Of a DNA stretch of 64,000 nt, positions 1 to 64,000 are shown one piece after another; within the stretch, counting starts at the first letter, position 1, and each line of letters begins with the position of its first letter. Origin of the DNA: Streptomyces sp. NBC_00654 (GTDB taxonomy: Bacteria; Actinomycetota; Actinomycetes; Streptomycetales; Streptomycetaceae). The position numbers were made by a program, and so were the translations under genes. The notes beneath the pieces were generated by a model. That model was not told the origin of the DNA. It did not search any database and saw nothing but the letters and a program-made list of their open reading frames with translations. Location: assembly GCF_026341775.1 (NCBI RefSeq), contig NZ_JAPEOB010000001.1:2170001-2234000 (forward strand), written 5' to 3'.

Positions 1-35
1 TGACGGTGTCCGGACACGAGGACTACTCAGGGCCC

Positions 36-3000
36 ATGTCGCGAAGATTCACTTCGGCCGGCGCCGTCGCCGCCGCCTCAGCAGCCGTCCTGGCGCTCGT
101 GGGGACCAGCCTCCCCGCCGCAGCCGCCGACCCGCTCCCCGCCGCAGCCGGGGCGGCCGCCCCCAGCGGCTCCGCCGTCATCGGATCCGCGCAGCTCTCC
201 GTCGTCGTCGCCGACGACTTCCCGCGCGTCCTGTCGTACACCGACCGGGCCGGCGGGAAGCAGCTCCTCGGCAGTACGCGGCCGGTCACCACCATCACCC
301 TCAACGGCACCGCCCACCCGGTGAGGCTCAAGGGCGCCCCCGAGGTCACCGCCTCCACCGCCCGCTACACCCTCACCCTCACCGACCTGCCCGGCATCGA
401 GATCGACGCCACGCTCTCCGTCGCGGGACGCGCCACCACGTTCAGGGTGACCGCCGTCCGCGACACCGAGGCCTTCCGCGTCTCCACCATCGACATACCC
501 GGGCACGACCTGGTCTCCGTGGGCTCCGAGGAGCCCGGTGCGGCGACCGCGTTCACCACGCTCGACCCGGACTCCACGCGCACCGCCGACGTCTTCGCGG
601 AGGTCACCGCCGCGACGGCCCCCGACAGCGCACCCGTCGGCGCCACGTATGCCCTCGTGAACACGGGCTCGCTCGCCGCGGCCGTCGAGTCCAACTCCTC
701 GTACGACAAGCCCGCGGGTGCCACCGGCGGCGACGACGCCCGCTTCTGGCACCAGGCCCGCGAGGCCGGGGACGGCAGCGTCCGGGTCGGCCTCTGGTCC
801 GGCCAGTGGACCTACAGGGGCGAGGGCGCGCCGAAGCCCGCGAGCGGCGCGGACCTGCCCTGGGCGAAGGTCGTCGTCACCCCCGACGCCAACGGCGACA
901 AGGCCGTCGACTGGCAGGACGGCGCCGTCGCGTTCCGTACGATCGGCATCGCCGCGCCCGGCGCGCGGGACACCCCGGACCGGGTGATCACCCACATCCC
1001 GTTCAACTTCGCCAGCCAGGCCACCCACCCCTTCCTGCGCACGCTCGACGACGTCAAGCGGATCTCGCAGGCCACGGACGGCCTCGGCCAGCTCGCCGTC
1101 CTCAAGGGATACGGTTCCGAGGGCCACGACTCCGCCCACCCCGACTACGGCGGCAACTACAACAAGCGCGCCGGCGGGCTGAAGGACCTCAACGAACTGC
1201 TCAAGGACGGGAAGAAGTGGGGCGCCACCTTCGGCGTCCATGTGAACGCCACCGAGTCCTACCCCGAGGCGAAGGCCTTCGACGAGAAGCTCGTGGACCG
1301 GACCAGGCCCGGCTGGAACTGGCTCAACCAGAGCTACTACATCGACCAGCGCCGCGACATCAACAGCGGCGACCTGGCCCGGCGCTTCCAGCAGCTGCGC
1401 GACGAGACCGACAAGAACCTCAGCCTGCTGTACATCGACGTCTACTACTCGCACGGCTGGATCGCCGACAGCACCCTGCGGGCCGTGCAGCGGCAGGGCT
1501 GGAACGTCGGCACCGAGTGGGCCGACAAGTTCGAGCGCGGCTCCCTGTGGTCGCACTGGGCGAACGACCTGAACTACGGCGGGGCCACCAACAAGGGCCT
1601 CAACTCGCAGATCATCCGCTTCATCCGCAACGGCGAGAAGGACATCTGGAACAACGACCCGGTCCTCGGCCAGACCGCCATCGAGGAGTTCGAGGGCTGG
1701 ACCGGCGAGAGCGACTGGAACGCCTTCTACGCCAACATCTGGCAGAAGAACCTGCCCGCGAAGTACCTCCAGCAGCAGCGGATCACCCGCTGGAAGGGCC
1801 ATGACATCACCTTCACCGGTGAGGTGCGCGGCACGGTCGAGGACGGAAAGCGCACGTTCTACGACCATGGCCGCAAGGTCCTCAGCGGCACCGACTACCT
1901 GCTGCCCTGGGACGGCGGGAAGAAGCTCTACCACTACAGCGAGAAGGGCGGCAGCAGCAGTTGGGCGGTGCCCGGCAAGGGCCCGTACACCGTCTACCGG
2001 CTCACCGACAACGGCCGGGAGAAGGTCACCACCGTCCGCCCCGTGGACGGGCGGATCACGCTGAAGGCCACCGCCGGACAGCCGTACGTCCTCTACCCGG
2101 ACCGCGCCCCCCGCGCCGCCGACCCCCGGTGGGGCGAGGGCACCCCGGTCGAGGACCCCGGCTTCAACGACGGCGGGCTCGACGACTGGACCCGGACCGG
2201 CACCGTCACCCGTGACACGGACGGTCAGGGGCGCAACAGCGCCGCGCTCTCCGGTGCCGCCACCGCCGCCGTCTCCCAGCGGATCACCGGCCTCGAACCC
2301 GGCAGGCGCTACACCGCCTCCGCCCTCATCGAGGTCGAACCCGGCAGGAGCCGGCACACCACGCTCACGGCGGGCGGAAGGTCCGTCGCCGTGGACCGCT
2401 CCACCGCGAAGGACCAGGTCGCCGCCTCCGACCGGAACGGCACGTACTTCCAGCGGGCCAAGGTCAACTTCACCGCCCCCGCGAACGGCCGCACCACACT
2501 CCGCGTCGAAGCGGCGAGGGACGGCACCGGCGGCGGCACCGGCGCCGCCACGGTCCGCGCCGATGATGTCCGTATCGTCGAGAACGCTCCCGCGACCAGG
2601 AAGAACACGGTCGTGTACGAGGACTTCGAGGACGTCGACCAGGGCTGGGGCCCCTTCCTCAAGGGCGACGCGGGCGGCTCCACCGACCCCCGCACCAGCA
2701 TCTCCCAGCTGAACGCCCCGTACACCCAGGCGGGCTGGAACGGGAAGCTCGTCGACGACGTGCTCGGCGGCAAGGAGTCGCTCAAGGCCCACGAGGAGAA
2801 CACCGGCCTCGTCTACCGCACGGCCCCCTGGACCGTGCCCATGGCCGAGGGCCGCAGCTACCGGATCGAGTACGACTACCAGTCCAGCCACGCCGGGGCC
2901 TACGAATGGGCCGACGGCTACGACCGGACCGGCACGGACGGCACCCCCGTCACCACACAGACCCGGGCCACCCCCATCGGTGAGCAGCGCACCACCGGCC

Positions 3001-3926
3001 ACTTCAGCCGGACACTCACCGCGGGCTGCGGCGACACCTGGACCGGGCTGCGCAAGCGCGGGGACGCCCCGGACGGCGCCGACTTCGTCCTCGACGGCTT
3101 CACCGTGACCGACCTCGGCCCCACCCCCGCCGGCCAGGAGGCCGCCTGCGGCACACTCGCCGTCGCCGCCGACGCGGAGGCGCTGGTGCCCGGCGAGGCC
3201 AACACGGTGAAGGCCACGTTCAGCAACCACGAGACCGTGGCAGCGACCGGCGTCGAGGTGGCCCTGACCGTGCCGGAGGGCTGGAGCGCCGAGCCCGTGG
3301 GAGCCGTCGCCTTCGACTCGGTCGCCCCGGGGGCGAAGGCCACCGGAACGTGGCGGGTCACCCCGCCGCCGGCCGCCGAGTACCGGACGTACCAACTGGG
3401 TTCGCAGGCCGTGTACACGGTCGGCGGCGCCGGGCGGAAGCTGGCCGCGCAGACCTCCGTACGAACCCTGCCGCCGCCGCCCACCGCGGACAGCTGGGCC
3501 AGTGACCTGGACTGGACGGCCTCCGAGAACGGCTGGGGACCGGTCGAGCGGGATCTGTCCAACGGTGAGACGGGCACCGGTGACGGCTCCCCGCTGAAGA
3601 TCGGCGGAGTCATGTACGCCAAGGGCATCGGCACCCACGCCCCGGCCAGGGTCCGTTACTACCTGGGCGGGAAGTGCACCTCCTTCACCGCCGAAGTGGG
3701 TGTGGACGACGTCCAGGCCTCGCGCGGCAGCGTGCGGTTCTCCGTCACCGCCGACGGCACCGGGAAGGTGAAGTCGCCGGTGCTCGGGGCGGCCGACGCC
3801 GCCTGGCCGCTCACCGCCGATGTCACCGGCGCGGCGTACGTCGAGCTGGTCGTCGACGACGGCGGCGACAGCAACGGCAACGACCACGCGGACTGGGGCA
3901 ACGCCCGCTTCCACTGCGGAAGCTGA
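36..3926 (+). CDS. Secreted endo-alpha-N-acetylgalactosaminidase (GH101)
   Basis: Secreted glycosidase that releases Gal-beta-1,3-GalNAc from mucin-type O-glycoproteins. The protein is about 1,296 aa from ATG 36; a GTG at 6 is in frame and would add 10 residues. An N-terminal signal peptide with an alanine-rich core runs to about residue 40. A beta-sandwich precedes the GH101 barrel (about 330-640, numbered from GTG 6). There the segment YIDVYY carries the likely nucleophile Asp478 and GTEWAD the likely acid/base Glu504. Galactose-binding-like modules follow (about 730-1050), then a NEW3-like beta domain (about 1060-1150) and an NPCBM domain (about 1165-1306) for carbohydrate binding. The modular order and length fit full-size GH101 enzymes. 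It is followed by a second secreted glycan-degrading gene, suggesting joint use of animal-derived or other complex glycans. Family call is firm; the exact substrate is inferred. Confidence 0.9.
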   Translation: MSRRFTSAGAVAAASAAVLALVGTSLPAAAADPLPAAAGAAAPSGSAVIGSAQLSVVVADDFPRVLSYTDRAGGKQLLGSTRPVTTITLNGTAHPVRLKGAPEVTASTARYTLTLTDLPGIEIDATLSVAGRATTFRVTAVRDTEAFRVSTIDIPGHDLVSVGSEEPGAATAFTTLDPDSTRTADVFAEVTAATAPDSAPVGATYALVNTGSLAAAVESNSSYDKPAGATGGDDARFWHQAREAGDGSVRVGLWSGQWTYRGEGAPKPASGADLPWAKVVVTPDANGDKAVDWQDGAVAFRTIGIAAPGARDTPDRVITHIPFNFASQATHPFLRTLDDVKRISQATDGLGQLAVLKGYGSEGHDSAHPDYGGNYNKRAGGLKDLNELLKDGKKWGATFGVHVNATESYPEAKAFDEKLVDRTRPGWNWLNQSYYIDQRRDINSGDLARRFQQLRDETDKNLSLLYIDVYYSHGWIADSTLRAVQRQGWNVGTEWADKFERGSLWSHWANDLNYGGATNKGLNSQIIRFIRNGEKDIWNNDPVLGQTAIEEFEGWTGESDWNAFYANIWQKNLPAKYLQQQRITRWKGHDITFTGEVRGTVEDGKRTFYDHGRKVLSGTDYLLPWDGGKKLYHYSEKGGSSSWAVPGKGPYTVYRLTDNGREKVTTVRPVDGRITLKATAGQPYVLYPDRAPRAADPRWGEGTPVEDPGFNDGGLDDWTRTGTVTRDTDGQGRNSAALSGAATAAVSQRITGLEPGRRYTASALIEVEPGRSRHTTLTAGGRSVAVDRSTAKDQVAASDRNGTYFQRAKVNFTAPANGRTTLRVEAARDGTGGGTGAATVRADDVRIVENAPATRKNTVVYEDFEDVDQGWGPFLKGDAGGSTDPRTSISQLNAPYTQAGWNGKLVDDVLGGKESLKAHEENTGLVYRTAPWTVPMAEGRSYRIEYDYQSSHAGAYEWADGYDRTGTDGTPVTTQTRATPIGEQRTTGHFSRTLTAGCGDTWTGLRKRGDAPDGADFVLDGFTVTDLGPTPAGQEAACGTLAVAADAEALVPGEANTVKATFSNHETVAATGVEVALTVPEGWSAEPVGAVAFDSVAPGAKATGTWRVTPPPAAEYRTYQLGSQAVYTVGGAGRKLAAQTSVRTLPPPPTADSWASDLDWTASENGWGPVERDLSNGETGTGDGSPLKIGGVMYAKGIGTHAPARVRYYLGGKCTSFTAEVGVDDVQASRGSVRFSVTADGTGKVKSPVLGAADAAWPLTADVTGAAYVELVVDDGGDSNGNDHADWGNARFHCGS

Positions 3927-3941
3927 GTGCCTGAGGGGGGC

Positions 3942-3961
3942 GCGGCCGGGAAGCCGGCCGC
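3942..3961 (+). terminator. Hairpin downstream of GH101 gene
   Basis: Perfect 8-bp GC stem (3942-3949 with 3954-3961) closed by a GAAG loop, 15 bases after the stop codon. There is no U tract, as is usual in this genome. Confidence 0.55.
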
Positions 3962-3997
3962 ACCCTCTCGGCGCCCCTGATCCGACCCGGCCGGCCG

Positions 3998-4049
3998 CCT
4001 CTCCCACCCGCCTCTCCCACCCGCCTCTCCCACCCGCCTCTCCCACCCG
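3998..4049. repeat. Four tandem copies of a 13-bp unit
   Basis: CCTCTCCCACCCG is repeated exactly four times (3998-4010, 4011-4023, 4024-4036, 4037-4049), and degenerate pyrimidine-rich copies continue to about 4080. It lies in the 323-bp gap between the GH101 and lyase genes. Apart from the hairpin at 3942-3961 and the ribosome binding site at 4238, nothing else is recognisable in that gap. Confidence 0.9.
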
Positions 4050-4249
4050 CCCCTTCCGCCCGCCCCTTCCACCCCGCCCCGTCCCGTCGCTTCCATCCCG
4101 CCCCGGGCCCTTACCGACGCCGCGAGCGTGCGTGCTGGGCGGCGCGGCGGGGTAGGGGCTGCCGGGAGGGGCGCTGGACCGGCGGGCGCCCGGTGCACAC
4201 CGTTCGGGGCCCGGCCGGTGGCCGGACCCCCGCCCCTGGAGGTTCTTCC

Positions 4250-6610
4250 GTGCCGCTCACATCCGCCGCCTGGTCGCGCCGCGCCTTCCTGGCCACCGGC
4301 GGCGCCACCGCCCTCGGTGCCGCCCTGCCCGGACCGGCCCTTGCCGCCGGTCCCCGGGACGCCCTCGCCGACGAGGAGTTCGACGCCCTCCGCCTGCGCT
4401 GGACCGGCCTGGCGCTCGGCACCGGCTACGACGCCGCCGCCGAGCCCTACGCCTCCCGCCTCACCGCGACCGGTGAACGCGCCGCCGGGTTCGCCGCGTC
4501 GATGAGCCCGGCCCCCGGATCCCTCTGGCCCGACCGGACCTTCGACCCGCCGTCCGGCATCACCCAGAGCTACAGCCGCCTGTGGACCATGACCCAGGCC
4601 TACGCCCAGCCCGGCACCGGGCACACGGGCGACACCGCTCTCCTCGCCGCCGTCGTACGCGGCCTCGACCACCTCGCCGCCACGGTCTACAACCCTTCCA
4701 CCACCCGCTACGGGAACTGGTGGGAGTGGCAGATCGGCAGCCCCCGCCTCCTCATGGACATCGTCGCCGTCCTGCACGACCACCTCACGCGGGAGCAGCG
4801 GCAGGCCGCCTGTGCCGCCGTCGACCACTTCATCCCGGACTCCGTGCTCCGCGACTACAGCGGCATCTCCACCGGCGCCAACCGGGTCGACCTCTGCCGT
4901 TCCGTCGCCCTGCGCGGCATCCTCGGCCGGGACCCCGCCAAGATCGCGCTGGCCCGTGACGCCCTCTCGCCCGTCTTCCCGTACGTGACGAAGGGCGACG
5001 GGCTCTATGCCGACGGCTCCTTCGTCCAGCACACCTGGGTCGCCTATTCGGGGACGTACGGGCAGGTCATGCTCGACGGCCTCGGCCGGCTCTTCGCGCT
5101 GCTGGCCGGGTCCTCCTGGGCGGTCACCGACCCCGCCCGGCAGACCGTCCTCGACAGCGTGGAGCACGCCTACGCGCCCCTGATCTACAACGGCCTGGCG
5201 ATGGACAGCGTCAACGGCCGAGCCATCAGCCGGGGCCTGCTCAAGGGTGACGAACGCCGGGTGCTGCGGGGCGACCACTTCCACGGGCAGGGCCTGATCG
5301 CGGCCATCGCGCTGCTCGCGGGCGGGGCGTCCGCCGCCGAGCGCGACCGGTGGAACGCCATGGTCAAGGGCTGGATCGAGCGGGACACCACCTCCCCGGT
5401 CCTGACCGCCCCGCAGTTCGACGTCGCCGACCTCGCCCGGCTGCACGCCGCCGCGGCGGCCCCCGTCCCCGCCGCCCCCGAACCGGTCGGCCACACGCTG
5501 TTCGCGGCCATGGACCGGGCCGTGCACCGCCGCCCCGGCTGGGCCGCGAACATCTCCATGTCCTCGGAGCGCATCAGCTCCTACGAGTGCGGCAACGGCG
5601 AGAACCCGCGCGGCTGGCACACCGGGGCGGGGATGCTCTACTGGTGGCCGGGGGCAGAGCGGGGCGACCAGTACACCGACTGGTTCTGGCCGACCGTCGA
5701 CTGGTACCGCCTGCCCGGGATCACCGTCTCCACCAAGCGCCTCCCCGACCGGGCGGGCGGCGAATGGGGCGAACCCCGGCCCGCGGCCCGCTGGACCGGC
5801 GGCGCGCACGACGGCGAGTTCGCCGCGGTCGGGCAGCACGTCAAGGGCCTCGGCTCCACCCTGGAGGCCCGTAAGTCCTGGTTCTGCGCCGCCGACGCGG
5901 TCATCTGCCTGGGCGCGGGCATCACCGCCACCGACGGGGTGCCCGTCGAGACGGTCGTCGACAACCGCAACCTCGGCCCGGACGGCGCCGCCCACCCCTT
6001 CACCCTCGACGACCGGGAACGCCCGCGCTGGGCCCACCTGGAGGGACACGGCGGCTGGGTCCTGCCCGGTGGCGCCGCGCTGCGCACGCTGCGCGAGGCC
6101 AGGACCGGGGCCTGGGCCGACATCAACACCACCAGCTCGACCGCCCGCGAGACCCGCCACTGGCAGACGCTCTGGCTCGACCACGGCACCGACCCGGCCG
6201 ACGCCGGTTACGTCTACCTGCTGATGCCGGGCGCCGACCGGCGCACGGTGGCCGCCCGGGGGGCCGACCGCGGCTGGCTGAAGGTGCTGGCCAACACGGC
6301 CGCGGCGCAGGCCGTCGCCGTGCGCTCACTGGGCCTGACCGCCGCCAATTTCTGGCAGGCCGGTGCGGCGGGACCGCTTTCCGCCACGGCTCCGGCGAGC
6401 GTGCTTGTCAGACGGGGCCCGCGCTCCACTACGCTCTGTGTCAGCGGACCCGACCGGTCCGGCACCCCGGTGGACGTGGTCTGGAACCGGCCGGTACGTA
6501 CAGTGGTCCGCGCCGACGCGGGAATCAAGGTCCGGGCCACCGGGAACCGGCTCGTCCTGCGCGCCGAACCCGGCACCGAAGGCGCCGTGCTGCGCTGCGA
6601 AGTGCGCTGA
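4250..6610 (+). CDS. Secreted polysaccharide lyase family 8 (hyaluronate/chondroitin/xanthan lyase type)
   Basis: Beta-eliminating lyase for acidic polysaccharides such as hyaluronan, chondroitin or xanthan; 786 aa. GTG 4250 is chosen because GGAGG at 4238-4242 sits 7 bases upstream and the protein then begins with a twin-arginine signal (SRRAFLATGG) ending near ALA; the frame is open further upstream. The alpha/alpha toroid contains WWEWQIG, a catalytic-type stretch with His and Tyr (QHTWVAYSGTYGQ), and Arg motifs (NGRAISRG). The beta domain contains NGENPRGWHTG. This arrangement is typical of PL8. Substrate cannot be decided from sequence alone; the neighbouring GH101 enzyme favours host-glycan-type substrates. 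Tat export implies folding before secretion. Confidence 0.9.
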   Translation: MPLTSAAWSRRAFLATGGATALGAALPGPALAAGPRDALADEEFDALRLRWTGLALGTGYDAAAEPYASRLTATGERAAGFAASMSPAPGSLWPDRTFDPPSGITQSYSRLWTMTQAYAQPGTGHTGDTALLAAVVRGLDHLAATVYNPSTTRYGNWWEWQIGSPRLLMDIVAVLHDHLTREQRQAACAAVDHFIPDSVLRDYSGISTGANRVDLCRSVALRGILGRDPAKIALARDALSPVFPYVTKGDGLYADGSFVQHTWVAYSGTYGQVMLDGLGRLFALLAGSSWAVTDPARQTVLDSVEHAYAPLIYNGLAMDSVNGRAISRGLLKGDERRVLRGDHFHGQGLIAAIALLAGGASAAERDRWNAMVKGWIERDTTSPVLTAPQFDVADLARLHAAAAAPVPAAPEPVGHTLFAAMDRAVHRRPGWAANISMSSERISSYECGNGENPRGWHTGAGMLYWWPGAERGDQYTDWFWPTVDWYRLPGITVSTKRLPDRAGGEWGEPRPAARWTGGAHDGEFAAVGQHVKGLGSTLEARKSWFCAADAVICLGAGITATDGVPVETVVDNRNLGPDGAAHPFTLDDRERPRWAHLEGHGGWVLPGGAALRTLREARTGAWADINTTSSTARETRHWQTLWLDHGTDPADAGYVYLLMPGADRRTVAARGADRGWLKVLANTAAAQAVAVRSLGLTAANFWQAGAAGPLSATAPASVLVRRGPRSTTLCVSGPDRSGTPVDVVWNRPVRTVVRADAGIKVRATGNRLVLRAEPGTEGAVLRCEVR

Positions 6611-6647
6611 CGACCGCCCCTCCCTGTGCTGCGCACCACACGCTCCG

Positions 6648-6686
6648 CTTTGTGGAGGCCCCACAAGGCGGAGCCCTGTGGGGCTG
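6648..6686 (+). terminator. Tandem hairpins after the PL8 gene
   Basis: Two successive hairpins: 6648-6656 pairs with 6662-6670 (9 bp including one G-T), then AGCCC 6673-6677 pairs with 6682-6686. They lie 40-75 bases after the lyase stop codon and before the accB promoter. Confidence 0.5.
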
Positions 6687-6786
6687 GTGGTTCGGCTGCA
6701 TCGGGGCGGGCTTCTGTTCACACCCACCACGAAACGGGTCAGGAGACTGTTCGGAGTCGACGGCACGATTTCTGGGTCGGGGTTCG

Positions 6787-6792
6787 TAGGGT
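6787..6792 (+). promoter_or_regulatory. Putative -10 element of accB (leaderless arrangement)
   Basis: TAGGGT fits the Streptomyces TANNNT -10 consensus and ends 6 bases before ATG 6799. That places the transcription start at or next to the start codon. No Shine-Dalgarno sequence is visible. The -35 region (around 6763-6769) is not recognisable, so this is a prediction. Confidence 0.45.
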
Positions 6793-6798
6793 CGATAC

Positions 6799-8382
6799 AT
6801 GACCGTTGTGGAGGAAACCCCGGGTGAGCCGACCGACACCCGTGGCCGGGTGGCCGAACTGCTGGCCCTGCGTGAGCAGGCGAGGCGTGGACCGAGCGAC
6901 CGGGCGACCGAGGCGCAGCACGCCAAGGGGAAGCTGACGGCGCGTGAGCGTATCGGGCTGTTGCTGGATCCGGGTTCGTTCAAGGAGGTCGAGCAGCTGC
7001 GCCGGCACCGGGCGACCGGTTTCGGGCTGGAGGCGAAGAAGCCGTACACGGACGGTGTGATCACGGGGTGGGGCACGGTCGAGGGCCGGACGGTCTTCGT
7101 GTACGCGCATGATTTCCGGATCTTCGGCGGGGCGCTGGGCGAGGCCCATGCCACGAAGATCCACAAGATCATGGACATGGCGATCTCGGCGGGTGCGCCG
7201 CTGGTGTCGCTGAACGACGGCGCGGGTGCCCGGATCCAGGAGGGTGTCTCGGCGCTCGCGGGGTACGGGGGGATCTTCCAGCGGAACACGCGGGCCTCGG
7301 GTGTCATCCCGCAGATCAGTGTGATGCTCGGCCCGTGCGCGGGCGGCGCGGCCTACAGCCCGGCGCTGACGGACTTCGTGTTCATGGTCCGCGAGACCTC
7401 GCAGATGTTCATCACGGGTCCGGACGTGGTGAAGGCGGTCACCGGTGAGGAGATCTCCCAGAACGGTCTCGGCGGCGCGGACGTGCACGCGGAGACCTCG
7501 GGCGTCGCGCACTTCGCGTACGACGACGAGGAGACCTGCATCGCCGAGGTCCGGTACCTGATCGGGATGCTGCCGTCCAACAACCGGGAGAACCCGCCCA
7601 CCGCCGGGAGCGGCGACCCGGCCGACCGGCGCGGCGACGTCCTGCTGGACCTGGTCCCCGCCGACGGCAACCGCCCCTACGACATGCACAAGGTCATCGA
7701 GGAACTCGTCGACGACGGCGACTACCTGGAGATCCACGAACGCTGGGCCACCAACATCATCTGCGCCATGGCCCGCATGGACGGCGCCGTCGTCGGCATC
7801 GTGGCCAACCAGCCGCAGTCGCTGGCCGGGGTCCTGGACATCGAGGCGTCCGAGAAGGCCGCGCGATTCGTCCAGATGTGTGATGCGTTCAACATTCCCA
7901 TCATCACTCTCCTGGACGTACCCGGCTTCCTCCCCGGCGTCGATCAGGAGCACGGTGGGATCATCCGGCACGGCGCGAAGCTCCTCTACGCGTACTGCAA
8001 CGCCACCGTGCCCAGGATCTCGCTGATCCTGCGCAAGGCCTACGGAGGCGCCTACATCGTCATGGACAGCCAGTCCATCGGCGCCGACCTCACCTACGCC
8101 TGGCCCACCAACGAGATCGCCGTCATGGGCGCCGAAGGTGCCGCCAACGTCATCTTCCGCCGCCAGATCGCGGACGCCGAGGACTCCGAGGCCATGCGGG
8201 CCCGCATGGTCAAGGAGTACAAGGCCGAGCTGATGCACCCCTACTACGCCGCGGAGCGCGGTCTGGTCGACGACGTCATCGACCCGGCCGAGACCCGCGA
8301 GGTACTGATCGCCTCGCTCGCGATGCTCCGCAACAAGCACGCCGACCTGCCGTCCCGTAAGCACGGCAACCCGCCGCAGTAG
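6799..8382 (+). CDS. accB: Acyl-CoA carboxylase, carboxyltransferase beta subunit
   Basis: Transfers the carboxyl group from carboxybiotin on the alpha subunit to acetyl- or propionyl-CoA, giving malonyl- or methylmalonyl-CoA for fatty acid and polyketide synthesis. At 527 aa it is full length for the AccB/PccB family. It has two crotonase-like halves, with the glycine-rich oxyanion turns GPCAGGAAYSP in the first and RKAYGGAYIVM in the second. Asp430 (in IGADLTYAWP) appears to align with the position that sets acyl-chain preference in the S. coelicolor PccB structure; this is alignment from memory. The gene precedes a small epsilon subunit, as in the accB-accE locus. The biotinylated alpha subunit is not in this window. 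No SD sequence is visible; the mRNA is probably leaderless. Confidence 0.95.
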   Translation: MTVVEETPGEPTDTRGRVAELLALREQARRGPSDRATEAQHAKGKLTARERIGLLLDPGSFKEVEQLRRHRATGFGLEAKKPYTDGVITGWGTVEGRTVFVYAHDFRIFGGALGEAHATKIHKIMDMAISAGAPLVSLNDGAGARIQEGVSALAGYGGIFQRNTRASGVIPQISVMLGPCAGGAAYSPALTDFVFMVRETSQMFITGPDVVKAVTGEEISQNGLGGADVHAETSGVAHFAYDDEETCIAEVRYLIGMLPSNNRENPPTAGSGDPADRRGDVLLDLVPADGNRPYDMHKVIEELVDDGDYLEIHERWATNIICAMARMDGAVVGIVANQPQSLAGVLDIEASEKAARFVQMCDAFNIPIITLLDVPGFLPGVDQEHGGIIRHGAKLLYAYCNATVPRISLILRKAYGGAYIVMDSQSIGADLTYAWPTNEIAVMGAEGAANVIFRRQIADAEDSEAMRARMVKEYKAELMHPYYAAERGLVDDVIDPAETREVLIASLAMLRNKHADLPSRKHGNPPQ

Positions 8383-8447
8383 GCAACGCTCCGGCGGCCC
8401 CCCGCCGGAGTCCACGGAAACCCTGCCGAGAAGACGGAGACATCCCT

Positions 8448-8651
8448 ATGAGCCTCACCCCTGCCGAGTCAGTGCTGCGCGTCGAGAAGGGCCAGGCGGA
8501 CCCCGAGGAGCTCGCGGCCATCACCGCGGTGCTGCTCGCCCGCGCCGCGGCCCGTTCCGCCGCTCCCGCCCACCGGGGCCGTGACACCGCCGGATGGCGC
8601 CGTCTGGAGCGCACCCCCGGATTCCGTGCCCCGCACAGCTGGCAGGGCTGA
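8448..8651 (+). CDS. accE: Acyl-CoA carboxylase epsilon subunit
   Basis: Small 67-aa protein that in Streptomyces binds the carboxyltransferase complex and raises its activity. The family is recognised from the N-terminal pattern LRVEKGQADPEELAAITAVL and the C-terminal GWRRLERTPGFRAPHSW. The middle is alanine-rich and variable, as is usual. It lies 65 bases after the beta subunit and ends in front of a strong terminator, so the two genes probably form one transcript. Such subunits are often missed in annotation because they are short and poorly conserved. Confidence 0.9.
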   Translation: MSLTPAESVLRVEKGQADPEELAAITAVLLARAAARSAAPAHRGRDTAGWRRLERTPGFRAPHSWQG

Positions 8652-8711
8652 GAACGGCCGCTGAGAGGCCGCGGGGGCGCCTGACGGCCCCACGGCCTCC
8701 CGGCGGCCCGC

Positions 8712-8753
8712 GCTTCACGGCCTATGCTTCACGGCCCATGCTTCACGGTCCAT
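8712..8753. repeat. Three tandem copies of a 14-bp unit
   Basis: GCTTCACGGCCTAT, GCTTCACGGCCCAT and GCTTCACGGTCCAT follow one another (8712-8725, 8726-8739, 8740-8753), directly before the convergent terminator. Confidence 0.85.
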
Positions 8754-8754
8754 A

Positions 8755-8790
8755 CGAAAGCCCCGCACTCCCAGGAGTGCGGGGCTTTCG
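8755..8790. terminator. Bidirectional terminator between accE and cvnD
   Basis: Perfect 17-bp stem (8755-8771 with 8774-8790) between the convergent accE and the first cvnD. The outer part is A-rich on one side and T-rich on the other, so it can act in both directions. Confidence 0.9.
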
Positions 8791-8809
8791 CGTGCGGCGG
8801 CCGGGACCG

Positions 8810-9391
8810 TCAGCGCAGGCGGGCCATCAGGGCGTGCTCGACCAGCGTGATGAGCGCGCTCTTGGCGTCGGCGCGGTGGCGGGCGTCCGTCGTGAGGATC
8901 GGGGTATCGGGGCCGATCTGGAGTGCTTCGCGTACTTCGTCGGGGGTGTAGGGCTGGTGTCCGTCGAAGCCGTTGAGGGCGATGACGAAGGGGAGGCCGC
9001 TGTTCTCGAAGTAGTCGACGGCGGGGAAGCAGTCGGCGAGGCGGCGGGTGTCGACGAGGACGACGGCGCCGATGGCGCCGCGGACCAGGTCGTCCCACAT
9101 GAACCAGAACCGGTCCTGTCCGGGGGTGCCGAAGAGGTACAGGATGAGGTCCTGGTCCAGGGTGATGCGGCCGAAGTCCATGGCCACCGTGGTGGTGGTC
9201 TTGTCCCCGGTGTGGGTCAGGTCGTCGATGCCCGCGGAGGCGGACGTCATCACGGCTTCGGTACGCAGCGGATTGATCTCCGAAACGGCACCGACAAACG
9301 TGGTCTTACCCACGCCGAAGCCCCCTGCCACCACGATCTTCGCCGAGGTAGTGGAGCGGGCCGCTCCGCCGCTAGAGCTTGCGAAGTCCAC
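8810..9391 (-). CDS. cvnD: Conservon GTP-binding protein CvnD (conservon proximal to accE)
   Basis: Small Ras/MglA-like GTPase, 193 aa, last gene of a cvnA-B-C-D operon. In conservons it is thought to act at the membrane with the sensor-like CvnA, with CvnB and CvnC as partners. Visible motifs: P-loop GGFGVGKTT (residues 23-31), a switch-II segment FGTPGQ in place of the usual DxxGQ, and NGFDG in place of NKxD, both characteristic of this subfamily. The start overlaps the cvnC end by 20 bp, implying translational coupling. Over 350 bp (8907-9256) the DNA is identical to the paralogue at 14199-14548, while both flanks diverge; this suggests recent gene conversion. By S. coelicolor synteny this would be the Cvn2 member. 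Confidence 0.93.
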   Translation of the reverse strand: MDFASSSGGAARSTTSAKIVVAGGFGVGKTTFVGAVSEINPLRTEAVMTSASAGIDDLTHTGDKTTTTVAMDFGRITLDQDLILYLFGTPGQDRFWFMWDDLVRGAIGAVVLVDTRRLADCFPAVDYFENSGLPFVIALNGFDGHQPYTPDEVREALQIGPDTPILTTDARHRADAKSALITLVEHALMARLR

Positions 9392-10031
9392 TGAGCACCC
9401 TTTCGAGCAGTGTCACATCTGGCTGACCGCCGGCGGCCTCGTCGCCGCCGGGCTGATGGATAGCGACGAGTCCCGCCTCGGCCAGGTCGGCGACGAGGAT
9501 CCGGGCAACGCCGAGGGGGATCGAGAGAAGGGCCGAAATCTCGGCTACCGACTTGATCTCGATGCAGAGCCGGCAGATCCGCTGGTGCTCGGGCAACTGC
9601 CCTTGCAGCCGGGACGGATCGGCCGTGGTGCTGACCAGCGCCTCGATGGCGAGCTGGTATCGCGGCCGGGTCCGGCCGCCTGTCATGGCGTACGGACGGA
9701 CCAGCGGGTTGGGCCCGGAGTGCGCGGCGGGCTCGGGAGCCCGCTGCTGCTGCACCGGCTGAATGCGCGGCTGTTGCGGTTGCTGGGGCTGTGGGGACTG
9801 CTGGGGCCACCCCGAACCCGGGTGCTGCGGGGGCCAGTCGGACCCCTGCGTGCTCCAGGGCTGCTGCTGCGGCTGCCGGTACGGCTGGTGGAACGGCTGC
9901 TGGTACTGCTGGTGGGGCTGCTGCGCACCCTGTCTGCTGGGTGCGGAGGGGAAGTTGAACCGGTTGTCACCGTGCTCACCCGGAACGCGCCGGCCACCGT
10001 CATATGGGTGCCCGTCTGTGGGTGCTGCCAC
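9372..10031 (-). CDS. cvnC: Conservon DUF742 protein CvnC
   Basis: DUF742 protein, third gene of the conservon; 219 aa from GTG 10031, chosen because GGAGGAGG lies 4 bases upstream on the minus strand (an open frame continues to 10079). The first ~115 residues are low complexity, rich in Gln, Pro and Ser. The conserved winged-helix-like DUF742 domain occupies the C-terminal half, beginning near LVRPYAMTGGRTRP and continuing through PLGVARILVADLAE. It probably bridges the roadblock protein and the GTPase; the biochemical role is not settled. It overlaps cvnD by 20 bp and lies 90 bp after cvnB. Confidence 0.9.
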   Translation of the reverse strand: MAAPTDGHPYDGGRRVPGEHGDNRFNFPSAPSRQGAQQPHQQYQQPFHQPYRQPQQQPWSTQGSDWPPQHPGSGWPQQSPQPQQPQQPRIQPVQQQRAPEPAAHSGPNPLVRPYAMTGGRTRPRYQLAIEALVSTTADPSRLQGQLPEHQRICRLCIEIKSVAEISALLSIPLGVARILVADLAEAGLVAIHQPGGDEAAGGQPDVTLLERVLSGLRKL

Positions 10032-10121
10032 GTTTCCTCCTCCGCCTGCCGGTCGCCGATCCCAGTGGGGCCGCGCCACCGCACTTTATGGCGCGGTGGC
10101 GAGAAACGCACTGTCTGTCTA

Positions 10122-10544
10122 CTAGTTAAGAAGACTTCCCTGGAGCTCTGCCCGGAGGTCCGGGGTCAGCACACCCCCCGCGCGGTCGACCAGAAGGGCC
10201 ATTTCGTACCCGACCAGACCGATATCGGCATCCGGGTGGGCGAGGACAGCAAGGGAAGAACCGTCAGAGATGGACATAATGAAGAGGAATCCACGCTCCA
10301 TCTCCACAACGGTCTGGTTCACGGCGCCGCCCTCGAAGATCCGGGAGGCACCCGCGGTCAGCGACGTCAGACCGGAGGCGACGGCCGCCAGCTGGTCGGC
10401 GCGGTCGCGCGGGAATCCCTCGGACATGGCCAGCAGGAGTCCGTCGGCGGAGACCACCACCGTGTGCGACACCCCGGGGGTGTTGTCCACGAAGTTGGTG
10501 ATCAACCAGTTGAGATTCTGCGCCGCCTGGCTCATCGGGCTCAC
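10122..10544 (-). CDS. cvnB: Conservon roadblock/LC7 protein CvnB
   Basis: 140-aa roadblock/LC7 (MglB-like) protein, expected to dimerise and to modulate nucleotide turnover of the partner GTPase CvnD. Start GTG 10544 lies one base after the cvnA stop and is preceded by AGGAG; an internal ATG at 10535 is the alternative. The core includes VVVSADGLLLAMSEGF and the C-terminal helix. It differs from the second conservon copy at only four residues, and 95 bp (10321-10415) are identical in DNA to 15405-15499. Confidence 0.92.
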   Translation of the reverse strand: MSPMSQAAQNLNWLITNFVDNTPGVSHTVVVSADGLLLAMSEGFPRDRADQLAAVASGLTSLTAGASRIFEGGAVNQTVVEMERGFLFIMSISDGSSLAVLAHPDADIGLVGYEMALLVDRAGGVLTPDLRAELQGSLLN

Positions 10545-10545
10545 A

Positions 10546-13500
10546 CTAACGCTCCTGGTTGTAGGTATTACTTGTGTCCGACCCCGCGCTGCGTCCCCGC
10601 TGGATGCCGCGTCGCAGGTTGCTCAACCTGCCACGGACGTCCTCGGGGGCGCGGGAGACCTGTGGGCCGCCCTGCTGGGTCTGCTCCGCCGTGCCCTCGA
10701 CCAGATTGGCCTTGGGTACACGCCGGGGAAGACCGGAAGGGGTGATCCCGCCCGCCTTCGGTTCACGGAGCTTCTCGGCCCGCTCCCAGCGCTCGTCGTT
10801 CGTCGAGCGCCAGTCGTCCGGGCCGTCCCCGTCCGCCTGCGCGGCCTGCTGCTGCTCCTGCGGCGGCTGCGACTGCGGCTGTTCCTGCTGCGGCTGCGGC
10901 TGCTGTCGGGCTGCGACGGGCTGACCGTTTCCGCGGCCGGTGGGCTGCCAGTGCTGCTGGCCTCCCCGGCGCGGCAGACCGGCTTCGGTCAGCTCGTGGC
11001 CGTCGTCCGGAGCAGACCCCGGACGATCGAAGCCTACGCGCTCCCGAGGTTCCGCGGGGGCGCTGGGAAGAGATTCCGCTTCGAGCTGGGCAACCGGCTC
11101 ATAAGTGCCCTGGTACCCACTCTGATCAGGCCAGTCATCCTGGTGGGGCTGGTCGTTCCCGGAGCCGTACGGAGTCGCATATGCCGCCTCCGCATAGCCT
11201 TCCTGCGGGGACGGGTGGAGCTGCCGCGCCTGGCGCGGGTAGCCGTCCCCGGTGCCGTACGGCTCGTAGGGGCTCTCGTGGGAGCCCTCCTCGTAGCCCT
11301 GCCGGCCCGGCTCCTGCGCGTACTGCTCCGGCGCGTACGGCCCCTGGGGGTACGGCTCGTGGCCGTACGGGTCCCGGCCGTACTGCCCCTGGCCGTACGG
11401 GTCCTGCGCGTACGGCTGCTGGTCCTGGCCCTGCGGCTGCTGGGACTCCAGCGCGGCCCGGCGCTCCTCCCGCATCAGCGAGCGGTTGACCGGGTCCAGC
11501 CGCTCCGGGTCCGCCGGTGTCTCGTACCGGGAATCGTCGAAGCCGAGCTCGGCCGCCGTACGGATCTGCGGCTGCTGCGGGGCGGACGGGAAGGACTGCT
11601 GCTCGGGGATGATCGAGGAGACGGTGAAGTCGCCCTGCGCGGCTCCGGGTTCGCCGCCGCCACCGTGGGTGATGGCATCCGGGAGCATGACCAGCGAGGT
11701 GGTCCCGGCCTGCTCCCCCGAGGGGCGCAGCTGGACCCGGATGCCGTGCCGGTCGGAGAGCCGGCCGACCACGAACAGGCCCATGCGCTGGGACACCGCG
11801 GCGTCCACGGTCGGCGGGTTGGCCAGCTTGTGGTTGATGTCCGCGAAGTCCTCGGGGGTGAGACCGATCCCCTTGTCGTGGATCTCGACCATCACCCGGC
11901 CGTCCGGCAGCCGGGTCGCGTTGACGCGGACCTTGGTCTGCGGCGAGGAGAACGTGGTGGCGTTCTCCAGCAGCTCCGCCAGCAGGTGCACCAGGTCGGT
12001 GACGGCCTGGCCGTGGATCTCGCTCTCGGGTACGCCGGTGAGCTCGATGCGCTCGTAGGACTCCACCTCGGAGGAGGCCGCCCGCAGCACGTCGACCAGG
12101 GGTACCGGCTGGTTCCAGCGGCGGCCGGGCTCCTCGCCCGCGAGGACGAGGAGGTTCTCGCCGTTGCGGCGCATCCGGGTCGCCAGGTGGTCCAGCTTGA
12201 ACAGGCTCTCCAGCTGGTCCGGGTCGGCCTCGCTGTTCTCCAGGCCGGTGATGAGGGTCAGCTGGCCCTCGATGAGCGACTGGTTGCGGCGCGAGAGGTT
12301 GGTGAAGATCGCGTTGACGTTGCCCCGCAGCATGGCCTGCTCGGCGGCGAGCCGGACGGCCTCGCGGTGCACCTGGTCGAAGGCCCGGGCGACCTCGCCG
12401 ATCTCGTCCTGGGTGTTGACCGGGATCGGCTGGACCCGGGTGTCGACCCGGCCGGGATCGGTCCGCGACAGCTGGTCGACCAGCATCGGCAGCCGCTGTT
12501 CGGCGATGGCGAAGGCGGCGGTACGCAGCCGGCGCATCGAGCGGCTCATCTGCCGGGCCATGAGCCCGGCCAGCACGAAGGCGGCCAGCAGCGCGACGAC
12601 CACGACGGCGCCGTTGACGATGGCATCCCTCTTCGCCCCGGCGGAGATGTCCGCCGCCTCGGTCACGGCCTTGTCGACCAGCTCGTCCTCGACCGTGGCG
12701 TAGCCCTCGAACTTGGCCGTGGCGGCCGCCATCCAGGTCTCGGGGGTGATCCCCTTCGCCTTCAGCTTCTCGGGGGTCCGGCCCCGGCCGATCTCCTCGG
12801 CCATGCCGTCGAAGACCGATCCGTCGATGCTCGGCGGCGCCACGAACGGCTTGCCCGCCGCCTTCGCCTCGGCCTCGGCGGTCCTGATCTGCCTGGCGCC
12901 CTCGGCGGCCTTGCCCGCCATGACCTCCTTGAGCCGGTCCACATCCGCCTGGGTGCCGCCCGAGTTGAACTCGCCGAGCGCGATCTGCTCCAGATAGTTG
13001 TACGAGCCGAAGGCCGTGACCTGCTCGTCGAACGTGCCGGGACGCTGGCTGGGACGTACCAGCAGATGCATGCCGATGGAGCGCTGAAGCGATTCTGCAG
13101 CCTTGGCCAGCTCGACCGCGTAGACGGTGCGGCCGTAGCTGGTGATGTTGCCGGTACCGAGTCCGAGCTCGTTGGAGAACTCCATCAGCGAGTGCTGGAC
13201 CTGGGTGTAGCCCTCTTCGGTCTTCACCGGGTCCAGCGCCTCGGAATAGGCGGCCTTGCGCAGCCCGGGGAGTTTGGGCTCCTCGGCCTTGAAGAGCTTG
13301 AGACGACGCTCCAGGCCCTGCTTCGCGGGCATGTCCTTCACGGCGGCGTCGAACTTCGTCCGGGCGTCCTCCGTGGTGGCACGGGCCTCTTCGACGACGG
13401 CCGCGGAGCGCTCGTCGGACAGCAGCGGCTGCGCGGTGAGGTCGCGCTCGTTGAGCAGCGCCTGCCCGTAGTCCGAGGCCGCGCGCACGATCAGCGCGGT

Positions 13501-13755
13501 CTTCTCGGCGTCCTGCGCCTCGCTCCAGGTGTCGACCGACTCCCTCACCTGGAAGCCGCCCATGACCAGGCCGACGAGTACGGGGATGAGGAGGATCGCG
13601 TTCAGCCGGGTGGCCACCCGCCAGTTGCGCGGGGCCAGCCGGCTGGTGCTGCCGACCGGCTCGGGAGCGGTCGCGGGCGCCGCCGCGGCACGCGGCGGCG
13701 GGGTGAAGTTCCCCCGCTCGGGCTGCGCCGCGGAGCCCTCGTTGCTTCGCCTCAC
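10546..13755 (-). CDS. cvnA: Conservon sensor histidine-kinase-like protein CvnA with NIT-type sensor
   Basis: Membrane sensor of the conservon, about 1,069 aa from GTG 13755 (a GTG at 13782 is also open). A first membrane segment follows the LAPRNWRVATRL stretch. A large extracytoplasmic region resembles nitrate/nitrite-sensing (NIT) domains, then come a second membrane segment and a HAMP-like linker. A HATPase domain has N box ELLENATTF and G1 box HDKGIGLTPED. The C-terminal third is a long disordered tail rich in Gln, Pro, Tyr and Gly, ending in the conserved GLPRRVPKANLVEGT and LSNLRRGIQRGR segments found at the end of both CvnA copies. The ligand is unknown. It is the first gene of the operon, so its promoter lies in 13756-13920. 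Confidence 0.92.
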   Translation of the reverse strand: MRRSNEGSAAQPERGNFTPPPRAAAAPATAPEPVGSTSRLAPRNWRVATRLNAILLIPVLVGLVMGGFQVRESVDTWSEAQDAEKTALIVRAASDYGQALLNERDLTAQPLLSDERSAAVVEEARATTEDARTKFDAAVKDMPAKQGLERRLKLFKAEEPKLPGLRKAAYSEALDPVKTEEGYTQVQHSLMEFSNELGLGTGNITSYGRTVYAVELAKAAESLQRSIGMHLLVRPSQRPGTFDEQVTAFGSYNYLEQIALGEFNSGGTQADVDRLKEVMAGKAAEGARQIRTAEAEAKAAGKPFVAPPSIDGSVFDGMAEEIGRGRTPEKLKAKGITPETWMAAATAKFEGYATVEDELVDKAVTEAADISAGAKRDAIVNGAVVVVALLAAFVLAGLMARQMSRSMRRLRTAAFAIAEQRLPMLVDQLSRTDPGRVDTRVQPIPVNTQDEIGEVARAFDQVHREAVRLAAEQAMLRGNVNAIFTNLSRRNQSLIEGQLTLITGLENSEADPDQLESLFKLDHLATRMRRNGENLLVLAGEEPGRRWNQPVPLVDVLRAASSEVESYERIELTGVPESEIHGQAVTDLVHLLAELLENATTFSSPQTKVRVNATRLPDGRVMVEIHDKGIGLTPEDFADINHKLANPPTVDAAVSQRMGLFVVGRLSDRHGIRVQLRPSGEQAGTTSLVMLPDAITHGGGGEPGAAQGDFTVSSIIPEQQSFPSAPQQPQIRTAAELGFDDSRYETPADPERLDPVNRSLMREERRAALESQQPQGQDQQPYAQDPYGQGQYGRDPYGHEPYPQGPYAPEQYAQEPGRQGYEEGSHESPYEPYGTGDGYPRQARQLHPSPQEGYAEAAYATPYGSGNDQPHQDDWPDQSGYQGTYEPVAQLEAESLPSAPAEPRERVGFDRPGSAPDDGHELTEAGLPRRGGQQHWQPTGRGNGQPVAARQQPQPQQEQPQSQPPQEQQQAAQADGDGPDDWRSTNDERWERAEKLREPKAGGITPSGLPRRVPKANLVEGTAEQTQQGGPQVSRAPEDVRGRLSNLRRGIQRGRSAGSDTSNTYNQER

Positions 13756-13922
13756 TGACCAACAACCTCTCGGCGTCGGCACCCACGTTGTGCCGGATTT
13801 CGTTCAGGGCCGTACTACTCGGTAGTTCGTCGCATTGCAGCACGGGGACCGGCCACGTTCCAAACACTCGGAATCGGCCATTCCGAGTGGTCCAGGCCTC
13901 AGATAAAACGGGCATAAAGAGC

Positions 13923-13946
13923 GAGCCCCGTCAAAAGGCGGGGCTC
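13923..13946 (-). terminator. Hairpin between the two conservons
   Basis: 8-bp perfect stem GAGCCCCG (13923-13930) with CGGGGCTC (13939-13946). It lies downstream of the second conservon on its reading strand and just upstream of the first cvnA promoter region, so it probably insulates the operons. Confidence 0.6.
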
Positions 13947-14020
13947 ATGTGAGCGCAGTGGCACCGGTCGGATGCGTCGGGTGTTGTTTCGTGGGCAATT
14001 CTCTGTCGAAACGTTATGAA

Positions 14021-14062
14021 CGCGGGGGCGGATCGTGTCAAAGGACACAGGTCGCCCCCGCG
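14021..14062 (-). terminator. Terminator of the second conservon operon
   Basis: Compound hairpin: 10-bp perfect outer stem (14021-14030 with 14053-14062) and 5-bp inner stem GTGTC/GACAC (14035-14039 with 14044-14048), 40 bp past the cvnD stop at 14102. With the hairpin at 13923-13946 it accounts for most of the 346-bp gap; the rest should hold the promoter of the downstream cvnA. Confidence 0.8.
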
Positions 14063-14101
14063 TGACTACAGCAACTTCCGTATGCGGTTAACGACTTACG
14101 T

Positions 14102-14683
14102 CTACTTCAGGCGGGCCATCAGGGCGTGCTCGACCAGGGTGATCAGACCGCTCTTGGCGTCGGCGCGGTGGCGGGCGTCCGTCGTGATGATGGGCGCGTC
14201 GGGGCCGATCTGGAGTGCTTCGCGTACTTCGTCGGGGGTGTAGGGCTGGTGTCCGTCGAAGCCGTTGAGGGCGATGACGAAGGGGAGGCCGCTGTTCTCG
14301 AAGTAGTCGACGGCGGGGAAGCAGTCGGCGAGGCGGCGGGTGTCGACGAGGACGACGGCGCCGATGGCGCCGCGGACCAGGTCGTCCCACATGAACCAGA
14401 ACCGGTCCTGTCCGGGGGTGCCGAAGAGGTACAGGATGAGGTCCTGGTCCAGGGTGATGCGGCCGAAGTCCATGGCCACCGTGGTGGTGGTCTTGTCCCC
14501 GGTGTGGGTCAGGTCGTCGATGCCCGCGGAGGCGGACGTCATCACGGCCTCGGTGCGCAGCGGGTTGATCTCCGAAACGGCTCCGACGAACGTGGTCTTG
14601 CCCACGCCGAAACCGCCCGCCACCACGATCTTCGCCGAGGTGGTGGCACGGCCCGTACCGCCGTTAGAGCTTGCGAAGTCCAC
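14102..14683 (-). CDS. cvnD: Conservon GTP-binding protein CvnD (second conservon)
   Basis: 193-aa GTPase paralogous to the protein at 8810-9391; only the first ~15 residues and about four C-terminal positions differ. It has the same P-loop GGFGVGKTT and the same atypical FGTPGQ and NGFDG motifs. Bases 14199-14548 are identical to 8907-9256 at every codon position, although the neighbouring cvnC and cvnA genes have diverged strongly. That pattern fits gene conversion or strong selection for an interchangeable GTPase. It overlaps cvnC by 20 bp. By synteny it corresponds to the Cvn1 member in S. coelicolor. Confidence 0.93.
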   Translation of the reverse strand: MDFASSNGGTGRATTSAKIVVAGGFGVGKTTFVGAVSEINPLRTEAVMTSASAGIDDLTHTGDKTTTTVAMDFGRITLDQDLILYLFGTPGQDRFWFMWDDLVRGAIGAVVLVDTRRLADCFPAVDYFENSGLPFVIALNGFDGHQPYTPDEVREALQIGPDAPIITTDARHRADAKSGLITLVEHALMARLK

Positions 14684-15071
14684 TGAGCACCCTTTCGAGC
14701 AGTGTCACATCCGGCGCGCCGCCGGCCTCTCCATTACCCGGCTGGTGGATGGCCACCATGCCGGCTTCCGCCAGGTCCGCGACAAGGATCCGGGCCACAC
14801 CGAGCGGCATGGACAGCAGCGCCGACACCTCGGCCACCGACTTGACCTCACGGCACAGGTGGCAGATCCGCTGGTGCTCGGGGAGCAGCGTTCCCAGATG
14901 CGCCGGGTCGGCCGTGGTGCTGACCAGTGCCTCTATGGCGAGCTGGTAGCGCGGCCGGGTCCGGCCACCGGTCATGGCGTACGGACGTACCAGCGGCTGG
15001 TCGCCTTCACCGTCGTACGACGCGTGATGCAGTGCGCCGTACGGATCGTGTGAGGCGGGTGGCGGGGTCAT
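14664..15071 (-). CDS. cvnC: Conservon DUF742 protein CvnC (second conservon)
   Basis: 135-aa DUF742 protein. ATG 15071 has GGAGG 4 bases upstream. Unlike the 219-aa paralogue it lacks the long Gln/Pro-rich N-terminal extension and begins almost directly at the domain (LVRPYAMTGG, PLGVARILVADLAE). A Cys pair (HLCREVK region) sits where the paralogue has RLCIEIK. It overlaps cvnD by 20 bp and follows cvnB after 134 bp. Confidence 0.9.
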   Translation of the reverse strand: MTPPPASHDPYGALHHASYDGEGDQPLVRPYAMTGGRTRPRYQLAIEALVSTTADPAHLGTLLPEHQRICHLCREVKSVAEVSALLSMPLGVARILVADLAEAGMVAIHQPGNGEAGGAPDVTLLERVLSGLRKL

Positions 15072-15205
15072 GAATCCTCCGGGCGTGACGACAGGGGGTC
15101 AGCCTGCTGTCGGATGGGGCCGGTGAGGGGGCTGTGGCGGCCGGACGGGTGAGGGTTGTGGGAAGTACCTGAGGGGATCGTGTCTGGAATCCGCTGCATG
15201 GCCGC

Positions 15206-15628
15206 CTAGTGGAGCAGACTGCCCTGGAGCTCGGCGCGGAGGTCGGGCGTGAGGACGGTACCCGCGCGGTCGACCAGGAGGGCCATCTCGTACCCGACCA
15301 GACCGATGTCGGCGTCCGGGTGGGCGAGAACGGCCAGTGAGGAACCGTCCGAGATGGACATCAGGAAGAGGAATCCGCGCTCCATCTCCACCACCGTCTG
15401 ACTGACGGCGCCGCCCTCGAAGATCCGGGAGGCACCCGCGGTCAGCGACGTCAGACCGGAGGCGACGGCCGCCAGCTGGTCGGCGCGGTCGCGCGGGAAA
15501 CCCTCCGACATCGCGAGCAGCAGTCCATCGGCGGAGACCACCACCGTGTGGGACACCCCTGGGGTGTTGTCCACGAAGTTGGTGATCAGCCAGTTCAGAT
15601 TCTGCGCGGCCTGACTCATGGGGCTCAA
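15206..15628 (-). CDS. cvnB: Conservon roadblock/LC7 protein CvnB (second conservon)
   Basis: 140-aa roadblock/LC7 protein, 136 of 140 residues identical to the copy at 10122-10544. The likely start is TTG 15628, directly after the cvnA stop with AGGAG 6 bases upstream; the paralogue has GTG at the same place. ATG 15619, three codons in, is the alternative but is further from the SD. Predicted role: homodimer acting on CvnD, in the MglB-MglA manner. Confidence 0.92.
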   Translation of the reverse strand: MSPMSQAAQNLNWLITNFVDNTPGVSHTVVVSADGLLLAMSEGFPRDRADQLAAVASGLTSLTAGASRIFEGGAVSQTVVEMERGFLFLMSISDGSSLAVLAHPDADIGLVGYEMALLVDRAGTVLTPDLRAELQGSLLH

Positions 15629-18600
15629 CTAACGCTCCTGCTGGTGAGTGGGGCCGAGTTGGAAACTGCCGGTCGACTGGCCGTTGTTGGCCTGCCGACC
15701 CTGCTGGATGCCCCGGCGGAGATTGGTCAGACGCCCGCGCACGTCATCGGGCGCACGCGAAACCTGAGGTCCGGTCTGGTGATTCTGCTGCTGAGCGGTG
15801 CCCGGCACCAAATTGGCACGCGGGACACGGCGAGGAAGTCCGGAGGTGGTGACTCCGCCCGCCGCGGGCTTCTTGACCCGTTCGGCCTGCCGGACGAGTT
15901 CGTCGTTGGGTGAGGGGCGCCAGGAACCGGTGGCGCCGTTGTCGGCACCCTCACGCCGGGGCATGGGAGGAACAGGGCCCCCGGCGTCCGGAGCTGCGGG
16001 TGCCTGCGGCTCGGCGGCGGGCTGCTGCTGGCCGCCCTGCTGCGGGCCGTGGAACCAGTTCGTCTCCAGCGTGTCGTACAGCGGCGTACGTCCGTCCCCC
16101 GGACCGGCCGGCGGCAGCGCCTCCGGCTGCGGCTGCTGCGGCAGCATCGGACGGTGCGGTGCCTCACCGGCGGGAGCCGCCGACGGACGCGGTACGCCGA
16201 AGTCGCTGTCGTCCCCGCCGCGCTGACGCGGCGCGGGCAGTCCCTGCTCCGGCGGGCGCGGCGCGTTGAAGTCCGGGCGGGCGAACTGCGCGGTGCTCGC
16301 CGGGTCCTGGCCCAGCGGCGCCTGCGGGAACTGCGGTGCCTGGGGCGACTGCGGTGCCGAGAAGTCCGGGCGGGCGAACTCGGAGGTGGCGCCCGGTCCC
16401 TGCCGGTCGTCCATCGAGGGCCGCCGGGCGAGCGGCGCGTCGAACGGCTGGTTCCGGCCCGGTCCGGCGTTCGGGCCGGTCGGCCGCGCGAACTGGCCGG
16501 TGGTCTCGGGCTCCTCGTGGCCGCGCGGCGCGTCCAGCGGGTTGCGCCGCGGCGCTCCCTGCTCCTCGACGCCCCAGCTGGTGGCCTGCGGGCGCTGCGG
16601 CTGCGGGTTGCCCCCGGGCAGCTCGGCACGCGGACCGCCGGGCGGCGGCAGCTGACGGCCGGGGCCGCCGGGCTGCTGGAGGCCGCCCTGGCCGCCGGGA
16701 CCGTTCTGCTCCTGGCGGGACTGCTGGGACTGCTGGGGCTGGGGCGCGTTCGGACCGTTCTGGCCCTGCTGCGCGAACGGGTCCTGCGCGAACGGGTCCT
16801 GGCCGAAGGCGTCCTGCTGGGCGAACTGGCCCTGCCGGGCGTTCGGGCCCTGCGGAGCCGGACCGCCGTGGCCGAACAGGTTGGGCTGACCCGATTCCGT
16901 ACGGCCGGGGTTCTCGCCCTGGTTGCCGCGGGCGCCCAGCCGGGCCCCGCCGCCGAAGGCGCTGGAGAGGCCGCCGCCGTGACGCTGCGGCTCCGGGCGC
17001 GGGAAGTCCTGCGGACCGCCCTGCGGAGCCTGGTTCGGCCGGCCGGGGCTCTGCGGCCCGTTGTTCTGCTGGTCGGCGTTGTGCTGGGGCTGCGGCTGGC
17101 GCGGCCCGGTGTCGCGCGAGGGCAGCGCGGCCCGCGGGCCGGAGCCCGCGCCGACCTGTCCGCGCGGGGTGCCGGGACCGGCCCCGAGCCCCTTCGCGGG
17201 CGGGGCGGAAGGACCGCCGCCGAGGCCCGGACGCTGGGCGTTGCCCGCACCGTTGCCCGGACCCGCGCCGGCCAGCAGGCCGCCGGGGGCGCCGGAGTGC
17301 TGGCCGGGTCCCTGCTTGGGCACCGGCTGCTTGCCGCCGTGCGCGACATCGACGGGCAGCATGACCAGCGCGGTCGTACCGCCGGAGTCGGAGGGCCGCA
17401 GCTGGATCCGGATGCCGTGACGCAGGGACAGCCGGCCGACCACGAACAGGCCCATGCGGCGGGAGACCGAGACATCCACGGTGGGCGGAGCGGCGAGCCG
17501 CTCGTTGATCGCGGCGAGGTCCTCGGGGGAGAGGCCGATACCGGTGTCGTGGATCTCGACGAGCACCCGCCCGTCGGGCAGCGCGTGACCGGTGACCCGG
17601 ACCTTCGTCTGCGGCGAGGAGAACGACGTGGCGTTCTCCAGCAGTTCGGCGAGCAGGTGCACGAGGTCGTTGACGACGCGGCCCGCGACCTCGGTGGCGG
17701 GCACCGCGGCCAGTTCGATGCGCTCGTACTGCTCCACCTCGGAGGCGGCGGCGCGGAGCACGTCGACCAGCGGCACCGGGCGGGTCCACCGGCGGCCGGG
17801 CTCCTCACCGGCGAGGACCAGCAGGTTCTCACCGTTACGGCGCATGCGGGTGGCGAGGTGGTCGAGCTTGAAGAGGGAGGACAGCTGGTCCGGGTCGGCC
17901 TCGCGCGACTCCAGCTCGGAGATGAGCGAGAGCTGACGCTGGATGAGGCCCTGCGAACGGCGCGAGAGGTTGGTGAACATCGCGTTGACGTTGCCCCGCA
18001 GCAGGGCCTGTTCGGCGGCGAGCCGGACGGCCTCGCGGTGCACGTCGTCGAAGGCCGCGGCCACCTGGCCGATCTCGTCCCGGGAGTGCACACCGACCGA
18101 CTCGACGGAGGTGTCGACATCCTGCGGGTCGGTCTCGGAGAGCTGCTTGACGAGCTCGGGCAGCCGGTCCTGCGCAACACGCGTAGCGGTGTCCTGGAGG
18201 CGCCGCAGCGAGCGGATCATGGACCGCGCCACGACGAAGGCGCCGACCAGCGAGACACCGAGCACGAGCAGGATGACCGCACCGTTGACGATCGCCTCGC
18301 GCTGCGAGGCCTCGCGCAGCTCACGGGCCTTGGCCTCCATGTCGCTGAGGAGGGTGGCCTCGATCGTCTGCATCGCGTTGATCTTGGTGGAGCTCTGGTC
18401 GTACCAGTCGAGGTACGAGCGGACCTTGGTCCCCTCGATGCCGGACGTGGTGTCCAGGACCCGCTTGGCGTACATGTTCGCGGCGTTGATCTCGGGGTTG
18501 CCGTTGTCCAGCGGCGCCGTCAGTTCGGCGGCGCTGTCGCCGGTGGTCCCGTAGATCGTGTTGAACGACGTGAGGGCGCGGGATTCCTTCGCGAGCGCGT

Positions 18601-19483
18601 TCTGGCCGAACTGCCGGTCGTTCGGGTTGAGGTGCGGCTCCTTGACGCTGCCGCCGGGCAGCGCCGCGGCGATGATCGCGCGCTGGACCGAGGCGTACTC
18701 CTTGGCGGAGGAGAACGCCGCCAGGGCACGGGTCCGCTTGATCATCTCCGGGTTGCTGGTCGCCTGCGCCATGTCCTGCGAGAGGCTCAGCAGCGAGGTG
18801 ATCAGCTGGCTGTACTGGTCGATCGTGTTGAGACTCGGGGAGCCCTCCGCGTACGCCGTCTTGCGGATCGTACGGATGTCGCCGAGCAGCGAGGCGATCT
18901 GGGCGACGCTCGCGTGGATGCCTTCGAGGGCCTCGTCGCCCTGGGCGTCACCGATGGCGTTCGTGGCGTCGAAGAACGCGTCCTTGGCCCGGTCGGTCTT
19001 CTTCCGGGGTTCGGTGACCTTGTAGTCGGTGGCCTTCGACTTGTTGGACAGCGGACCGGCCGACTGGTCGCGCTCCACCTGGAGCGCCTGGGCGAGCGTC
19101 GTCGCCTGCTTGGTCATCCGGGTCAGCAGCTGCATGTGCTCCAGCTGCTGCATGTCGGTCATGGACTCGTTGATCCGGAGTCCGCCCAGCGTGGTCGCCG
19201 CGACGACGGGGAGGGCGAGGAGGGAGACCAGACGGGTGCTGATGCGCCAGTTGCGGAGCGCTACCCGCGAGCCGGTGCTGATGGGGCCGCGGGGCTTGAG
19301 AGGAGTGGCCGGCTCGGCGCCGCCGCTCGTCGTCGAACCCGAGCGCTGCGCGCGGTCGCCGCTGTCACCGGCTGCGGCCGGCCCGGGGTTCTGGGCGTGC
19401 TGGGGGGAGGAACCGCGGTCGGTCCCGCCGCGCGGCTCCTGTTCCGCCGGAGCACTGCCATCCCTCTTGAAACGTCCCTGCAC
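15629..19483 (-). CDS. cvnA: Conservon sensor histidine-kinase-like protein CvnA (second conservon)
   Basis: About 1,284 aa from GTG 19483 (protein starts VQGRFKRDG); an open frame to 19765 lacks the character of coding sequence. Domain order: short Gly/Ser-rich cytoplasmic N-terminus, membrane segment, NIT-like extracytoplasmic sensor, membrane segment (near AIVNGAVILLVLG), HAMP-like linker and HATPase (ELLENATSF, HDTGIGLSPEDL). A disordered tail of about 500 residues rich in Gln, Gly, Pro and Ala follows, ending in the conserved GLPRRVPRANLVPGT and LTNLRRGIQQGR segments. The kinase core is close to the other CvnA, but the sensor is strongly diverged, so the two conservons should read different signals. 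First gene of its operon. Confidence 0.92.
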   Translation of the reverse strand: MQGRFKRDGSAPAEQEPRGGTDRGSSPQHAQNPGPAAAGDSGDRAQRSGSTTSGGAEPATPLKPRGPISTGSRVALRNWRISTRLVSLLALPVVAATTLGGLRINESMTDMQQLEHMQLLTRMTKQATTLAQALQVERDQSAGPLSNKSKATDYKVTEPRKKTDRAKDAFFDATNAIGDAQGDEALEGIHASVAQIASLLGDIRTIRKTAYAEGSPSLNTIDQYSQLITSLLSLSQDMAQATSNPEMIKRTRALAAFSSAKEYASVQRAIIAAALPGGSVKEPHLNPNDRQFGQNALAKESRALTSFNTIYGTTGDSAAELTAPLDNGNPEINAANMYAKRVLDTTSGIEGTKVRSYLDWYDQSSTKINAMQTIEATLLSDMEAKARELREASQREAIVNGAVILLVLGVSLVGAFVVARSMIRSLRRLQDTATRVAQDRLPELVKQLSETDPQDVDTSVESVGVHSRDEIGQVAAAFDDVHREAVRLAAEQALLRGNVNAMFTNLSRRSQGLIQRQLSLISELESREADPDQLSSLFKLDHLATRMRRNGENLLVLAGEEPGRRWTRPVPLVDVLRAAASEVEQYERIELAAVPATEVAGRVVNDLVHLLAELLENATSFSSPQTKVRVTGHALPDGRVLVEIHDTGIGLSPEDLAAINERLAAPPTVDVSVSRRMGLFVVGRLSLRHGIRIQLRPSDSGGTTALVMLPVDVAHGGKQPVPKQGPGQHSGAPGGLLAGAGPGNGAGNAQRPGLGGGPSAPPAKGLGAGPGTPRGQVGAGSGPRAALPSRDTGPRQPQPQHNADQQNNGPQSPGRPNQAPQGGPQDFPRPEPQRHGGGLSSAFGGGARLGARGNQGENPGRTESGQPNLFGHGGPAPQGPNARQGQFAQQDAFGQDPFAQDPFAQQGQNGPNAPQPQQSQQSRQEQNGPGGQGGLQQPGGPGRQLPPPGGPRAELPGGNPQPQRPQATSWGVEEQGAPRRNPLDAPRGHEEPETTGQFARPTGPNAGPGRNQPFDAPLARRPSMDDRQGPGATSEFARPDFSAPQSPQAPQFPQAPLGQDPASTAQFARPDFNAPRPPEQGLPAPRQRGGDDSDFGVPRPSAAPAGEAPHRPMLPQQPQPEALPPAGPGDGRTPLYDTLETNWFHGPQQGGQQQPAAEPQAPAAPDAGGPVPPMPRREGADNGATGSWRPSPNDELVRQAERVKKPAAGGVTTSGLPRRVPRANLVPGTAQQQNHQTGPQVSRAPDDVRGRLTNLRRGIQQGRQANNGQSTGSFQLGPTHQQER

Positions 19484-20062
19484 TAGCGTCGCAACCTCTG
19501 GACCAGGCGTCCCTCCGCCAGGCGGGCGGGACGGTGTCGGCGTCGTGGGGAGCTGGACGCGCCCCATGGTGGTCGTGAGTGACCGGCGATCTCCCCCTTC
19601 CGCCGCCACTCGGCGCTGCGTTGCGCCCCTGCGCGCCGGCCTGAAACCCGCGGCGGTGCGTGGAATTCCAGCACAGTGGGGGATCTCCAACAAGGCCCAA
19701 GTTTTGTGCCACGACCCGGGTGACCCGTTGTGATTGCCGAGTAACAAGCAGTGGAGAGTGTTCATGGTTAAATCGGACTATTGCGGATGACTTGATCACG
19801 AACGAGGGGTGTCCCAGTCGACATGATCAGGAGCGGAATGGCTCATTCAGTGGTGCAATGTCCGTTTCCTGGGCCGCGATTGGGTGCCCGGAATGAGGCA
19901 ATTGTCGATAAGTTCGTGAGCAAACTCACATGATGATCGTCGTCTCTTCTGTGCTTCTGCGGGGAATCGGATGTTTAGCCTGACGCTTTACACGGATGGC
20001 GAATCCGACAACCCGGTGCCCCCCCACGGGTGGCGCCCCCACCGACAAGGTCCGGACGGCAG
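19484..20062. other. Intergenic region upstream of the second cvnA
   Basis: A 579-bp divergent control region with lower GC than its surroundings between about 19730 and 19990, consistent with promoters for cvnA (minus) and the small protein gene (plus). A 5-bp inverted repeat GTGAG/CTCAC lies at 19916-19929. No further gene was recognised. Confidence 0.5.
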
Positions 20063-20245
20063 ATGAAGACGACGATGATGTTCCGCAACATTGCCAACCC
20101 CCGGCGCACCACGCTGGCGCACCTCAAGGACGCCGAGGCGCTGCGTACGCCGGAGCGGCCGGAGCACGCCGTCGACCTGCCCACCCAGACGGCCAACCCG
20201 CGCCGCACCATCCTGATGGTCGCACCGGCCACGACCGCGGAGTAG
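20063..20245 (+). CDS. Small conserved-looking protein with two ANPRRT motifs
   Basis: A 60-aa protein from ATG 20063; ATG 20078 (starting MFRNIANP) is an alternative. I do not recognise a function. It contains the pattern ANPRRTT near the N-terminus and ANPRRTI near the C-terminus, separated by about 30 residues rich in Ala, Glu and Pro, and ends in MVAPATTAE. It has no signal peptide, no cysteines and no membrane segment. Codon use is typically streptomycete, supporting a real gene. It sits alone between the conservon control region and the FAH-gltX operon. A regulatory peptide, a RiPP-like precursor or a small adaptor are all possible; there is no modification enzyme next to it. Confidence 0.65.
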   Translation: MKTTMMFRNIANPRRTTLAHLKDAEALRTPERPEHAVDLPTQTANPRRTILMVAPATTAE

Positions 20246-20349
20246 GCGGGTCGCGACCGCGGGGAAATCGGCGCGGCTGTCCCCCTCGCCCGCGTTAGCC
20301 TGGAGCGTCAGTCTTCAGTCAGCCAGCAAGTGAGGGGCGACAGCATCCC

Positions 20350-21135
20350 GTGCGCATCGCCAGGTTCTCCATCGACGGCAATGTCGCCTTCGGCGCCGTC
20401 GAGGGTCAGGGCACCGTGGAATCCGGTGACCTCGTCCTCGACATCATCAAGGGCATTCCGTACGCCGACTTCGAGCTCTCCGGAACCAAGGTCCCGCTGA
20501 ACAAGGTCCGGCTGCTGCCCCCCGTGCTCCCCAACAAGGTCGTGGCCATCGGCCGCAACTACGCGGAGCACGCCGCCGAACTCGGCAACGAGGTCCCGGA
20601 TGTCCCGGTCGCCTTCTTCAAGCCCACCACCTCCGTGATCGGTTCGGGCGACGCGATCGAGTACCCCTCCTTCTCCGACGAGCTGCACCACGAGGCCGAG
20701 CTGGCCGTGGTCATCGGCCGTATGTGCCGCGAAGTTCCACGCGAGCGCGTCAAGGACGTCGTCTTCGGCTACACCTGCGCCAACGACGTCACCGCGCGTG
20801 ATGTCCAGCGGCGCGAGAAGCAGTGGGCCAGGGCCAAGGGCTTCGACACCTCCTGCCCGCTCGGCCCCTGGGTGGAGACCGACCTCGACCCCCACGACCT
20901 CACCATTCAGGCGACGGTCAACGGCGAGCAACGGCAACTGGGCCGTACGAGCGACATGGTCCGCTCGATCGAGGATCTCGTCGTCCACATCACGGAAGCC
21001 ATGACATTGCTCCCGGGCGATGTGATCCTCACCGGAACTCCCGCGGGGGTCGGACCCCTGCACGTCGGCGACGAGGTCGCCGTCACCATCGAAGGCATCG
21101 GCACTCTCACCAACAAGGTGATCAAGCGTGGTTAA
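20350..21135 (+). CDS. Fumarylacetoacetate hydrolase family protein
   Basis: 261-aa FAH-superfamily enzyme, cytoplasmic and metal dependent. The family includes oxaloacetate decarboxylase/acylpyruvase and 2-hydroxyhepta-diene-dioate isomerase; the exact substrate cannot be set here. Recognisable are [12 protein letters not shown], the metal-binding-type region [23 protein letters not shown], and the C-terminal [20 protein letters not shown] 20350 is used; GAGGGG lies about 13 bases upstream. The last 8 bp overlap the gltX start, so the two genes should be translated from one message. Confidence 0.9.
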
Positions 21136-22600
21136 CGGACCTGTCCGTGTACGTTTCTGTCCCTCCCCGACCGGTAACCCCCATGTGGGCCTGGTCCGGA
21201 CAGCTCTCTTCAACTGGGCCTTCGCCCGGCACAACCAGGGCACCCTGGTCTTCCGTATCGAGGACACCGACGCGGCGCGCGACTCCGAGGAGTCGTACGA
21301 CCAGCTGCTCGACTCGATGCGCTGGCTCGGCCTCGACTGGGACGAGGGCCCCGAGACCGGCGGCCCGCACGCCCCGTACCGCCAGTCGCAGCGCATGGAC
21401 ATCTACAAGGATGTCGCGGAGAAGCTCCTCGCCGCCGGCCACGCGTACCACTGCTACTGCACGACCGAGGAGCTCGACACCCGGCGCGACGCCGCCCGCG
21501 CGGCCGGCAAGCCGTCCGGCTACGACGGCCACTGCCGCGACCTCACGGCCGGGCAGAGGGCCGCGTACGAGGCCGAGGGCCGCACCTCCATCGTCCGCTT
21601 CCGGATGCCCGACGAGGCGCTCACCTTCACCGACCTGGTCCGCGGCGACATCACCGTCCAGCCGGAGAACGTGCCGGACTACGGCATCGTCCGGGCCAAC
21701 GGTGCCCCGCTCTACACGCTGGTCAACCCGGTCGACGACGCGCTGATGGAGATCACGCACGTCCTGCGCGGCGAGGACCTGCTCTCCTCCACCCCGCGTC
21801 AGATCGCCCTGTACCGCGCGCTGATCGAGCTGGGCATCGCCAAGGACACCCCCGCCTTCGGTCATCTCCCGTACGTCATGGGCGAGGGCAACAAGAAGCT
21901 CTCCAAGCGTGACCCGCAGGCCTCGCTCAACCTCTACCGCGAGCGCGGCTTCCTCCCCGAGGGGCTGCTGAACTACCTCTCGCTGCTGGGCTGGTCGATC
22001 GCCGAGGACCGCGACATCTTCACCATCGACGAGATGGTCGCGGCCTTCGACATCAAGGACGTCAACGCCAACCCGGCCCGCTTCGACCTCAAGAAGTGCG
22101 AGCACATCAACGCCGAGCATGTGCGCAAGCTCGATGTGAAGGCCTTCACCGAGGCCTGCGGCCCCTGGCTCAAGGCCCCGTTCGCCCCCTGGGCCCCGGA
22201 GTCCTTCGACGCGGAGAAGTTCGCGGAGATCGCCCCGCACGCACAGACCCGGGTCACCGTCCTCTCGGACATCACCGACAACGTCGACTTCCTCTTCCTC
22301 GACGAGCCGGTGAACGACGAGGCGTCCTGGACCAAGGCGATGAAGGAGGGCTCCGACGCCCTCCTGGCCACGGCCCGCGCCAACCTGGCCGCCGCCGACT
22401 GGAACGCCGAGGCGCTGAAGAACGCCGTCCTCACCGCGGGCGAGGCCCACGGCCTGAAGCTCGGCAAGGCCCAGGCCCCGGTCCGGGTGGCCGTCACCGG
22501 CCGCACGGTCGGCCTGCCGCTCTTCGAGTCCATGGAGATCCTCGGCCGCGAGAAGACCCTCGCCAGGGTGGACGCGGCACTGGCGAAGCTGGCCGCGTAA
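21128..22600 (+). CDS. gltX: Glutamyl-tRNA synthetase
   Basis: Charges tRNA-Glu with glutamate. In organisms without GlnRS, as Streptomyces are understood to be, it also loads glutamate on tRNA-Gln for later amidation by GatCAB. It is a class I synthetase of 490 aa. The HIGH-type motif is HVGL (residues 19-22, after PSPTGNP) and the KMSKS-type motif is KLSKR near residue 259. A helical anticodon-binding C-terminal half follows. It starts at GTG 21128, overlapping the previous gene by 8 bp, and ends before a 21-bp-stem terminator. Its tRNA-Gln and tRNA-Glu substrates are encoded 1.2 kb downstream. Confidence 0.97.
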
Positions 22601-22625
22601 CCGGCACGAGCCGTACGAAACACAA

Positions 22626-22669
22626 CGCCGATGGGTGGCCGCTCCCGAGGGAGCGGCCACCCATCGGCG
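22626..22669 (+). terminator. gltX terminator
   Basis: Perfect 21-bp stem (22626-22646 with 22649-22669), starting 25 bases after the gltX stop. It directly abuts a possible minus-strand gene remnant at 22678, so it may also act in reverse. Confidence 0.9.
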
Positions 22670-22677
22670 TTCCACCG

Positions 22678-22935
22678 TCAGACGGGACCGTCCAGCGCCG
22701 GCGCGATGACGGCGAAGGCCCGGTCGGTCAGGGCGGCCGGGTCCTCGGCGCCCTCGCTGGCGCCCTCGCTGGCGCTCCACCGCTGGAGCACGGCGTCGAG
22801 GGCCGTCGGTGCCATCCCGGCGGCCGGCCGCGGAGAGAGACCGGCCCCGGCCCCGCGCCCCGAGCGACGGGCCGCCGCCTGTGGGAGCTGTCGGAAGAGC
22901 TGACGGGCGTACGTTTCGCGCTCCCGGCACCCCGG
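22678..22935 (-). pseudogene. Possible 3' remnant of a regulator-like gene
   Basis: On the minus strand an open frame ending in TGA at 22678-22680 reads like a protein C-terminus: ERETYARQLFRQLPQAAARR, then MAPTALDAVLQRW and ALTDRAFAVIAPALDGPV. The last ~45 codons have very high third-position GC and resemble the ligand-domain end of TetR-type regulators. No helix-turn-helix, start codon or ribosome binding site is visible upstream before the HAD gene, so at most this is a truncated gene. It holds a short internal repeat (GASEGASEGA). The rest of the 408-bp gap between gltX and the HAD gene shows only the gltX terminator and the promoter of the next gene. Confidence 0.3.
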
Positions 22936-22996
22936 GTGCCCCGGCGCGACGGGCCGCGCGCCGGGTGACGGTCTGGCCCGCCGACGGCCTCCCGGC

Positions 22997-23002
22997 TAAC
23001 CT
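22997..23002 (+). promoter_or_regulatory. Putative -10 element of the HAD hydrolase gene (leaderless arrangement)
   Basis: TAACCT ends 6 bases before ATG 23009 and no Shine-Dalgarno sequence is present, the same spacing as at accB and the acylphosphatase gene. No clear -35 is seen. Confidence 0.4.
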
Positions 23003-23008
23003 CGCCCC

Positions 23009-23731
23009 ATGCCGATCCGAGCGGTCCTCTGGGACATCGACGACACGATCTTCGACTACTCGGGCGCGGACCGCACCGGTATGCGGCAGCACCTGGAGCG
23101 CGAGGGGCTGCCCGAGGGGTACGGCTCCGTCGAGGAGGCCCTCGACGGGTGGCGGGCGGTGACCGAGGTGCACTGGGCGCGGTTCGCCGCGGGGGAGGCC
23201 GACTTCCAGGAGCAGCGGCGCGACCGGATCCGTGACTTCCTCTCGCGGGACACGATGGAGGACGCCGAGGCCGACGACTGGTTCGGCAGGCACGCGGCGC
23301 ACTACGAGGCCGCCTGGGCGCTCTTCCCCGATGTGGTGCCCGTACTGGACCGGCTGGCGAACGACTACCGGCACGCGGTCCTGACGAACTCCAGCATCCA
23401 CAACCAGCACCGCAAGCTGACCGCGCTCGGGGTGCGGGACCGGTTCGAGGCCGTGGTGTGCGCCGTCGAGCTGGGGATCTCCAAGCCGCGGGCCGGCGCT
23501 TTCCACGCGGCCTGCGAGGAGCTCGGGCTCGCCCCGCGGGAGGTGGCGTACGTGGGCGATGAGCCGGACATCGACGCGAGCGGCGCGGTCGCCGCCGGGC
23601 TCGCGGGGATCTGGCTCGACCGGCGGGGGAGGGGCGGGCGGGAGGATCTTGTCCGGATCACCGGGCTCGATCAGCTTCCCGGGCTGCTGGCGGGCAATAC
23701 CCGTTTTGGAGCGCCGGACACCTTCGGGTAA
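23009..23731 (+). CDS. HAD-superfamily hydrolase
   Basis: 240-aa haloacid-dehalogenase-type phosphatase. Motif I is DIDDT with the nucleophile Asp9 and general acid Asp11. Motif II is the Thr/Ser in VLTNSS, motif III the Lys in ISKPRAG, and motif IV GDEPDID. A helical C1 cap lies between motifs I and II. It resembles YjjG-like nucleotidases and phosphoglycolate-type phosphatases; the substrate is unknown. ATG 23009 is six bases after a -10-like TAACCT, so the message may be leaderless. Its stop codon overlaps a candidate promoter for the tRNA cluster. Confidence 0.9.
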   Translation: MPIRAVLWDIDDTIFDYSGADRTGMRQHLEREGLPEGYGSVEEALDGWRAVTEVHWARFAAGEADFQEQRRDRIRDFLSRDTMEDAEADDWFGRHAAHYEAAWALFPDVVPVLDRLANDYRHAVLTNSSIHNQHRKLTALGVRDRFEAVVCAVELGISKPRAGAFHAACEELGLAPREVAYVGDEPDIDASGAVAAGLAGIWLDRRGRGGREDLVRITGLDQLPGLLAGNTRFGAPDTFG

Positions 23732-23734
23732 TGT
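23706..23734 (+). promoter_or_regulatory. Candidate promoter of the tRNA cluster
   Basis: TTGGAG (23706-23711) and TAATGT (23729-23734) are separated by exactly 17 bases, inside the 3' end of the HAD gene and about 85 bp before the first tRNA. This is the only good vegetative-type promoter seen before the cluster. The small hairpin at 23795-23811 lies between it and the tRNAs. Confidence 0.45.
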
Positions 23735-23794
23735 TCTTCCTGCGCCGCCCGAGCGGGCCGAAAGATCCGGCCGGGAAGCGCAACACAGAAATAA

Positions 23795-23817
23795 AACCCC
23801 CATCAGGGGTTGCTTTT
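23795..23817 (+). terminator. Small hairpin with T run before the tRNA cluster
   Basis: AACCCC (23795-23800) pairs with GGGGTT (23806-23811) around a 5-base loop and is followed by GCTTTT. It could end HAD gene transcripts or attenuate the tRNA precursor. Confidence 0.5.
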
Positions 23818-23820
23818 CAG

Positions 23821-23892
23821 TGGGCTATGGTGTAATTGGCAACACTACGGTTTCTGGTACCGTCATTCTAGGTTCGAGTCCTGGTAGCCCAG
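23821..23892 (+). tRNA. tRNA-Gln (anticodon CTG)
   Basis: 72-nt cloverleaf. The acceptor stem pairs TGGGCTA with TAGCCCA and the discriminator is G. The anticodon stem ACGGT/ACCGT holds loop TTCTGGT, giving anticodon CTG for CAG codons. The T arm contains GGTTCGAGTCC. CCA is not encoded. Confidence 0.96.
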
Positions 23893-23912
23893 CGCAAGTC
23901 AGTAGTAAACAC

Positions 23913-23985
23913 GCCCCCGTTGTGTAGCGGCCTAGCACGCTGCCCTCTCACGGCAGTAGCGCCGGTTCGAATCCGGTCGGGGGTA
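23913..23985 (+). tRNA. tRNA-Glu (anticodon CTC), copy 1
   Basis: 73-nt cloverleaf with acceptor GCCCCCG/CGGGGGT (G-T at the first pair). The anticodon stem CTGCC/GGCAG holds loop CTCTCAC, giving anticodon CTC for GAG. The T loop is GGTTCGAATCC. No encoded CCA. Confidence 0.96.
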
Positions 23986-24045
23986 CAGATCCTTCCCGCG
24001 AGAACATCTGGGTCGCACCCACGTTCTTGATGCAGGATCGCTAGG

Positions 24046-24118
24046 GCCCCCGTTGTGTAGCGGCCTAGCACGCTGCCCTCTCACGGCAGTAGCGCCGGTT
24101 CGAATCCGGTCGGGGGTA
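24046..24118 (+). tRNA. tRNA-Glu (anticodon CTC), copy 2
   Basis: Identical in sequence to copy 1, 60 bp downstream of it. The spacer between them (23986-24045) is unrelated to the other spacers. Confidence 0.96.
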
Positions 24119-24130
24119 CTTGTCACACCA

Positions 24131-24202
24131 TGGGCTATGGTGTAATTGGCAACACTACGGTTTCTGGTACCGTCATTCTAGGTTCGAGTCCTGGTAGCCC
24201 AG
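24131..24202 (+). tRNA. tRNA-Gln (anticodon CTG), second copy
   Basis: Identical to the tRNA at 23821-23892. It begins the second copy of a Gln-Glu duplication unit offset by 310 bp. Confidence 0.96.
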
Positions 24203-24222
24203 CGCAAGTCAGCAGTAAACAC

Positions 24223-24295
24223 GCCCCCGTTGTGTAGCGGCCTAGCACGCTGCCCTCTCACGGCAGTAGCGCCGGTTCGAATCCGGTCGGGGGTA
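24223..24295 (+). tRNA. tRNA-Glu (anticodon CTC), copy 3
   Basis: Identical to the other two tRNA-Glu genes. It is the last tRNA of the cluster, followed by a UUCG-loop terminator. Confidence 0.96.
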
Positions 24296-24313
24296 CAACA
24301 GAGCAGTATCGGC

Positions 24314-24341
24314 AAGGCCCTTCACTTCGGTGGGGGGCCTT
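24314..24341 (+). terminator. tRNA cluster terminator
   Basis: 12-bp stem (24314-24325 with 24330-24341, two G-T pairs) capped by a TTCG tetraloop, 18 bases after the last tRNA. The remaining bases to 24471 show nothing further. Confidence 0.8.
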
Positions 24342-24471
24342 CCGCGTTCCCGGCCGGCGAGCGTGGGGAGGGGAGTGGTGAAGCAGCGGGAGGTGAAAGG
24401 GGCCGCCACGGCGCTGGGGCGGCCTTCGGGGAGTTCGGGGGAGAGGCGGAGCTTCTTGTGGCCGGTGCGGC

Positions 24472-25188
24472 TCAGCCCGTGCGGCGCAGGGCCTCACTGA
24501 GCCGGGCCGCCGAGTCGATGACCGCCTGGGCGTGCATCCGGCCCGGGTGGCGGGTCAGCCGCTCGATCGGGCCGGAGACCGAGACCGCGGCCACCACCCG
24601 GTTCGAGGGGCCGCGCACCGGTGCCGAGACCGAGGCGACGCCCGGCTCCCGCTCGCCGATCGACTGCGCCCAGCCCCTGCGCCGTACGCCGGAGAGGGCC
24701 GTCGCCGTGAACCTGGCGCCCTGGAGGCCGCGGTGCAGGCGCTCCGGTTCCTCCCAGGCCATCAGGATCTGGGCGGACGATCCCGCCTTCATGGTGAGTG
24801 TGGAGCCGACCGGAACCGTGTCCCGGAGTCCGGACAGCCGCTCCGCCGCGGCGACACAGATCCGCATGTCGCCCTGCCGGCGATAGAGCTGAGCGCTCTC
24901 GCCGGTGATGTCGCGAAGGTGGGTGAGCACCGGTCCCGCCGTGGCCAGCAGCCGGTCCTCGCCGGCCGCCGCCGCGAGCTCCGAGAGCCGGGGGCCGAGA
25001 ATGAACCGGCCCTGCATGTCCCTCGCCACCATCCGGTGGTGTTCCAGTGCCACGGCCAGCCGATGTGCCGTGGGCCGTGCGAGCCCGGTCGCCGCGACCA
25101 GCCCGGCGAGGGTGGCCGGACCGGACTCCAGAGCGCTCAATACCAGAGCCGCCTTGTCGAGAACGCCGACGCCGCTAGAGTTGTCCAT
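24472..25188 (-). CDS. ndgR: IclR-family regulator NdgR
   Basis: 238-aa IclR-family transcription factor. In Streptomyces NdgR controls leucine and other amino acid synthesis genes, growth on particular nitrogen sources and antibiotic production. ATG 25188 gives the standard N-terminus [17 protein letters not shown]; the frame is open to 25284. The winged helix-turn-helix covers residues ~5-65 ([20 protein letters not shown]) and the IclR effector domain the rest, with [14 protein letters not shown] and SVSAPVRG. It is divergent from leuC across a 174-bp region with paired inverted repeats, the classic arrangement for NdgR control of leuCD. Confidence 0.95.
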
Positions 25189-25218
25189 ACGACGATACTC
25201 GCGTCTCACTCTGTGAAA

Positions 25219-25247
25219 CGCAAGTTCAATTTCCGGCGGAAGTTGCG
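25219..25247. promoter_or_regulatory. Inverted repeats in the ndgR-leuC control region (candidate NdgR operator)
   Basis: CGCAAGTTC (25219-25227) and GAAGTTGCG (25239-25247) form an inverted repeat with one mismatch and an 11-bp spacer. Nested inside is AATTTCC-GGC-GGAAGTT (25228-25244, 6 of 7 positions symmetric). Position and symmetry suit an IclR-type dimer site. Confidence 0.55.
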
Positions 25248-25362
25248 AACCTGTACGGGCGGCCGCACAACGGCCCGTTGCCACCGCCCCGCTCGGGGGT
25301 CCGGACGGCGGCGCACCGAATCTCTAGTTGGGCCGGCGAAGACGCCGGCCGGAGGGAAAGCG

Positions 25363-26787
25363 ATGGGTAGGACACTCGCGGAGAAGGTCTGGGACGACCA
25401 TGTCGTCCGGCGCGCGGAGGGCGAGCCCGACCTTCTCTTCATCGATCTTCACCTGCTGCACGAGGTGACCAGCCCGCAGGCCTTCGACGGTCTGCGCCAG
25501 GCCGGACGTCCGGTGCGGCGCCTCGACCTCACCATCGCCACCGAGGACCACAACACCCCGACGCTCGACATCGACAAGCCGATCGCCGACCCGGTCTCGC
25601 GAGCCCAGCTGGAGACCCTGCGCAAGAACTGCGCGGACTTCGGCGTACGGCTGCACCCGCTGGGCGATGTCGAGCAGGGCGTCGTGCATGTGGTCGGCCC
25701 GCAGCTGGGACTGACCCAGCCCGGTACGACCGTGGTCTGCGGTGACTCCCACACCTCCACGCACGGGGCCTTCGGCGCGCTGGCGTTCGGCATCGGCACC
25801 AGCCAGGTCGAGCACGTCCTGGCCACCCAGACGCTGCCGCTGGCCCGCCCGAAGACCATGGCCATCACCGTCGAGGGCGAACTGCCCGACAGCGTCACCG
25901 CGAAGGACCTGATCCTGGCGATCATCGCCCGGATCGGCACCGGCGGCGGCCAGGGCTACATCCTCGAATACCGCGGATCCGCCATCGAGAAGCTCTCGAT
26001 GGAAGCCCGGATGACCATCTGCAACATGTCGATCGAGGCCGGTGCCCGCGCGGGCATGATCGCCCCGGACGCGACCACCTTCGAGTACCTGCGGGGCCGT
26101 GACCACGCCCCGACGGGCGAGGACTGGGAGGCGGCCGTCGCGTACTGGCGTACGCTGCGCACCGACGACGACGCCGTCTTCGACGCCGAGGTCGTCATCG
26201 ACGCCACGGAACTGGCCCCGTTCGTCACCTGGGGCACCAACCCCGGCCAGGGCGCGCCCCTGTCGGCGAGCGTCCCCGACCCGGCTTCGTACGAGGACGC
26301 CTCGGAGCGCAACGCCGCCGAAAAGGCCCTGGAATACATGGGGTTGAGCGCCGGACAGCCGCTGCGCGACATCACCGTCGACACCGTCTTCGTAGGTTCC
26401 TGCACCAACGGCCGGATCGAGGACCTGCGTAACGCGGCCTCGGTCCTGGAGGGCCGCAAAGTCGCCGACGGGGTGCGGATGCTGGTCGTTCCCGGTTCCG
26501 TCCGGGTCGCGCTCCAGGCCGTGTCGGAGGGCCTGGACAAGGTCTTCACCGCCGCCGGAGCCGAATGGCGGCACGCGGGCTGCTCGATGTGTCTCGGCAT
26601 GAACCCCGACCAGCTCGCCCCCGGCGAGCGCTCCGCCTCCACCTCGAACCGCAACTTCGAGGGCCGGCAGGGCAAGGGCGGCCGCACCCACCTGGTCTCC
26701 CCGCAGGTCGCCGCCGCCACCGCGGTGCTGGGCCATCTGGCCTCGCCCGCCGACCTGTCCGAAGCCCGTACGCCCGCCGGAGTCTGA
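25363..26787 (+). CDS. leuC: 3-isopropylmalate dehydratase large subunit
   Basis: Isomerises 2-isopropylmalate to 3-isopropylmalate in leucine synthesis, together with LeuD. It is an aconitase-family protein of 474 aa carrying a 4Fe-4S cluster through the Cys in FVGSCTNGR and the two Cys in CSMCLGMN. The substrate-binding stretch [17 protein letters not shown] is present. ATG 25363 follows GGAGGG by 6 bases. It runs into leuD after 5 bp. No leucine-rich leader peptide or attenuator was seen upstream, so control probably rests with NdgR. Confidence 0.97.
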
Positions 26788-26792
26788 GAATC

Positions 26793-27386
26793 ATGGAAGC
26801 TTTCACCGCACACACCGGCCGGGCCGTCCCGCTGCGCCGCAGCAACGTCGACACCGACCAGATCATCCCCGCCCACTGGCTGAAGAAGGTCACCCGCGAC
26901 GGCTTCGAGGACGGGCTCTTCGAGGCCTGGCGCAAGGACGGGTCCTTCGTCCTCAACCGCCCCGAGCGGAGCGGCGCCTCGGTCCTGGTGGCCGGTCCCG
27001 ACTTCGGTACCGGCTCCTCCCGGGAGCACGCCGTCTGGGCCCTGCAGAACTACGGTTTCCGGGCCGTCATCTCGTCCCGCTTCGCCGACATCTTCCGTGG
27101 CAACTCGCTGAAGAACGGCCTGCTGACCGTCGTCCTGGACCAGCCGACCGTGGACGCGCTCTGGGAGCTGACGGAGGCCGACCCAACGGCCGAAATCACT
27201 GTTGACTTGGAGGCGCGGCAGGTCCGTGCCGAGGGCATCACGGCCGGCTTCGAGCTCGACGAGAACGCCCGCTGGCGGCTGCTCAACGGGCTCGACGACA
27301 TCAGCCTCACCCTTCAGAACGAAGCGGACATTGCGACTTATGAGGCGGCAAGGCCGACCTTCAAGCCGCGTACAATTGAGGCCTGA
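26793..27386 (+). CDS. leuD: 3-isopropylmalate dehydratase small subunit
   Basis: 197-aa swivelling-domain subunit that completes the LeuCD active site. Motifs: [16 protein letters not shown] near the N-terminus and [13 protein letters not shown] in the middle, where the Ser-Arg pair contacts substrate. ATG 26793 lies 5 bp after the leuC stop; the pair is co-transcribed and ends at a strong terminator. Confidence 0.97.
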
Positions 27387-27402
27387 GCAGCGCTTTTCCC
27401 AG

Positions 27403-27436
27403 ACTGCGCCCCCTGCCTTCGGGCAGGGGGCGCAGT
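27403..27436 (+). terminator. leuCD terminator
   Basis: Perfect 15-bp stem (27403-27417 with 27422-27436) with a TTCG tetraloop, 17 bases after the leuD stop. Confidence 0.92.
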
Positions 27437-27490
27437 CGCTTGTTGAGCCCCCCTCGGGCGACAACTCGCCCCAGATGGCACAATCGGTGC

Positions 27491-27718
27491 ATGGAACGCG
27501 ACAGCCAACTCAAGCTCTATGGCCAAGTCGCCGACCGATTGAAGGAAGCGCACGCAAGGGTGCGTGCACTGCAAGTCCCGGAGGGCGTAAGGATGGCGCT
27601 GTCCCGGAAGCTGCTGGTCGTCACGGCCGCGGCGAAGCACGATCTCCCGGACGCGGCAAGGCGTCTGGACCGGTTGATGAAGGACCTCGATGAGGGCCGA
27701 TTCCCCGAAGGTGACTGA
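27491..27718 (+). CDS. Small conserved hypothetical protein
   Basis: 75-aa, charged, mostly helical cytoplasmic protein. Visible segments are QLKLYGQVADRLKEAHARVR, ALSRKLLVVTAAAKHDL and DAARRLDRLMKDL. I do not recognise a characterised family; the composition suggests a helical bundle or coiled-coil adaptor. It stands alone between the leuCD terminator and the hupS promoter. There is no clear SD at ATG 27491, and CACAAT ends 6 bases upstream, so it may be leaderless. Confidence 0.8.
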   Translation: MERDSQLKLYGQVADRLKEAHARVRALQVPEGVRMALSRKLLVVTAAAKHDLPDAARRLDRLMKDLDEGRFPEGD

Positions 27719-27781
27719 CTCTGCGGAACTGCGCAGCGGTCGACTTCGTTGCGGCACTAGGGTGATTAGCCCGTTTCGTGT

Positions 27782-27810
27782 TTGATTTGCGGTATATATC
27801 TGCCTAACGT
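27782..27810 (+). promoter_or_regulatory. Candidate hupS promoter
   Basis: TTGATT (27782-27787) and TAACGT (27805-27810) with a 17-bp spacer, about 50 bp before GTG 27862, in an unusually AT-rich stretch. Confidence 0.5.
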
Positions 27811-27861
27811 GCGAAATAGCTTGAACACTTTCGTTCTGGCAATGTCTCCGAAGGGGAAGAC

Positions 27862-28536
27862 GTGAACAAGGCGCAGCTCGTAGAAGCGATTGCCGACAAG
27901 GTCGGCGGCCGTCAGCAGGCCGCAGACGCTGTCGACGCGGTACTCGACGCGATCGTGCGTGCCGTTGTCGCCGGAGACCGTGTCTCGGTCACCGGCTTCG
28001 GCTCGTTCGAGAAGGTCGACCGCCCCGCCCGGTACGCCCGCAACCCGCAGACGGGTGAGCGCGTCCGGGTCAAGAAGACCTCGGTGCCCCGCTTCCGTGC
28101 GGGACAGGGCTTCAAGGACCTGGTGAGCGGCTCCAAGAAGCTCCCCAAGAACGATGTGGCCGTGAAGAAGGCGCCCAAGGGCAGCCTCTCGGGCGGATCT
28201 TCCACCCGTACGACGGCGAAGGCCGCGGCCAAGAAGGCCACCGCGAAGAAGGCCGTGGCGAAGAAGGCCACCGCCAAGAAGACCGTGGCGACGGCGAAGA
28301 AGGCGACCGCCACGGCGAAGAAGACCACGGCGAAGAAGGCCACCGCCACGGCGAAGAAGGCCACCGCGACCGCGAAGAAGGCGGCCACCCCGGCGAAGAA
28401 GGCCGCGACGACCGCCAAGAAGGCCGTCGCCAGCAAGACCGCGCCCGCCAAGAAGACCACGGCGAAGAAGGCGCCCGCGAAGAAGACCACGGCGCGCAAG
28501 ACCACGGCGAAGAAGGCCACTGCACGCAAGAAGTGA
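27862..28536 (+). CDS. hupS: Nucleoid-associated protein HU with lysine/alanine-rich tail (HupS type)
   Basis: DNA-binding architectural protein of 224 aa. Residues 1-~95 form a standard HU domain (NKAQLVEAIADKVG, GFGSFEKVDRPARYARNPQTG). Residues ~105-224 are a low-complexity, H1-like tail built from KKATAKK, KKTTAKK and KKAP repeats. In Streptomyces the two-domain HU (HupS) helps compact the spore nucleoid, and the tail raises DNA affinity. GTG 27862 is preceded by AAGGGGAAGAC. Monocistronic, with its own promoter and terminator. Confidence 0.96.
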   Translation: MNKAQLVEAIADKVGGRQQAADAVDAVLDAIVRAVVAGDRVSVTGFGSFEKVDRPARYARNPQTGERVRVKKTSVPRFRAGQGFKDLVSGSKKLPKNDVAVKKAPKGSLSGGSSTRTTAKAAAKKATAKKAVAKKATAKKTVATAKKATATAKKTTAKKATATAKKATATAKKAATPAKKAATTAKKAVASKTAPAKKTTAKKAPAKKTTARKTTAKKATARKK

Positions 28537-28567
28537 GACCGGGCACGCGCTCGCTCCTCACACGCGC

Positions 28568-28599
28568 CGGGCCGGGCTCCCCTCGGGGAGCCCGGCCCG
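28568..28599 (+). terminator. hupS terminator
   Basis: Perfect 15-bp GC stem (28568-28582 with 28585-28599), 32 bases after the hupS stop. Confidence 0.88.
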
Positions 28600-28722
28600 C
28601 GGGCTGTCCGGGGTACGAACGGGCGCGGCCGAAGGTGTCCGACGGCCCCCAGGGAGTCCCGGGATGTCTCTCCGCGGCGTTGGCGGAATGCCCCGGAACC
28701 CGTCCCGTCCCCCCGCGCCGTC

Positions 28723-28926
28723 TCAGAACGTCTGCAGCGTCACCAGGGTGATCCGCAGGGCGGCACCCTCGCCCTCGCCCTCGATCCGGACCCGCTGCCC
28801 CGGACGCAGCAGCCGCAGGCCGCCCGCGTCGAAGGCCGGGGCGTCGAACTCCACCGGCGTGCCGTCGTCCAGCAGCACACTGCCGGTGCGGGTCTCGGAG
28901 TCGTACGTGTACGAGGTCGCCTGCAT
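28723..28926 (-). CDS. Small beta-rich hypothetical protein
   Basis: 67 aa starting MQATSYTYDSETRTGSVLLDDG. Alternating hydrophobic residues and Gly/Asp turns, with RPGQRVRIEGEGEG, suggest a small OB or cold-shock-like beta barrel, but the RNA-binding aromatic motifs of cold-shock proteins are absent. No characterised function is recognised. It lies 10 bp after cofC on the same strand and may share its transcript. Confidence 0.75.
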   Translation of the reverse strand: MQATSYTYDSETRTGSVLLDDGTPVEFDAPAFDAGGLRLLRPGQRVRIEGEGEGAALRITLVTLQTF

Positions 28927-28936
28927 GGGCGGCAGC

Positions 28937-29596
28937 CTATCGGTCCGGGGCGGGGGAGACCGCGCCGCTCAGCCCCGCCGTGTGCGGGCCCACGCCGAGC
29001 GCCAGCGCCACCCGCAGATCCTCACCGGTGTCCACGTCCCGGCGGACCGAGTCGAGGCCGGGCAGAGGGATTTCCGTCGCCCCGGAAGCCAGATGTCCGG
29101 CCCGTGAAGGACCGCCGAAGGCCGGGCGCAATTCCACTCCCGGAGCGGCGGACAGGAATGTCGTGCCGATTCCCGCAGCATCGGTGACAAATGCGCGTGG
29201 AAAAGCGGCGGAAAAGTCGAGCACCCGCGACAGTTCCGCGGGACGCAGCGCGGGCAGATCCGCGTTCAGTGCCGCCACCGCACCCCGGGGACGCAGCTCC
29301 CGCGCACAGCGCGCACCGTGCGCCAGAGCGGCGTTGAGCCCGGCGGCCGGTGTGTCGGGCAGAATGCGGGCCCCGAGCGCGGAAAGGGCGGCCCCGGCCA
29401 CCGCGTCGTCCGTGACGACCACCACATCCCGCACTCCGGGGCAGGACAGTGCCGCGGCCACGGTGTCCTGTGCGAACGCCAGGGCCAGCCGGGGCCGCAG
29501 CAGCTCTCCCGTCGCCCGCCCCAACCGGCTCTTGGCCCGTGCGAGCGGCTTCAGCGGAACGACCAGGGACCAGGCCCCGGTCAGGTCGGTGTTCGT
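28937..29596 (-). CDS. cofC: Phospholactate/phosphoenolpyruvate guanylyltransferase (F420 synthesis), start codon not canonical
   Basis: Guanylyltransferase that activates 2-phospholactate or PEP for coenzyme F420 synthesis. The conserved N-terminal motif WSLVVPLKPLARAKSRLG is present, followed by VVVVTDD, GLNAALAHG, VAALNADLPAL and SRAGHLASG. The problem is the start: there is no in-frame ATG, GTG or TTG upstream of the motif. The first usable codon is TTG 29524, inside it. A strong GGAGGGGG (29605-29612) lies 8 bases before an ACG codon at 29596-29594, just where a start is expected, giving about 219 aa. CTG 29584 is another possibility. Either a non-AUG start is used, or the gene is damaged or carries a sequence error. 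Confidence 0.8.
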   Translation of the reverse strand, partial: TNTDLTGAWSLVVPLKPLARAKSRLGRATGELLRPRLALAFAQDTVAAALSCPGVRDVVVVTDDAVAGAALSALGARILPDTPAAGLNAALAHGARCARELRPRGAVAALNADLPALRPAELSRVLDFSAAFPRAFVTDAAGIGTTFLSAAPGVELRPAFGGPSRAGHLASGATEIPLPGLDSVRRDVDTGEDLRVALALGVGPHTAGLSGAVSPAPDR

Positions 29597-29772
29597 GGCG
29601 ATCTCCCCCTCCGTACGCGTCAGGACATATTCTCGCCTGCCGGTACGACGGCCCGGAGGCTCGGTCCCGAAGGTGAGGCGTACGGTGTTCTCGACAGAGC
29701 AGGGGCCTGGGGCGAGACTTGACCGTCGGTAGCCAGGCAGCAGTAGGTCGCGTATCAGAGGAAGGTGTCCGA

Positions 29773-30525
29773 GTGTCCCGCCGAAGAATCGGCTTTTGGT
29801 ACCGCTTGGCGGCGGTCATCGCCAAACCGCCATTGGTGGTTCTGTTCAAGCGCGACTGGCGGGGAATGGAACACATTCCGGCCGACGGCGGATTCATCAC
29901 GGCGGTCAACCACAACTCGTATCTCGACCCGCTCTCGTACGGACATTTCCAGTACAACACCGGCCGGGTGCCGCGGCTCCTGGCGAAGGCGGGCCTCTTC
30001 CGCACCCCCTTCGTCGGAATGATGCTGCGGGGCACCGGCCAGATCCCCGTCTACCGTGAGACGACCAACGCGCTGGACGCGTTCCGTGCCGCCGTGGACG
30101 CCATCGAACGGGGCGAGTGCGTCGCCTTCTACCCCGAGGGCACCCTCACCCGCGACCCCGACATGTGGCCGATGGCCGGCAAGACCGGCGCCGCCCGCGT
30201 CGCGCTGATGACCAGGGCACCGGTCATCCCCGTCGCCCAGTGGGGCGCCAATCTCGCGATGCCGCCGTACGCCAAGGAGAACAAGCTCAGGCTGTTCCCC
30301 CGCAAGACCCTCCAGGTACAGGCGGGACCGCCCGTCGACCTCAGCCGTTTCTACGGAATGGAGCCGACGCCCGACGTGCTGCGGCAGGCGACCGAGGCCA
30401 TCATGGCCGCGGTCACCGCCCAGCTGGAGATCGTGCGTGGCGAGAAGGCCCCCGCGGAGCTCTACGATCACCGCAAAGCCCGTGCTGAACTACGGCGCAA
30501 GGCCCAGGGAAAGGGACCCACGTGA
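29773..30525 (+). CDS. plsC: 1-acyl-sn-glycerol-3-phosphate acyltransferase
   Basis: Membrane-associated enzyme adding the second acyl chain to make phosphatidic acid. It is 250 aa from GTG 29773, chosen for GAGGAAGG about 7 bases upstream; the frame is open to 29719. Acyltransferase block I is NHNSYLD (His-x4-Asp near residue 47) and block III YPEGTLTRDP (near residue 120). An N-terminal hydrophobic stretch precedes them. It overlaps gpsA by 4 bp (GTGA), so glycerolipid acylation and glycerol-3-phosphate supply are co-translated. Confidence 0.93.
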   Translation: MSRRRIGFWYRLAAVIAKPPLVVLFKRDWRGMEHIPADGGFITAVNHNSYLDPLSYGHFQYNTGRVPRLLAKAGLFRTPFVGMMLRGTGQIPVYRETTNALDAFRAAVDAIERGECVAFYPEGTLTRDPDMWPMAGKTGAARVALMTRAPVIPVAQWGANLAMPPYAKENKLRLFPRKTLQVQAGPPVDLSRFYGMEPTPDVLRQATEAIMAAVTAQLEIVRGEKAPAELYDHRKARAELRRKAQGKGPT

Positions 30526-31532
30526 CGCACCCCGTAAAAGCAGCCGTCTTCGGAACCGGCTCATGGGGTACGGCTTTCGGCGTGATCCTCGCCGACGCAG
30601 GCTGCGAGGTCACCCTCTGGGGACGCCGCGCCGAAGTCGCCGAGACCATCAACACGACCCGTACCAACCCCGACTACCTGCCGGGCATCGAGCTTCCGGC
30701 TTCGGTCCGGGCCACCACCGACGCCGCCGAGGCGCTGCGCGGCGCCGAGTTCGCCTTCCTCGTCGTGCCCTCGCAGACGCTGCGCGCCAACCTCGCCGAC
30801 TGGGCCCCGCACCTGGAGGACCGCACCGTCCTCGTCTCCCTGATGAAGGGCGTCGAACTCGGCACCGCCAAGCTGATGAGCGAGGTCATCGCGGACGTCA
30901 CCAAGGTCACCGCGGACCGTATCGCCGTCATCTCCGGGCCCAACCTCGCCAAGGAGATCGCCGAACGCCGCCCCGCCGCGGCCGTCGTCGCCTGCCAGGA
31001 CGAGTCCGTGGCCCAGCGCCTCCAGGCCGCCTGCCACACCCCGTACTTCCGCCCGTACACCAACACCGACGTGGTCGGCTGCGAGCTCGGCGGCGCCGTG
31101 AAGAATGTCATCGGTCTCGCCGTCGGCATCGCCGACGGCATGGGCCTCGGCGACAACGCCAAGGGCTCGCTCATCACCCGCGGCCTCGCCGAGACCACCC
31201 GCCTGGGCGTGGCCATGGGCGCCGATCCGCTGACCTTCTCCGGAATGGCGGGCCTCGGCGACCTGGTGGCGACCTGCTCCTCGCCGCTCTCGCGCAACCA
31301 CACCTTCGGCACCAACCTCGGGCGCGGCATGACGCTCCAGGAGACGATCGCCGTCACCAGGCAGACCGCCGAGGGCGTCAAGTCCTGCGAATCGGTGCTC
31401 GACCTGGCCCGCCGGCACGGCGTCGACATGCCCATCACCGAAACGGTCGTCGGCATCGTCCACGAGGGCAAGCCGCCGGTCGTCGCGCTCAAGGAGCTGA
31501 TGTCGCGCAGCGCCAAGGCCGAGCGGCGCTGA
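30522..31532 (+). CDS. gpsA: Glycerol-3-phosphate dehydrogenase [NAD(P)+]
   Basis: Reduces dihydroxyacetone phosphate to sn-glycerol 3-phosphate for phospholipid synthesis. At 336 aa it is full length. The nucleotide-binding GTGSWGTAFG lies at residues 9-18, and SGPNLAKEI and the catalytic-lysine stretch GGAVKNVIGLA follow. It starts with GTG overlapping the plsC stop and precedes ddl by 33 bp. Confidence 0.96.
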   Translation: MTHPVKAAVFGTGSWGTAFGVILADAGCEVTLWGRRAEVAETINTTRTNPDYLPGIELPASVRATTDAAEALRGAEFAFLVVPSQTLRANLADWAPHLEDRTVLVSLMKGVELGTAKLMSEVIADVTKVTADRIAVISGPNLAKEIAERRPAAAVVACQDESVAQRLQAACHTPYFRPYTNTDVVGCELGGAVKNVIGLAVGIADGMGLGDNAKGSLITRGLAETTRLGVAMGADPLTFSGMAGLGDLVATCSSPLSRNHTFGTNLGRGMTLQETIAVTRQTAEGVKSCESVLDLARRHGVDMPITETVVGIVHEGKPPVVALKELMSRSAKAERR

Positions 31533-31550
31533 CGTCTCTCTTCCAGCAGG

Positions 31551-31556
31551 TACGCT
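31551..31556 (+). promoter_or_regulatory. Possible -10 element of ddl
   Basis: TACGCT ends 9 bases before ATG 31566, with CTGACG (31529-31534) 16 bp further upstream as a possible -35. It lies just after gpsA, so ddl may have its own promoter. Confidence 0.35.
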
Positions 31557-31565
31557 CATCGTGAT

Positions 31566-32741
31566 ATGAGCAGCGAGAACCTCCCCCAGAGCCCTGAGCG
31601 CCCCGAGAGCCCTGAGCCGCAGCGCCGTAAGCCGCGCGTGGCTGTCGTGTTCGGCGGCCGCAGCTCCGAACACGGCATCTCGGTCGTCACGGCCGGCGCC
31701 GTGCTGAACGCCATCGACCGGACCAAGTACGACGTGATGCCGATCGGCATCACGACGGACGGGCGCTGGGCGCTCACCGCCGACGAGCCCGGACGCATGG
31801 CCATCAGCGACCGGCAGGTGCCCAATGTGGCGCAGCTGGCCGAGACCGCCGAGGGCACCGTGGTGCTCTCCGTCGATCCCGGCAGCCGTGAAGTCGTCTA
31901 CAGCGAACCGGGCTCGGTGCCCAAGGCGCTCGGCGAGGTCGACGTCGTCTTCCCCGTGCTGCACGGCCCGTACGGGGAGGACGGCACGCTCCAGGGGCTC
32001 CTCGATCTCGCCGGTGTGCCCTACGTCGGAGCCGGTGTCCTCGCCTCGGCGGTGGGCCAGGACAAGGAGTACATGAAGCGGGTCTTCCTCTCCTTCGGGC
32101 TGCCCGTCGGACCGTACGAGGTCGTACGCCCCCGGGAGTGGGACGGCGACCGCGCGGCCGCCCGCAAGCGCATCGTCGACTTCGCCGGCGAGCACGGCTG
32201 GCCGCTCTTCATCAAGCCCGCCCGCGGCGGCTCCTCGATGGGCATCAGCAAGGTCGACGACCTCGCCGGTCTGGACGAGGCGATCGAGGAGGCCCGCCGC
32301 CACGACCCCAAGTTCCTCGTCGAGTCGCTGCTGCGCGGCCGCGAGATCGAGTGCGGGGTGCTGGAGTTCGAGGACGGGCCGCGGGCCAGTGTGCCCGCCG
32401 AGATCCCGCCGGTGACCGCACACGACTTCTACGACTTCGAGGCCAAGTACATCGACTCGGCCGCCGGTCTGGTGCCCGCCCCGCTCACCGCGGAGCAGAC
32501 CGCCGAGGTCCAGCGCCTCGCCGTCGCCGCCTTCGAGGCCGTCTCCTGCGAAGGGCTGGTGCGCGCCGATTTCTTCCTCACCGAGGACGGCGGCTTCGTC
32601 ATCAATGAGATCAACACCCTGCCGGGGTTCACCCCGATCTCGATGTACCCGCGGATGTGGCAGGAGAGCGGCGTGGACTACCCGGAGCTGGTGGACCGGC
32701 TGATCCAGGCCGCGCTGACCCGTTCCACCGGACTGCGCTGA
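31566..32741 (+). CDS. ddl: D-alanine--D-alanine ligase
   Basis: ATP-grasp ligase making D-Ala-D-Ala for peptidoglycan. It is 391 aa with the N-terminal VVFGGRSSEHGISVV, the central PYVGAGVLASAVGQDK, the ATP-binding IKPARGGSSMGISKV, and C-terminal EINTLPGFTPISMYP with its Mg ligands. The omega-loop segment DFYDFEAKY is of the ordinary D-Ala-D-Ala type, not that of D-Ala-D-Lac (vancomycin-resistance) ligases. The first ~20 residues are a Pro/Glu-rich extension. Confidence 0.96.
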   Translation: MSSENLPQSPERPESPEPQRRKPRVAVVFGGRSSEHGISVVTAGAVLNAIDRTKYDVMPIGITTDGRWALTADEPGRMAISDRQVPNVAQLAETAEGTVVLSVDPGSREVVYSEPGSVPKALGEVDVVFPVLHGPYGEDGTLQGLLDLAGVPYVGAGVLASAVGQDKEYMKRVFLSFGLPVGPYEVVRPREWDGDRAAARKRIVDFAGEHGWPLFIKPARGGSSMGISKVDDLAGLDEAIEEARRHDPKFLVESLLRGREIECGVLEFEDGPRASVPAEIPPVTAHDFYDFEAKYIDSAAGLVPAPLTAEQTAEVQRLAVAAFEAVSCEGLVRADFFLTEDGGFVINEINTLPGFTPISMYPRMWQESGVDYPELVDRLIQAALTRSTGLR

Positions 32742-32750
32742 CCCATTGCG

Positions 32751-32792
32751 GCGGACCGGGCCGGCCCGTTCCGGCGGCCCGGCCCGGACCGC
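32751..32792. terminator. Convergent terminator between ddl and the DUF3515 gene
   Basis: 14-bp stem with one mismatch (32751-32764 with 32779-32792) in the 66-bp gap between two convergent genes. Confidence 0.75.
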
Positions 32793-32807
32793 CGTCTCCC
32801 GGCCCGC

Positions 32808-33296
32808 TCAGAGACTGTCCGGAACCGTCTTCTTGACCGGGGCGGCGAACGCGGCCAGCGGGCTGGCGTCGTGGGCGTACTCCTCGGAGAGGGTGACCTC
32901 GACATACGCCTCGCGGTACGTGGTGGTGAAACGCGGACCGGCGTCCTGGCGCTGTTCCAGCATCCAGTTGACGCCGTCCGCTTCGATCGCCTTGGACTGG
33001 GCGTCGTCCATCTTCGCGGGCCGCGGCACACCGCAGCGCAGTACGATCGCCCCGTCCCCCCAGCCGGCGGTCAGCTCCGAATCCGGTCCGGGATCACTCC
33101 GTTCGAGGTCGACGACGGTCTGCGGCAGCGCCTTGTGCAGCGCTTCGCAGTACGCGGCGGCCTCGGACGGCGGGGTGGGAACCGCGACAGGGGGCTGGCC
33201 GTGGCTGGAGGAACAGCCCGCCGCGGCCAGGACCAGCAGGGCAGCGGACGGACCGAGGAACAGCGAGCGGGAGGACCGGCGGCGGAAAGACGTCAC
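32808..33296 (-). CDS. DUF3515 lipoprotein
   Basis: 162-aa exported protein. Its N-terminus has RRRSSRS, a hydrophobic core and the lipobox LAAAGC, so Cys28 should be lipidated. The rest (EAAAYCEALHKALP, GAIVLRCGVPRP, and the C-terminal TTYREAYVEVTL) fits the actinobacterial DUF3515 family, which has no assigned function. It follows the stand-alone AsnC-type gene after 20 bp on the same strand and is probably co-transcribed with it. Confidence 0.9.
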   Translation of the reverse strand: MTSFRRRSSRSLFLGPSAALLVLAAAGCSSSHGQPPVAVPTPPSEAAAYCEALHKALPQTVVDLERSDPGPDSELTAGWGDGAIVLRCGVPRPAKMDDAQSKAIEADGVNWMLEQRQDAGPRFTTTYREAYVEVTLSEEYAHDASPLAAFAAPVKKTVPDSL

Positions 33297-33316
33297 CGGC
33301 CCAGCCTAGACGGGGG

Positions 33317-33550
33317 TCAGAGGTGGACGATCGGGCAGGTCAGTGTCCGCGTGATGCCGTCCACCTGCTGCACCTTGGCGACCACCATGCGGCCGAGCTC
33401 ATCGACCGTGTCGGCCTGGGCCCGCACGATCACGTCGTAGGGACCGGTGACGTCCTCTGCCTGGATGACTCCCGGAATCTTGGCGATGGTCTCGGCGACG
33501 GTCGACGCCTTGCCCACCTCGGTCTGAATAAGGATGTACGCCTGTACCAC
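33317..33550 (-). CDS. Stand-alone Lrp/AsnC ligand-binding (RAM) domain protein
   Basis: 77-aa protein consisting only of the alpha/beta sandwich effector domain of Lrp/AsnC regulators (VQAYILIQTEVGKA, VTGPYDVIVRAQADTVDELG, RTLTCPIVHL) without a helix-turn-helix. GTG 33550 has GGAGG 5 bases upstream. Such proteins are thought to bind amino acids and form rings, or to mix with full-length Lrp proteins. Divergent from thiL. Confidence 0.9.
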   Translation of the reverse strand: MVQAYILIQTEVGKASTVAETIAKIPGVIQAEDVTGPYDVIVRAQADTVDELGRMVVAKVQQVDGITRTLTCPIVHL

Positions 33551-33769
33551 GGAACCTCCAGGGCGGCCACGAGGATCATGTGGGGGAAAGGGACGCCACG
33601 GTATCGCGTTGCCGCGGGCCGCGGGGAGACCTGTGGGCCGGATGACGTCCACAGCGTGGCGTACAGACAACAGAAGTTGACGTATCTCTTGACGGTACCG
33701 ACAGCAGTGACGGCTCGCGACCGGGGGCCCGGACGGGTGTCCGGGGCGATAAATGAGAGGTGAGACTCG

Positions 33770-34741
33770 GTGAAGGGAACCGTGGGCGAGTTGGGGGAGT
33801 TCGGGCTCATCAGGGAGCTGACTTCCCGGCTCACCACCACTCCGGCGGTACGGCTGGGGCCCGGCGACGACGCCGCGGTCGTGGCCGCTCCCGACCGCAG
33901 GGTCGTGGTCAGTACGGACATCCTGCTGGAGGGGCGGCACTTCCGCCGCGACTGGTCGACGGCGTACGACGTCGGGCGCAAGGCCGCCGCTCAGAACCTC
34001 GCCGACATCGCGGCCATGGGTGCCGTGCCCACCGCGCTGCTCCTCGGTCTCGTCGTCCCCGCCGACCTCCCGGTCACCTGGGCCGCCGAACTCATGGACG
34101 GCCTGCGCGACGAGTGCCAGGTCGCGGGCGCGGCCGTGGTCGGGGGCGACGTCGTCGGCGGCGACACCATCACCGTCTCGATCACCGCCCTCGGCGACCT
34201 GCGCAACCACGAACCGGTCACCCGGTCCGGCGCCCGGCCCGGTGACGTCGTCGCCGTCACCGGCTGGCTCGGCTGGTCCGCCGCCGGGTACGCCGTCCTC
34301 TCCCGGGGCTTCCGCTCGCCCCGCGCGTTCGTCGAGGCCCACCGCCGTCCCGAACCGCCGTACCACGCGGGCCCCGCGGCGGCCGGACTCGGTGCCACCG
34401 CGATGACGGACGTCAGCGACGGACTGGTCGCCGACCTCGGGCACATCGCCGAGGCCAGCAAGGTCCGCATCGATCTGCGGTCCGGGCTCATCGACATTCC
34501 CTCGCAGATGTCCGACATCGGCCAGGCCGTCGGCGTCGACCCCCTCCAGTGGGTGCTCACCGGGGGGGAGGACCACGCGATCGTCGCGACCTTCCCCCAG
34601 GACGTGAAGCTCCCGGCCCGCTGGAAGGTGATCGGCGAGGTCCTGAACCCCTCCGCCCTGCCCCAGGTCACGGTGGACGGAGCGCCCTGGACCAGCAAGG
34701 GCGGCTGGGACCACTTCGGGAACATCGAGGACGCCCAGTAG
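33770..34741 (+). CDS. thiL: Thiamine-monophosphate kinase
   Basis: Phosphorylates thiamine monophosphate to the active cofactor thiamine diphosphate. 323-aa PurM-like ATPase with the metal-binding GPGDDAAVV near residue 30, [30 protein letters not shown] and, near the C-terminus, [15 protein letters not shown] 33770 has GAGAGG upstream; GTG 33782 is a nearby alternative. thiD follows after 10 bp. Confidence 0.96.
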
Positions 34742-34744
34742 ATT
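34739..34744 (+). promoter_or_regulatory. -10-like element overlapping the thiL stop
   Basis: TAGATT overlaps the thiL TAG stop and ends 7 bases before thiD ATG 34752. thiD lacks an SD, so either a leaderless message or reinitiation after thiL is possible. Confidence 0.3.
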
Positions 34745-34751
34745 GCGGCGT

Positions 34752-35558
34752 ATGCCCATACGTACCGCCGCACCACCCCGTGTCCTGACCGTCGCCGGAT
34801 CCGATTCCGGCGGCGGCGCGGGCGTGCAGGCCGACCTGAAGACCATGCTGGCCCTCGGCGTGCACGGCATGAGCGTGCTGACCGCCGTCACCGCCCAGAA
34901 CTCCCGGGGCGTCCAGGGAGTCTGGGAGCTTCCGGTGGAAGCCGTCACCGCCCAGTACCGCAGCGTCGTCGACGACATCGGCGTCCAGGCGGTGAAGACC
35001 GGCATGCTCGCCTCGGCCGCCCTCGTCGAGACCGTCGCCGAGCTGCTCGCCAGCACCGAGGCGCCGGTCGTCGTCGACCCGGTGGGCGTCTCCAAGCACG
35101 GGGACGCGCTGCTGGCCGCCGAGGCGCTCGATTCCGTACGGACGAAGCTGCTGCCCGTCGCGACGGTCGCCACCCCGAACCTCGACGAGGTGGCACAGCT
35201 CACCGGCACCGTCGTCACCGGCGAGAGCGACATGCGCCGGGCGGCGGCCGGAATCCTGGCGTACGGGCCGCGCTGGGTGGTCATCAAGGGCGGCCATCTG
35301 CCGGGCGAGGCCGTGGACCTGCTGACCGACGGCAGCCAGGAGCACTGGCTGCGCGCACCCCGGCACGACAACCGGCACACCCATGGCACCGGCTGCACCC
35401 TCGCCTCCGCCATCGCCGCCTCGCTCGCCCTCGGCCAGGACGTCCCCACGGCCGTAAGGAGCGCGAAGGAGTACGTCACCGGGGCGATCGAGGCCGGATT
35501 CCCGCTCGGCGGCGGCATCGGACCCGTCGACCACGGCTGGCGCACCCGGCAGCGCTGA
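34752..35558 (+). CDS. thiD: Bifunctional hydroxymethylpyrimidine (phosphate) kinase
   Basis: Phosphorylates HMP and HMP-phosphate for the pyrimidine half of thiamine. 268-aa ribokinase-fold enzyme with the N-terminal [35 protein letters not shown] and the anion-hole/catalytic [13 protein letters not shown] near the C-terminus. It is adjacent to thiL, joining two late steps of thiamine diphosphate formation, though no TPP riboswitch was seen here. Confidence 0.96.
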
Positions 35559-35578
35559 ACGGCCGCCGTGGGTACAGC

Positions 35579-35612
35579 AAAAAGCCGGTCCACCGAGGTG
35601 GACCGGCTTTTT
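35579..35612. terminator. Bidirectional terminator between thiD and rpmB
   Basis: Perfect 16-bp stem (35579-35594 with 35597-35612) with an A5 tract on one arm and T5 on the other; serves both convergent genes. Confidence 0.95.
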
Positions 35613-35645
35613 GGGCAACCGGAAGGCTGCGCTACGACGGGAACG

Positions 35646-35831
35646 TCAGCGCGCGACCTTGCCGGCCTTGATGCACGAGGTGCAGACGTTGAGCCGCTTC
35701 GGCGTCCGACCGACCACGGCACGCACGCGCTGGATGTTGGGATTCCAGCGACGGGACGTACGGCGGTGCGAGTGCGAAATGTTGTTGCCGAAGCCCGGCC
35801 CCTTGCCGCAGACGTCGCAGTTGGCAGCCAC
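35646..35831 (-). CDS. rpmB: Ribosomal protein L28 (zinc-binding form)
   Basis: 61-aa 50S subunit protein. Cys5/Cys8 and Cys50/Cys53 form two CxxC pairs, so this is the zinc-containing C+ version. The basic core [18 protein letters not shown] is typical. ATG 35831. It is divergent from the DAK2 gene across a 256-bp region that should hold both promoters. Confidence 0.96.
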
Positions 35832-36087
35832 GGGTCACTCCAAAGACTTCAGGTGCACTTACAGTGAATTCCGGCGCGCCGGAATCATTTGACTGAAGTG
35901 GCGGTACCGGAGGTATGGCCCGACTTTCATCGGGCAACCGAAGCAGCATACAACGGCTGCTCCGGAGATACGAAACTACCACGGCTGGGCCCACCGTCCG
36001 CCCGCCCCCTGTTCCGGACCCACCCGTCGCGGGCGGGCTACCCTGCGGTGCAGCCCGCTGCCACGGCCGCTTCAAGGAGGACCATCG

Positions 36088-37755
36088 GTGCCGCAGCTCC
36101 CCGACGATCTGGACGCCGTCGCGGTGCGCACCTGGTGCTCACTGGCCCTGGAGGCCCTGGGCCGGGAGCGCGCGGAGATCGATGCGATCAATGTCTATCC
36201 CGTCGCCGACGGTGACACCGGCACCAACCTCTATCTGACCGTGGAATCCGCGGCGGCGGCCGTCGAGGCAGTGTTCGCCGCCCATGAGACCGGCTCCACC
36301 GCGCCCGCCACCGCCGACGCCGTACGCGCCATGGCGCACGGAGCGCTGATCGGCGCCCGGGGGAACTCCGGCACCATCCTGGCCCAGCTGCTGCGCGGGA
36401 TGGCGGGGGTGCTGGCCGACGGCGGCGGGGAGGACCGGCTGCGCGAGGCCTTCGCCCGCGCGGCGTCGGCCGCCCGGCAGGCTGTGGCCCACCCCGTCGA
36501 GGGCACGGTGCTCACCGTCGCGACCGCGGCCGCCGAAGCCGCGCGGGACGCGGGCCCCGGCCTCGCCGCGGTGGTGCGGGCGGCGTACGACGGCGCGCGC
36601 ACCGCGCTGGAGGCGACCCCGGGCCAGCTCGCCGTCCTCGGCCGCGCGGGCGTCGTGGACGCGGGCGGACGGGGGCTGCTCGCGGTACTCGGCGCGCTGC
36701 TGGAGACGGTGTCGGGGCAGGCGCCGGTGCGCCGCTCCTGGGCGGTCCCCGCGGTGCTTCCGGAGCCGGCGCACGGCGGGGGCGGCACGGCCGACGGGCG
36801 CGCGGACGGGGGCGCGGACGACTGCCCGGACGGAGGGAGCGGTCCCGCCTTCGAGGTGATCTACCTGCTGGAGGCCCACGACGAGGCCGTGGACCGGCTG
36901 CGGACCCGGCTGGACGCGCTCGGGGACTCCCTGGTCGTGGTCGGCGGCGACGGGCTGTGGAACGTACACGTCCATGTCGACGACGCGGGAGCGGCGGTGG
37001 AGGCCGGGGTCGAGGCCGGACGGCCGTACCGGATCGGGATCACCCACTTCGGCGCCGACGGCCTGCTCGACACCCGCCCCCACACGGAGCCCGCCCGGCG
37101 CGCCGTCGTCGTCGTGGTTCCCGGCGACGGGCTGGCCGGGCTGTGCACGGAGGCCGGCGCGACCACCGTGATCGCGCGCCCCGGCGAACCGCCCGCCAGC
37201 GGCGAACTGGTCGACGCGATCCGCCGGGCCCACGCCCGCGAGGTGGTCCTCCTGCCCAACGACGCGGCGCTGCGGCACACCGCGGGGGCCGCCGCCGAGC
37301 AGGCCAGGACCGAGGGGGTCCGGGTCGCCCTGATTCCCACCCGCGCGGCCGTCCAGGGCATCGCCGCGCTCGCCGTCCACGAGGCGGACCGCAGCTTCGA
37401 CGAGGACGTGGTCGCGATGACCGCGGCCGCGGGCGCCACCCGGTACGCCGAACTGGCCGTCGCCGAACGGCAGTCGTGGACCATGGCCGGCATCTGTCAG
37501 GCGGGCGACATCCTCGGCCTGATCGACGGGGACGTCGCCGTCATCGGCGCCGACGTGCCCGCGACGGCCCGCACGGTCCTGGACCGGATGCTGGCCTCGG
37601 GCGGCGAACTGGTCACCCTCGTCCTCGGCGAGAACGTGCCGGACGCCCTGGCCGACGCCCTCACCGAGCATGTGCGCGAGGGCTATCTCGCCGTGGACAC
37701 CGTGGTCTACCGGGGCGGTCACCAGAGCGCACCGCTGCTGATCGGCGTCGAGTAA
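36088..37755 (+). CDS. DAK2-domain protein (FakA/YloV-like kinase)
   Basis: 555-aa cytoplasmic protein with an N-terminal DAK2 domain (INVYPVADGDTGTNL, ARGNSGTILAQLLRG, GRAGVVDAGGRGLLAV) and a C-terminal domain like that of FakA/YloV. Those proteins phosphorylate fatty acids held by a FakB (DegV) partner; no FakB gene is in this window. An Asp/Gly/Ala-rich linker (about 225-250) separates the domains. GTG 36088 is preceded by AAGGAGG. The order rpmB-DAK2-recG is shared with Firmicutes, arguing for an old, conserved association. Confidence 0.9.
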   Translation: MPQLPDDLDAVAVRTWCSLALEALGRERAEIDAINVYPVADGDTGTNLYLTVESAAAAVEAVFAAHETGSTAPATADAVRAMAHGALIGARGNSGTILAQLLRGMAGVLADGGGEDRLREAFARAASAARQAVAHPVEGTVLTVATAAAEAARDAGPGLAAVVRAAYDGARTALEATPGQLAVLGRAGVVDAGGRGLLAVLGALLETVSGQAPVRRSWAVPAVLPEPAHGGGGTADGRADGGADDCPDGGSGPAFEVIYLLEAHDEAVDRLRTRLDALGDSLVVVGGDGLWNVHVHVDDAGAAVEAGVEAGRPYRIGITHFGADGLLDTRPHTEPARRAVVVVVPGDGLAGLCTEAGATTVIARPGEPPASGELVDAIRRAHAREVVLLPNDAALRHTAGAAAEQARTEGVRVALIPTRAAVQGIAALAVHEADRSFDEDVVAMTAAAGATRYAELAVAERQSWTMAGICQAGDILGLIDGDVAVIGADVPATARTVLDRMLASGGELVTLVLGENVPDALADALTEHVREGYLAVDTVVYRGGHQSAPLLIGVE

Positions 37756-37794
37756 CCCCTTCGCGAGGGGCGCGCCGGGCCGCGCGGGGGACAG

Positions 37795-40047
37795 GTGTCA
37801 GTGCCGTGGTGTGCAATGGACCGCGTGTCTGCGTTCGATGAACCCCTCAAGAAGCTGCTCGGCGGAGCCACCGCGAAGGTGATGGCCGAACACCTCGACC
37901 TGCACACGGTCGGTGATCTGCTGCACCACTACCCGCGGCGGTACGAGGAGCGCGGTCAGCTCACGGCACTGGCGGACCTCCCGCTCGACGAGCATGTGAC
38001 GGTCGTCGCGCAGGTCGCCGACGCCCGTGTCGCGGTGTTCAACAACGGCCGCGGCAAGCGTCTGGAAGTGACCCTCACCGACGGCAGCGGCCGGCTCCAG
38101 CTGGTCTTCTTCGGCCACGGCGTCCACAAGCCCCACAAGGAGCTGCTGCCCGGCCGCCGGGCGATGTTCGCGGGCAAGGTCTCCGTCTTCAACCGCAGGA
38201 TGCAGCTCGCCCACCCCACGTACCAGCTGCTGGACGCCGCGGACGCGGACGAGGCGACGGAGGCCGTGGACGCCTTCGCCGGGCGGCTGCTGCCCATCTA
38301 TCCCGCCTGCAAGCAGCTCGACTCCTGGCGGATCGCCAAGGCCGTGGACGCCGTGCTGCCCAGCGCGCGGGACGCCGTGGACCCGCTGCCCGAGGCGCTG
38401 CGCGAGGGCCGCGGCTTCACCCCGCTGCCGGAGGCGCTGCTCAAGGTGCACCGGCCGCAGACGAAGGCGGACATCGCCGACGCCAAGGAGCGGCTGAAGT
38501 GGGACGAGGCGTTCGTCCTCCAGGTCGCGCTCGCCCGCAGACGGTACGCCGACACCCAACTCCCGGCCGTGGCACGCAGGCCGGTGCCCGACGGGCTGCT
38601 GGACGCGTTCGACGCCAAGCTGCCCTTCACCCTGACCGAAGGGCAGCGGAAGGTCACCGGCGAGATCTTCGACGACCTGGCGACCGAGCACCCGATGCAC
38701 CGCCTCCTCCAGGGCGAGGTCGGCAGCGGCAAGACCATGGTCGCCCTGCGCGCCATGCTCGCGGTCGTCGACGCGGGCGGGCAGGCGGCCATGCTCGCGC
38801 CCACCGAGGTACTCGCCCAGCAGCACCACCGGTCCGTCACCGAGATGATGGGCGAGCTGGCCGAGGGGGGCATGCTCGGCGGCTCCGACCGGGGCACCAA
38901 GGTCGTCCTGCTCACCGGCTCCATGGGTGTCCCCGCCCGGCGGCAGGCACTGCTCGACCTGGTCACCGGAGAAGCCGGGATCGTGATCGGCACCCACGCG
39001 CTGATCGAGGACAAGGTGCGGTTCCACGACCTGGGCCTGGTCGTCGTCGACGAGCAGCACCGCTTCGGCGTGGAGCAGCGCGACGCCCTCCGGTCCAAGG
39101 CGCACTCCCAGGGGGAAAGACGGTCGCCCCATCTGCTGGTCATGACCGCCACCCCCATCCCCCGTACGGTCGCGATGACGGTGTTCGGCGATCTGGAGAC
39201 CTCCGTACTGGACCAGCTCCCGGCCGGCCGCTCGCCCATCGCCAGCCATGTCGTCCCCGCCAAGGACAAGCCGCACTTCCTCGCCCGCGCCTGGGAGCGG
39301 GTCCGTGAGGAGGTCGAGAACGGCCATCAGGCGTATGTCGTCTGTCCCCGCATCGGTGACGACGCCGATGAGGCGGCCGGGGAGAAGAAGAAGGGAAGGA
39401 AGGCCGGGGCGCCCGAGGACGACGGCGAGAAGCGGCCGCCGCTCGCCGTGCTGGAGATCGCCGAGGAACTGCGCAGGGGCGCGCTGGCCGGACTCCGGAT
39501 CGAGGTGCTGCACGGCAGGATGCACCCGGACGACAAGGACGACGTGATGCGCCGCTTCGCCGCGGGGCAGGTCGATGTGCTGGTCGCCACGACCGTCATC
39601 GAGGTCGGGGTCAACGTTCCCAACGCCACCGCCATGGTGATCATGGACGCCGACCGGTTCGGCGTATCGCAGCTGCACCAGTTGCGGGGCCGGGTCGGCC
39701 GCGGCTCCGCCCCCGGGCTGTGTCTGCTGGTCAGCGAGGCGCACGAGGCCAGTCCCGCGCGGGCCAGACTCGGCGCCGTCGCCGCCACCCTCGACGGCTT
39801 CGAGCTCTCCCGGATCGACCTGGAGCAGCGCCGTGAGGGCGATGTCCTCGGCCAGGCCCAGTCCGGCGTCCGCTCCTCGCTGCGGATGCTCACCGTCATC
39901 GACGACGAGGAGGTCATCGCCGCCGCCCGTGAGGAGGCCGTCGCGATCGTCGCGGCCGACCCGGAGCTGGAGCACCTGCCGGCGCTGCGGACCGCGCTGG
40001 ACGCCCTGCTGGACAAGGACCGTGAGGAGTATCTCGACAAGGGGTGA
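37795..40047 (+). CDS. recG: ATP-dependent DNA helicase RecG
   Basis: Superfamily 2 helicase that remodels stalled forks and Holliday junctions. It is 750 aa from GTG 37795; GTG 37801, ATG 37816 and GTG 37825 are in-frame alternatives. The N-terminal OB wedge domain includes YPRRYEERG. Walker A is GEVGSGKT near residue 311, the DExH-type box DEQH near 419, and later motifs TATPIPRT and VNVPNATAMVIMDADRFG-type strands lead to QLRGRVGRG. A Lys/Glu-rich insert around residues 525-546 is not part of the family core. Confidence 0.96.
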   Translation: MSVPWCAMDRVSAFDEPLKKLLGGATAKVMAEHLDLHTVGDLLHHYPRRYEERGQLTALADLPLDEHVTVVAQVADARVAVFNNGRGKRLEVTLTDGSGRLQLVFFGHGVHKPHKELLPGRRAMFAGKVSVFNRRMQLAHPTYQLLDAADADEATEAVDAFAGRLLPIYPACKQLDSWRIAKAVDAVLPSARDAVDPLPEALREGRGFTPLPEALLKVHRPQTKADIADAKERLKWDEAFVLQVALARRRYADTQLPAVARRPVPDGLLDAFDAKLPFTLTEGQRKVTGEIFDDLATEHPMHRLLQGEVGSGKTMVALRAMLAVVDAGGQAAMLAPTEVLAQQHHRSVTEMMGELAEGGMLGGSDRGTKVVLLTGSMGVPARRQALLDLVTGEAGIVIGTHALIEDKVRFHDLGLVVVDEQHRFGVEQRDALRSKAHSQGERRSPHLLVMTATPIPRTVAMTVFGDLETSVLDQLPAGRSPIASHVVPAKDKPHFLARAWERVREEVENGHQAYVVCPRIGDDADEAAGEKKKGRKAGAPEDDGEKRPPLAVLEIAEELRRGALAGLRIEVLHGRMHPDDKDDVMRRFAAGQVDVLVATTVIEVGVNVPNATAMVIMDADRFGVSQLHQLRGRVGRGSAPGLCLLVSEAHEASPARARLGAVAATLDGFELSRIDLEQRREGDVLGQAQSGVRSSLRMLTVIDDEEVIAAAREEAVAIVAADPELEHLPALRTALDALLDKDREEYLDKG

Positions 40048-40261
40048 GAGGAAGGGGCGAGGAGAGGGGCGCGGAGGCCGGCGGGTGGCAGGGGCCCCTG
40101 CCCGGCCCGGGGGCGGAAGAGGCGCTGAGGCCGGAGCCGGGAGCGGTGCGAAGGCCCGGCAGGCGGAGGTGCGAAGGCCGGGGCGGGCCCGACGCCATAT
40201 CGTGGGTGCACGGCACACCGTCGCCCTGTGTGCCGCCCCACGACCCGAGGACCAGTCACCC

Positions 40262-40846
40262 ATGACCCGCGTGATCGCCGGCTCGGCCGGCGGACGCCGC
40301 CTGGCCGTCCCGCCCGGCACCGGCACCCGCCCCACCTCCGACCGCGCGCGTGAGGGCCTGTTCTCCACGTGGGAAGCGCTCCTCGGCACCCTCGACGGCA
40401 TCCGCATCGCCGATCTGTACGCCGGTTCCGGCGCCGTCGGCCTCGAAGCGCTCTCCCGGGGCGCCGCCCACGCGCTCCTCGTCGAGGCCGACGCGAAGGC
40501 CGCCCGCACCGTCCGGGACAACGTCCGCACGCTCGGTCTGCCCGGCGCCGAGGTCCGTAACGGCAAAGCCGAGCAGATCGTGACAGGACCCGCGCCCGCA
40601 GAGCCCTACGACGTGGTCTTCCTGGACCCGCCGTACGCCGTCACCGATGGCGATCTTGGCGAGATCCTGCTCACACTCCGTGCTCAGGGCTGGCTCACCG
40701 GCGATGCACTCGTCACCGTGGAGCGCAGCACCAGAGGCGGAGAATTCGGCTGGCCGCAAGGATTCGAGCCACTGCGGGCCCGTCGCTACGGCGAGGGAAC
40801 GTTTTGGTACGGTCGCGCCGCCTCTACGTGCGAAGACGCACGATGA
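40262..40846 (+). CDS. rsmD: 16S rRNA (guanine(966)-N(2))-methyltransferase
   Basis: Methylates G966 of 16S rRNA. 194-aa Rossmann-fold enzyme: [14 protein letters not shown] start, [16 protein letters not shown], the SAM-binding [17 protein letters not shown] and the catalytic DPPY ([10 protein letters not shown]). Its stop overlaps the in-frame ATG at 40843 of coaD, the usual rsmD-coaD coupling. The 214-bp gap after recG holds only GC-rich sequence. Confidence 0.95.
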
Positions 40847-40872
40847 CCGGACCGGAGAGCGAGGGAATCACG

Positions 40873-41352
40873 TTGCGCCGCGCCGTCTGTCCGGGGTCGT
40901 TCGACCCCATCACCAACGGACATCTCGACATCATTGGCCGAGCCTCGAAGCTGTACGACGTCGTACACGTCGCGGTGATGATCAACCAGTCGAAGAAAGG
41001 ACTCTTCGAGGTGGAGGAGCGGATAGATCTGATCCGCCAGGTCACCTCCGACTTCGGCAACGTCGAGGTCGAGTCCTTCCACGGCCTGCTGGTCGACTTC
41101 TGCAAGCAGCGCGAGATCCCGGCGATCGTGAAGGGCCTGCGGGCCGTGAGCGACTTCGACTACGAACTCCAGATGGCCCAGATGAACAACGGCCTCTCCG
41201 GAGTCGAGACGCTCTTCGTGCCGACCAATCCCACCTACAGCTTCCTGTCGTCGTCCTTGGTCAAAGAGGTCGCGACCTGGGGCGGCGACGTCTCCCACCT
41301 GCTGCCGCCGGTTGTCCACGAAGCCCTCATAGAGCGCCTGGGCAAGCGGTGA
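40873..41352 (+). CDS. coaD: Phosphopantetheine adenylyltransferase
   Basis: Penultimate step of coenzyme A synthesis: transfers AMP to 4'-phosphopantetheine. TTG 40873 yields 159 aa beginning [20 protein letters not shown], which aligns with the family start (TNGH nucleotidyl-transfer motif, with His18 of the canonical enzyme), and has AGGGAA upstream. ATG 40843, overlapping the rsmD stop as ATGA, would add 10 residues and is the main alternative. C-terminal [16 protein letters not shown] is present. Confidence 0.93.
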
Positions 41353-41449
41353 GTCACTGACTGACCGTCACCAGGTGTCGGGCGGGAGCCGACTGGCCTT
41401 ACAGTCGTCCCGTCCGGCTCCAACAGCAGCAGAGAGTGGCGAGCACACG

Positions 41450-42535
41450 GTGGACGTGCAGAAGAAGCTCGACGAGATCGTCGAAGCGGTCGGGAGCGCC
41501 CGCTCCATGCCCATGTCGGCGTCGTGCGTGGTCAACCGCGCCGAACTGCTCGCGATGCTCGAAGAGGTGCGGCAGGCCCTGCCCGGCTCGCTGGCCCAGG
41601 CCGCGGAGGTGATCGGCGGCCATGAGCAGCTGGTCGAGCAGGCCCGCCAGGAGGCCGGACGGATCATCGAGTCCGCCCACGCCCAGCGCGGAACACTCGT
41701 CTCCGACACCGAGATCGCCCGGCAGTCACGGAGCGAGGCCGACCGGATCCTCTCCGAGGCCCGCCGGGAGGCCGACGAGGTCCGGGCCGACGCCGACGAG
41801 TACGTCGACAGCAAGCTCGCCAACTTCGAGGTCGTCCTCACCAAGACCATCGGCTCCGTGGACCGCGGCCGCGAGAAGCTGCTGGGCCGGGGGCAGGGAC
41901 TGGACGAGCAGGGATACCAGGACCCGGACTTCGCCGAGGCGCCCGAGCGCAGCGCCGACCCGGCCACGCTCCAGCGCCGCGCCGACGAGTACGTCGACAC
42001 CAAGCTCGGCGCCTTCGAGGCGGTGCTCGCCAAGACCCTGGAGGCGGTCGGCCGGGGCCGGCAGAAGCTGCACGGCCGGGTGGCCGGCGACGACCTCGGT
42101 GCGCACATGGCCGCCCAGGACGCCGCAGGCAGCCAGGGGCACACCAGCGACGCCGACTACCTCGCGGGTCTGGCCGAGCTCGCCACCCCGGACCCGCAGC
42201 AGCAGCCCCCGCAGCCGCGCTACCCGGCCCAGGCGCAGCCCGAGCCGCAGTACGCGCAGACGTACGCCTACCAGGAGCAGCCGCTCCAGCAGGACGTCTA
42301 CGGCTACCAGCAGCAGCCCGACCCGTACGCCGCCTACCAGCAGCAGAGCTACGACCCCGGCTCCCTGCAGGCCCAGCAGGCCCAGCAGCCGCAGCAGGAC
42401 TACGGCTGGCCCCAGCAGCCCGCCCAGCCGCCGGCTCCGGCCCCGCAGGGCGAGAGCGCACTGGACGAGACCAGCCTCTTCGACACCAGCATGATCGATC
42501 TGGAGCAGCTGCGCCGGTACGAACAGGGCCGCTGA
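41450..42535 (+). CDS. DivIVA/ATP-synthase-b-like coiled-coil protein with low-complexity tail
   Basis: About 361 aa from GTG 41450 (VDVQKKLDEIV); the frame is open to 41375. The N-terminal half is helical and charged, with coiled-coil heptads similar to DivIVA-type cell-division proteins. Residues ~110-147 (DADEYVDSKLANFEVVLTKT) and ~175-210 (RADEYVDTKLGAFEAVLAKT) are an internal duplication. The C-terminal ~150 residues are rich in Gln, Pro, Tyr and Ala. The last residues are hydrophilic (TSMIDLEQLRRYEQGR). Function is unassigned; a cytoskeletal or polar-growth role is inferred only from the fold type. It lies between coaD and DUF177-rpmF. Confidence 0.82.
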   Translation: MDVQKKLDEIVEAVGSARSMPMSASCVVNRAELLAMLEEVRQALPGSLAQAAEVIGGHEQLVEQARQEAGRIIESAHAQRGTLVSDTEIARQSRSEADRILSEARREADEVRADADEYVDSKLANFEVVLTKTIGSVDRGREKLLGRGQGLDEQGYQDPDFAEAPERSADPATLQRRADEYVDTKLGAFEAVLAKTLEAVGRGRQKLHGRVAGDDLGAHMAAQDAAGSQGHTSDADYLAGLAELATPDPQQQPPQPRYPAQAQPEPQYAQTYAYQEQPLQQDVYGYQQQPDPYAAYQQQSYDPGSLQAQQAQQPQQDYGWPQQPAQPPAPAPQGESALDETSLFDTSMIDLEQLRRYEQGR

Positions 42536-42698
42536 CCGTGGTGTCCCGGGCCGGTGGGCCCGGGGGCGGACCGGCCCGGATTGGGTGCTGAGCGGTACGT
42601 CAAGTATCCTGGCTCTTCGGTCGCGCGTAGATCCGCGATCCCGGCTGCCCGTTTCGACTCCGGACCGGGCCGGCCCCTCCCGATGCAGCACGACGCAC

Positions 42699-43364
42699 AT
42701 GATCGCGAAAGCAGGAAAAGCCCTGAACGGCCACCTCGACCACCGAAACCCTCTCGTGTTCGATACGCACGAGCTGGGCCGGCGTCCCGGTGCCCTCAAG
42801 CGGCTGACCCGCTCGGTGGAGGCGCCCAGGGATCTGGGTATCGACGGCGTCATCGGTGTGCCGGAAGGCGCACCCGTGGTGCTGGACATCCGCCTCGAAT
42901 CGGTCATGGAAGGGGTGCTTGTCACAGGCACCGCCCGTGCATCGGCCGAGGGGGAGTGCGTAAGGTGTCTGGAGCCGCTGACCGTCAAGGTCGAAGCGGA
43001 CTTCCAGGAGATGTTCTCGTACCCTGACGCCGATGACCGGGGCCGCGGCAAAGCGGCGGACCCGGTCGACGACGCCGAGGACGACGAGGACGTGTTCTTC
43101 CTTGAGGACGGCTTGTTCGACCTCGAGTCAGTGCTGCGTGACGCGGTAGTGCTCGCACTGCCCATGCAGCCGGTGTGCAAGGAGACCTGCCTCGGTCTGT
43201 GTTCCGAATGCGGAATCAGGCTGGACGAGAATCCCGGACACCACCACGATGCCGTCGACATCCGTTGGGCGGCACTGCAAGGACTCGCCGAGACCGTTCA
43301 GGACGGCGAGAAGGACAACATGGGCGGCGCCGAACCTGGCGTCGACGAGAAGCAGGAGAAGTAG
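42699..43364 (+). CDS. DUF177 (YceD) 23S rRNA accumulation protein
   Basis: YceD/DUF177 family protein implicated in 23S rRNA maturation, normally encoded directly before rpmF as here (2 bp gap). It is 221 aa from ATG 42699. The conserved core begins [15 protein letters not shown]. Cys pairs ECVRC and the C-terminal CLGLCSECG suggest metal binding. The start is uncertain: ATG 42699 has no SD, while CTG 42723 has AGGAAAAG just upstream. An acidic stretch (DDAEDDED) precedes the last third. Confidence 0.88.
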
Positions 43365-43366
43365 CC

Positions 43367-43540
43367 GTGGCTGTTCCGAAGCGGAAGATGTCGCGCAGCA
43401 ACACGCGCCACCGCCGGTCGCAGTGGAAGGCTGCGGTCCCCACCCTGGTTTCGTGCGAGCGTTGCCAGGAGCCGAAGCTCCAGCACATTGCGTGCCCGAG
43501 CTGCGGCACCTACAACAAGCGCCAGGTCCTCGAGGTCTGA
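43367..43540 (+). CDS. rpmF: Ribosomal protein L32 (zinc-binding form)
   Basis: 57-aa 50S protein starting [17 protein letters not shown]. Cys30/Cys33 and Cys43/Cys46 form a zinc ribbon. GTG 43367 follows the DUF177 stop by 2 bp, and rnc starts 19 bp after its end. Confidence 0.97.
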
Positions 43541-43559
43541 GCGGCTGGTGAGAGGCCCG

Positions 43560-44384
43560 ATGTCTGAGTTGTCCAGTGCCAAGAAGCAGGCAGACAACGT
43601 CAACACAGCCTCGTCCCACACGCTTCTGGAAGGGCGGCTCGGGTATCACCTCGAGTCCGCCCTTCTGGTGCGTGCGCTGACCCACCGTTCGTACGCATAC
43701 GAGAACGGCGGCCTGCCCACCAACGAGCGGCTCGAATTCCTCGGGGATTCGGTGCTCGGCCTGGTGGTCACGGACACGCTGTACCGCACCCACCCCGACC
43801 TGCCCGAAGGCCAGCTGGCCAAGTTGCGGGCCGCGGTGGTCAACTCGCGTGCACTTGCGGAAGTGGGCCGCGGCCTCGAACTCGGCTCCTTCATCCGGCT
43901 CGGCCGCGGTGAAGAGGGCACGGGGGGCCGGGACAAGGCTTCCATCCTCGCCGACACCCTTGAAGCGGTGATCGGCGCGGTCTATCTCGACCAGGGCCTC
44001 AGTGCGGCCTCGGAGCTGGTTCACCGGCTCTTCGACCCGCTGATCGACAGGTCCTCGAACCTCGGCGCCGGCCTGGACTGGAAGACCAGTCTCCAGGAAC
44101 TCACCGCGAGCGAGAGCCTCGGAGTCCCCGAGTACCTCGTCACGGAGACCGGCCCGGACCACGAGAAGACCTTCACTGCTGCTGCTCGCGTCGGTGGTGT
44201 CTCGTACGGCACCGGCACCGGCCGTAGCAAGAAGGAAGCGGAGCAGCAGGCGGCGGAATCCGCCTGGCGTGAGATCAGCGCCGCCGCGGAAGCGCGGGAG
44301 GCCGCGGCGAAGGCCGCAGCCGACGGAGGGGTCGCCGACACCCCTGCCGACCCGTCGCCGCACACGGACGCCGCTCCGGCCTGA
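43560..44384 (+). CDS. rnc: Ribonuclease III
   Basis: Double-strand-specific endoribonuclease for rRNA processing and, in Streptomyces, global control of antibiotic synthesis (AbsB). 274 aa from ATG 43560, with GAGAGG 5 bases upstream. The signature [14 protein letters not shown] contains the catalytic acidic residues, and a second acidic site ([13 protein letters not shown]) follows. The dsRNA-binding domain ([14 protein letters not shown] to [13 protein letters not shown]) is C-terminal, then an Ala/Glu/Asp-rich tail of about 35 residues. Confidence 0.96.
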
Positions 44385-44393
44385 ACCGACCGG

Positions 44394-44426
44394 GAACCCC
44401 TCGGTGCCTCGCGCACCGGGGGGTTC
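44394..44426 (+). terminator. rnc terminator
   Basis: 14-bp stem with one G-T pair (44394-44407 with 44413-44426) around a 5-base loop, 9 bases after the rnc stop. Confidence 0.85.
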
Positions 44427-44514
44427 TCGCTGTCCGCGCGGCGCTCGCCCGCCGCCGCGCGTCCTTCGCCGTCCCCACCGTCCCGTACCACCACGTCGTT
44501 CCAGGAGCGCCATC

Positions 44515-45375
44515 GTGCCCGAGCTTCCCGAGGTAGAAGTCGTACGGCGAGGTCTGGAGCGCTGGGTCACCGGCCGCACCGTCACGGATGTCGAGGTCCT
44601 CCACCCGCGTGCGGTCCGCAGGCACCTCGCGGGCGGCGTGGATTTCGCGGCGCGGCTGCACGGGGCCCGGTTCGGTACGGCGATGCGCCGCGGCAAGTAC
44701 CTCTGGGTGCCGCTGGACGACGCGTCCTCCTCGCTGCTCGGCCATCTCGGTATGAGCGGTCAGCTGCTCGTGCAGCCCGAGGACGCCGCGGACGAGAAGC
44801 ATCTGCGGGTCAGGATCCGGTTCGACGACGCGCTCGGCACCGAACTGCGCTTCGTCGACCAGCGCACCTTCGGCGGGCTCTCGCTCCACGACAACACCCC
44901 GGACGGGCTGCCCGACACCATCGCGCACATCGCCCGCGACCCGCTCGACCCGGAGTTCGACGACGCCGCGTTCCACACGGCCCTGCGCCTGCGCCGTACG
45001 ACGGTCAAGCGCGCCCTGCTCGACCAGTCGCTGATCAGCGGCGTCGGCAACATCTACGCCGACGAGGCCCTCTGGCGGGCCAGGCTGCACTTCGACCGGC
45101 CGACCGCGACGCTGACCCGGCCCAGGTCGGCCGAGCTGCTGGGCCATGCCCGCGATGTGATGAACGCGGCCCTCGACCAGGGTGGCACCAGCTTCGACAG
45201 CCTCTATGTGAACGTGAACGGTGAGTCCGGCTACTTCGACCGGTCGCTCGACGCCTACGGGCGGGAGGGCGAGCCGTGCCACCGCTGCGGTACCCCGATG
45301 CGCCGTCGGCCCTGGATGAACCGCTCCAGCTACTACTGCCCGCGCTGTCAGCGGCCGCCGCGCGCCTCGTCGTAA
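44515..45375 (+). CDS. mutM: Formamidopyrimidine-DNA glycosylase
   Basis: Base-excision repair glycosylase/AP lyase for 8-oxoguanine and FaPy lesions. 286 aa; GTG 44515 with AGGAG 8 bases upstream. The N-terminus PELPEVE supplies the catalytic Pro and Glu after Met removal. GRRGKY-type [12 protein letters not shown], the H2TH region [18 protein letters not shown] and the C-terminal zinc finger [16 protein letters not shown] are present. Its last 28 bp overlap the convergent HxlR gene. Confidence 0.96.
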
Positions 45376-45722
45376 CGCGTACGGGCCGCCAGCACCTCGG
45401 CCATCCGGCCCTCCACGAGCCCGATCAGCCCGATCAGCCGGCCGGCCACCTCACGGCCGAGCGGGGTGAGCTCGTAGTCCACCCGGGGCGGGTTGGTGGG
45501 CTGCGCCTCGCGGTGGACGAGTCCGTCGCGTTCCAGCGCGTGCAGGGTCTGGGAGAGCATCTTCTCGCTCACCCCGTCGACCCGGCGCCGCAGCTCGTTG
45601 AACCGGAGACCACCCTCGTACAGCGCGCCCAGCGTCAGGCTGCCCCAGCGCCCGGTGACATGCTCCAGCGTGCCGCGCGAGGGGCACTGCCGGGAGAAGA
45701 CGTCGAAGGCGAGGCTGTCCAT
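45348..45722 (-). CDS. HxlR-family winged-helix regulator
   Basis: 124-aa transcription regulator. It has the characteristic Cys near the N-terminus ([11 protein letters not shown]), the helix-turn-helix [20 protein letters not shown], and the wing with [20 protein letters not shown]. HxlR proteins often sense redox or electrophile stress through that Cys. Convergent with mutM, overlapping it by 28 bp. The target is unknown; there is no divergent partner enzyme. Confidence 0.92.
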
Positions 45723-45736
45723 ACGCGACAGCTTAC

Positions 45737-45775
45737 GCCCGCACAGCGCTCACCAGGAGGGTGCGCTGTGCGGGC
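45737..45775 (-). terminator. Terminator of the CAP-protein gene
   Basis: 13-bp perfect stem (45737-45749 with 45763-45775), between the HxlR start and the CAP gene stop. On the minus strand it lies downstream of the CAP gene. Confidence 0.7.
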
Positions 45776-45852
45776 GAAAGCGGGTCGTGGGGGTGAGCGC
45801 CGGCCGGCGCGAGGGCCGGTGGGTGTGAGGGGCGATGGGTGTGAGGGCCTGC

Positions 45853-45886
45853 GGGCGCGCGGGCCCGGTGGGCGCGCGGGCCCGGT
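45853..45886. repeat. Two tandem copies of a 17-bp GC-rich unit
   Basis: GGGCGCGCGGGCCCGGT occurs at 45853-45869 and again at 45870-45886, immediately before the CAP gene stop. Confidence 0.9.
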
Positions 45887-45900
45887 GGGTGCCTCAAGGG

Positions 45901-46827
45901 TCAGAAGCCGAAGTCCTGTGTCCACCAGGGGCCGCCGGAGCCGGCGTGCATGCCCACACCGAGGGTCTTGTAGTCGCAGTTGAGAATGTTTGCGCGATGT
46001 CCGTCGCTGTTCATCCAGGACTCCATCACGGCCTCGGCGTCGGCCTGTCCGCGGGCGATGTTCTCGCCGCCGAGGTTCTGCACGCCGGCCTTGGCGGCAC
46101 GGTCCCACGGGGTCGCGCCATCGGGGTCGGTGTGGTCGAAGAAGCCGCGGGCCGCCATGTCCTCGCTGAAGTTCTGGGCGAGTGCGGTCAGCGGCGCGCT
46201 GGTGGTGACCGGGGAGCAGCCGACCTTCGCCCGCTCCTGGTTCACCAGGGCGAGGACGGCGGCCTGGGCGGAGGTGGGGGCGGGTGCGGGGGCCGGTGCC
46301 TTGCGCGAGGGCGCGGCGGACGAGGTCTTCGGGGCGGCCGGGGCCTTCGCGGACGGGCTCGCGGACTTCTTCTCCGGGGCCGCCGTGGGGCCCTTCGACT
46401 CCGAGGGCCGCTTCGAGCCGGTGGCCGAGGGCTTCTTGTCCGGGGTGGCGGAGGCGGAAGCGGAAGCCGACTTCGAGGGGGCCGCCGGCCGTGCGCTGCC
46501 CCGGCCGGCGGGTGCGGAGGCCGAAGCGGAGGCGCGGTCGGTCGGATCGGCCGAGCGGCTGCCCTGTGTCAGCAGGTCCGGGGCGCCACCGGAACGCACC
46601 TCGTCCGCGGTGGACGTGCCGCCCACGGTGTGGGTGTCGCCGCCGGGCAGCAGACCCGAGGCGACGGCGACCGCTCCCATGGCCACGGCCGCGGATATGC
46701 CGAGCAGACCGGCCCGCACGGGCAGGGAGGCCCGCTTCCTCCGCCGCGTACCCCGGTGCCCGAATCCGTCCCCGGTCGCGGGTTCTTCAGCGGCGGAGCC
46801 CGCGGCCGACCGTCGGTGGCGTCCCAT
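45901..46827 (-). CDS. Secreted/membrane-anchored CAP-domain (SCP/PR1-like) protein
   Basis: 308 aa. The N-terminus is basic, with a hydrophobic segment (AGLLGISAAVAMGAVAVASG, about 39-58) acting as signal or anchor. Residues ~60-185 are a low-complexity linker of Ala, Ser, Pro and Lys. The CAP domain occupies the C-terminal ~120 residues: LALVNQERAKVGC, the His in FDHTDPDG, the Glu in GGENIARG, and DGHRANILN, ending GGPWWTQDFGF. CAP proteins occur in cell-wall and extracellular settings; the activity is not established. Confidence 0.9.
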   Translation of the reverse strand: MGRHRRSAAGSAAEEPATGDGFGHRGTRRRKRASLPVRAGLLGISAAVAMGAVAVASGLLPGGDTHTVGGTSTADEVRSGGAPDLLTQGSRSADPTDRASASASAPAGRGSARPAAPSKSASASASATPDKKPSATGSKRPSESKGPTAAPEKKSASPSAKAPAAPKTSSAAPSRKAPAPAPAPTSAQAAVLALVNQERAKVGCSPVTTSAPLTALAQNFSEDMAARGFFDHTDPDGATPWDRAAKAGVQNLGGENIARGQADAEAVMESWMNSDGHRANILNCDYKTLGVGMHAGSGGPWWTQDFGF

Positions 46828-46967
46828 GCGCTGTGCCTTCCTGATGCTCCGGACGCCCCTGAGACGTCACATTTCTCAGCCGTGATCACCCGATCGAGTG
46901 AAGCTTTGCGACCGGACTGTACGCCATGGGTCACGGGGGCGAAGTGCTCCGGGAACCATGGGCCGGT

Positions 46968-46973
46968 TAGCGT
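46968..46973 (+). promoter_or_regulatory. Putative -10 element of the acylphosphatase gene (leaderless arrangement)
   Basis: TAGCGT ends 6 bases before ATG 46980 and no SD is present, matching the spacing seen at accB. Confidence 0.45.
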
Positions 46974-46979
46974 TCACGC

Positions 46980-47261
46980 ATGAGCGAAGATGCACGACTC
47001 GTCGTCTGGGTACGCGGCCGAGTACAGCAAGTAGGCTTCCGCTGGTTCACCAGGGCAAACGCTTTGGAGATCGGTGGACTGACCGGCTTTGCCCTCAATC
47101 TCGACGACGGCCGGGTGCAGGTCGTCGCCGAGGGTCCACGTGAGAATTGCCACCGTCTGCTGGACTGGCTGGGCTCCGACGACACACCCGGGCGCGTGGA
47201 CGGAGTCACTGAGATCTGGGACACCCCGCGCGGGATTTACGAGGGATTCGCGATCCGTTGA
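46980..47261 (+). CDS. Acylphosphatase
   Basis: 93-aa alpha/beta sandwich enzyme hydrolysing acyl phosphates. The motif [14 protein letters not shown] carries the phosphate-binding Arg, and [17 protein letters not shown] carries the catalytic Asn. It lies just upstream of smc, as in other Streptomyces, with a probable leaderless message. Confidence 0.94.
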
Positions 47262-47700
47262 TCATGGCGATGACGGGGGCTCCGGATCCGCTCCGTGTCC
47301 GGAGTGCGCCGAGCGGTTACCGATGAGTCGGAAATCGGGCCGCACCCGAAATGACCTGCGAAGGGACCCGGCGGCGGCCTGTGGTTGCCAAGAAGGGAAT
47401 GTCGTGCCAGGCTGCGGCATTAACGAAGATCTCCACGCCCCCCGGGGCCCCGCAGGAGAGTCGCGCCGCATGATCGTCCGGCCGCGCGCCCCCGGGACAC
47501 CCGCCTCAACGGGGTGTGATCGTGTTGACCGTCAAACTTTTTGGTGAGACGCTGAAAACCCCGCGCACCTTAGCTGTTTGGCAGAGCTGTTTGGCAGCAG
47601 AACCGCAGTGTTGACAGGGCACTGCCGAGCACCGCGGGTGCGATTCCCTCACGACCCACACCGCTCTCGGTCGGTCACTCAGTGTGGAGGACCATCCATC
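47262..47700. other. Intergenic region after the acylphosphatase gene
   Basis: 439 bp without a recognisable gene. It contains a tandem 13-bp direct repeat (47572-47597), a TTGACA hexamer at 47612-47617 without a clear -10, and GGAGG just before ATG 47701. Confidence 0.5.
47572..47597. repeat. Tandem 13-bp direct repeat
   Basis: AGCTGTTTGGCAG occurs twice without spacer (47572-47584 and 47585-47597), about 100 bp upstream of the small coiled-coil gene. It could be a pair of regulator half-sites. Confidence 0.85.
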
Positions 47701-47913
47701 ATGGCAAAGGCGCTTCTCGGTTACGTCGGCGGTTCCGACCCGCGACTCCTCGCCGAGATGCGACGGCTCCAGCAGCGCGTCCAGGACCTGGAATCCGAGC
47801 TCGTACGGATCCAGGACGAGAACGACGCGTTGAACGCCGCCGCCCAGCACCAAGAGTCGCTGCTCGACAGCATCGACATCGACGTACCCCAGGCGGAGCC
47901 TGCGCTGACCTGA
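47701..47913 (+). CDS. Small coiled-coil protein
   Basis: 70 aa starting MAKALLGYVGG. A heptad-like segment (LLAEMRRLQQRVQDLESELV and onwards to about residue 55) predicts a coiled coil, and the end is acidic. GGAGG lies 9 bases before ATG 47701. No function is recognised; the strong SD and codon bias support expression. It precedes smc by 400 bp. Confidence 0.82.
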   Translation: MAKALLGYVGGSDPRLLAEMRRLQQRVQDLESELVRIQDENDALNAAAQHQESLLDSIDIDVPQAEPALT

Positions 47914-48313
47914 CCGGTGGCCCTGTCGGGCCGGTCGGGCACAGGCACGCTCAGTCGCCTGAGAACCACTCTGGATTGTCTTCGTCACGGATCGCCGTCC
48001 CGCAACACCGAGGACCTCCCGGAATCCGGGAACGTCTCCGGTTCTGGCCGTGTCCGGAAGACCGAGGATCTCCTCGTCGTCCGGCTCATCAGCGATCCGT
48101 CACGCAGGACTGCGCAAGATTTACAGGGACGCCTCGGCGTCCCTTATTTCGTTCCCGACCCCCCGGTCCGCTTTCCCGCCCCGGACTTCCCGCCCCGGAC
48201 TTCCCCCCGGACTCGCCCCCGGGCCTGCCCGGACGTAGAGCCCTTCCCTTACCGTCTGATGTGCCCTGCACCTTCATCAGCGAAACCGAGAGTGAAAGGT
48301 AGAGTCCGGCGGC
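47914..48313. other. Intergenic region upstream of smc
   Basis: 400 bp with no gene recognised. It holds a hairpin followed by TTATTT (48126-48149) and a short run of C-rich direct repeats around 48171-48215. Confidence 0.5.
48126..48149 (+). terminator. Terminator-like hairpin upstream of smc
   Basis: 8-bp stem (48126-48133 with 48136-48143) followed by TTATTT, about 215 bp past the coiled-coil gene. Confidence 0.6.
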
Positions 48314-51300
48314 GTGCACCTCAAGGCTCTGACCCTGCGTGGATTCAAATCGTTCGCCTCCGCCACGACCCTGCGGTTCGAACCGGGGATCACCTGTGTC
48401 GTCGGCCCCAATGGATCCGGGAAATCCAATGTGGTGGACGCGCTCTCCTGGGTCATGGGTGAACAGGGGGCCAAATCCCTGCGCGGCGGCAAGATGGAAG
48501 ACGTGATCTTCGCCGGTACGACCGGGCGGCCACCGCTGGGCCGCGCCGAAGTGTCGCTGACCATCGACAATTCCGACGGCGCGCTTCCCATCGAGTACGC
48601 CGAGGTCACGATCACCCGGATCATGTTCCGCAATGGCGGCAGCGAATACCAGATCAACGGCGACACCTGCCGGCTGCTCGACATCCAGGAACTCCTCTCG
48701 GACTCCGGTATCGGCCGTGAGATGCATGTCATCGTCGGGCAGGGGCAGCTGGACTCCGTGCTGCACGCGGACCCGATGGGCCGCCGCGCCTTCATCGAGG
48801 AGGCGGCGGGCGTGCTCAAACACCGCAAGCGAAAAGAAAAGGCGCTGCGGAAGCTGGACGCGATGGGGGCCAATCTGGCCCGTGTCCAGGACCTCACCGA
48901 CGAACTGCGCCGCCAGTTGAAGCCGCTGGGCAGACAGGCGGCGGTGGCCCGCCGGGCCGCGGTCATCCAGGCCGATCTGCGCGACGCCCGGCTGCGGCTG
49001 CTCGCGGACGACCTCGTCACCCTGCGCGGCGCGCTGCGCGACGAGATCGCCGACGAGGCCGAACTGAAGAAGCGCAAGGACGCCGCGGAGGCCGAACTCA
49101 AGGCGGCGCTCGCCCGGGAGGCGGAGCTGGAGGGCGAGGTGCGCCGCCTCGCGCCCCGGCTCCAGCGGGCCCAGCAGACCTGGTACGAACTGTCGCAGCT
49201 CGCCGAGCGGGTACGGGGCACGATCTCGCTGGCCGACGCCCGGGTGAAGAGCGCCACCGCGGCGCCCGCCGAGGAGCGGCGCGGCCGGGACCCGGAGGAC
49301 ATGGAGCGCGAGGCCGCCCGGATCCGTGAGCAGGAGGCGGAGCTGACGGCCGCGTTGGAGGCCGCCGAGCACGCCCTGGAGGACACCGTCGCCCACCGGT
49401 CCGACCTGGAACGGGAGTTGGCGGCCGAGGAACGCAGGCTCAAGGACGCGGCACGGGCCATCGCGGACCGGCGCGAGGGGCTCGCCCGGCTGAACGGCCA
49501 GGTCAACGCGGCCCGCGGCCGGGCGGGTTCGGCCCAGGCGGAGATCGACCGGCTGGCCGCGTCGCGGGACGAGGCGCAGGAGCGCGCGGTCGCGGCCCAG
49601 GAGGAGTACGAGCAGCTCAGGGCCGAGGTCGACGGTCTGGACGCGGACGACGCGGAGCTGGCCGGGCGGCACGAGGACGCCAAGCGCGCGCTCGCCGGGG
49701 CGGAGTCGGCCCATGGCGCGGCCCGGGAGGCCGCGACGGCCGCCGAGCGCAGACGCGCCGCGGTCGCGGCCCGGCACGAGGCGCTGGCCCTGGGCCTGCG
49801 CCGCAAGGACGGCACCGGCGCGCTGCTCGGCGCCCGCGACCGGCTGCACCGCCTGCTCGGTCCGGCCGCGGAACTGCTCACGGTGGTACCGGGGTACGAG
49901 GTCGCGGTGGCCGCCGCCCTGGGCGCCGCGGCGGACGCGGTGGCGGTGACGGACCCGGCCACCGCGGCGGACGCGATCCGGCTGCTGCGCAAGCAGGACG
50001 CGGGGCGCGCGGCGCTGCTGCTGGGCGGCGGCGCTCCGCGGCCGGGCACTCCGGAGGACGCGCGGGCGGGGGGCGAACCGCCGGCCGGTGCCCCGGGGAC
50101 CGGAGGGGCCCCCGCCGTGGCCGGGCTGGTGCGGGGGCCCGTCGAGCTGATGGGCGCCGTACACCGGCTGGTGCGGGACATGGTCGTCGTCAGCACCCTG
50201 GAGGACGCCGAGGATCTTGTCGCCGCGCACCCGGAGCTGACCGCGGTGACCGCGGAGGGCGATGTGCTGGCGGCCCACTTCGCGCACGGCGGTTCCGCCG
50301 GGGCGCCGAGCCTCCTGGAAGTGCAGGCGTCCGTCGACGAGGCGGCCGCCTCCCTGGCGGAGCTGGCCGTACGGTGCGAGGAACTGGCCGGGGCCCAGCA
50401 GCTCGCGGGGGAGCGGCGCCGGGCCGGTGCCCTGCTGGTGGAGGAGCTGGGGGAGCGGCGGCGTGCCGCCGAGCGGGAGAAGTCGGGGGTGGCCCAGCAG
50501 CTGGGGCGGCTCGCCGGACAGGCGCGGGGCGCGGCGGGCGAGGCGGAGCGGATGACCGCCTCCGCGGCGCGTGCCCAGGAGGCCCTGGAGCGGGCGACGG
50601 AGGAGGCGCGGGAGCTGGCCGAGCGGCTGCTCGTGGCCGAGGAGATGCCCGTGGAGGAGGAGCCCGACACCTCCGTACGGGACCGGCTCGCCGCCGACGG
50701 TGCCAACGCCCGCCAGACCGAGATGGAGGCCCGTCTCCAGGCCCGTACCCACGAGGAGCGGGTGAAGTCCCTCGCCGGGCGCGCCGACTCCCTGGACCGT
50801 GCCGCCCGCGCCGAACGTGAGGCCCGCGCCCGCGCCGAGCGGCACCGGGCCAGGCTGCGGCACGAGGCCGCGGTGGCCTCGGCCGTCGCCTCCGGGGCCC
50901 GCCAGCTGCTCGCGCACGTGGAGGTGTCCGTCGTACGGGCGCAGGACGAGCGGACCGCGGCCGAGGCGGCGAAGGCCGGGCGGGAGCGGGAGCTGGCGGC
51001 CGGGCGCGACCGGGGCCGGGAGCTGAAGGGCGAGCTGGACAGGCTGACCGACTCGGTCCACCGCGGTGAGGTGCTGGGCGCCGAGAAGCGGCTGCGGATG
51101 GAACAGTTGGAGACGAAGGCGCTGGAGGAGCTCGGGGTGGAGCCCGCCGGGCTGGCCGCCGAGTACGGCCCCGACCGTCTCGTCCCCCCGTCCCCGGCGG
51201 CCCAGGGCGAGGAGCTGCCGGACGATCCGGAGCATCCGCGCAACCTGCCGAGGCCGTTCGTCAGGGCCGAGCAGGAGAAGCGGCTGAAGGCGGCCGAACG

Positions 51301-51907
51301 GGCGTACCAGCAACTCGGGAAGGTGAATCCGCTCGCCCTTGAGGAGTTCTCGGCGCTGGAGGAGCGGCACAAGTTCCTGTCCGAGCAGCTCGAAGACCTG
51401 AAGAAGACCCGGGCCGATCTGCTCCAGGTGATCAGGGAGGTCGACGAGCGGGTCGAGCAGGTGTTCACCGAGGCGTACCACGACACCGCCCGCGAGTTCG
51501 AGGGGGTGTTCTCCCGGCTGTTCCCCGGCGGTGAGGGCCGGCTGGTCCTGACCGATCCCGGCAATATGCTCACCACCGGCCTGGACGTCGAGGCCCGCCC
51601 GCCCGGCAAGAAGGTGAAGCGCCTCTCGCTGCTGTCGGGCGGCGAGCGGTCCCTGACGGCCGTGGCGCTGCTGGTCTCGATCTTCAAGGCCCGGCCCAGT
51701 CCGTTCTATGTGATGGACGAGGTCGAGGCGGCGCTGGACGACACCAATCTCCAGCGGCTGATCCGGATCATGGAGGAGCTCCAGGAGAGTTCCCAGCTGA
51801 TCGTGATCACGCACCAGAAACGGACGATGGAGGTGGCCGACGCGCTGTACGGGGTCTCCATGCAGGGTGACGGAGTGTCGAAGGTCATCAGTCAGCGGCT
51901 GCGCTGA
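48314..51907 (+). CDS. smc: Chromosome segregation protein SMC
   Basis: Condensin ATPase of 1,197 aa that organises and helps segregate chromosomes, including at sporulation. Walker A is GPNGSGKSNVVDAL (about residues 31-44) and the signature LLSGGERSLTAVALL lies near 1107. Walker B with the catalytic Glu (YVMDEVEAALDD) lies near 1132. Two long Ala/Glu/Arg-rich coiled-coil arms flank a hinge near 500-680. The hinge contains a Gly/Pro/Ala-rich insert at ~572-600. GTG 48314; no classical SD is visible. Confidence 0.97.
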   Translation: MHLKALTLRGFKSFASATTLRFEPGITCVVGPNGSGKSNVVDALSWVMGEQGAKSLRGGKMEDVIFAGTTGRPPLGRAEVSLTIDNSDGALPIEYAEVTITRIMFRNGGSEYQINGDTCRLLDIQELLSDSGIGREMHVIVGQGQLDSVLHADPMGRRAFIEEAAGVLKHRKRKEKALRKLDAMGANLARVQDLTDELRRQLKPLGRQAAVARRAAVIQADLRDARLRLLADDLVTLRGALRDEIADEAELKKRKDAAEAELKAALAREAELEGEVRRLAPRLQRAQQTWYELSQLAERVRGTISLADARVKSATAAPAEERRGRDPEDMEREAARIREQEAELTAALEAAEHALEDTVAHRSDLERELAAEERRLKDAARAIADRREGLARLNGQVNAARGRAGSAQAEIDRLAASRDEAQERAVAAQEEYEQLRAEVDGLDADDAELAGRHEDAKRALAGAESAHGAAREAATAAERRRAAVAARHEALALGLRRKDGTGALLGARDRLHRLLGPAAELLTVVPGYEVAVAAALGAAADAVAVTDPATAADAIRLLRKQDAGRAALLLGGGAPRPGTPEDARAGGEPPAGAPGTGGAPAVAGLVRGPVELMGAVHRLVRDMVVVSTLEDAEDLVAAHPELTAVTAEGDVLAAHFAHGGSAGAPSLLEVQASVDEAAASLAELAVRCEELAGAQQLAGERRRAGALLVEELGERRRAAEREKSGVAQQLGRLAGQARGAAGEAERMTASAARAQEALERATEEARELAERLLVAEEMPVEEEPDTSVRDRLAADGANARQTEMEARLQARTHEERVKSLAGRADSLDRAARAEREARARAERHRARLRHEAAVASAVASGARQLLAHVEVSVVRAQDERTAAEAAKAGRERELAAGRDRGRELKGELDRLTDSVHRGEVLGAEKRLRMEQLETKALEELGVEPAGLAAEYGPDRLVPPSPAAQGEELPDDPEHPRNLPRPFVRAEQEKRLKAAERAYQQLGKVNPLALEEFSALEERHKFLSEQLEDLKKTRADLLQVIREVDERVEQVFTEAYHDTAREFEGVFSRLFPGGEGRLVLTDPGNMLTTGLDVEARPPGKKVKRLSLLSGGERSLTAVALLVSIFKARPSPFYVMDEVEAALDDTNLQRLIRIMEELQESSQLIVITHQKRTMEVADALYGVSMQGDGVSKVISQRLR

Positions 51908-52206
51908 ACCTTCACTCGAACGTCACAGCTTCGACGCGGTATTTCCGTAATCCCGGGTAGACGTCGGTCCATTGGCGGAGACCGCCGAAAAGGGTTTGGC
52001 TTCGGCGGATGAATCAGCAATTCCCGAGAAGGCGAATTCCCCTTCAAGTGGTGGCGGGCCCGATCCTGTGCGCCACTTGGACCGACCGGCACATAGGAGT
52101 GGGAGAAGGAGCGGGGCTGGGCACGTGCAGCTGCGAGGCGGAGGACCGAGGCGGATGGGGGCCTCCCCTGCTCAAGCGCAGTCGAGAGCTCGGGGAAGGA
52201 ACCACG
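51908..52206. other. Control region upstream of glcP
   Basis: About 300 bp after smc with no recognisable protein gene. It contains an inverted repeat CAAGTGG (52045-52051) and CCACTTG (52073-52079), a possible operator, and A/G-rich stretches before the leader ORF at 52207. Confidence 0.45.
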
Positions 52207-52332
52207 GTGCGTGACGACAACGCCGCAGAGGTGCTTTCCGGGTCCCGCGATGCCGCACCCCACACACCGGTCGGTCTCAAGCGTTCACCCCCCACGCCCG
52301 ACGACGCGGCCGGGCACCAGGAGTTCATGTGA
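52207..52332 (+). CDS. Putative 41-aa leader ORF coupled to glcP
   Basis: GTG 52207 is preceded by GGGGAAGGAACC, and the frame ends in TGA 52330-52332, overlapping the glcP start by 4 bp (GTGA). The peptide begins VRDDNAAEVLSG and is hydrophilic with Pro near the end; no family is recognised. It may serve translational coupling rather than encode a functional peptide. Confidence 0.4.
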   Translation: MRDDNAAEVLSGSRDAAPHTPVGLKRSPPTPDDAAGHQEFM

Positions 52333-53747
52333 GCAGCGCATCGCAGGGGCCGGCGCCCGGAGCCCGAGAGGCCCATCCGGACCACCTCGGCCACGTCATC
52401 TTCATCACCGCCGCCGCGGCGATGGGCGGCTTTCTCTTCGGCTACGACAGCTCCGTCATCAACGGCGCCGTCGAAGCCATCCGCGACCGGTACGACATCG
52501 GCTCCGGCACCCTCGCCCAGGTCATCGCCATCGCCCTGATCGGCTGCGCGATCGGAGCCGCCACCGCGGGACGTATCGCCGACCGCATCGGCCGTATCCG
52601 CTGCATGCAGATCTCCTCCGTGCTCTTCACCGTCAGCGCCGTCGGCTCGGCGCTGCCGTTCGCGCTGTGGGACCTGGCGATGTGGCGCATCATCGGCGGC
52701 TTCGCCATCGGCATGGCCTCCGTGATCGGCCCGGCGTACATCGCCGAGGTCTCGCCGCCCGCCTACCGCGGCCGGCTCGGCTCCTTCCAGCAGGCCGCCA
52801 TCGTCATCGGCATCGCCATCTCCCAGCTGGTCAACTACGGCATCCTCCAGATCGCCGACGGAGACCAGCGCGGCAAGATCGGCGGCCTGGAGGCCTGGCA
52901 GTGGATGCTCGGCGTGATGGTCCTCCCCGCGCTCCTGTACGGGCTGCTGTCGTTCGCGATCCCCGAGTCGCCGCGCTTCCTGATCTCGGTCGGCAAGAAG
53001 CAGCGGGCCCGGGAGATCCTCGCCGAGGTCGAGGGCGAGCACATCGACCTCGACCGCCGGGTGGCGGAGATCGAGACCGCCATGCGCCGGGAGCACAAGT
53101 CCACCTTCAAGGACCTGCTCGGCAGCCGTCTGGGCTTCCTGCCCATCGTCTGGGTCGGTATCGGGCTGTCCGTCTTCCAGCAGCTCGTCGGCATCAACGT
53201 GGCGTTCTACTACTCGGCGACGCTGTGGCAGTCCGTCGGCATCGACCCGACCGACTCGTTCTTCTACTCGTTCACCACCTCGATCATCAACATCATCGGC
53301 ACGGTGATCGCGATGGTGCTGGTGGACCGGGTGGGCCGCAGGCCGCTCGCGCTGGTCGGCTCGACCGGGATGGCGATCGCGCTGGCCTTCGAGGCCTGGG
53401 CGTTCTCCGCCGAGCTCGTCGACGGCAAGCTGCCCAGCACCGAGGGCGCCGTCGCCCTCGTCGCGGCCCATGTGTTCGTGCTCTTCTTCGCCCTGTCGTG
53501 GGGTGTGGTGGTCTGGGTCTTCCTCGGCGAGATGTTCCCCAACCGGATCCGCGCCGCCGCGCTGGGCGTCGCCGCGTCCGCGCAGTGGATCGCCAACTGG
53601 GCGATCACCGCGAGCTTCCCGAGCCTGGCCGACTGGAACCTGTCGGGCACCTACGTCATCTACGCCTGCTTCGCCACGCTCTCGATCCCCTTCGTGCTCA
53701 GGTTCGTGAAGGAGACCAAGGGCAAGACGCTGGAGGAGATGGGCTGA
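52329..53747 (+). CDS. glcP: Glucose permease, MFS sugar porter family
   Basis: 472-aa proton-linked sugar transporter with 12 membrane segments, matching the size and locus of Streptomyces GlcP, the main glucose uptake system. Sugar-porter signatures: FGYDSSVINGAV in segment 1, GRIADRIGRIR after segment 2, PESPRFLI before the central loop, QQLVGINVAFYYS in segment 7, DRVGRRPLAL between segments 8 and 9, and ETKGKTLEEM at the C-terminus. GTG 52329 overlaps the stop of a short upstream ORF. Convergent with a flavin monooxygenase gene; their stop codons lie within one hairpin. Confidence 0.94.
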   Translation: MSSASQGPAPGAREAHPDHLGHVIFITAAAAMGGFLFGYDSSVINGAVEAIRDRYDIGSGTLAQVIAIALIGCAIGAATAGRIADRIGRIRCMQISSVLFTVSAVGSALPFALWDLAMWRIIGGFAIGMASVIGPAYIAEVSPPAYRGRLGSFQQAAIVIGIAISQLVNYGILQIADGDQRGKIGGLEAWQWMLGVMVLPALLYGLLSFAIPESPRFLISVGKKQRAREILAEVEGEHIDLDRRVAEIETAMRREHKSTFKDLLGSRLGFLPIVWVGIGLSVFQQLVGINVAFYYSATLWQSVGIDPTDSFFYSFTTSIINIIGTVIAMVLVDRVGRRPLALVGSTGMAIALAFEAWAFSAELVDGKLPSTEGAVALVAAHVFVLFFALSWGVVVWVFLGEMFPNRIRAAALGVAASAQWIANWAITASFPSLADWNLSGTYVIYACFATLSIPFVLRFVKETKGKTLEEMG

Positions 53748-53788
53748 GGGTGCCTTCGGCGGGCCGGGCCCGCCGGGCCGCTCAGCCC
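53741..53788. terminator. Convergent terminator containing both stop codons
   Basis: Outer stem GGGCTGAG (53741-53748) with CTCAGCCC (53781-53788), inner 7-bp stem (53758-53764 with 53768-53774). The TGA stops of glcP and of the opposite gene both lie in the outer stem. Confidence 0.8.
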
Positions 53789-54741
53789 CCGACCGCCGCG
53801 CAGAACAGCCGCAGACTGCGCCAGCCCTCCTCCACCGGCATCCCGCCGCACAGCGGGTGCAGCACCAGGCTGTCCGCGTCCGGTTCCGCGCACTGTGCGG
53901 GCGTGAGGATCCGGTACACGCCCTCCTCGCGCAGTTCCGCCACCGTCGTCGCCGTCGAACGCACCGCCGAGCGGATGTCCTTCGACTGCCAGGAGGAGTA
54001 GGTGCGGGCCTCGTGCAGGAAGTGCCGGCCGTACAGCGCCCACGCCCGCTCCGGGTCCTCGGAGACATGCAGCAGCGGCGTCGTGGCGGCGGGCATCATG
54101 CAGAAGCCCTCCGTCCCGTGCTCCGCGCGCTGCTCGTGGTAGTAGGCCTCCAGCTCCGGCAGATGCGCGCTGGGGAAGAGCGGCAGCCCCAGCCGGGCCG
54201 CCCGCCGCGCCGCCGCCCGCGAGCTGCCGCCCACCAGCAGCAGGGGGTGCGGCCGGGTGTACGGGCGCGGGGTGACCGTGACCGTACGGCCCCGGTACGG
54301 GAACGGCTCCCCGGTCCACGCCAGCAGCAGCGTCTCCAGCAGCTCGTCCTGGAGCCTGCCGCGCCGGCCCCACTCCACCCCGGCCCGCTCGTACTCGGCG
54401 GGCCGGTAGCCGATGCCCGCGACGGTGACCAGCCGGCCCGCACTCAGCAGGTCGAGCACCGCGATGTCCTCGGCCAGCCGCAGCGGATCGTGCAGCGGGC
54501 CGATGATCGCCGACACGGTCACCGCGATCCGCCGGGTCGCGCCGAAGACCGAACCGGCGAAGACGAGGGGAGAGGGCAGCCAGGAGTTGGCGGCGCCGTG
54601 GTGCTCCTCGGTCTGCACCGTGTCGATGCCGTGCCCATCGGCGTACGCGGCCATCTCCAGCGCCGCGCGATAGCGGGCCGAGAGGGTCCCGGGGGTGGCG
54701 TCGGGATCGACGAGATTGAACCGGACCACTGTGAAGGCCAT
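53782..54741 (-). CDS. LLM-class flavin-dependent oxidoreductase
   Basis: 319-aa bacterial luciferase-like TIM barrel that should use FMN or F420. Features: VVRFNLVDPDATPG start, VQTEEHHG, VSAIIGPLHDPLRLAEDIAVLDLLSAGR, GYRPAEYERAGVEW, PLLLVGGSS. The substrate is unknown; a coenzyme F420 biosynthesis gene elsewhere in the window makes F420 use plausible. ATG 54741. Confidence 0.92.
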   Translation of the reverse strand: MAFTVVRFNLVDPDATPGTLSARYRAALEMAAYADGHGIDTVQTEEHHGAANSWLPSPLVFAGSVFGATRRIAVTVSAIIGPLHDPLRLAEDIAVLDLLSAGRLVTVAGIGYRPAEYERAGVEWGRRGRLQDELLETLLLAWTGEPFPYRGRTVTVTPRPYTRPHPLLLVGGSSRAAARRAARLGLPLFPSAHLPELEAYYHEQRAEHGTEGFCMMPAATTPLLHVSEDPERAWALYGRHFLHEARTYSSWQSKDIRSAVRSTATTVAELREEGVYRILTPAQCAEPDADSLVLHPLCGGMPVEEGWRSLRLFCAAVGG

Positions 54742-54958
54742 GACGGGTGTCCCCTTCGCCGGGCGGGCTTGGTGGAGGCGGGCACCGTAACTGACGGAGC
54801 GTCAGAACGGTAGGGGTCCGCTGCCGGGCACCTCCGCGGGGCGGGTGGCCGGTCAAGGTGCACCTTTACCCCCAAAAGGGGTCTAAGTGTGCGGGGGATT
54901 CGTGCGGGATCCGCCACGGCCGCGCCCAGGTGCGGCTGTGGCCGATACTGGACGGGTT

Positions 54959-56170
54959 ATGGAAATCGTCATCCTTGCTGTAGTCATCGCCCTGGTCGCG
55001 GTCGGCCTGATCAGCGGGCTCGTGGTCAGCAGCCGCAAGAAGAAGCAGCTGCCGCCCTCGGCACCGTCGAGCACGCCGACCATCACTCCTCCCGCCGAGC
55101 CCCATGTCGGCGAGGAAGCCGAGGCGCCGCGCGACGAAGCGCGGCGCACCGTCGAGGAGGTCGGTCTCCCGGACACCGAGGCTCCCGCCGGGGAAGCCCC
55201 GGCCGTCGCCGAACCGGAGGCCGCCGCTCCCGCGCTGGAGGTCCCCGAGCCCACCGCCGGACGGCTCGTCCGGCTCCGCGCCCGGCTCGCCCGCTCGCAG
55301 AACTCCCTCGGCAAGGGGCTGCTCACGCTCCTGTCGCGGGACAACCTCGACGAGGACACCTGGGAGGAGATCGAGGAGACCCTCCTCACCGCCGACGTCG
55401 GCGTCGCCCCCACCCAGGAACTGGTGGAGCGGCTGCGCGAGCGCGTCCGGGTGCTCGGCACCCGTACCCCCGAGGATCTGCGCGCCCTGCTCCGCGAGGA
55501 GCTGATCACCCTGCTCGGCCCCGACTTCGACCGTGAGGTCAAGACGGAGGGCGGCGCCGAGACCCCCGGCGTCGTCATGGTCGTCGGCGTCAACGGCACC
55601 GGCAAGACCACCACCACCGGCAAGCTGGCCCGGGTGCTCGTCGCCGACGGCCGCAGCGTCGTGCTCGGCGCCGCCGACACCTTCCGGGCCGCCGCCGCCG
55701 ACCAGCTCCAGACCTGGGGCGAGCGCGTCGGCGCCCGCACGGTCCGCGGGCCGGAGGGCGGCGATCCGGCGTCGATCGCCTTCGACGCGGTGAAGGAAGG
55801 CATCGCCGAGGGCGCGGATGTCGTCCTCATCGACACCGCGGGCCGTCTGCACACCAAGACCGGTCTGATGGACGAGCTCGGCAAGGTCAAGCGGGTCGTG
55901 GAGAAGCACGGACCGCTGGACGAGGTGCTGCTCGTCCTGGACGCCACCACCGGGCAGAACGGACTCGTCCAGGCCCGGGTGTTCGCCGAGGTCGTCGACA
56001 TCACCGGCATCGTCCTCACCAAGCTGGACGGCACCGCCAAGGGCGGCATCGTCATCGCCGTCCAGCGTGAGCTCGGGGTACCGGTGAAGCTGATCGGTCT
56101 CGGTGAGGGTCCGGACGACCTGGCCCCGTTCGAGCCGGGAGCCTTCGTCGACGCGCTGATCGGCGACTGA
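54959..56170 (+). CDS. ftsY: Signal recognition particle receptor FtsY
   Basis: SRP receptor GTPase, 403 aa, anchored by an N-terminal membrane segment ([19 protein letters not shown]), which not all FtsY proteins have. An acidic Ala/Glu/Pro-rich A region (about 30-105) leads to the NG domain: [15 protein letters not shown] (G1), DTAGRLHTK (G3), [10 protein letters not shown] (G4/G5). It docks Ffh-ribosome complexes, and ffh begins at the end of this window. ATG 54959; the upstream open frame is not coding-like. Confidence 0.96.
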
Positions 56171-56186
56171 ACCCTCCGCACGGACA

Positions 56187-56224
56187 AACGGGCGGTGGAC
56201 CCCCTCGCGGGGCCGCCGCCCGTT
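56187..56224. terminator. Convergent terminator after ftsY
   Basis: Outer 9-bp stem AACGGGCGG (56187-56195) with CCGCCCGTT (56216-56224) and a GC-rich inner stem, between ftsY and the convergent primase-like gene. Confidence 0.85.
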
Positions 56225-56380
56225 CGTATGCCCACTCCCACGCTCATGTCCCTGCCTGCGCGCACGCCTGCGCACGCGTCCCGTGCCTGCGCACGCGTAC
56301 CGCGCCTCCATCGCGACGGGGCAGGCCGAGCGCGCGGGGCGAGGGGATCGTGCGCCGGCGCGCGGCAGGTGGACCGGCGC

Positions 56381-57028
56381 CTATGAGCGGTGGCAGATGT
56401 ACGCCAGCGTGCCCAGCAGCAACCGCGCCTGCGGGGGAGCGGCCGCGGTGTCCAGGACCGGGGGGCGCAGCCAGCGGACCGGCCCGAGGCCGCCGACGTC
56501 GGACGGCGGAGCGGTGATGTGCGTTCCGGGGCCCAGTCCCCGCAGGTCCAGACCGGCGTCGTCCCAGCCCATCCGGTAGAGCAGCCGGGGCAGCTCGGCG
56601 GCGGCTCCCGGGGCGACGAGGAACTGGGCCCGGCCCGCCGGGGTCACGGCCACCGGCCCCAGCGGCAGGCCCATCCGCTCGAGCCGGCCCAGCGCGCGGC
56701 GCCCGGCTCCCTCGGCGACGTCCAGGACGTCGAAGGCGCGGCCCACGGGCAGCAGCATCGAGGCGCCGGGCACCTCGGACCAGGCCCGCGCGGCGACATC
56801 GAGCGTGGCACCGGCCGGGACCTCGCGGACGAAGGCCAGCGGATGGTCGCCGGGCGCCGGGCACACCGGGTCGCCGCACGAGCAGACGCCCGCCACGGCC
56901 CGCGCGCCGGGCATCACCGCCCAGCCCCAGAGTCCTGTGTACTCGGCCACCGCGGTGCCCTCGGCCGTGCGGCCGCGGCGCCGTGAGCCGGATCGCATTT
57001 CACGGATGCCGCCGATCGTGAAGCCCAT
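56381..57028 (-). CDS. Small bifunctional primase-polymerase (Prim-Pol) domain protein
   Basis: 215-aa protein resembling the N-terminal Prim-Pol domain found in plasmid and phage replication enzymes, but without helicase or C-terminal domain. Visible parts: GLWGWAVMPGARAVAGVCSCGDPVCPAPGDHP-type Cys-rich N-terminus, AFDVLDVAEGAG (acidic pair at the expected catalytic strand), PPSDVGG and the C-terminal YICHRS. ATG 57028 has GGAGGGGG 1-2 bases upstream of GT. Whether it has polymerase activity is open. It is a stable neighbour of ftsY in Streptomyces by recollection. Confidence 0.78.
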   Translation of the reverse strand: MGFTIGGIREMRSGSRRRGRTAEGTAVAEYTGLWGWAVMPGARAVAGVCSCGDPVCPAPGDHPLAFVREVPAGATLDVAARAWSEVPGASMLLPVGRAFDVLDVAEGAGRRALGRLERMGLPLGPVAVTPAGRAQFLVAPGAAAELPRLLYRMGWDDAGLDLRGLGPGTHITAPPSDVGGLGPVRWLRPPVLDTAAAPPQARLLLGTLAYICHRS

Positions 57029-57456
57029 ACCCCCTCCAACGGGTCCGAGTCATCGGTGGTTACGACCCGGAGCCTTCGCTCAACCCTCCGCTGTCGCTCT
57101 CGATCGGGCGGCGCGCGGGTGTGCACAGAGGGTGAATGGCGCGGATTACGCGCCCCCTAAGTGCCCCAATCCGCCTGCCGCTGATCGTCGTCTGTCAAGT
57201 CAAGCGCGCCCGGTGGCAGTCGGGTTCATTCGAAGGGGTGGCGAATGGTGGCGTTTCCGTAAGGGCCCTCGCGGGAGGGGTGATCGTAGGATTACCGTCG
57301 GTACACGAACCCTGGAAGTATGTGCACCCACGGGTATGCCGGAGGCAAACCGATTTCCCGTTCGATGGTGCGTGATCTCCGTACGGACAGCACCGACGCA
57401 CGGCATTCTGATAGTGGTTCGCGCGATGAGGTTTTCGGCGGGATGGGGGCGTTCCA
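57029..57456. other. Divergent control region upstream of nsdA
   Basis: 428 bp between divergent genes. A -10-like TAGGAT lies at 57287-57292 and a GGGATGGGGGC ribosome-binding-type stretch just before GTG 57457. No gene or repeat was recognised. Confidence 0.45.
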
Positions 57457-60956
<3,500 letters not shown>

Positions 60957-60986
60957 CCGACGGCCCGCCAACGGAAAGGCAGCTGG

Positions 60987-63446
60987 GTGACGAGCACCGA
61001 AGCGACCACCGAATCCGAGGCCTCGGGACCCAGCGGCTACGCGGCGGCCCGGCTGCGTCTCCTCCAGGAGGAGACGTGGTCCGGGCCGCCGCGCCGTGCG
61101 GCCCTCGCCCGCCTCACCGACGACTGGCTGACCGGCCTGTTCACCGCGGCCGCCGGACAGACCGGGGTCCGCGGCGCCGCCCTCGTCGCCGTCGGCGGCT
61201 ACGGCCGCGGCGAACTCTCCCCGCGCAGCGACCTCGATCTGCTGCTCCTGCACGACGGCAGCGCCGACGCCGGAGCACTGGCCGCCCTCGCCGACCGCGT
61301 CTGGTACCCCGTCTGGGACCTCGGCCTGGCCCTCGACCACTCCGTACGCACCCCCGGCGAGGCCCGCAGGACCGCGGGGGAGGACCTCAAGGTCCAGCTC
61401 GGCCTGCTGGACGCCCGCCCCGTCGCCGGGGACCTCGGCCTCGTCGCCGCCCTGCGCACCGCGGTCCTCGCCGACTGGCGCAACCAGGCGGCCGAACGCC
61501 TCCCCGCCCTCGACGAACTCTGCCGGGAGCGGGCCGCGCGGACGGGCGAGCTCCAGTTCCTCCTGGAACCCGACCTCAAGGAGGCCCGCGGCGGCCTCCG
61601 CGACGCCACCGTGCTGCGCGCCGTCGCCGCCTCCTGGGTCGCCGACGCCCCCCGCCAAGGACTCGCCGAGGCCCGCCGCACCCTCCTCGACGTCCGCGAC
61701 GCCCTCCACCTCACCACCGGCCGCGCCACCGACCGCCTCGCCCTCCAGGAACAGGACCAGGTCGCCGAGGCCCTGGGTCTGCTCGACGCCGACGCACTGC
61801 TGCGCCAGGTGTACGAGGCCGCGCGCACCGTCTCGTACGCCACCGACGTCACCTGGCGCGAGGTCAACCGCGTCCTGCGCGCCCGCTCCGTACGCCCCCG
61901 GCTCCGCGCCCTGCTCGGCGGCGGGCTCGGCGGCAGGGCCGCCCCCGAGCGCACCCCGCTCGCCGACGGGGTGGTGGAAGCGGACGGCGAGGTCGTCCTC
62001 GCCCGCGCCGCCCGCCCCGAGAAGGACCCCGTCCTGACCCTCCGGGCGGCCGCCGCGGCCGCCGAATCCGGACTGCCGCTCTCCCGCCACCTCGTCCGCC
62101 ACCTCGCCACCGCGGCCCGCCCGCTGCCCGTGCCCTGGCCCGCCGAGGCCCGCGAGGAACTCGTCACCCTCCTCGGGGCCGGCGAGCCGACCGTCGGCGT
62201 CTGGGAGGCGCTGGAGTCCGAGGGGATCATCACCCGGCTGCTGCCGGACTGGGAGCGGGTCCACTGCCGCCCCCAGCGCAACCCCGTCCACACCTGGACC
62301 GTCGACCGCCACCTCGTCGAGACCGCCGTCCGGGCCGCCGCCCTCACCCGCCGCGTCCACCGCCCCGACCTCCTCCTGGTTGCCGCGCTGCTCCACGACA
62401 TCGGCAAGGGCCGGCCCGGCGACCACTCCGTGGCGGGCGAGGTCATCGCCCGGGACATGGCCGCCCGCATGGGCTTCGACGGGCACGACGTGGGCGTCGT
62501 CGCCACCCTCGTACGTCACCATCTGCTGCTCGTCGAGACCGCCACCCGCCGCGACCTCGACGACCCCGCCACCGTCCGCTCCGTCGCCACCGCCGTCGGC
62601 AGCACCTCCACGCTGGAGCTGCTGCACGCCCTCACCGAGGCCGACGCGCTCGCCACCGGCCCCGCCGCCTGGAGCTCCTGGCGCGCCTCGCTCGTCGCCG
62701 ACCTCGTCAAACGCGTCTCCGCCGTCCTCGCGGGCGAGGCCCCCCGGGAACCGGAACCCACCGTGCCCGGCGCCGAACAGGAACGCCTCGCCATCGAGGC
62801 CCTGCGTACCGGCGAACCCGTCCTGGCCCTGCACACCCAGCCCGCGCTGCCCGCGGCCGACGGCGGACCGGAACCCGTCGGGGTGGAGCTGCTCATCGCC
62901 CTGCCCGACCGTCCGGGCGTGCTGCCCGCGGCCGCCGGAGTCCTCGCCCTGCACCGCCTGACCGTCCGCGCCGCCGAACTGCGCGCCGTGGAGCTGCCCA
63001 CCGAAGTGGGTGACTCCGCGGACCTGCTGCTGCTCAGCTGGCGGGTGGCGGCCGAGTACGGGTGCCTCCCGCAGGCGGCCCGGCTCCGCGCCGACCTCGT
63101 ACGCGCCCTGGACGGATCCCTGGACATCCGGGCCCGCCTCGCCGAACGGGAGGCCGCCCACCCGCGCCGCCGCGGGGTGAAGGCCCCGCCGCCCCGGGTG
63201 ACGGTCGCGGCGGCGGGCTCCCGGCTCGCGACGGTGATCGAGGTCCGGGCCCAGGACGCCCCGGGCCTGCTGCACCGGATCGGCCGGGCTCTGGAGCAGA
63301 GCGCGGTACGGGTGCGCAGCGCCCATGTCTCCACGCTCGGAGCCAACGCGGTGGACGCCTTCTACGTCACCGGGACGGACGGCGGACCGCTGCCCGGCGT
63401 GCGGGCCGCCGAGGTCGCCGAGGAGGTCGAGAAGGCCCTCGGCTGA
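60987..63446 (+). CDS. glnD: [Protein-PII] nucleotidyltransferase GlnD
   Basis: 819-aa bifunctional enzyme that modifies and demodifies PII in response to glutamine. The nucleotidyltransferase site GGYGRGELSPRSDLDLLLL lies at ~69-87. The HD phosphohydrolase motif LLHDIGKGRPGDHS lies near residue 470, and two C-terminal ACT domains (VELLIALPDRPGVLP and EVRAQDAPGLLHRIG) sense glutamine. In Streptomyces it adenylylates GlnK rather than uridylylating it. GTG 60987, 30 bp after glnK. Confidence 0.95.
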   Translation: MTSTEATTESEASGPSGYAAARLRLLQEETWSGPPRRAALARLTDDWLTGLFTAAAGQTGVRGAALVAVGGYGRGELSPRSDLDLLLLHDGSADAGALAALADRVWYPVWDLGLALDHSVRTPGEARRTAGEDLKVQLGLLDARPVAGDLGLVAALRTAVLADWRNQAAERLPALDELCRERAARTGELQFLLEPDLKEARGGLRDATVLRAVAASWVADAPRQGLAEARRTLLDVRDALHLTTGRATDRLALQEQDQVAEALGLLDADALLRQVYEAARTVSYATDVTWREVNRVLRARSVRPRLRALLGGGLGGRAAPERTPLADGVVEADGEVVLARAARPEKDPVLTLRAAAAAAESGLPLSRHLVRHLATAARPLPVPWPAEAREELVTLLGAGEPTVGVWEALESEGIITRLLPDWERVHCRPQRNPVHTWTVDRHLVETAVRAAALTRRVHRPDLLLVAALLHDIGKGRPGDHSVAGEVIARDMAARMGFDGHDVGVVATLVRHHLLLVETATRRDLDDPATVRSVATAVGSTSTLELLHALTEADALATGPAAWSSWRASLVADLVKRVSAVLAGEAPREPEPTVPGAEQERLAIEALRTGEPVLALHTQPALPAADGGPEPVGVELLIALPDRPGVLPAAAGVLALHRLTVRAAELRAVELPTEVGDSADLLLLSWRVAAEYGCLPQAARLRADLVRALDGSLDIRARLAEREAAHPRRRGVKAPPPRVTVAAAGSRLATVIEVRAQDAPGLLHRIGRALEQSAVRVRSAHVSTLGANAVDAFYVTGTDGGPLPGVRAAEVAEEVEKALG

Positions 63447-63464
63447 CCCGTCCGAACGCGCGGA

Positions 63465-63502
63465 GAAGCCCTCGTCCGGTACGAGAACCGGGCGAGGGCT
63501 TC
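63465..63502 (+). terminator. Terminator of the amtB-glnK-glnD operon
   Basis: 16-bp interrupted stem: 63465-63474 with 63493-63502, one T-G pair, then CCGGT/ACCGG (63476-63480 with 63487-63491), 19 bases after the glnD stop. Confidence 0.9.
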
Positions 63503-63577
63503 GCGTTCCGCGGGGGCCGGATACCCTGGAGTGCGACTGACCTGCCCCGCCCCCGACCCTGAGGACCGACGAGCGCC

Positions 63578-64000
63578 GTGTTCGATACTCTCTCCGACCG
63601 CCTTAGCGCGACTTTCAAGAACCTCAGGGGCAAGGGCCGCTTGTCCGAGGCGGACATCGACGCCACGGCCCGCGAGATCCGTATCGCGCTCCTCGAAGCC
63701 GATGTGGCCCTGCCGGTCGTGCGCGCGTTCATCGCCAACGTCAAGGAGCGGGCGCGCGGCGTCGAGGTCTCCCAGGCGCTGAACCCCGCCCAGCAGATGA
63801 TCAAGATCGTCAACGAGGAGCTCGTCGGCATCCTCGGCGGCGAGACCCGGCGCATGCGGTTCGCCAAGACCGCGCCCACCGTGATCATGCTCGCGGGCCT
63901 CCAGGGTGCCGGTAAGACCACCCTCGCCGGAAAGCTCGGCCTCTGGCTCAAGGGCCAGGGCCACTCCCCGCTGCTGGTCGCCTGTGACCTCCAGCGCCCC
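63578..64000 (+). CDS. ffh: Signal recognition particle protein Ffh (5' part, cut by window end)
   Basis: First 141 codons of SRP54. GTG 63578 begins VFDTLSDRLSATFKNLRGKG, the four-helix N domain. The G domain begins with the P-loop GLQGAGKTTLAGKLG (about 107-121) and LLVACDLQRP at the window edge. The rest of the G domain and the M domain lie outside. Partner of FtsY encoded 7 kb upstream. Confidence 0.96.
   Translation, partial: MFDTLSDRLSATFKNLRGKGRLSEADIDATAREIRIALLEADVALPVVRAFIANVKERARGVEVSQALNPAQQMIKIVNEELVGILGGETRRMRFAKTAPTVIMLAGLQGAGKTTLAGKLGLWLKGQGHSPLLVACDLQRP

Follow-up and report, generated by a model that had tools for sequence, protein, structure and literature searches.

The usual expectation for paralogous signalling systems is that they diverge and become insulated from one another. 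At the locus described here, parts of each of two neighbouring systems have diverged, while the gene for the switch is re-copied between the two loci. The window, by which we mean the whole analysed stretch of 64,000 nucleotides from Streptomyces sp. NBC_00654, belongs to a genome of 9.6 Mb in 15 contigs and contains two conservons in tandem on the minus strand. Both copies follow the conservon gene order cvnA-B-C-D (sensor kinase, roadblock, DUF742 and Ras-like GTPase), with cvnD as the last gene. The upstream conservon consists of cvnA (15629..19765; NIT, HAMP and HATPase domains), cvnB (15206..15628; roadblock, PF03259 match), cvnC (14664..15071; DUF742, PF05331 match) and cvnD (14102..14683; Ras-like GTPase, PF03029), and the downstream one of cvnA (10546..13782; the same three domains), cvnB (10122..10544; PF03259 match), cvnC (9372..10079; PF05331) and cvnD (8810..9391; PF03029). 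Both cvnA genes and the downstream cvnC were taken as longest open reading frames, and the starts of these three and of the upstream cvnC are uncertain. A candidate terminator-like hairpin at 13922..13947 on the minus strand, identified by consensus match only, separates the two conservons; the terminator scan (6 terminator-like elements vs a shuffled mean of 3.3) and the RNA fold of the spacer (z of -1.93) both gave weak signals, and the promoter scan found no promoter-like element.

CvnA1 of S. coelicolor is encoded by SCO5544 and CvnA2 by SCO5540 (accessible text of PMC9739842), and therefore the upstream conservon of the window is most likely cvn1 and the downstream one cvn2. For mycobacterial homologues, the available part of PMC13343842 describes the CvnB homologue as a GAP and the CvnC homologue as a likely GEF, and reports a signalling complex with CvnD under the control of GAP and GEF. 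PMC4316618 mentions duplicated conservons lying next to each other; its accessible portion does not contain the term gene conversion.

The two cvnD genes share a tract of 350 bp on the minus strand, 8907..9256 in the downstream and 14199..14548 in the upstream gene, without a single mismatch and at an offset of 5292. A previous inspection of the letters alone, referred to below as the sequence-only reading, had described this identity as perfect and the gene edges and the linked cvnC and cvnA genes as heavily differing, and both descriptions are accurate. All 28 positions at which the two cvnD genes differ lie outside the tract, at the gene ends: 12 of 94 bases in the 3' end of the coding region (8813-8906) and 16 of 135 in the 5' end (9257-9391). 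The likeness of the two loci ends with the last cvnD codon and on the opposite side peters out within cvnC, except for a 47-bp identical block across the cvnC/cvnD overlap (9373..9419, equal to 14665-14711, minus strand), as seen in the mismatch list and the alignments. Between upstream and downstream copies, nucleotide identity is 62.5% for the cvnA core, 82.0% for cvnC and 95.2% for cvnD. The cvnB pair, unmentioned in the sequence-only reading, is 89.3% identical. The length of the tract was assessed with a run test on 150 sites that are polymorphic in nine near genomes, 28 of them discordant between upstream and downstream copy. The tract contains 80 concordant sites in a row, a run reached by none of 200,000 permutations (largest 59), and the analytic bound for such a run is 1e-9.

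The comparison with other genomes is based on 126 loci. A cvnD search of named genomes provided 79 (from the best 80 of 583 matches), relatives provided 15, and 40 were picked by the similarity of their upstream cvnA, not of cvnD; eight outgroups (L084-L090 and L092) and one duplicate (L105, of L031) were removed, and the window was added. Two scorable copies were available for cvnA in 110 loci, for cvnB in 115, for cvnC in 117 and for cvnD in 112. The 14 loci outside the 112-genome counts comprise eight cut by contig ends (L018, L023, L063, L070, L091, L115, L118, L119), three with N runs at or near cvnD (L067, L111, L121), one with a split cvnD match (L056) and two apparent deletions (L114 and L135, discussed below). 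By our reading of the locus table, the tandem is seen in loci labelled Streptomyces or Streptacidiphilus wherever the stretch reaches far enough.

The sequence-only reading had predicted that in a conversion scenario the two cvnD copies of one strain would cluster together over the tract, with cvnA copies clustering by locus, and this is the pattern obtained. In FastTree trees of the 70 genomes that have both copies of every cvn gene (drawn from 87 loci), the cvnD core forms own-genome sister pairs in 32 genomes, cvnB in 12, cvnC in one and cvnA in none. Relative to a clean split into upstream and downstream copies, 50 of 140 rows are misplaced for cvnD, 18 for cvnB, 3 for cvnC and 0 for cvnA. 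For the cvnD core, an AU test of 24 genomes, taken from the 103 in which both copies of all four genes are present, rejects one joint clade of upstream copies at a p value of 2e-6; a quick tree was used, and three groups of identical rows were left unconstrained. The core clusters by locus in L030, L037, L076, L100 and L102, and therefore conversion does not act in every lineage or at all times. The duplication itself is older than the compared species, as judged from the cvnA tree and the gene order common to the genomes. That each lineage duplicated its whole conservon in tandem in recent times, as the adjacency of two similar operons might suggest, is extremely improbable and was rejected: the copies of cvnA and cvnC are old and sort by locus, and likeness of the whole unit is absent from the window, with cvnA at 62.5% and cvnC at 82.0%.

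That an assembler created or collapsed an identical repeat is also very improbable. Several draft contigs do terminate inside cvnD, N runs lie there in L111 and L121, and short-read assemblies can break at the cvnD pair, but such breaks would hide converted pairs and would not create them. Single-contig genomes behave alike: among those fetched by stretch, 26 of 27 have two cvnD copies, and 10 of these 26 show an identical run of at least 200 bp. In addition, the tracts of each genome bear their own base differences, and the flanking ends are locus-specific. An artefact was rejected on the single-contig genomes and the genome-specific tract bases.

A further alternative is constraint, in which selection on the protein, the codons or the RNA holds the two copies alike without any exchange. 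The protein is indeed highly conserved, with about 6.5 of 168 residues differing between genomes, and copies that have diverged silently still differ by only about 5 residues. Fourfold sites, however, diverge between genomes like those of other genes and yet do not do so within genomes. Over 112 genomes, the fourfold divergence of cvnD averages 0.198 between the upstream and downstream copies of one genome vs 0.391 between upstream and downstream copies taken from different genomes. None of 20,000 permutations reached the own-pair value, and the deficit was repeated when sets of 64, 14 and 33 genomes, selected independently, were analysed one by one (0 of 20,000 in every case). The corresponding values are 0.374 vs 0.386 for cvnA, 0.379 vs 0.403 for cvnC and 0.368 vs 0.473 for cvnB. 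The small own-genome excess of cvnA and cvnC, mostly also beyond the permutations, probably reflects shared codon usage, and a similarly small part of the cvnD effect may have the same origin. Divergence of cvnD orthologues (0.392 and 0.368) is within the span of 0.30-0.44 seen for the other genes. At 71% G+C, values around 0.4 at fourfold sites are probably nearly saturated. The sequence-only reading had reserved constraint for the case of synonymous sites being equally conserved across species; with cvnD orthologues diverged by 0.37-0.39 at fourfold sites, this case does not apply. Constraint on silent sites was therefore ruled out, and as an account of the locus we regard constraint as highly improbable.

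The divergence between upstream and downstream cvnD copies of different genomes equals that between orthologues, and hence hardly any history specific to either locus is left; for cvnA (0.326 and 0.318) and cvnC (0.356 and 0.297) orthologues are closer. At silent sites, cvnD paralogues are closer within a genome than orthologues are between genomes, the hallmark of concerted evolution. Counted genome by genome, 68 of 112 have an own paralogue nearer than any upstream orthologue, and 45 of 112 have one nearer than any downstream orthologue. In 87 of 112 genomes, no downstream copy from another genome comes closer to the upstream copy than its own partner does, and the converse is true in 76 of 112. 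The own-pair value falls under the 1st percentile of between-genome values in only 48 of 112 genomes, and 18 of 112 are without clear conversion of the core.

The nearest relative found (locus L110, genome G031), 96% identical over a 2-kb piece of cvnA, dates the event in the window and at the same time provides a further argument against constraint. Within the tract, the window and L110 differ at 9 sites that are common to both copies of each genome and at 1 site in a single copy (in L110), with 0 locus-specific differences; the two gene ends carry 10 and 10 locus-specific sites. Over residues 46-161, none of 66 fourfold sites differs between the window's own copies, compared with 9 of 66 between its upstream copy and the downstream copy of L110 and 10 of 66 in the reciprocal pair. 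Because the differences are shared by both copies, the last conversion in the window occurred well after the split from L110. When near relatives were consulted for the donor direction, L110 turned out to be homogenised itself, over its own sequence. The sequence-only reading had offered a recent conversion or ongoing exchange, and the recurrence in many lineages accommodates both.

The longest identical run within cvnD measures at least 100 bp in 81 of 112 genomes, at least 200 bp in 46 and at least 350 bp in 23. Coverage by runs of at least 100 bp peaks in the middle of the gene (63 of 81 genomes) and falls to 5 and 10 genomes at the two ends, and the tracts are mosaic with discrete borders. 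Exchange outside the tandem pair was not seen, since the longest exact run shared between the window's cvnD and the eight cvnD loci of other conservons in the same genome is just 11-26 bases. A search of plasmid records returned 115 matches, 2 at 80-90% and 113 at 60-80% identity; the 20 of these 115 that were listed are 65.9-73.0% identical.

Two of the 126 loci keep one cvnD and are without the downstream cvnA, cvnB and cvnC. In L114 (G139, a draft), the single cvnD starts like the upstream gene and ends like the downstream one, and after it comes the carboxyltransferase gene that in the window borders the downstream conservon. In L135 (G351, a single contig with N runs), a cvnD with downstream-type start and end follows the upstream cvnC, lacks about 50 internal codons and is flanked by the same carboxyltransferase gene. 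The downstream cvnA was not found elsewhere in either genome at an E value of 1e-40 (the control, G031, gave 88%), and the cvnD counts in both genomes agree with a loss. These loci appear to be deletion products of the same recombination, although an assembly error is possible given the draft status of one and the N runs of the other.

The tandem is thus almost certainly an old conservon pair in which cvnD has undergone recurrent conversion within the chromosome, i.e. long-lasting concerted evolution. Homologous recombination, presumably of the RecA type, between direct repeats spaced by about 5.3 kb would copy stretches of one cvnD onto the other. Homogenised stretches are most frequent in the middle of the gene and become scarcer towards the ends, where locus-specific bases persist, and the event in the window is recent and spans at least 350 bp. 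Alternatively, such an exchange could end in a deletion in which the two cvnD genes are fused.

Why cvnD is affected and its neighbours are largely spared is a separate question. Conversion of cvnB is seen in fewer lineages than that of cvnD, cvnC shows one clear case and cvnA none. The cvnB pair of L083 is 100% identical, with cvnC at 75.7%, and the copies in L068 are 99.8% alike for cvnB, 96.7% for cvnC, 96.9% for cvnD and 67.6% for cvnA. Strongly locus-specific residues number 14 in cvnC (80 genomes), 6 in cvnB and 4 in cvnD (79 genomes each), and those of cvnD sit at its ends. Taken together with the roles of the homologues, this pattern suggests that the GTPase, and at times the GAP, is shared in sequence and that the sensor and the putative GEF are not.

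One possible reason, which we consider somewhat doubtful, is that conversion is selected because two sensors require one interchangeable pool of GTPase and GAP. The choice of genes is in line with this proposal, as cvnD and cvnB are homogenised, cvnA is not and cvnC hardly is, and the CvnB and CvnC homologues are GAP and likely GEF of the GTPase in the accessible part of PMC13343842. Moreover, at a comparable baseline identity the end of cvnB (residues 91-135, 81%) loses 17% of its divergence, vs 3% for the kinase region of cvnA (residues 400-549, about 82%) and 0% for residues 41-80 of cvnC (82%). On the other hand, protein identity reaches a plateau without conversion. Over cvnD residues 18-185, the own-pair amino acid difference grows with silent divergence, from 0.3 up to about 5-6 of 168, and then remains flat, which indicates that purifying selection alone holds the GTPases alike and does most of the work. 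Conversion is also strongest where baseline similarity is highest, and in cvnB it may begin in the more similar first third of the gene. The proposal of the sequence-only reading that exchange keeps one GTPase sequence serving two sensors may therefore hold only in part, as silently diverged copies differ by about 5 of 168 residues.

The explanation that we favour, with some reserve, is that conversion is a neutral by-product of protein conservation: conserved proteins would keep the DNA similar enough to recombine, and less conserved neighbours would remain below the threshold. The order of conversion, cvnD before cvnB before cvnC and cvnA, roughly tracks baseline nucleotide identity (86-91% for cvnD, 81-91% for cvnB, 77-83% for cvnC and 39-83% along cvnA), and thus the choice of genes may be mechanical. 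The core of the tract in the window shows no amino acid difference from L110. The sparing of cvnC and of the cvnA kinase region at the same baseline as the cvnB end speaks against a purely mechanical choice. We consider a neutral by-product at least as likely as a benefit, and any benefit is probably mild, namely an interchangeable pool of GTPase (and GAP) read by two sensors.

Could the pair nevertheless operate as one bipartite module? Tentatively, two sensor-plus-GEF inputs (cvnA and cvnC) might feed a common GTPase and GAP (cvnD and cvnB), kept interchangeable by selection through conversion since before the split of Streptomyces and Streptacidiphilus. If this were true in function, the twin locus might mask single cvn1 or cvn2 mutants, and the two conservons would constitute a natural test of GTPase and GAP sharing between sensors. 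For phylogenetic work, cvnD trees are unusable for tracing orthology at this locus.

Recurrent conversion of cvnD has well-described counterparts. Long-lasting concerted evolution has been described for 26 prokaryotic genes, of which the seven archaeal ones are all from methanogens (PMC6053082). According to the accessible text of that source, these genes show, as does cvnD, this phylogenetic pattern with conserved synteny, and they often encode proteins of one complex. No conservon gene is among the 24 of the 26 names available from it (19 bacterial and 5 of 7 archaeal). Neither gene conversion nor concerted evolution was found joined with the word conservon in the freely accessible literature searched. 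The tandem resembles cvn1/cvn2 of S. coelicolor in being an adjacent conservon pair, presumably at the same locus (available part of PMC9739842); for those two, the same literature yielded no description of an exchange. As far as the accessible portions of PMC5485169 and PMC6053082 describe it, the tufA/tufB pair is likewise a pair of GTPase genes homogenised at silent sites, recurrently and over long times. In contrast to tufA/tufB, cvnD encodes a GTPase of a signalling system and sits in tandem operons that have diverged in their remaining genes, its repeats lie about 5.3 kb apart, its tracts are often partial, and the process has apparently lapsed in some lineages. The cvnD pair is therefore a new case, in a signalling system, of the known phenomenon of tuf-type concerted evolution.

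In the conservon loci L030, L037, L076, L100 and L102 the cvnD core still groups by locus, and conversion has therefore either lapsed or never been fixed in those genomes. Contigs stop inside cvnD, which encodes the Ras-like GTPase, in L023, L063, L115, L118 and L119, while L111 and L121 carry runs of N within the gene. Such contig ends and N runs are as expected for a near-identical repeat, and draft assemblies may under-count the converted cvnD cases.

Two further loci, L114 (5255-5833, genome G139) and L135 (from 5075, genome G351), are apparent products of deletion. A single conservon remains in each, and its cvnD links the upstream cvnC with the downstream flank; in L135 this cvnD is also internally shortened. 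The conservons of the window are flanked by two plus-strand genes, one for a family 8 polysaccharide lyase (4193-6607) and one for an acyl-CoA carboxylase-type carboxyltransferase (6799-8379), the latter being a neighbour of the locus in L114 and L135 too.

For cvnB, which encodes the roadblock protein, the median nucleotide identity between upstream and downstream copies is 86.9% (n = 66 pairs), and it reaches 95-100% in L051, L058, L061, L068, L069, L081 and L083, which belong to scattered lineages. In L068 the copies of cvnC, the gene for the DUF742 protein, are similar as well. The downstream cvnC ORF of the window (9372-10079), the start codon of which is uncertain, has a long Gln/Pro-rich N-terminal extension that is absent from upstream cvnC. 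Over the cvnC/cvnD overlap, a 47-bp block (9373-9419 = 14665-14711 in the window) shows no difference between the copies and is near-identical also in the other genomes whose alignments were printed; this block is probably double coding.

The spacer between the conservons (13760-14105 in the window) contains hairpins, one of them terminator-like, which hints that the two conservons are separate transcription units. For S. venezuelae, a passage of PMC6428758 names cvn1, but not cvn2, as a direct target of BldC; the upstream conservon most likely corresponds to cvn1 and the downstream one to cvn2 of S. coelicolor.
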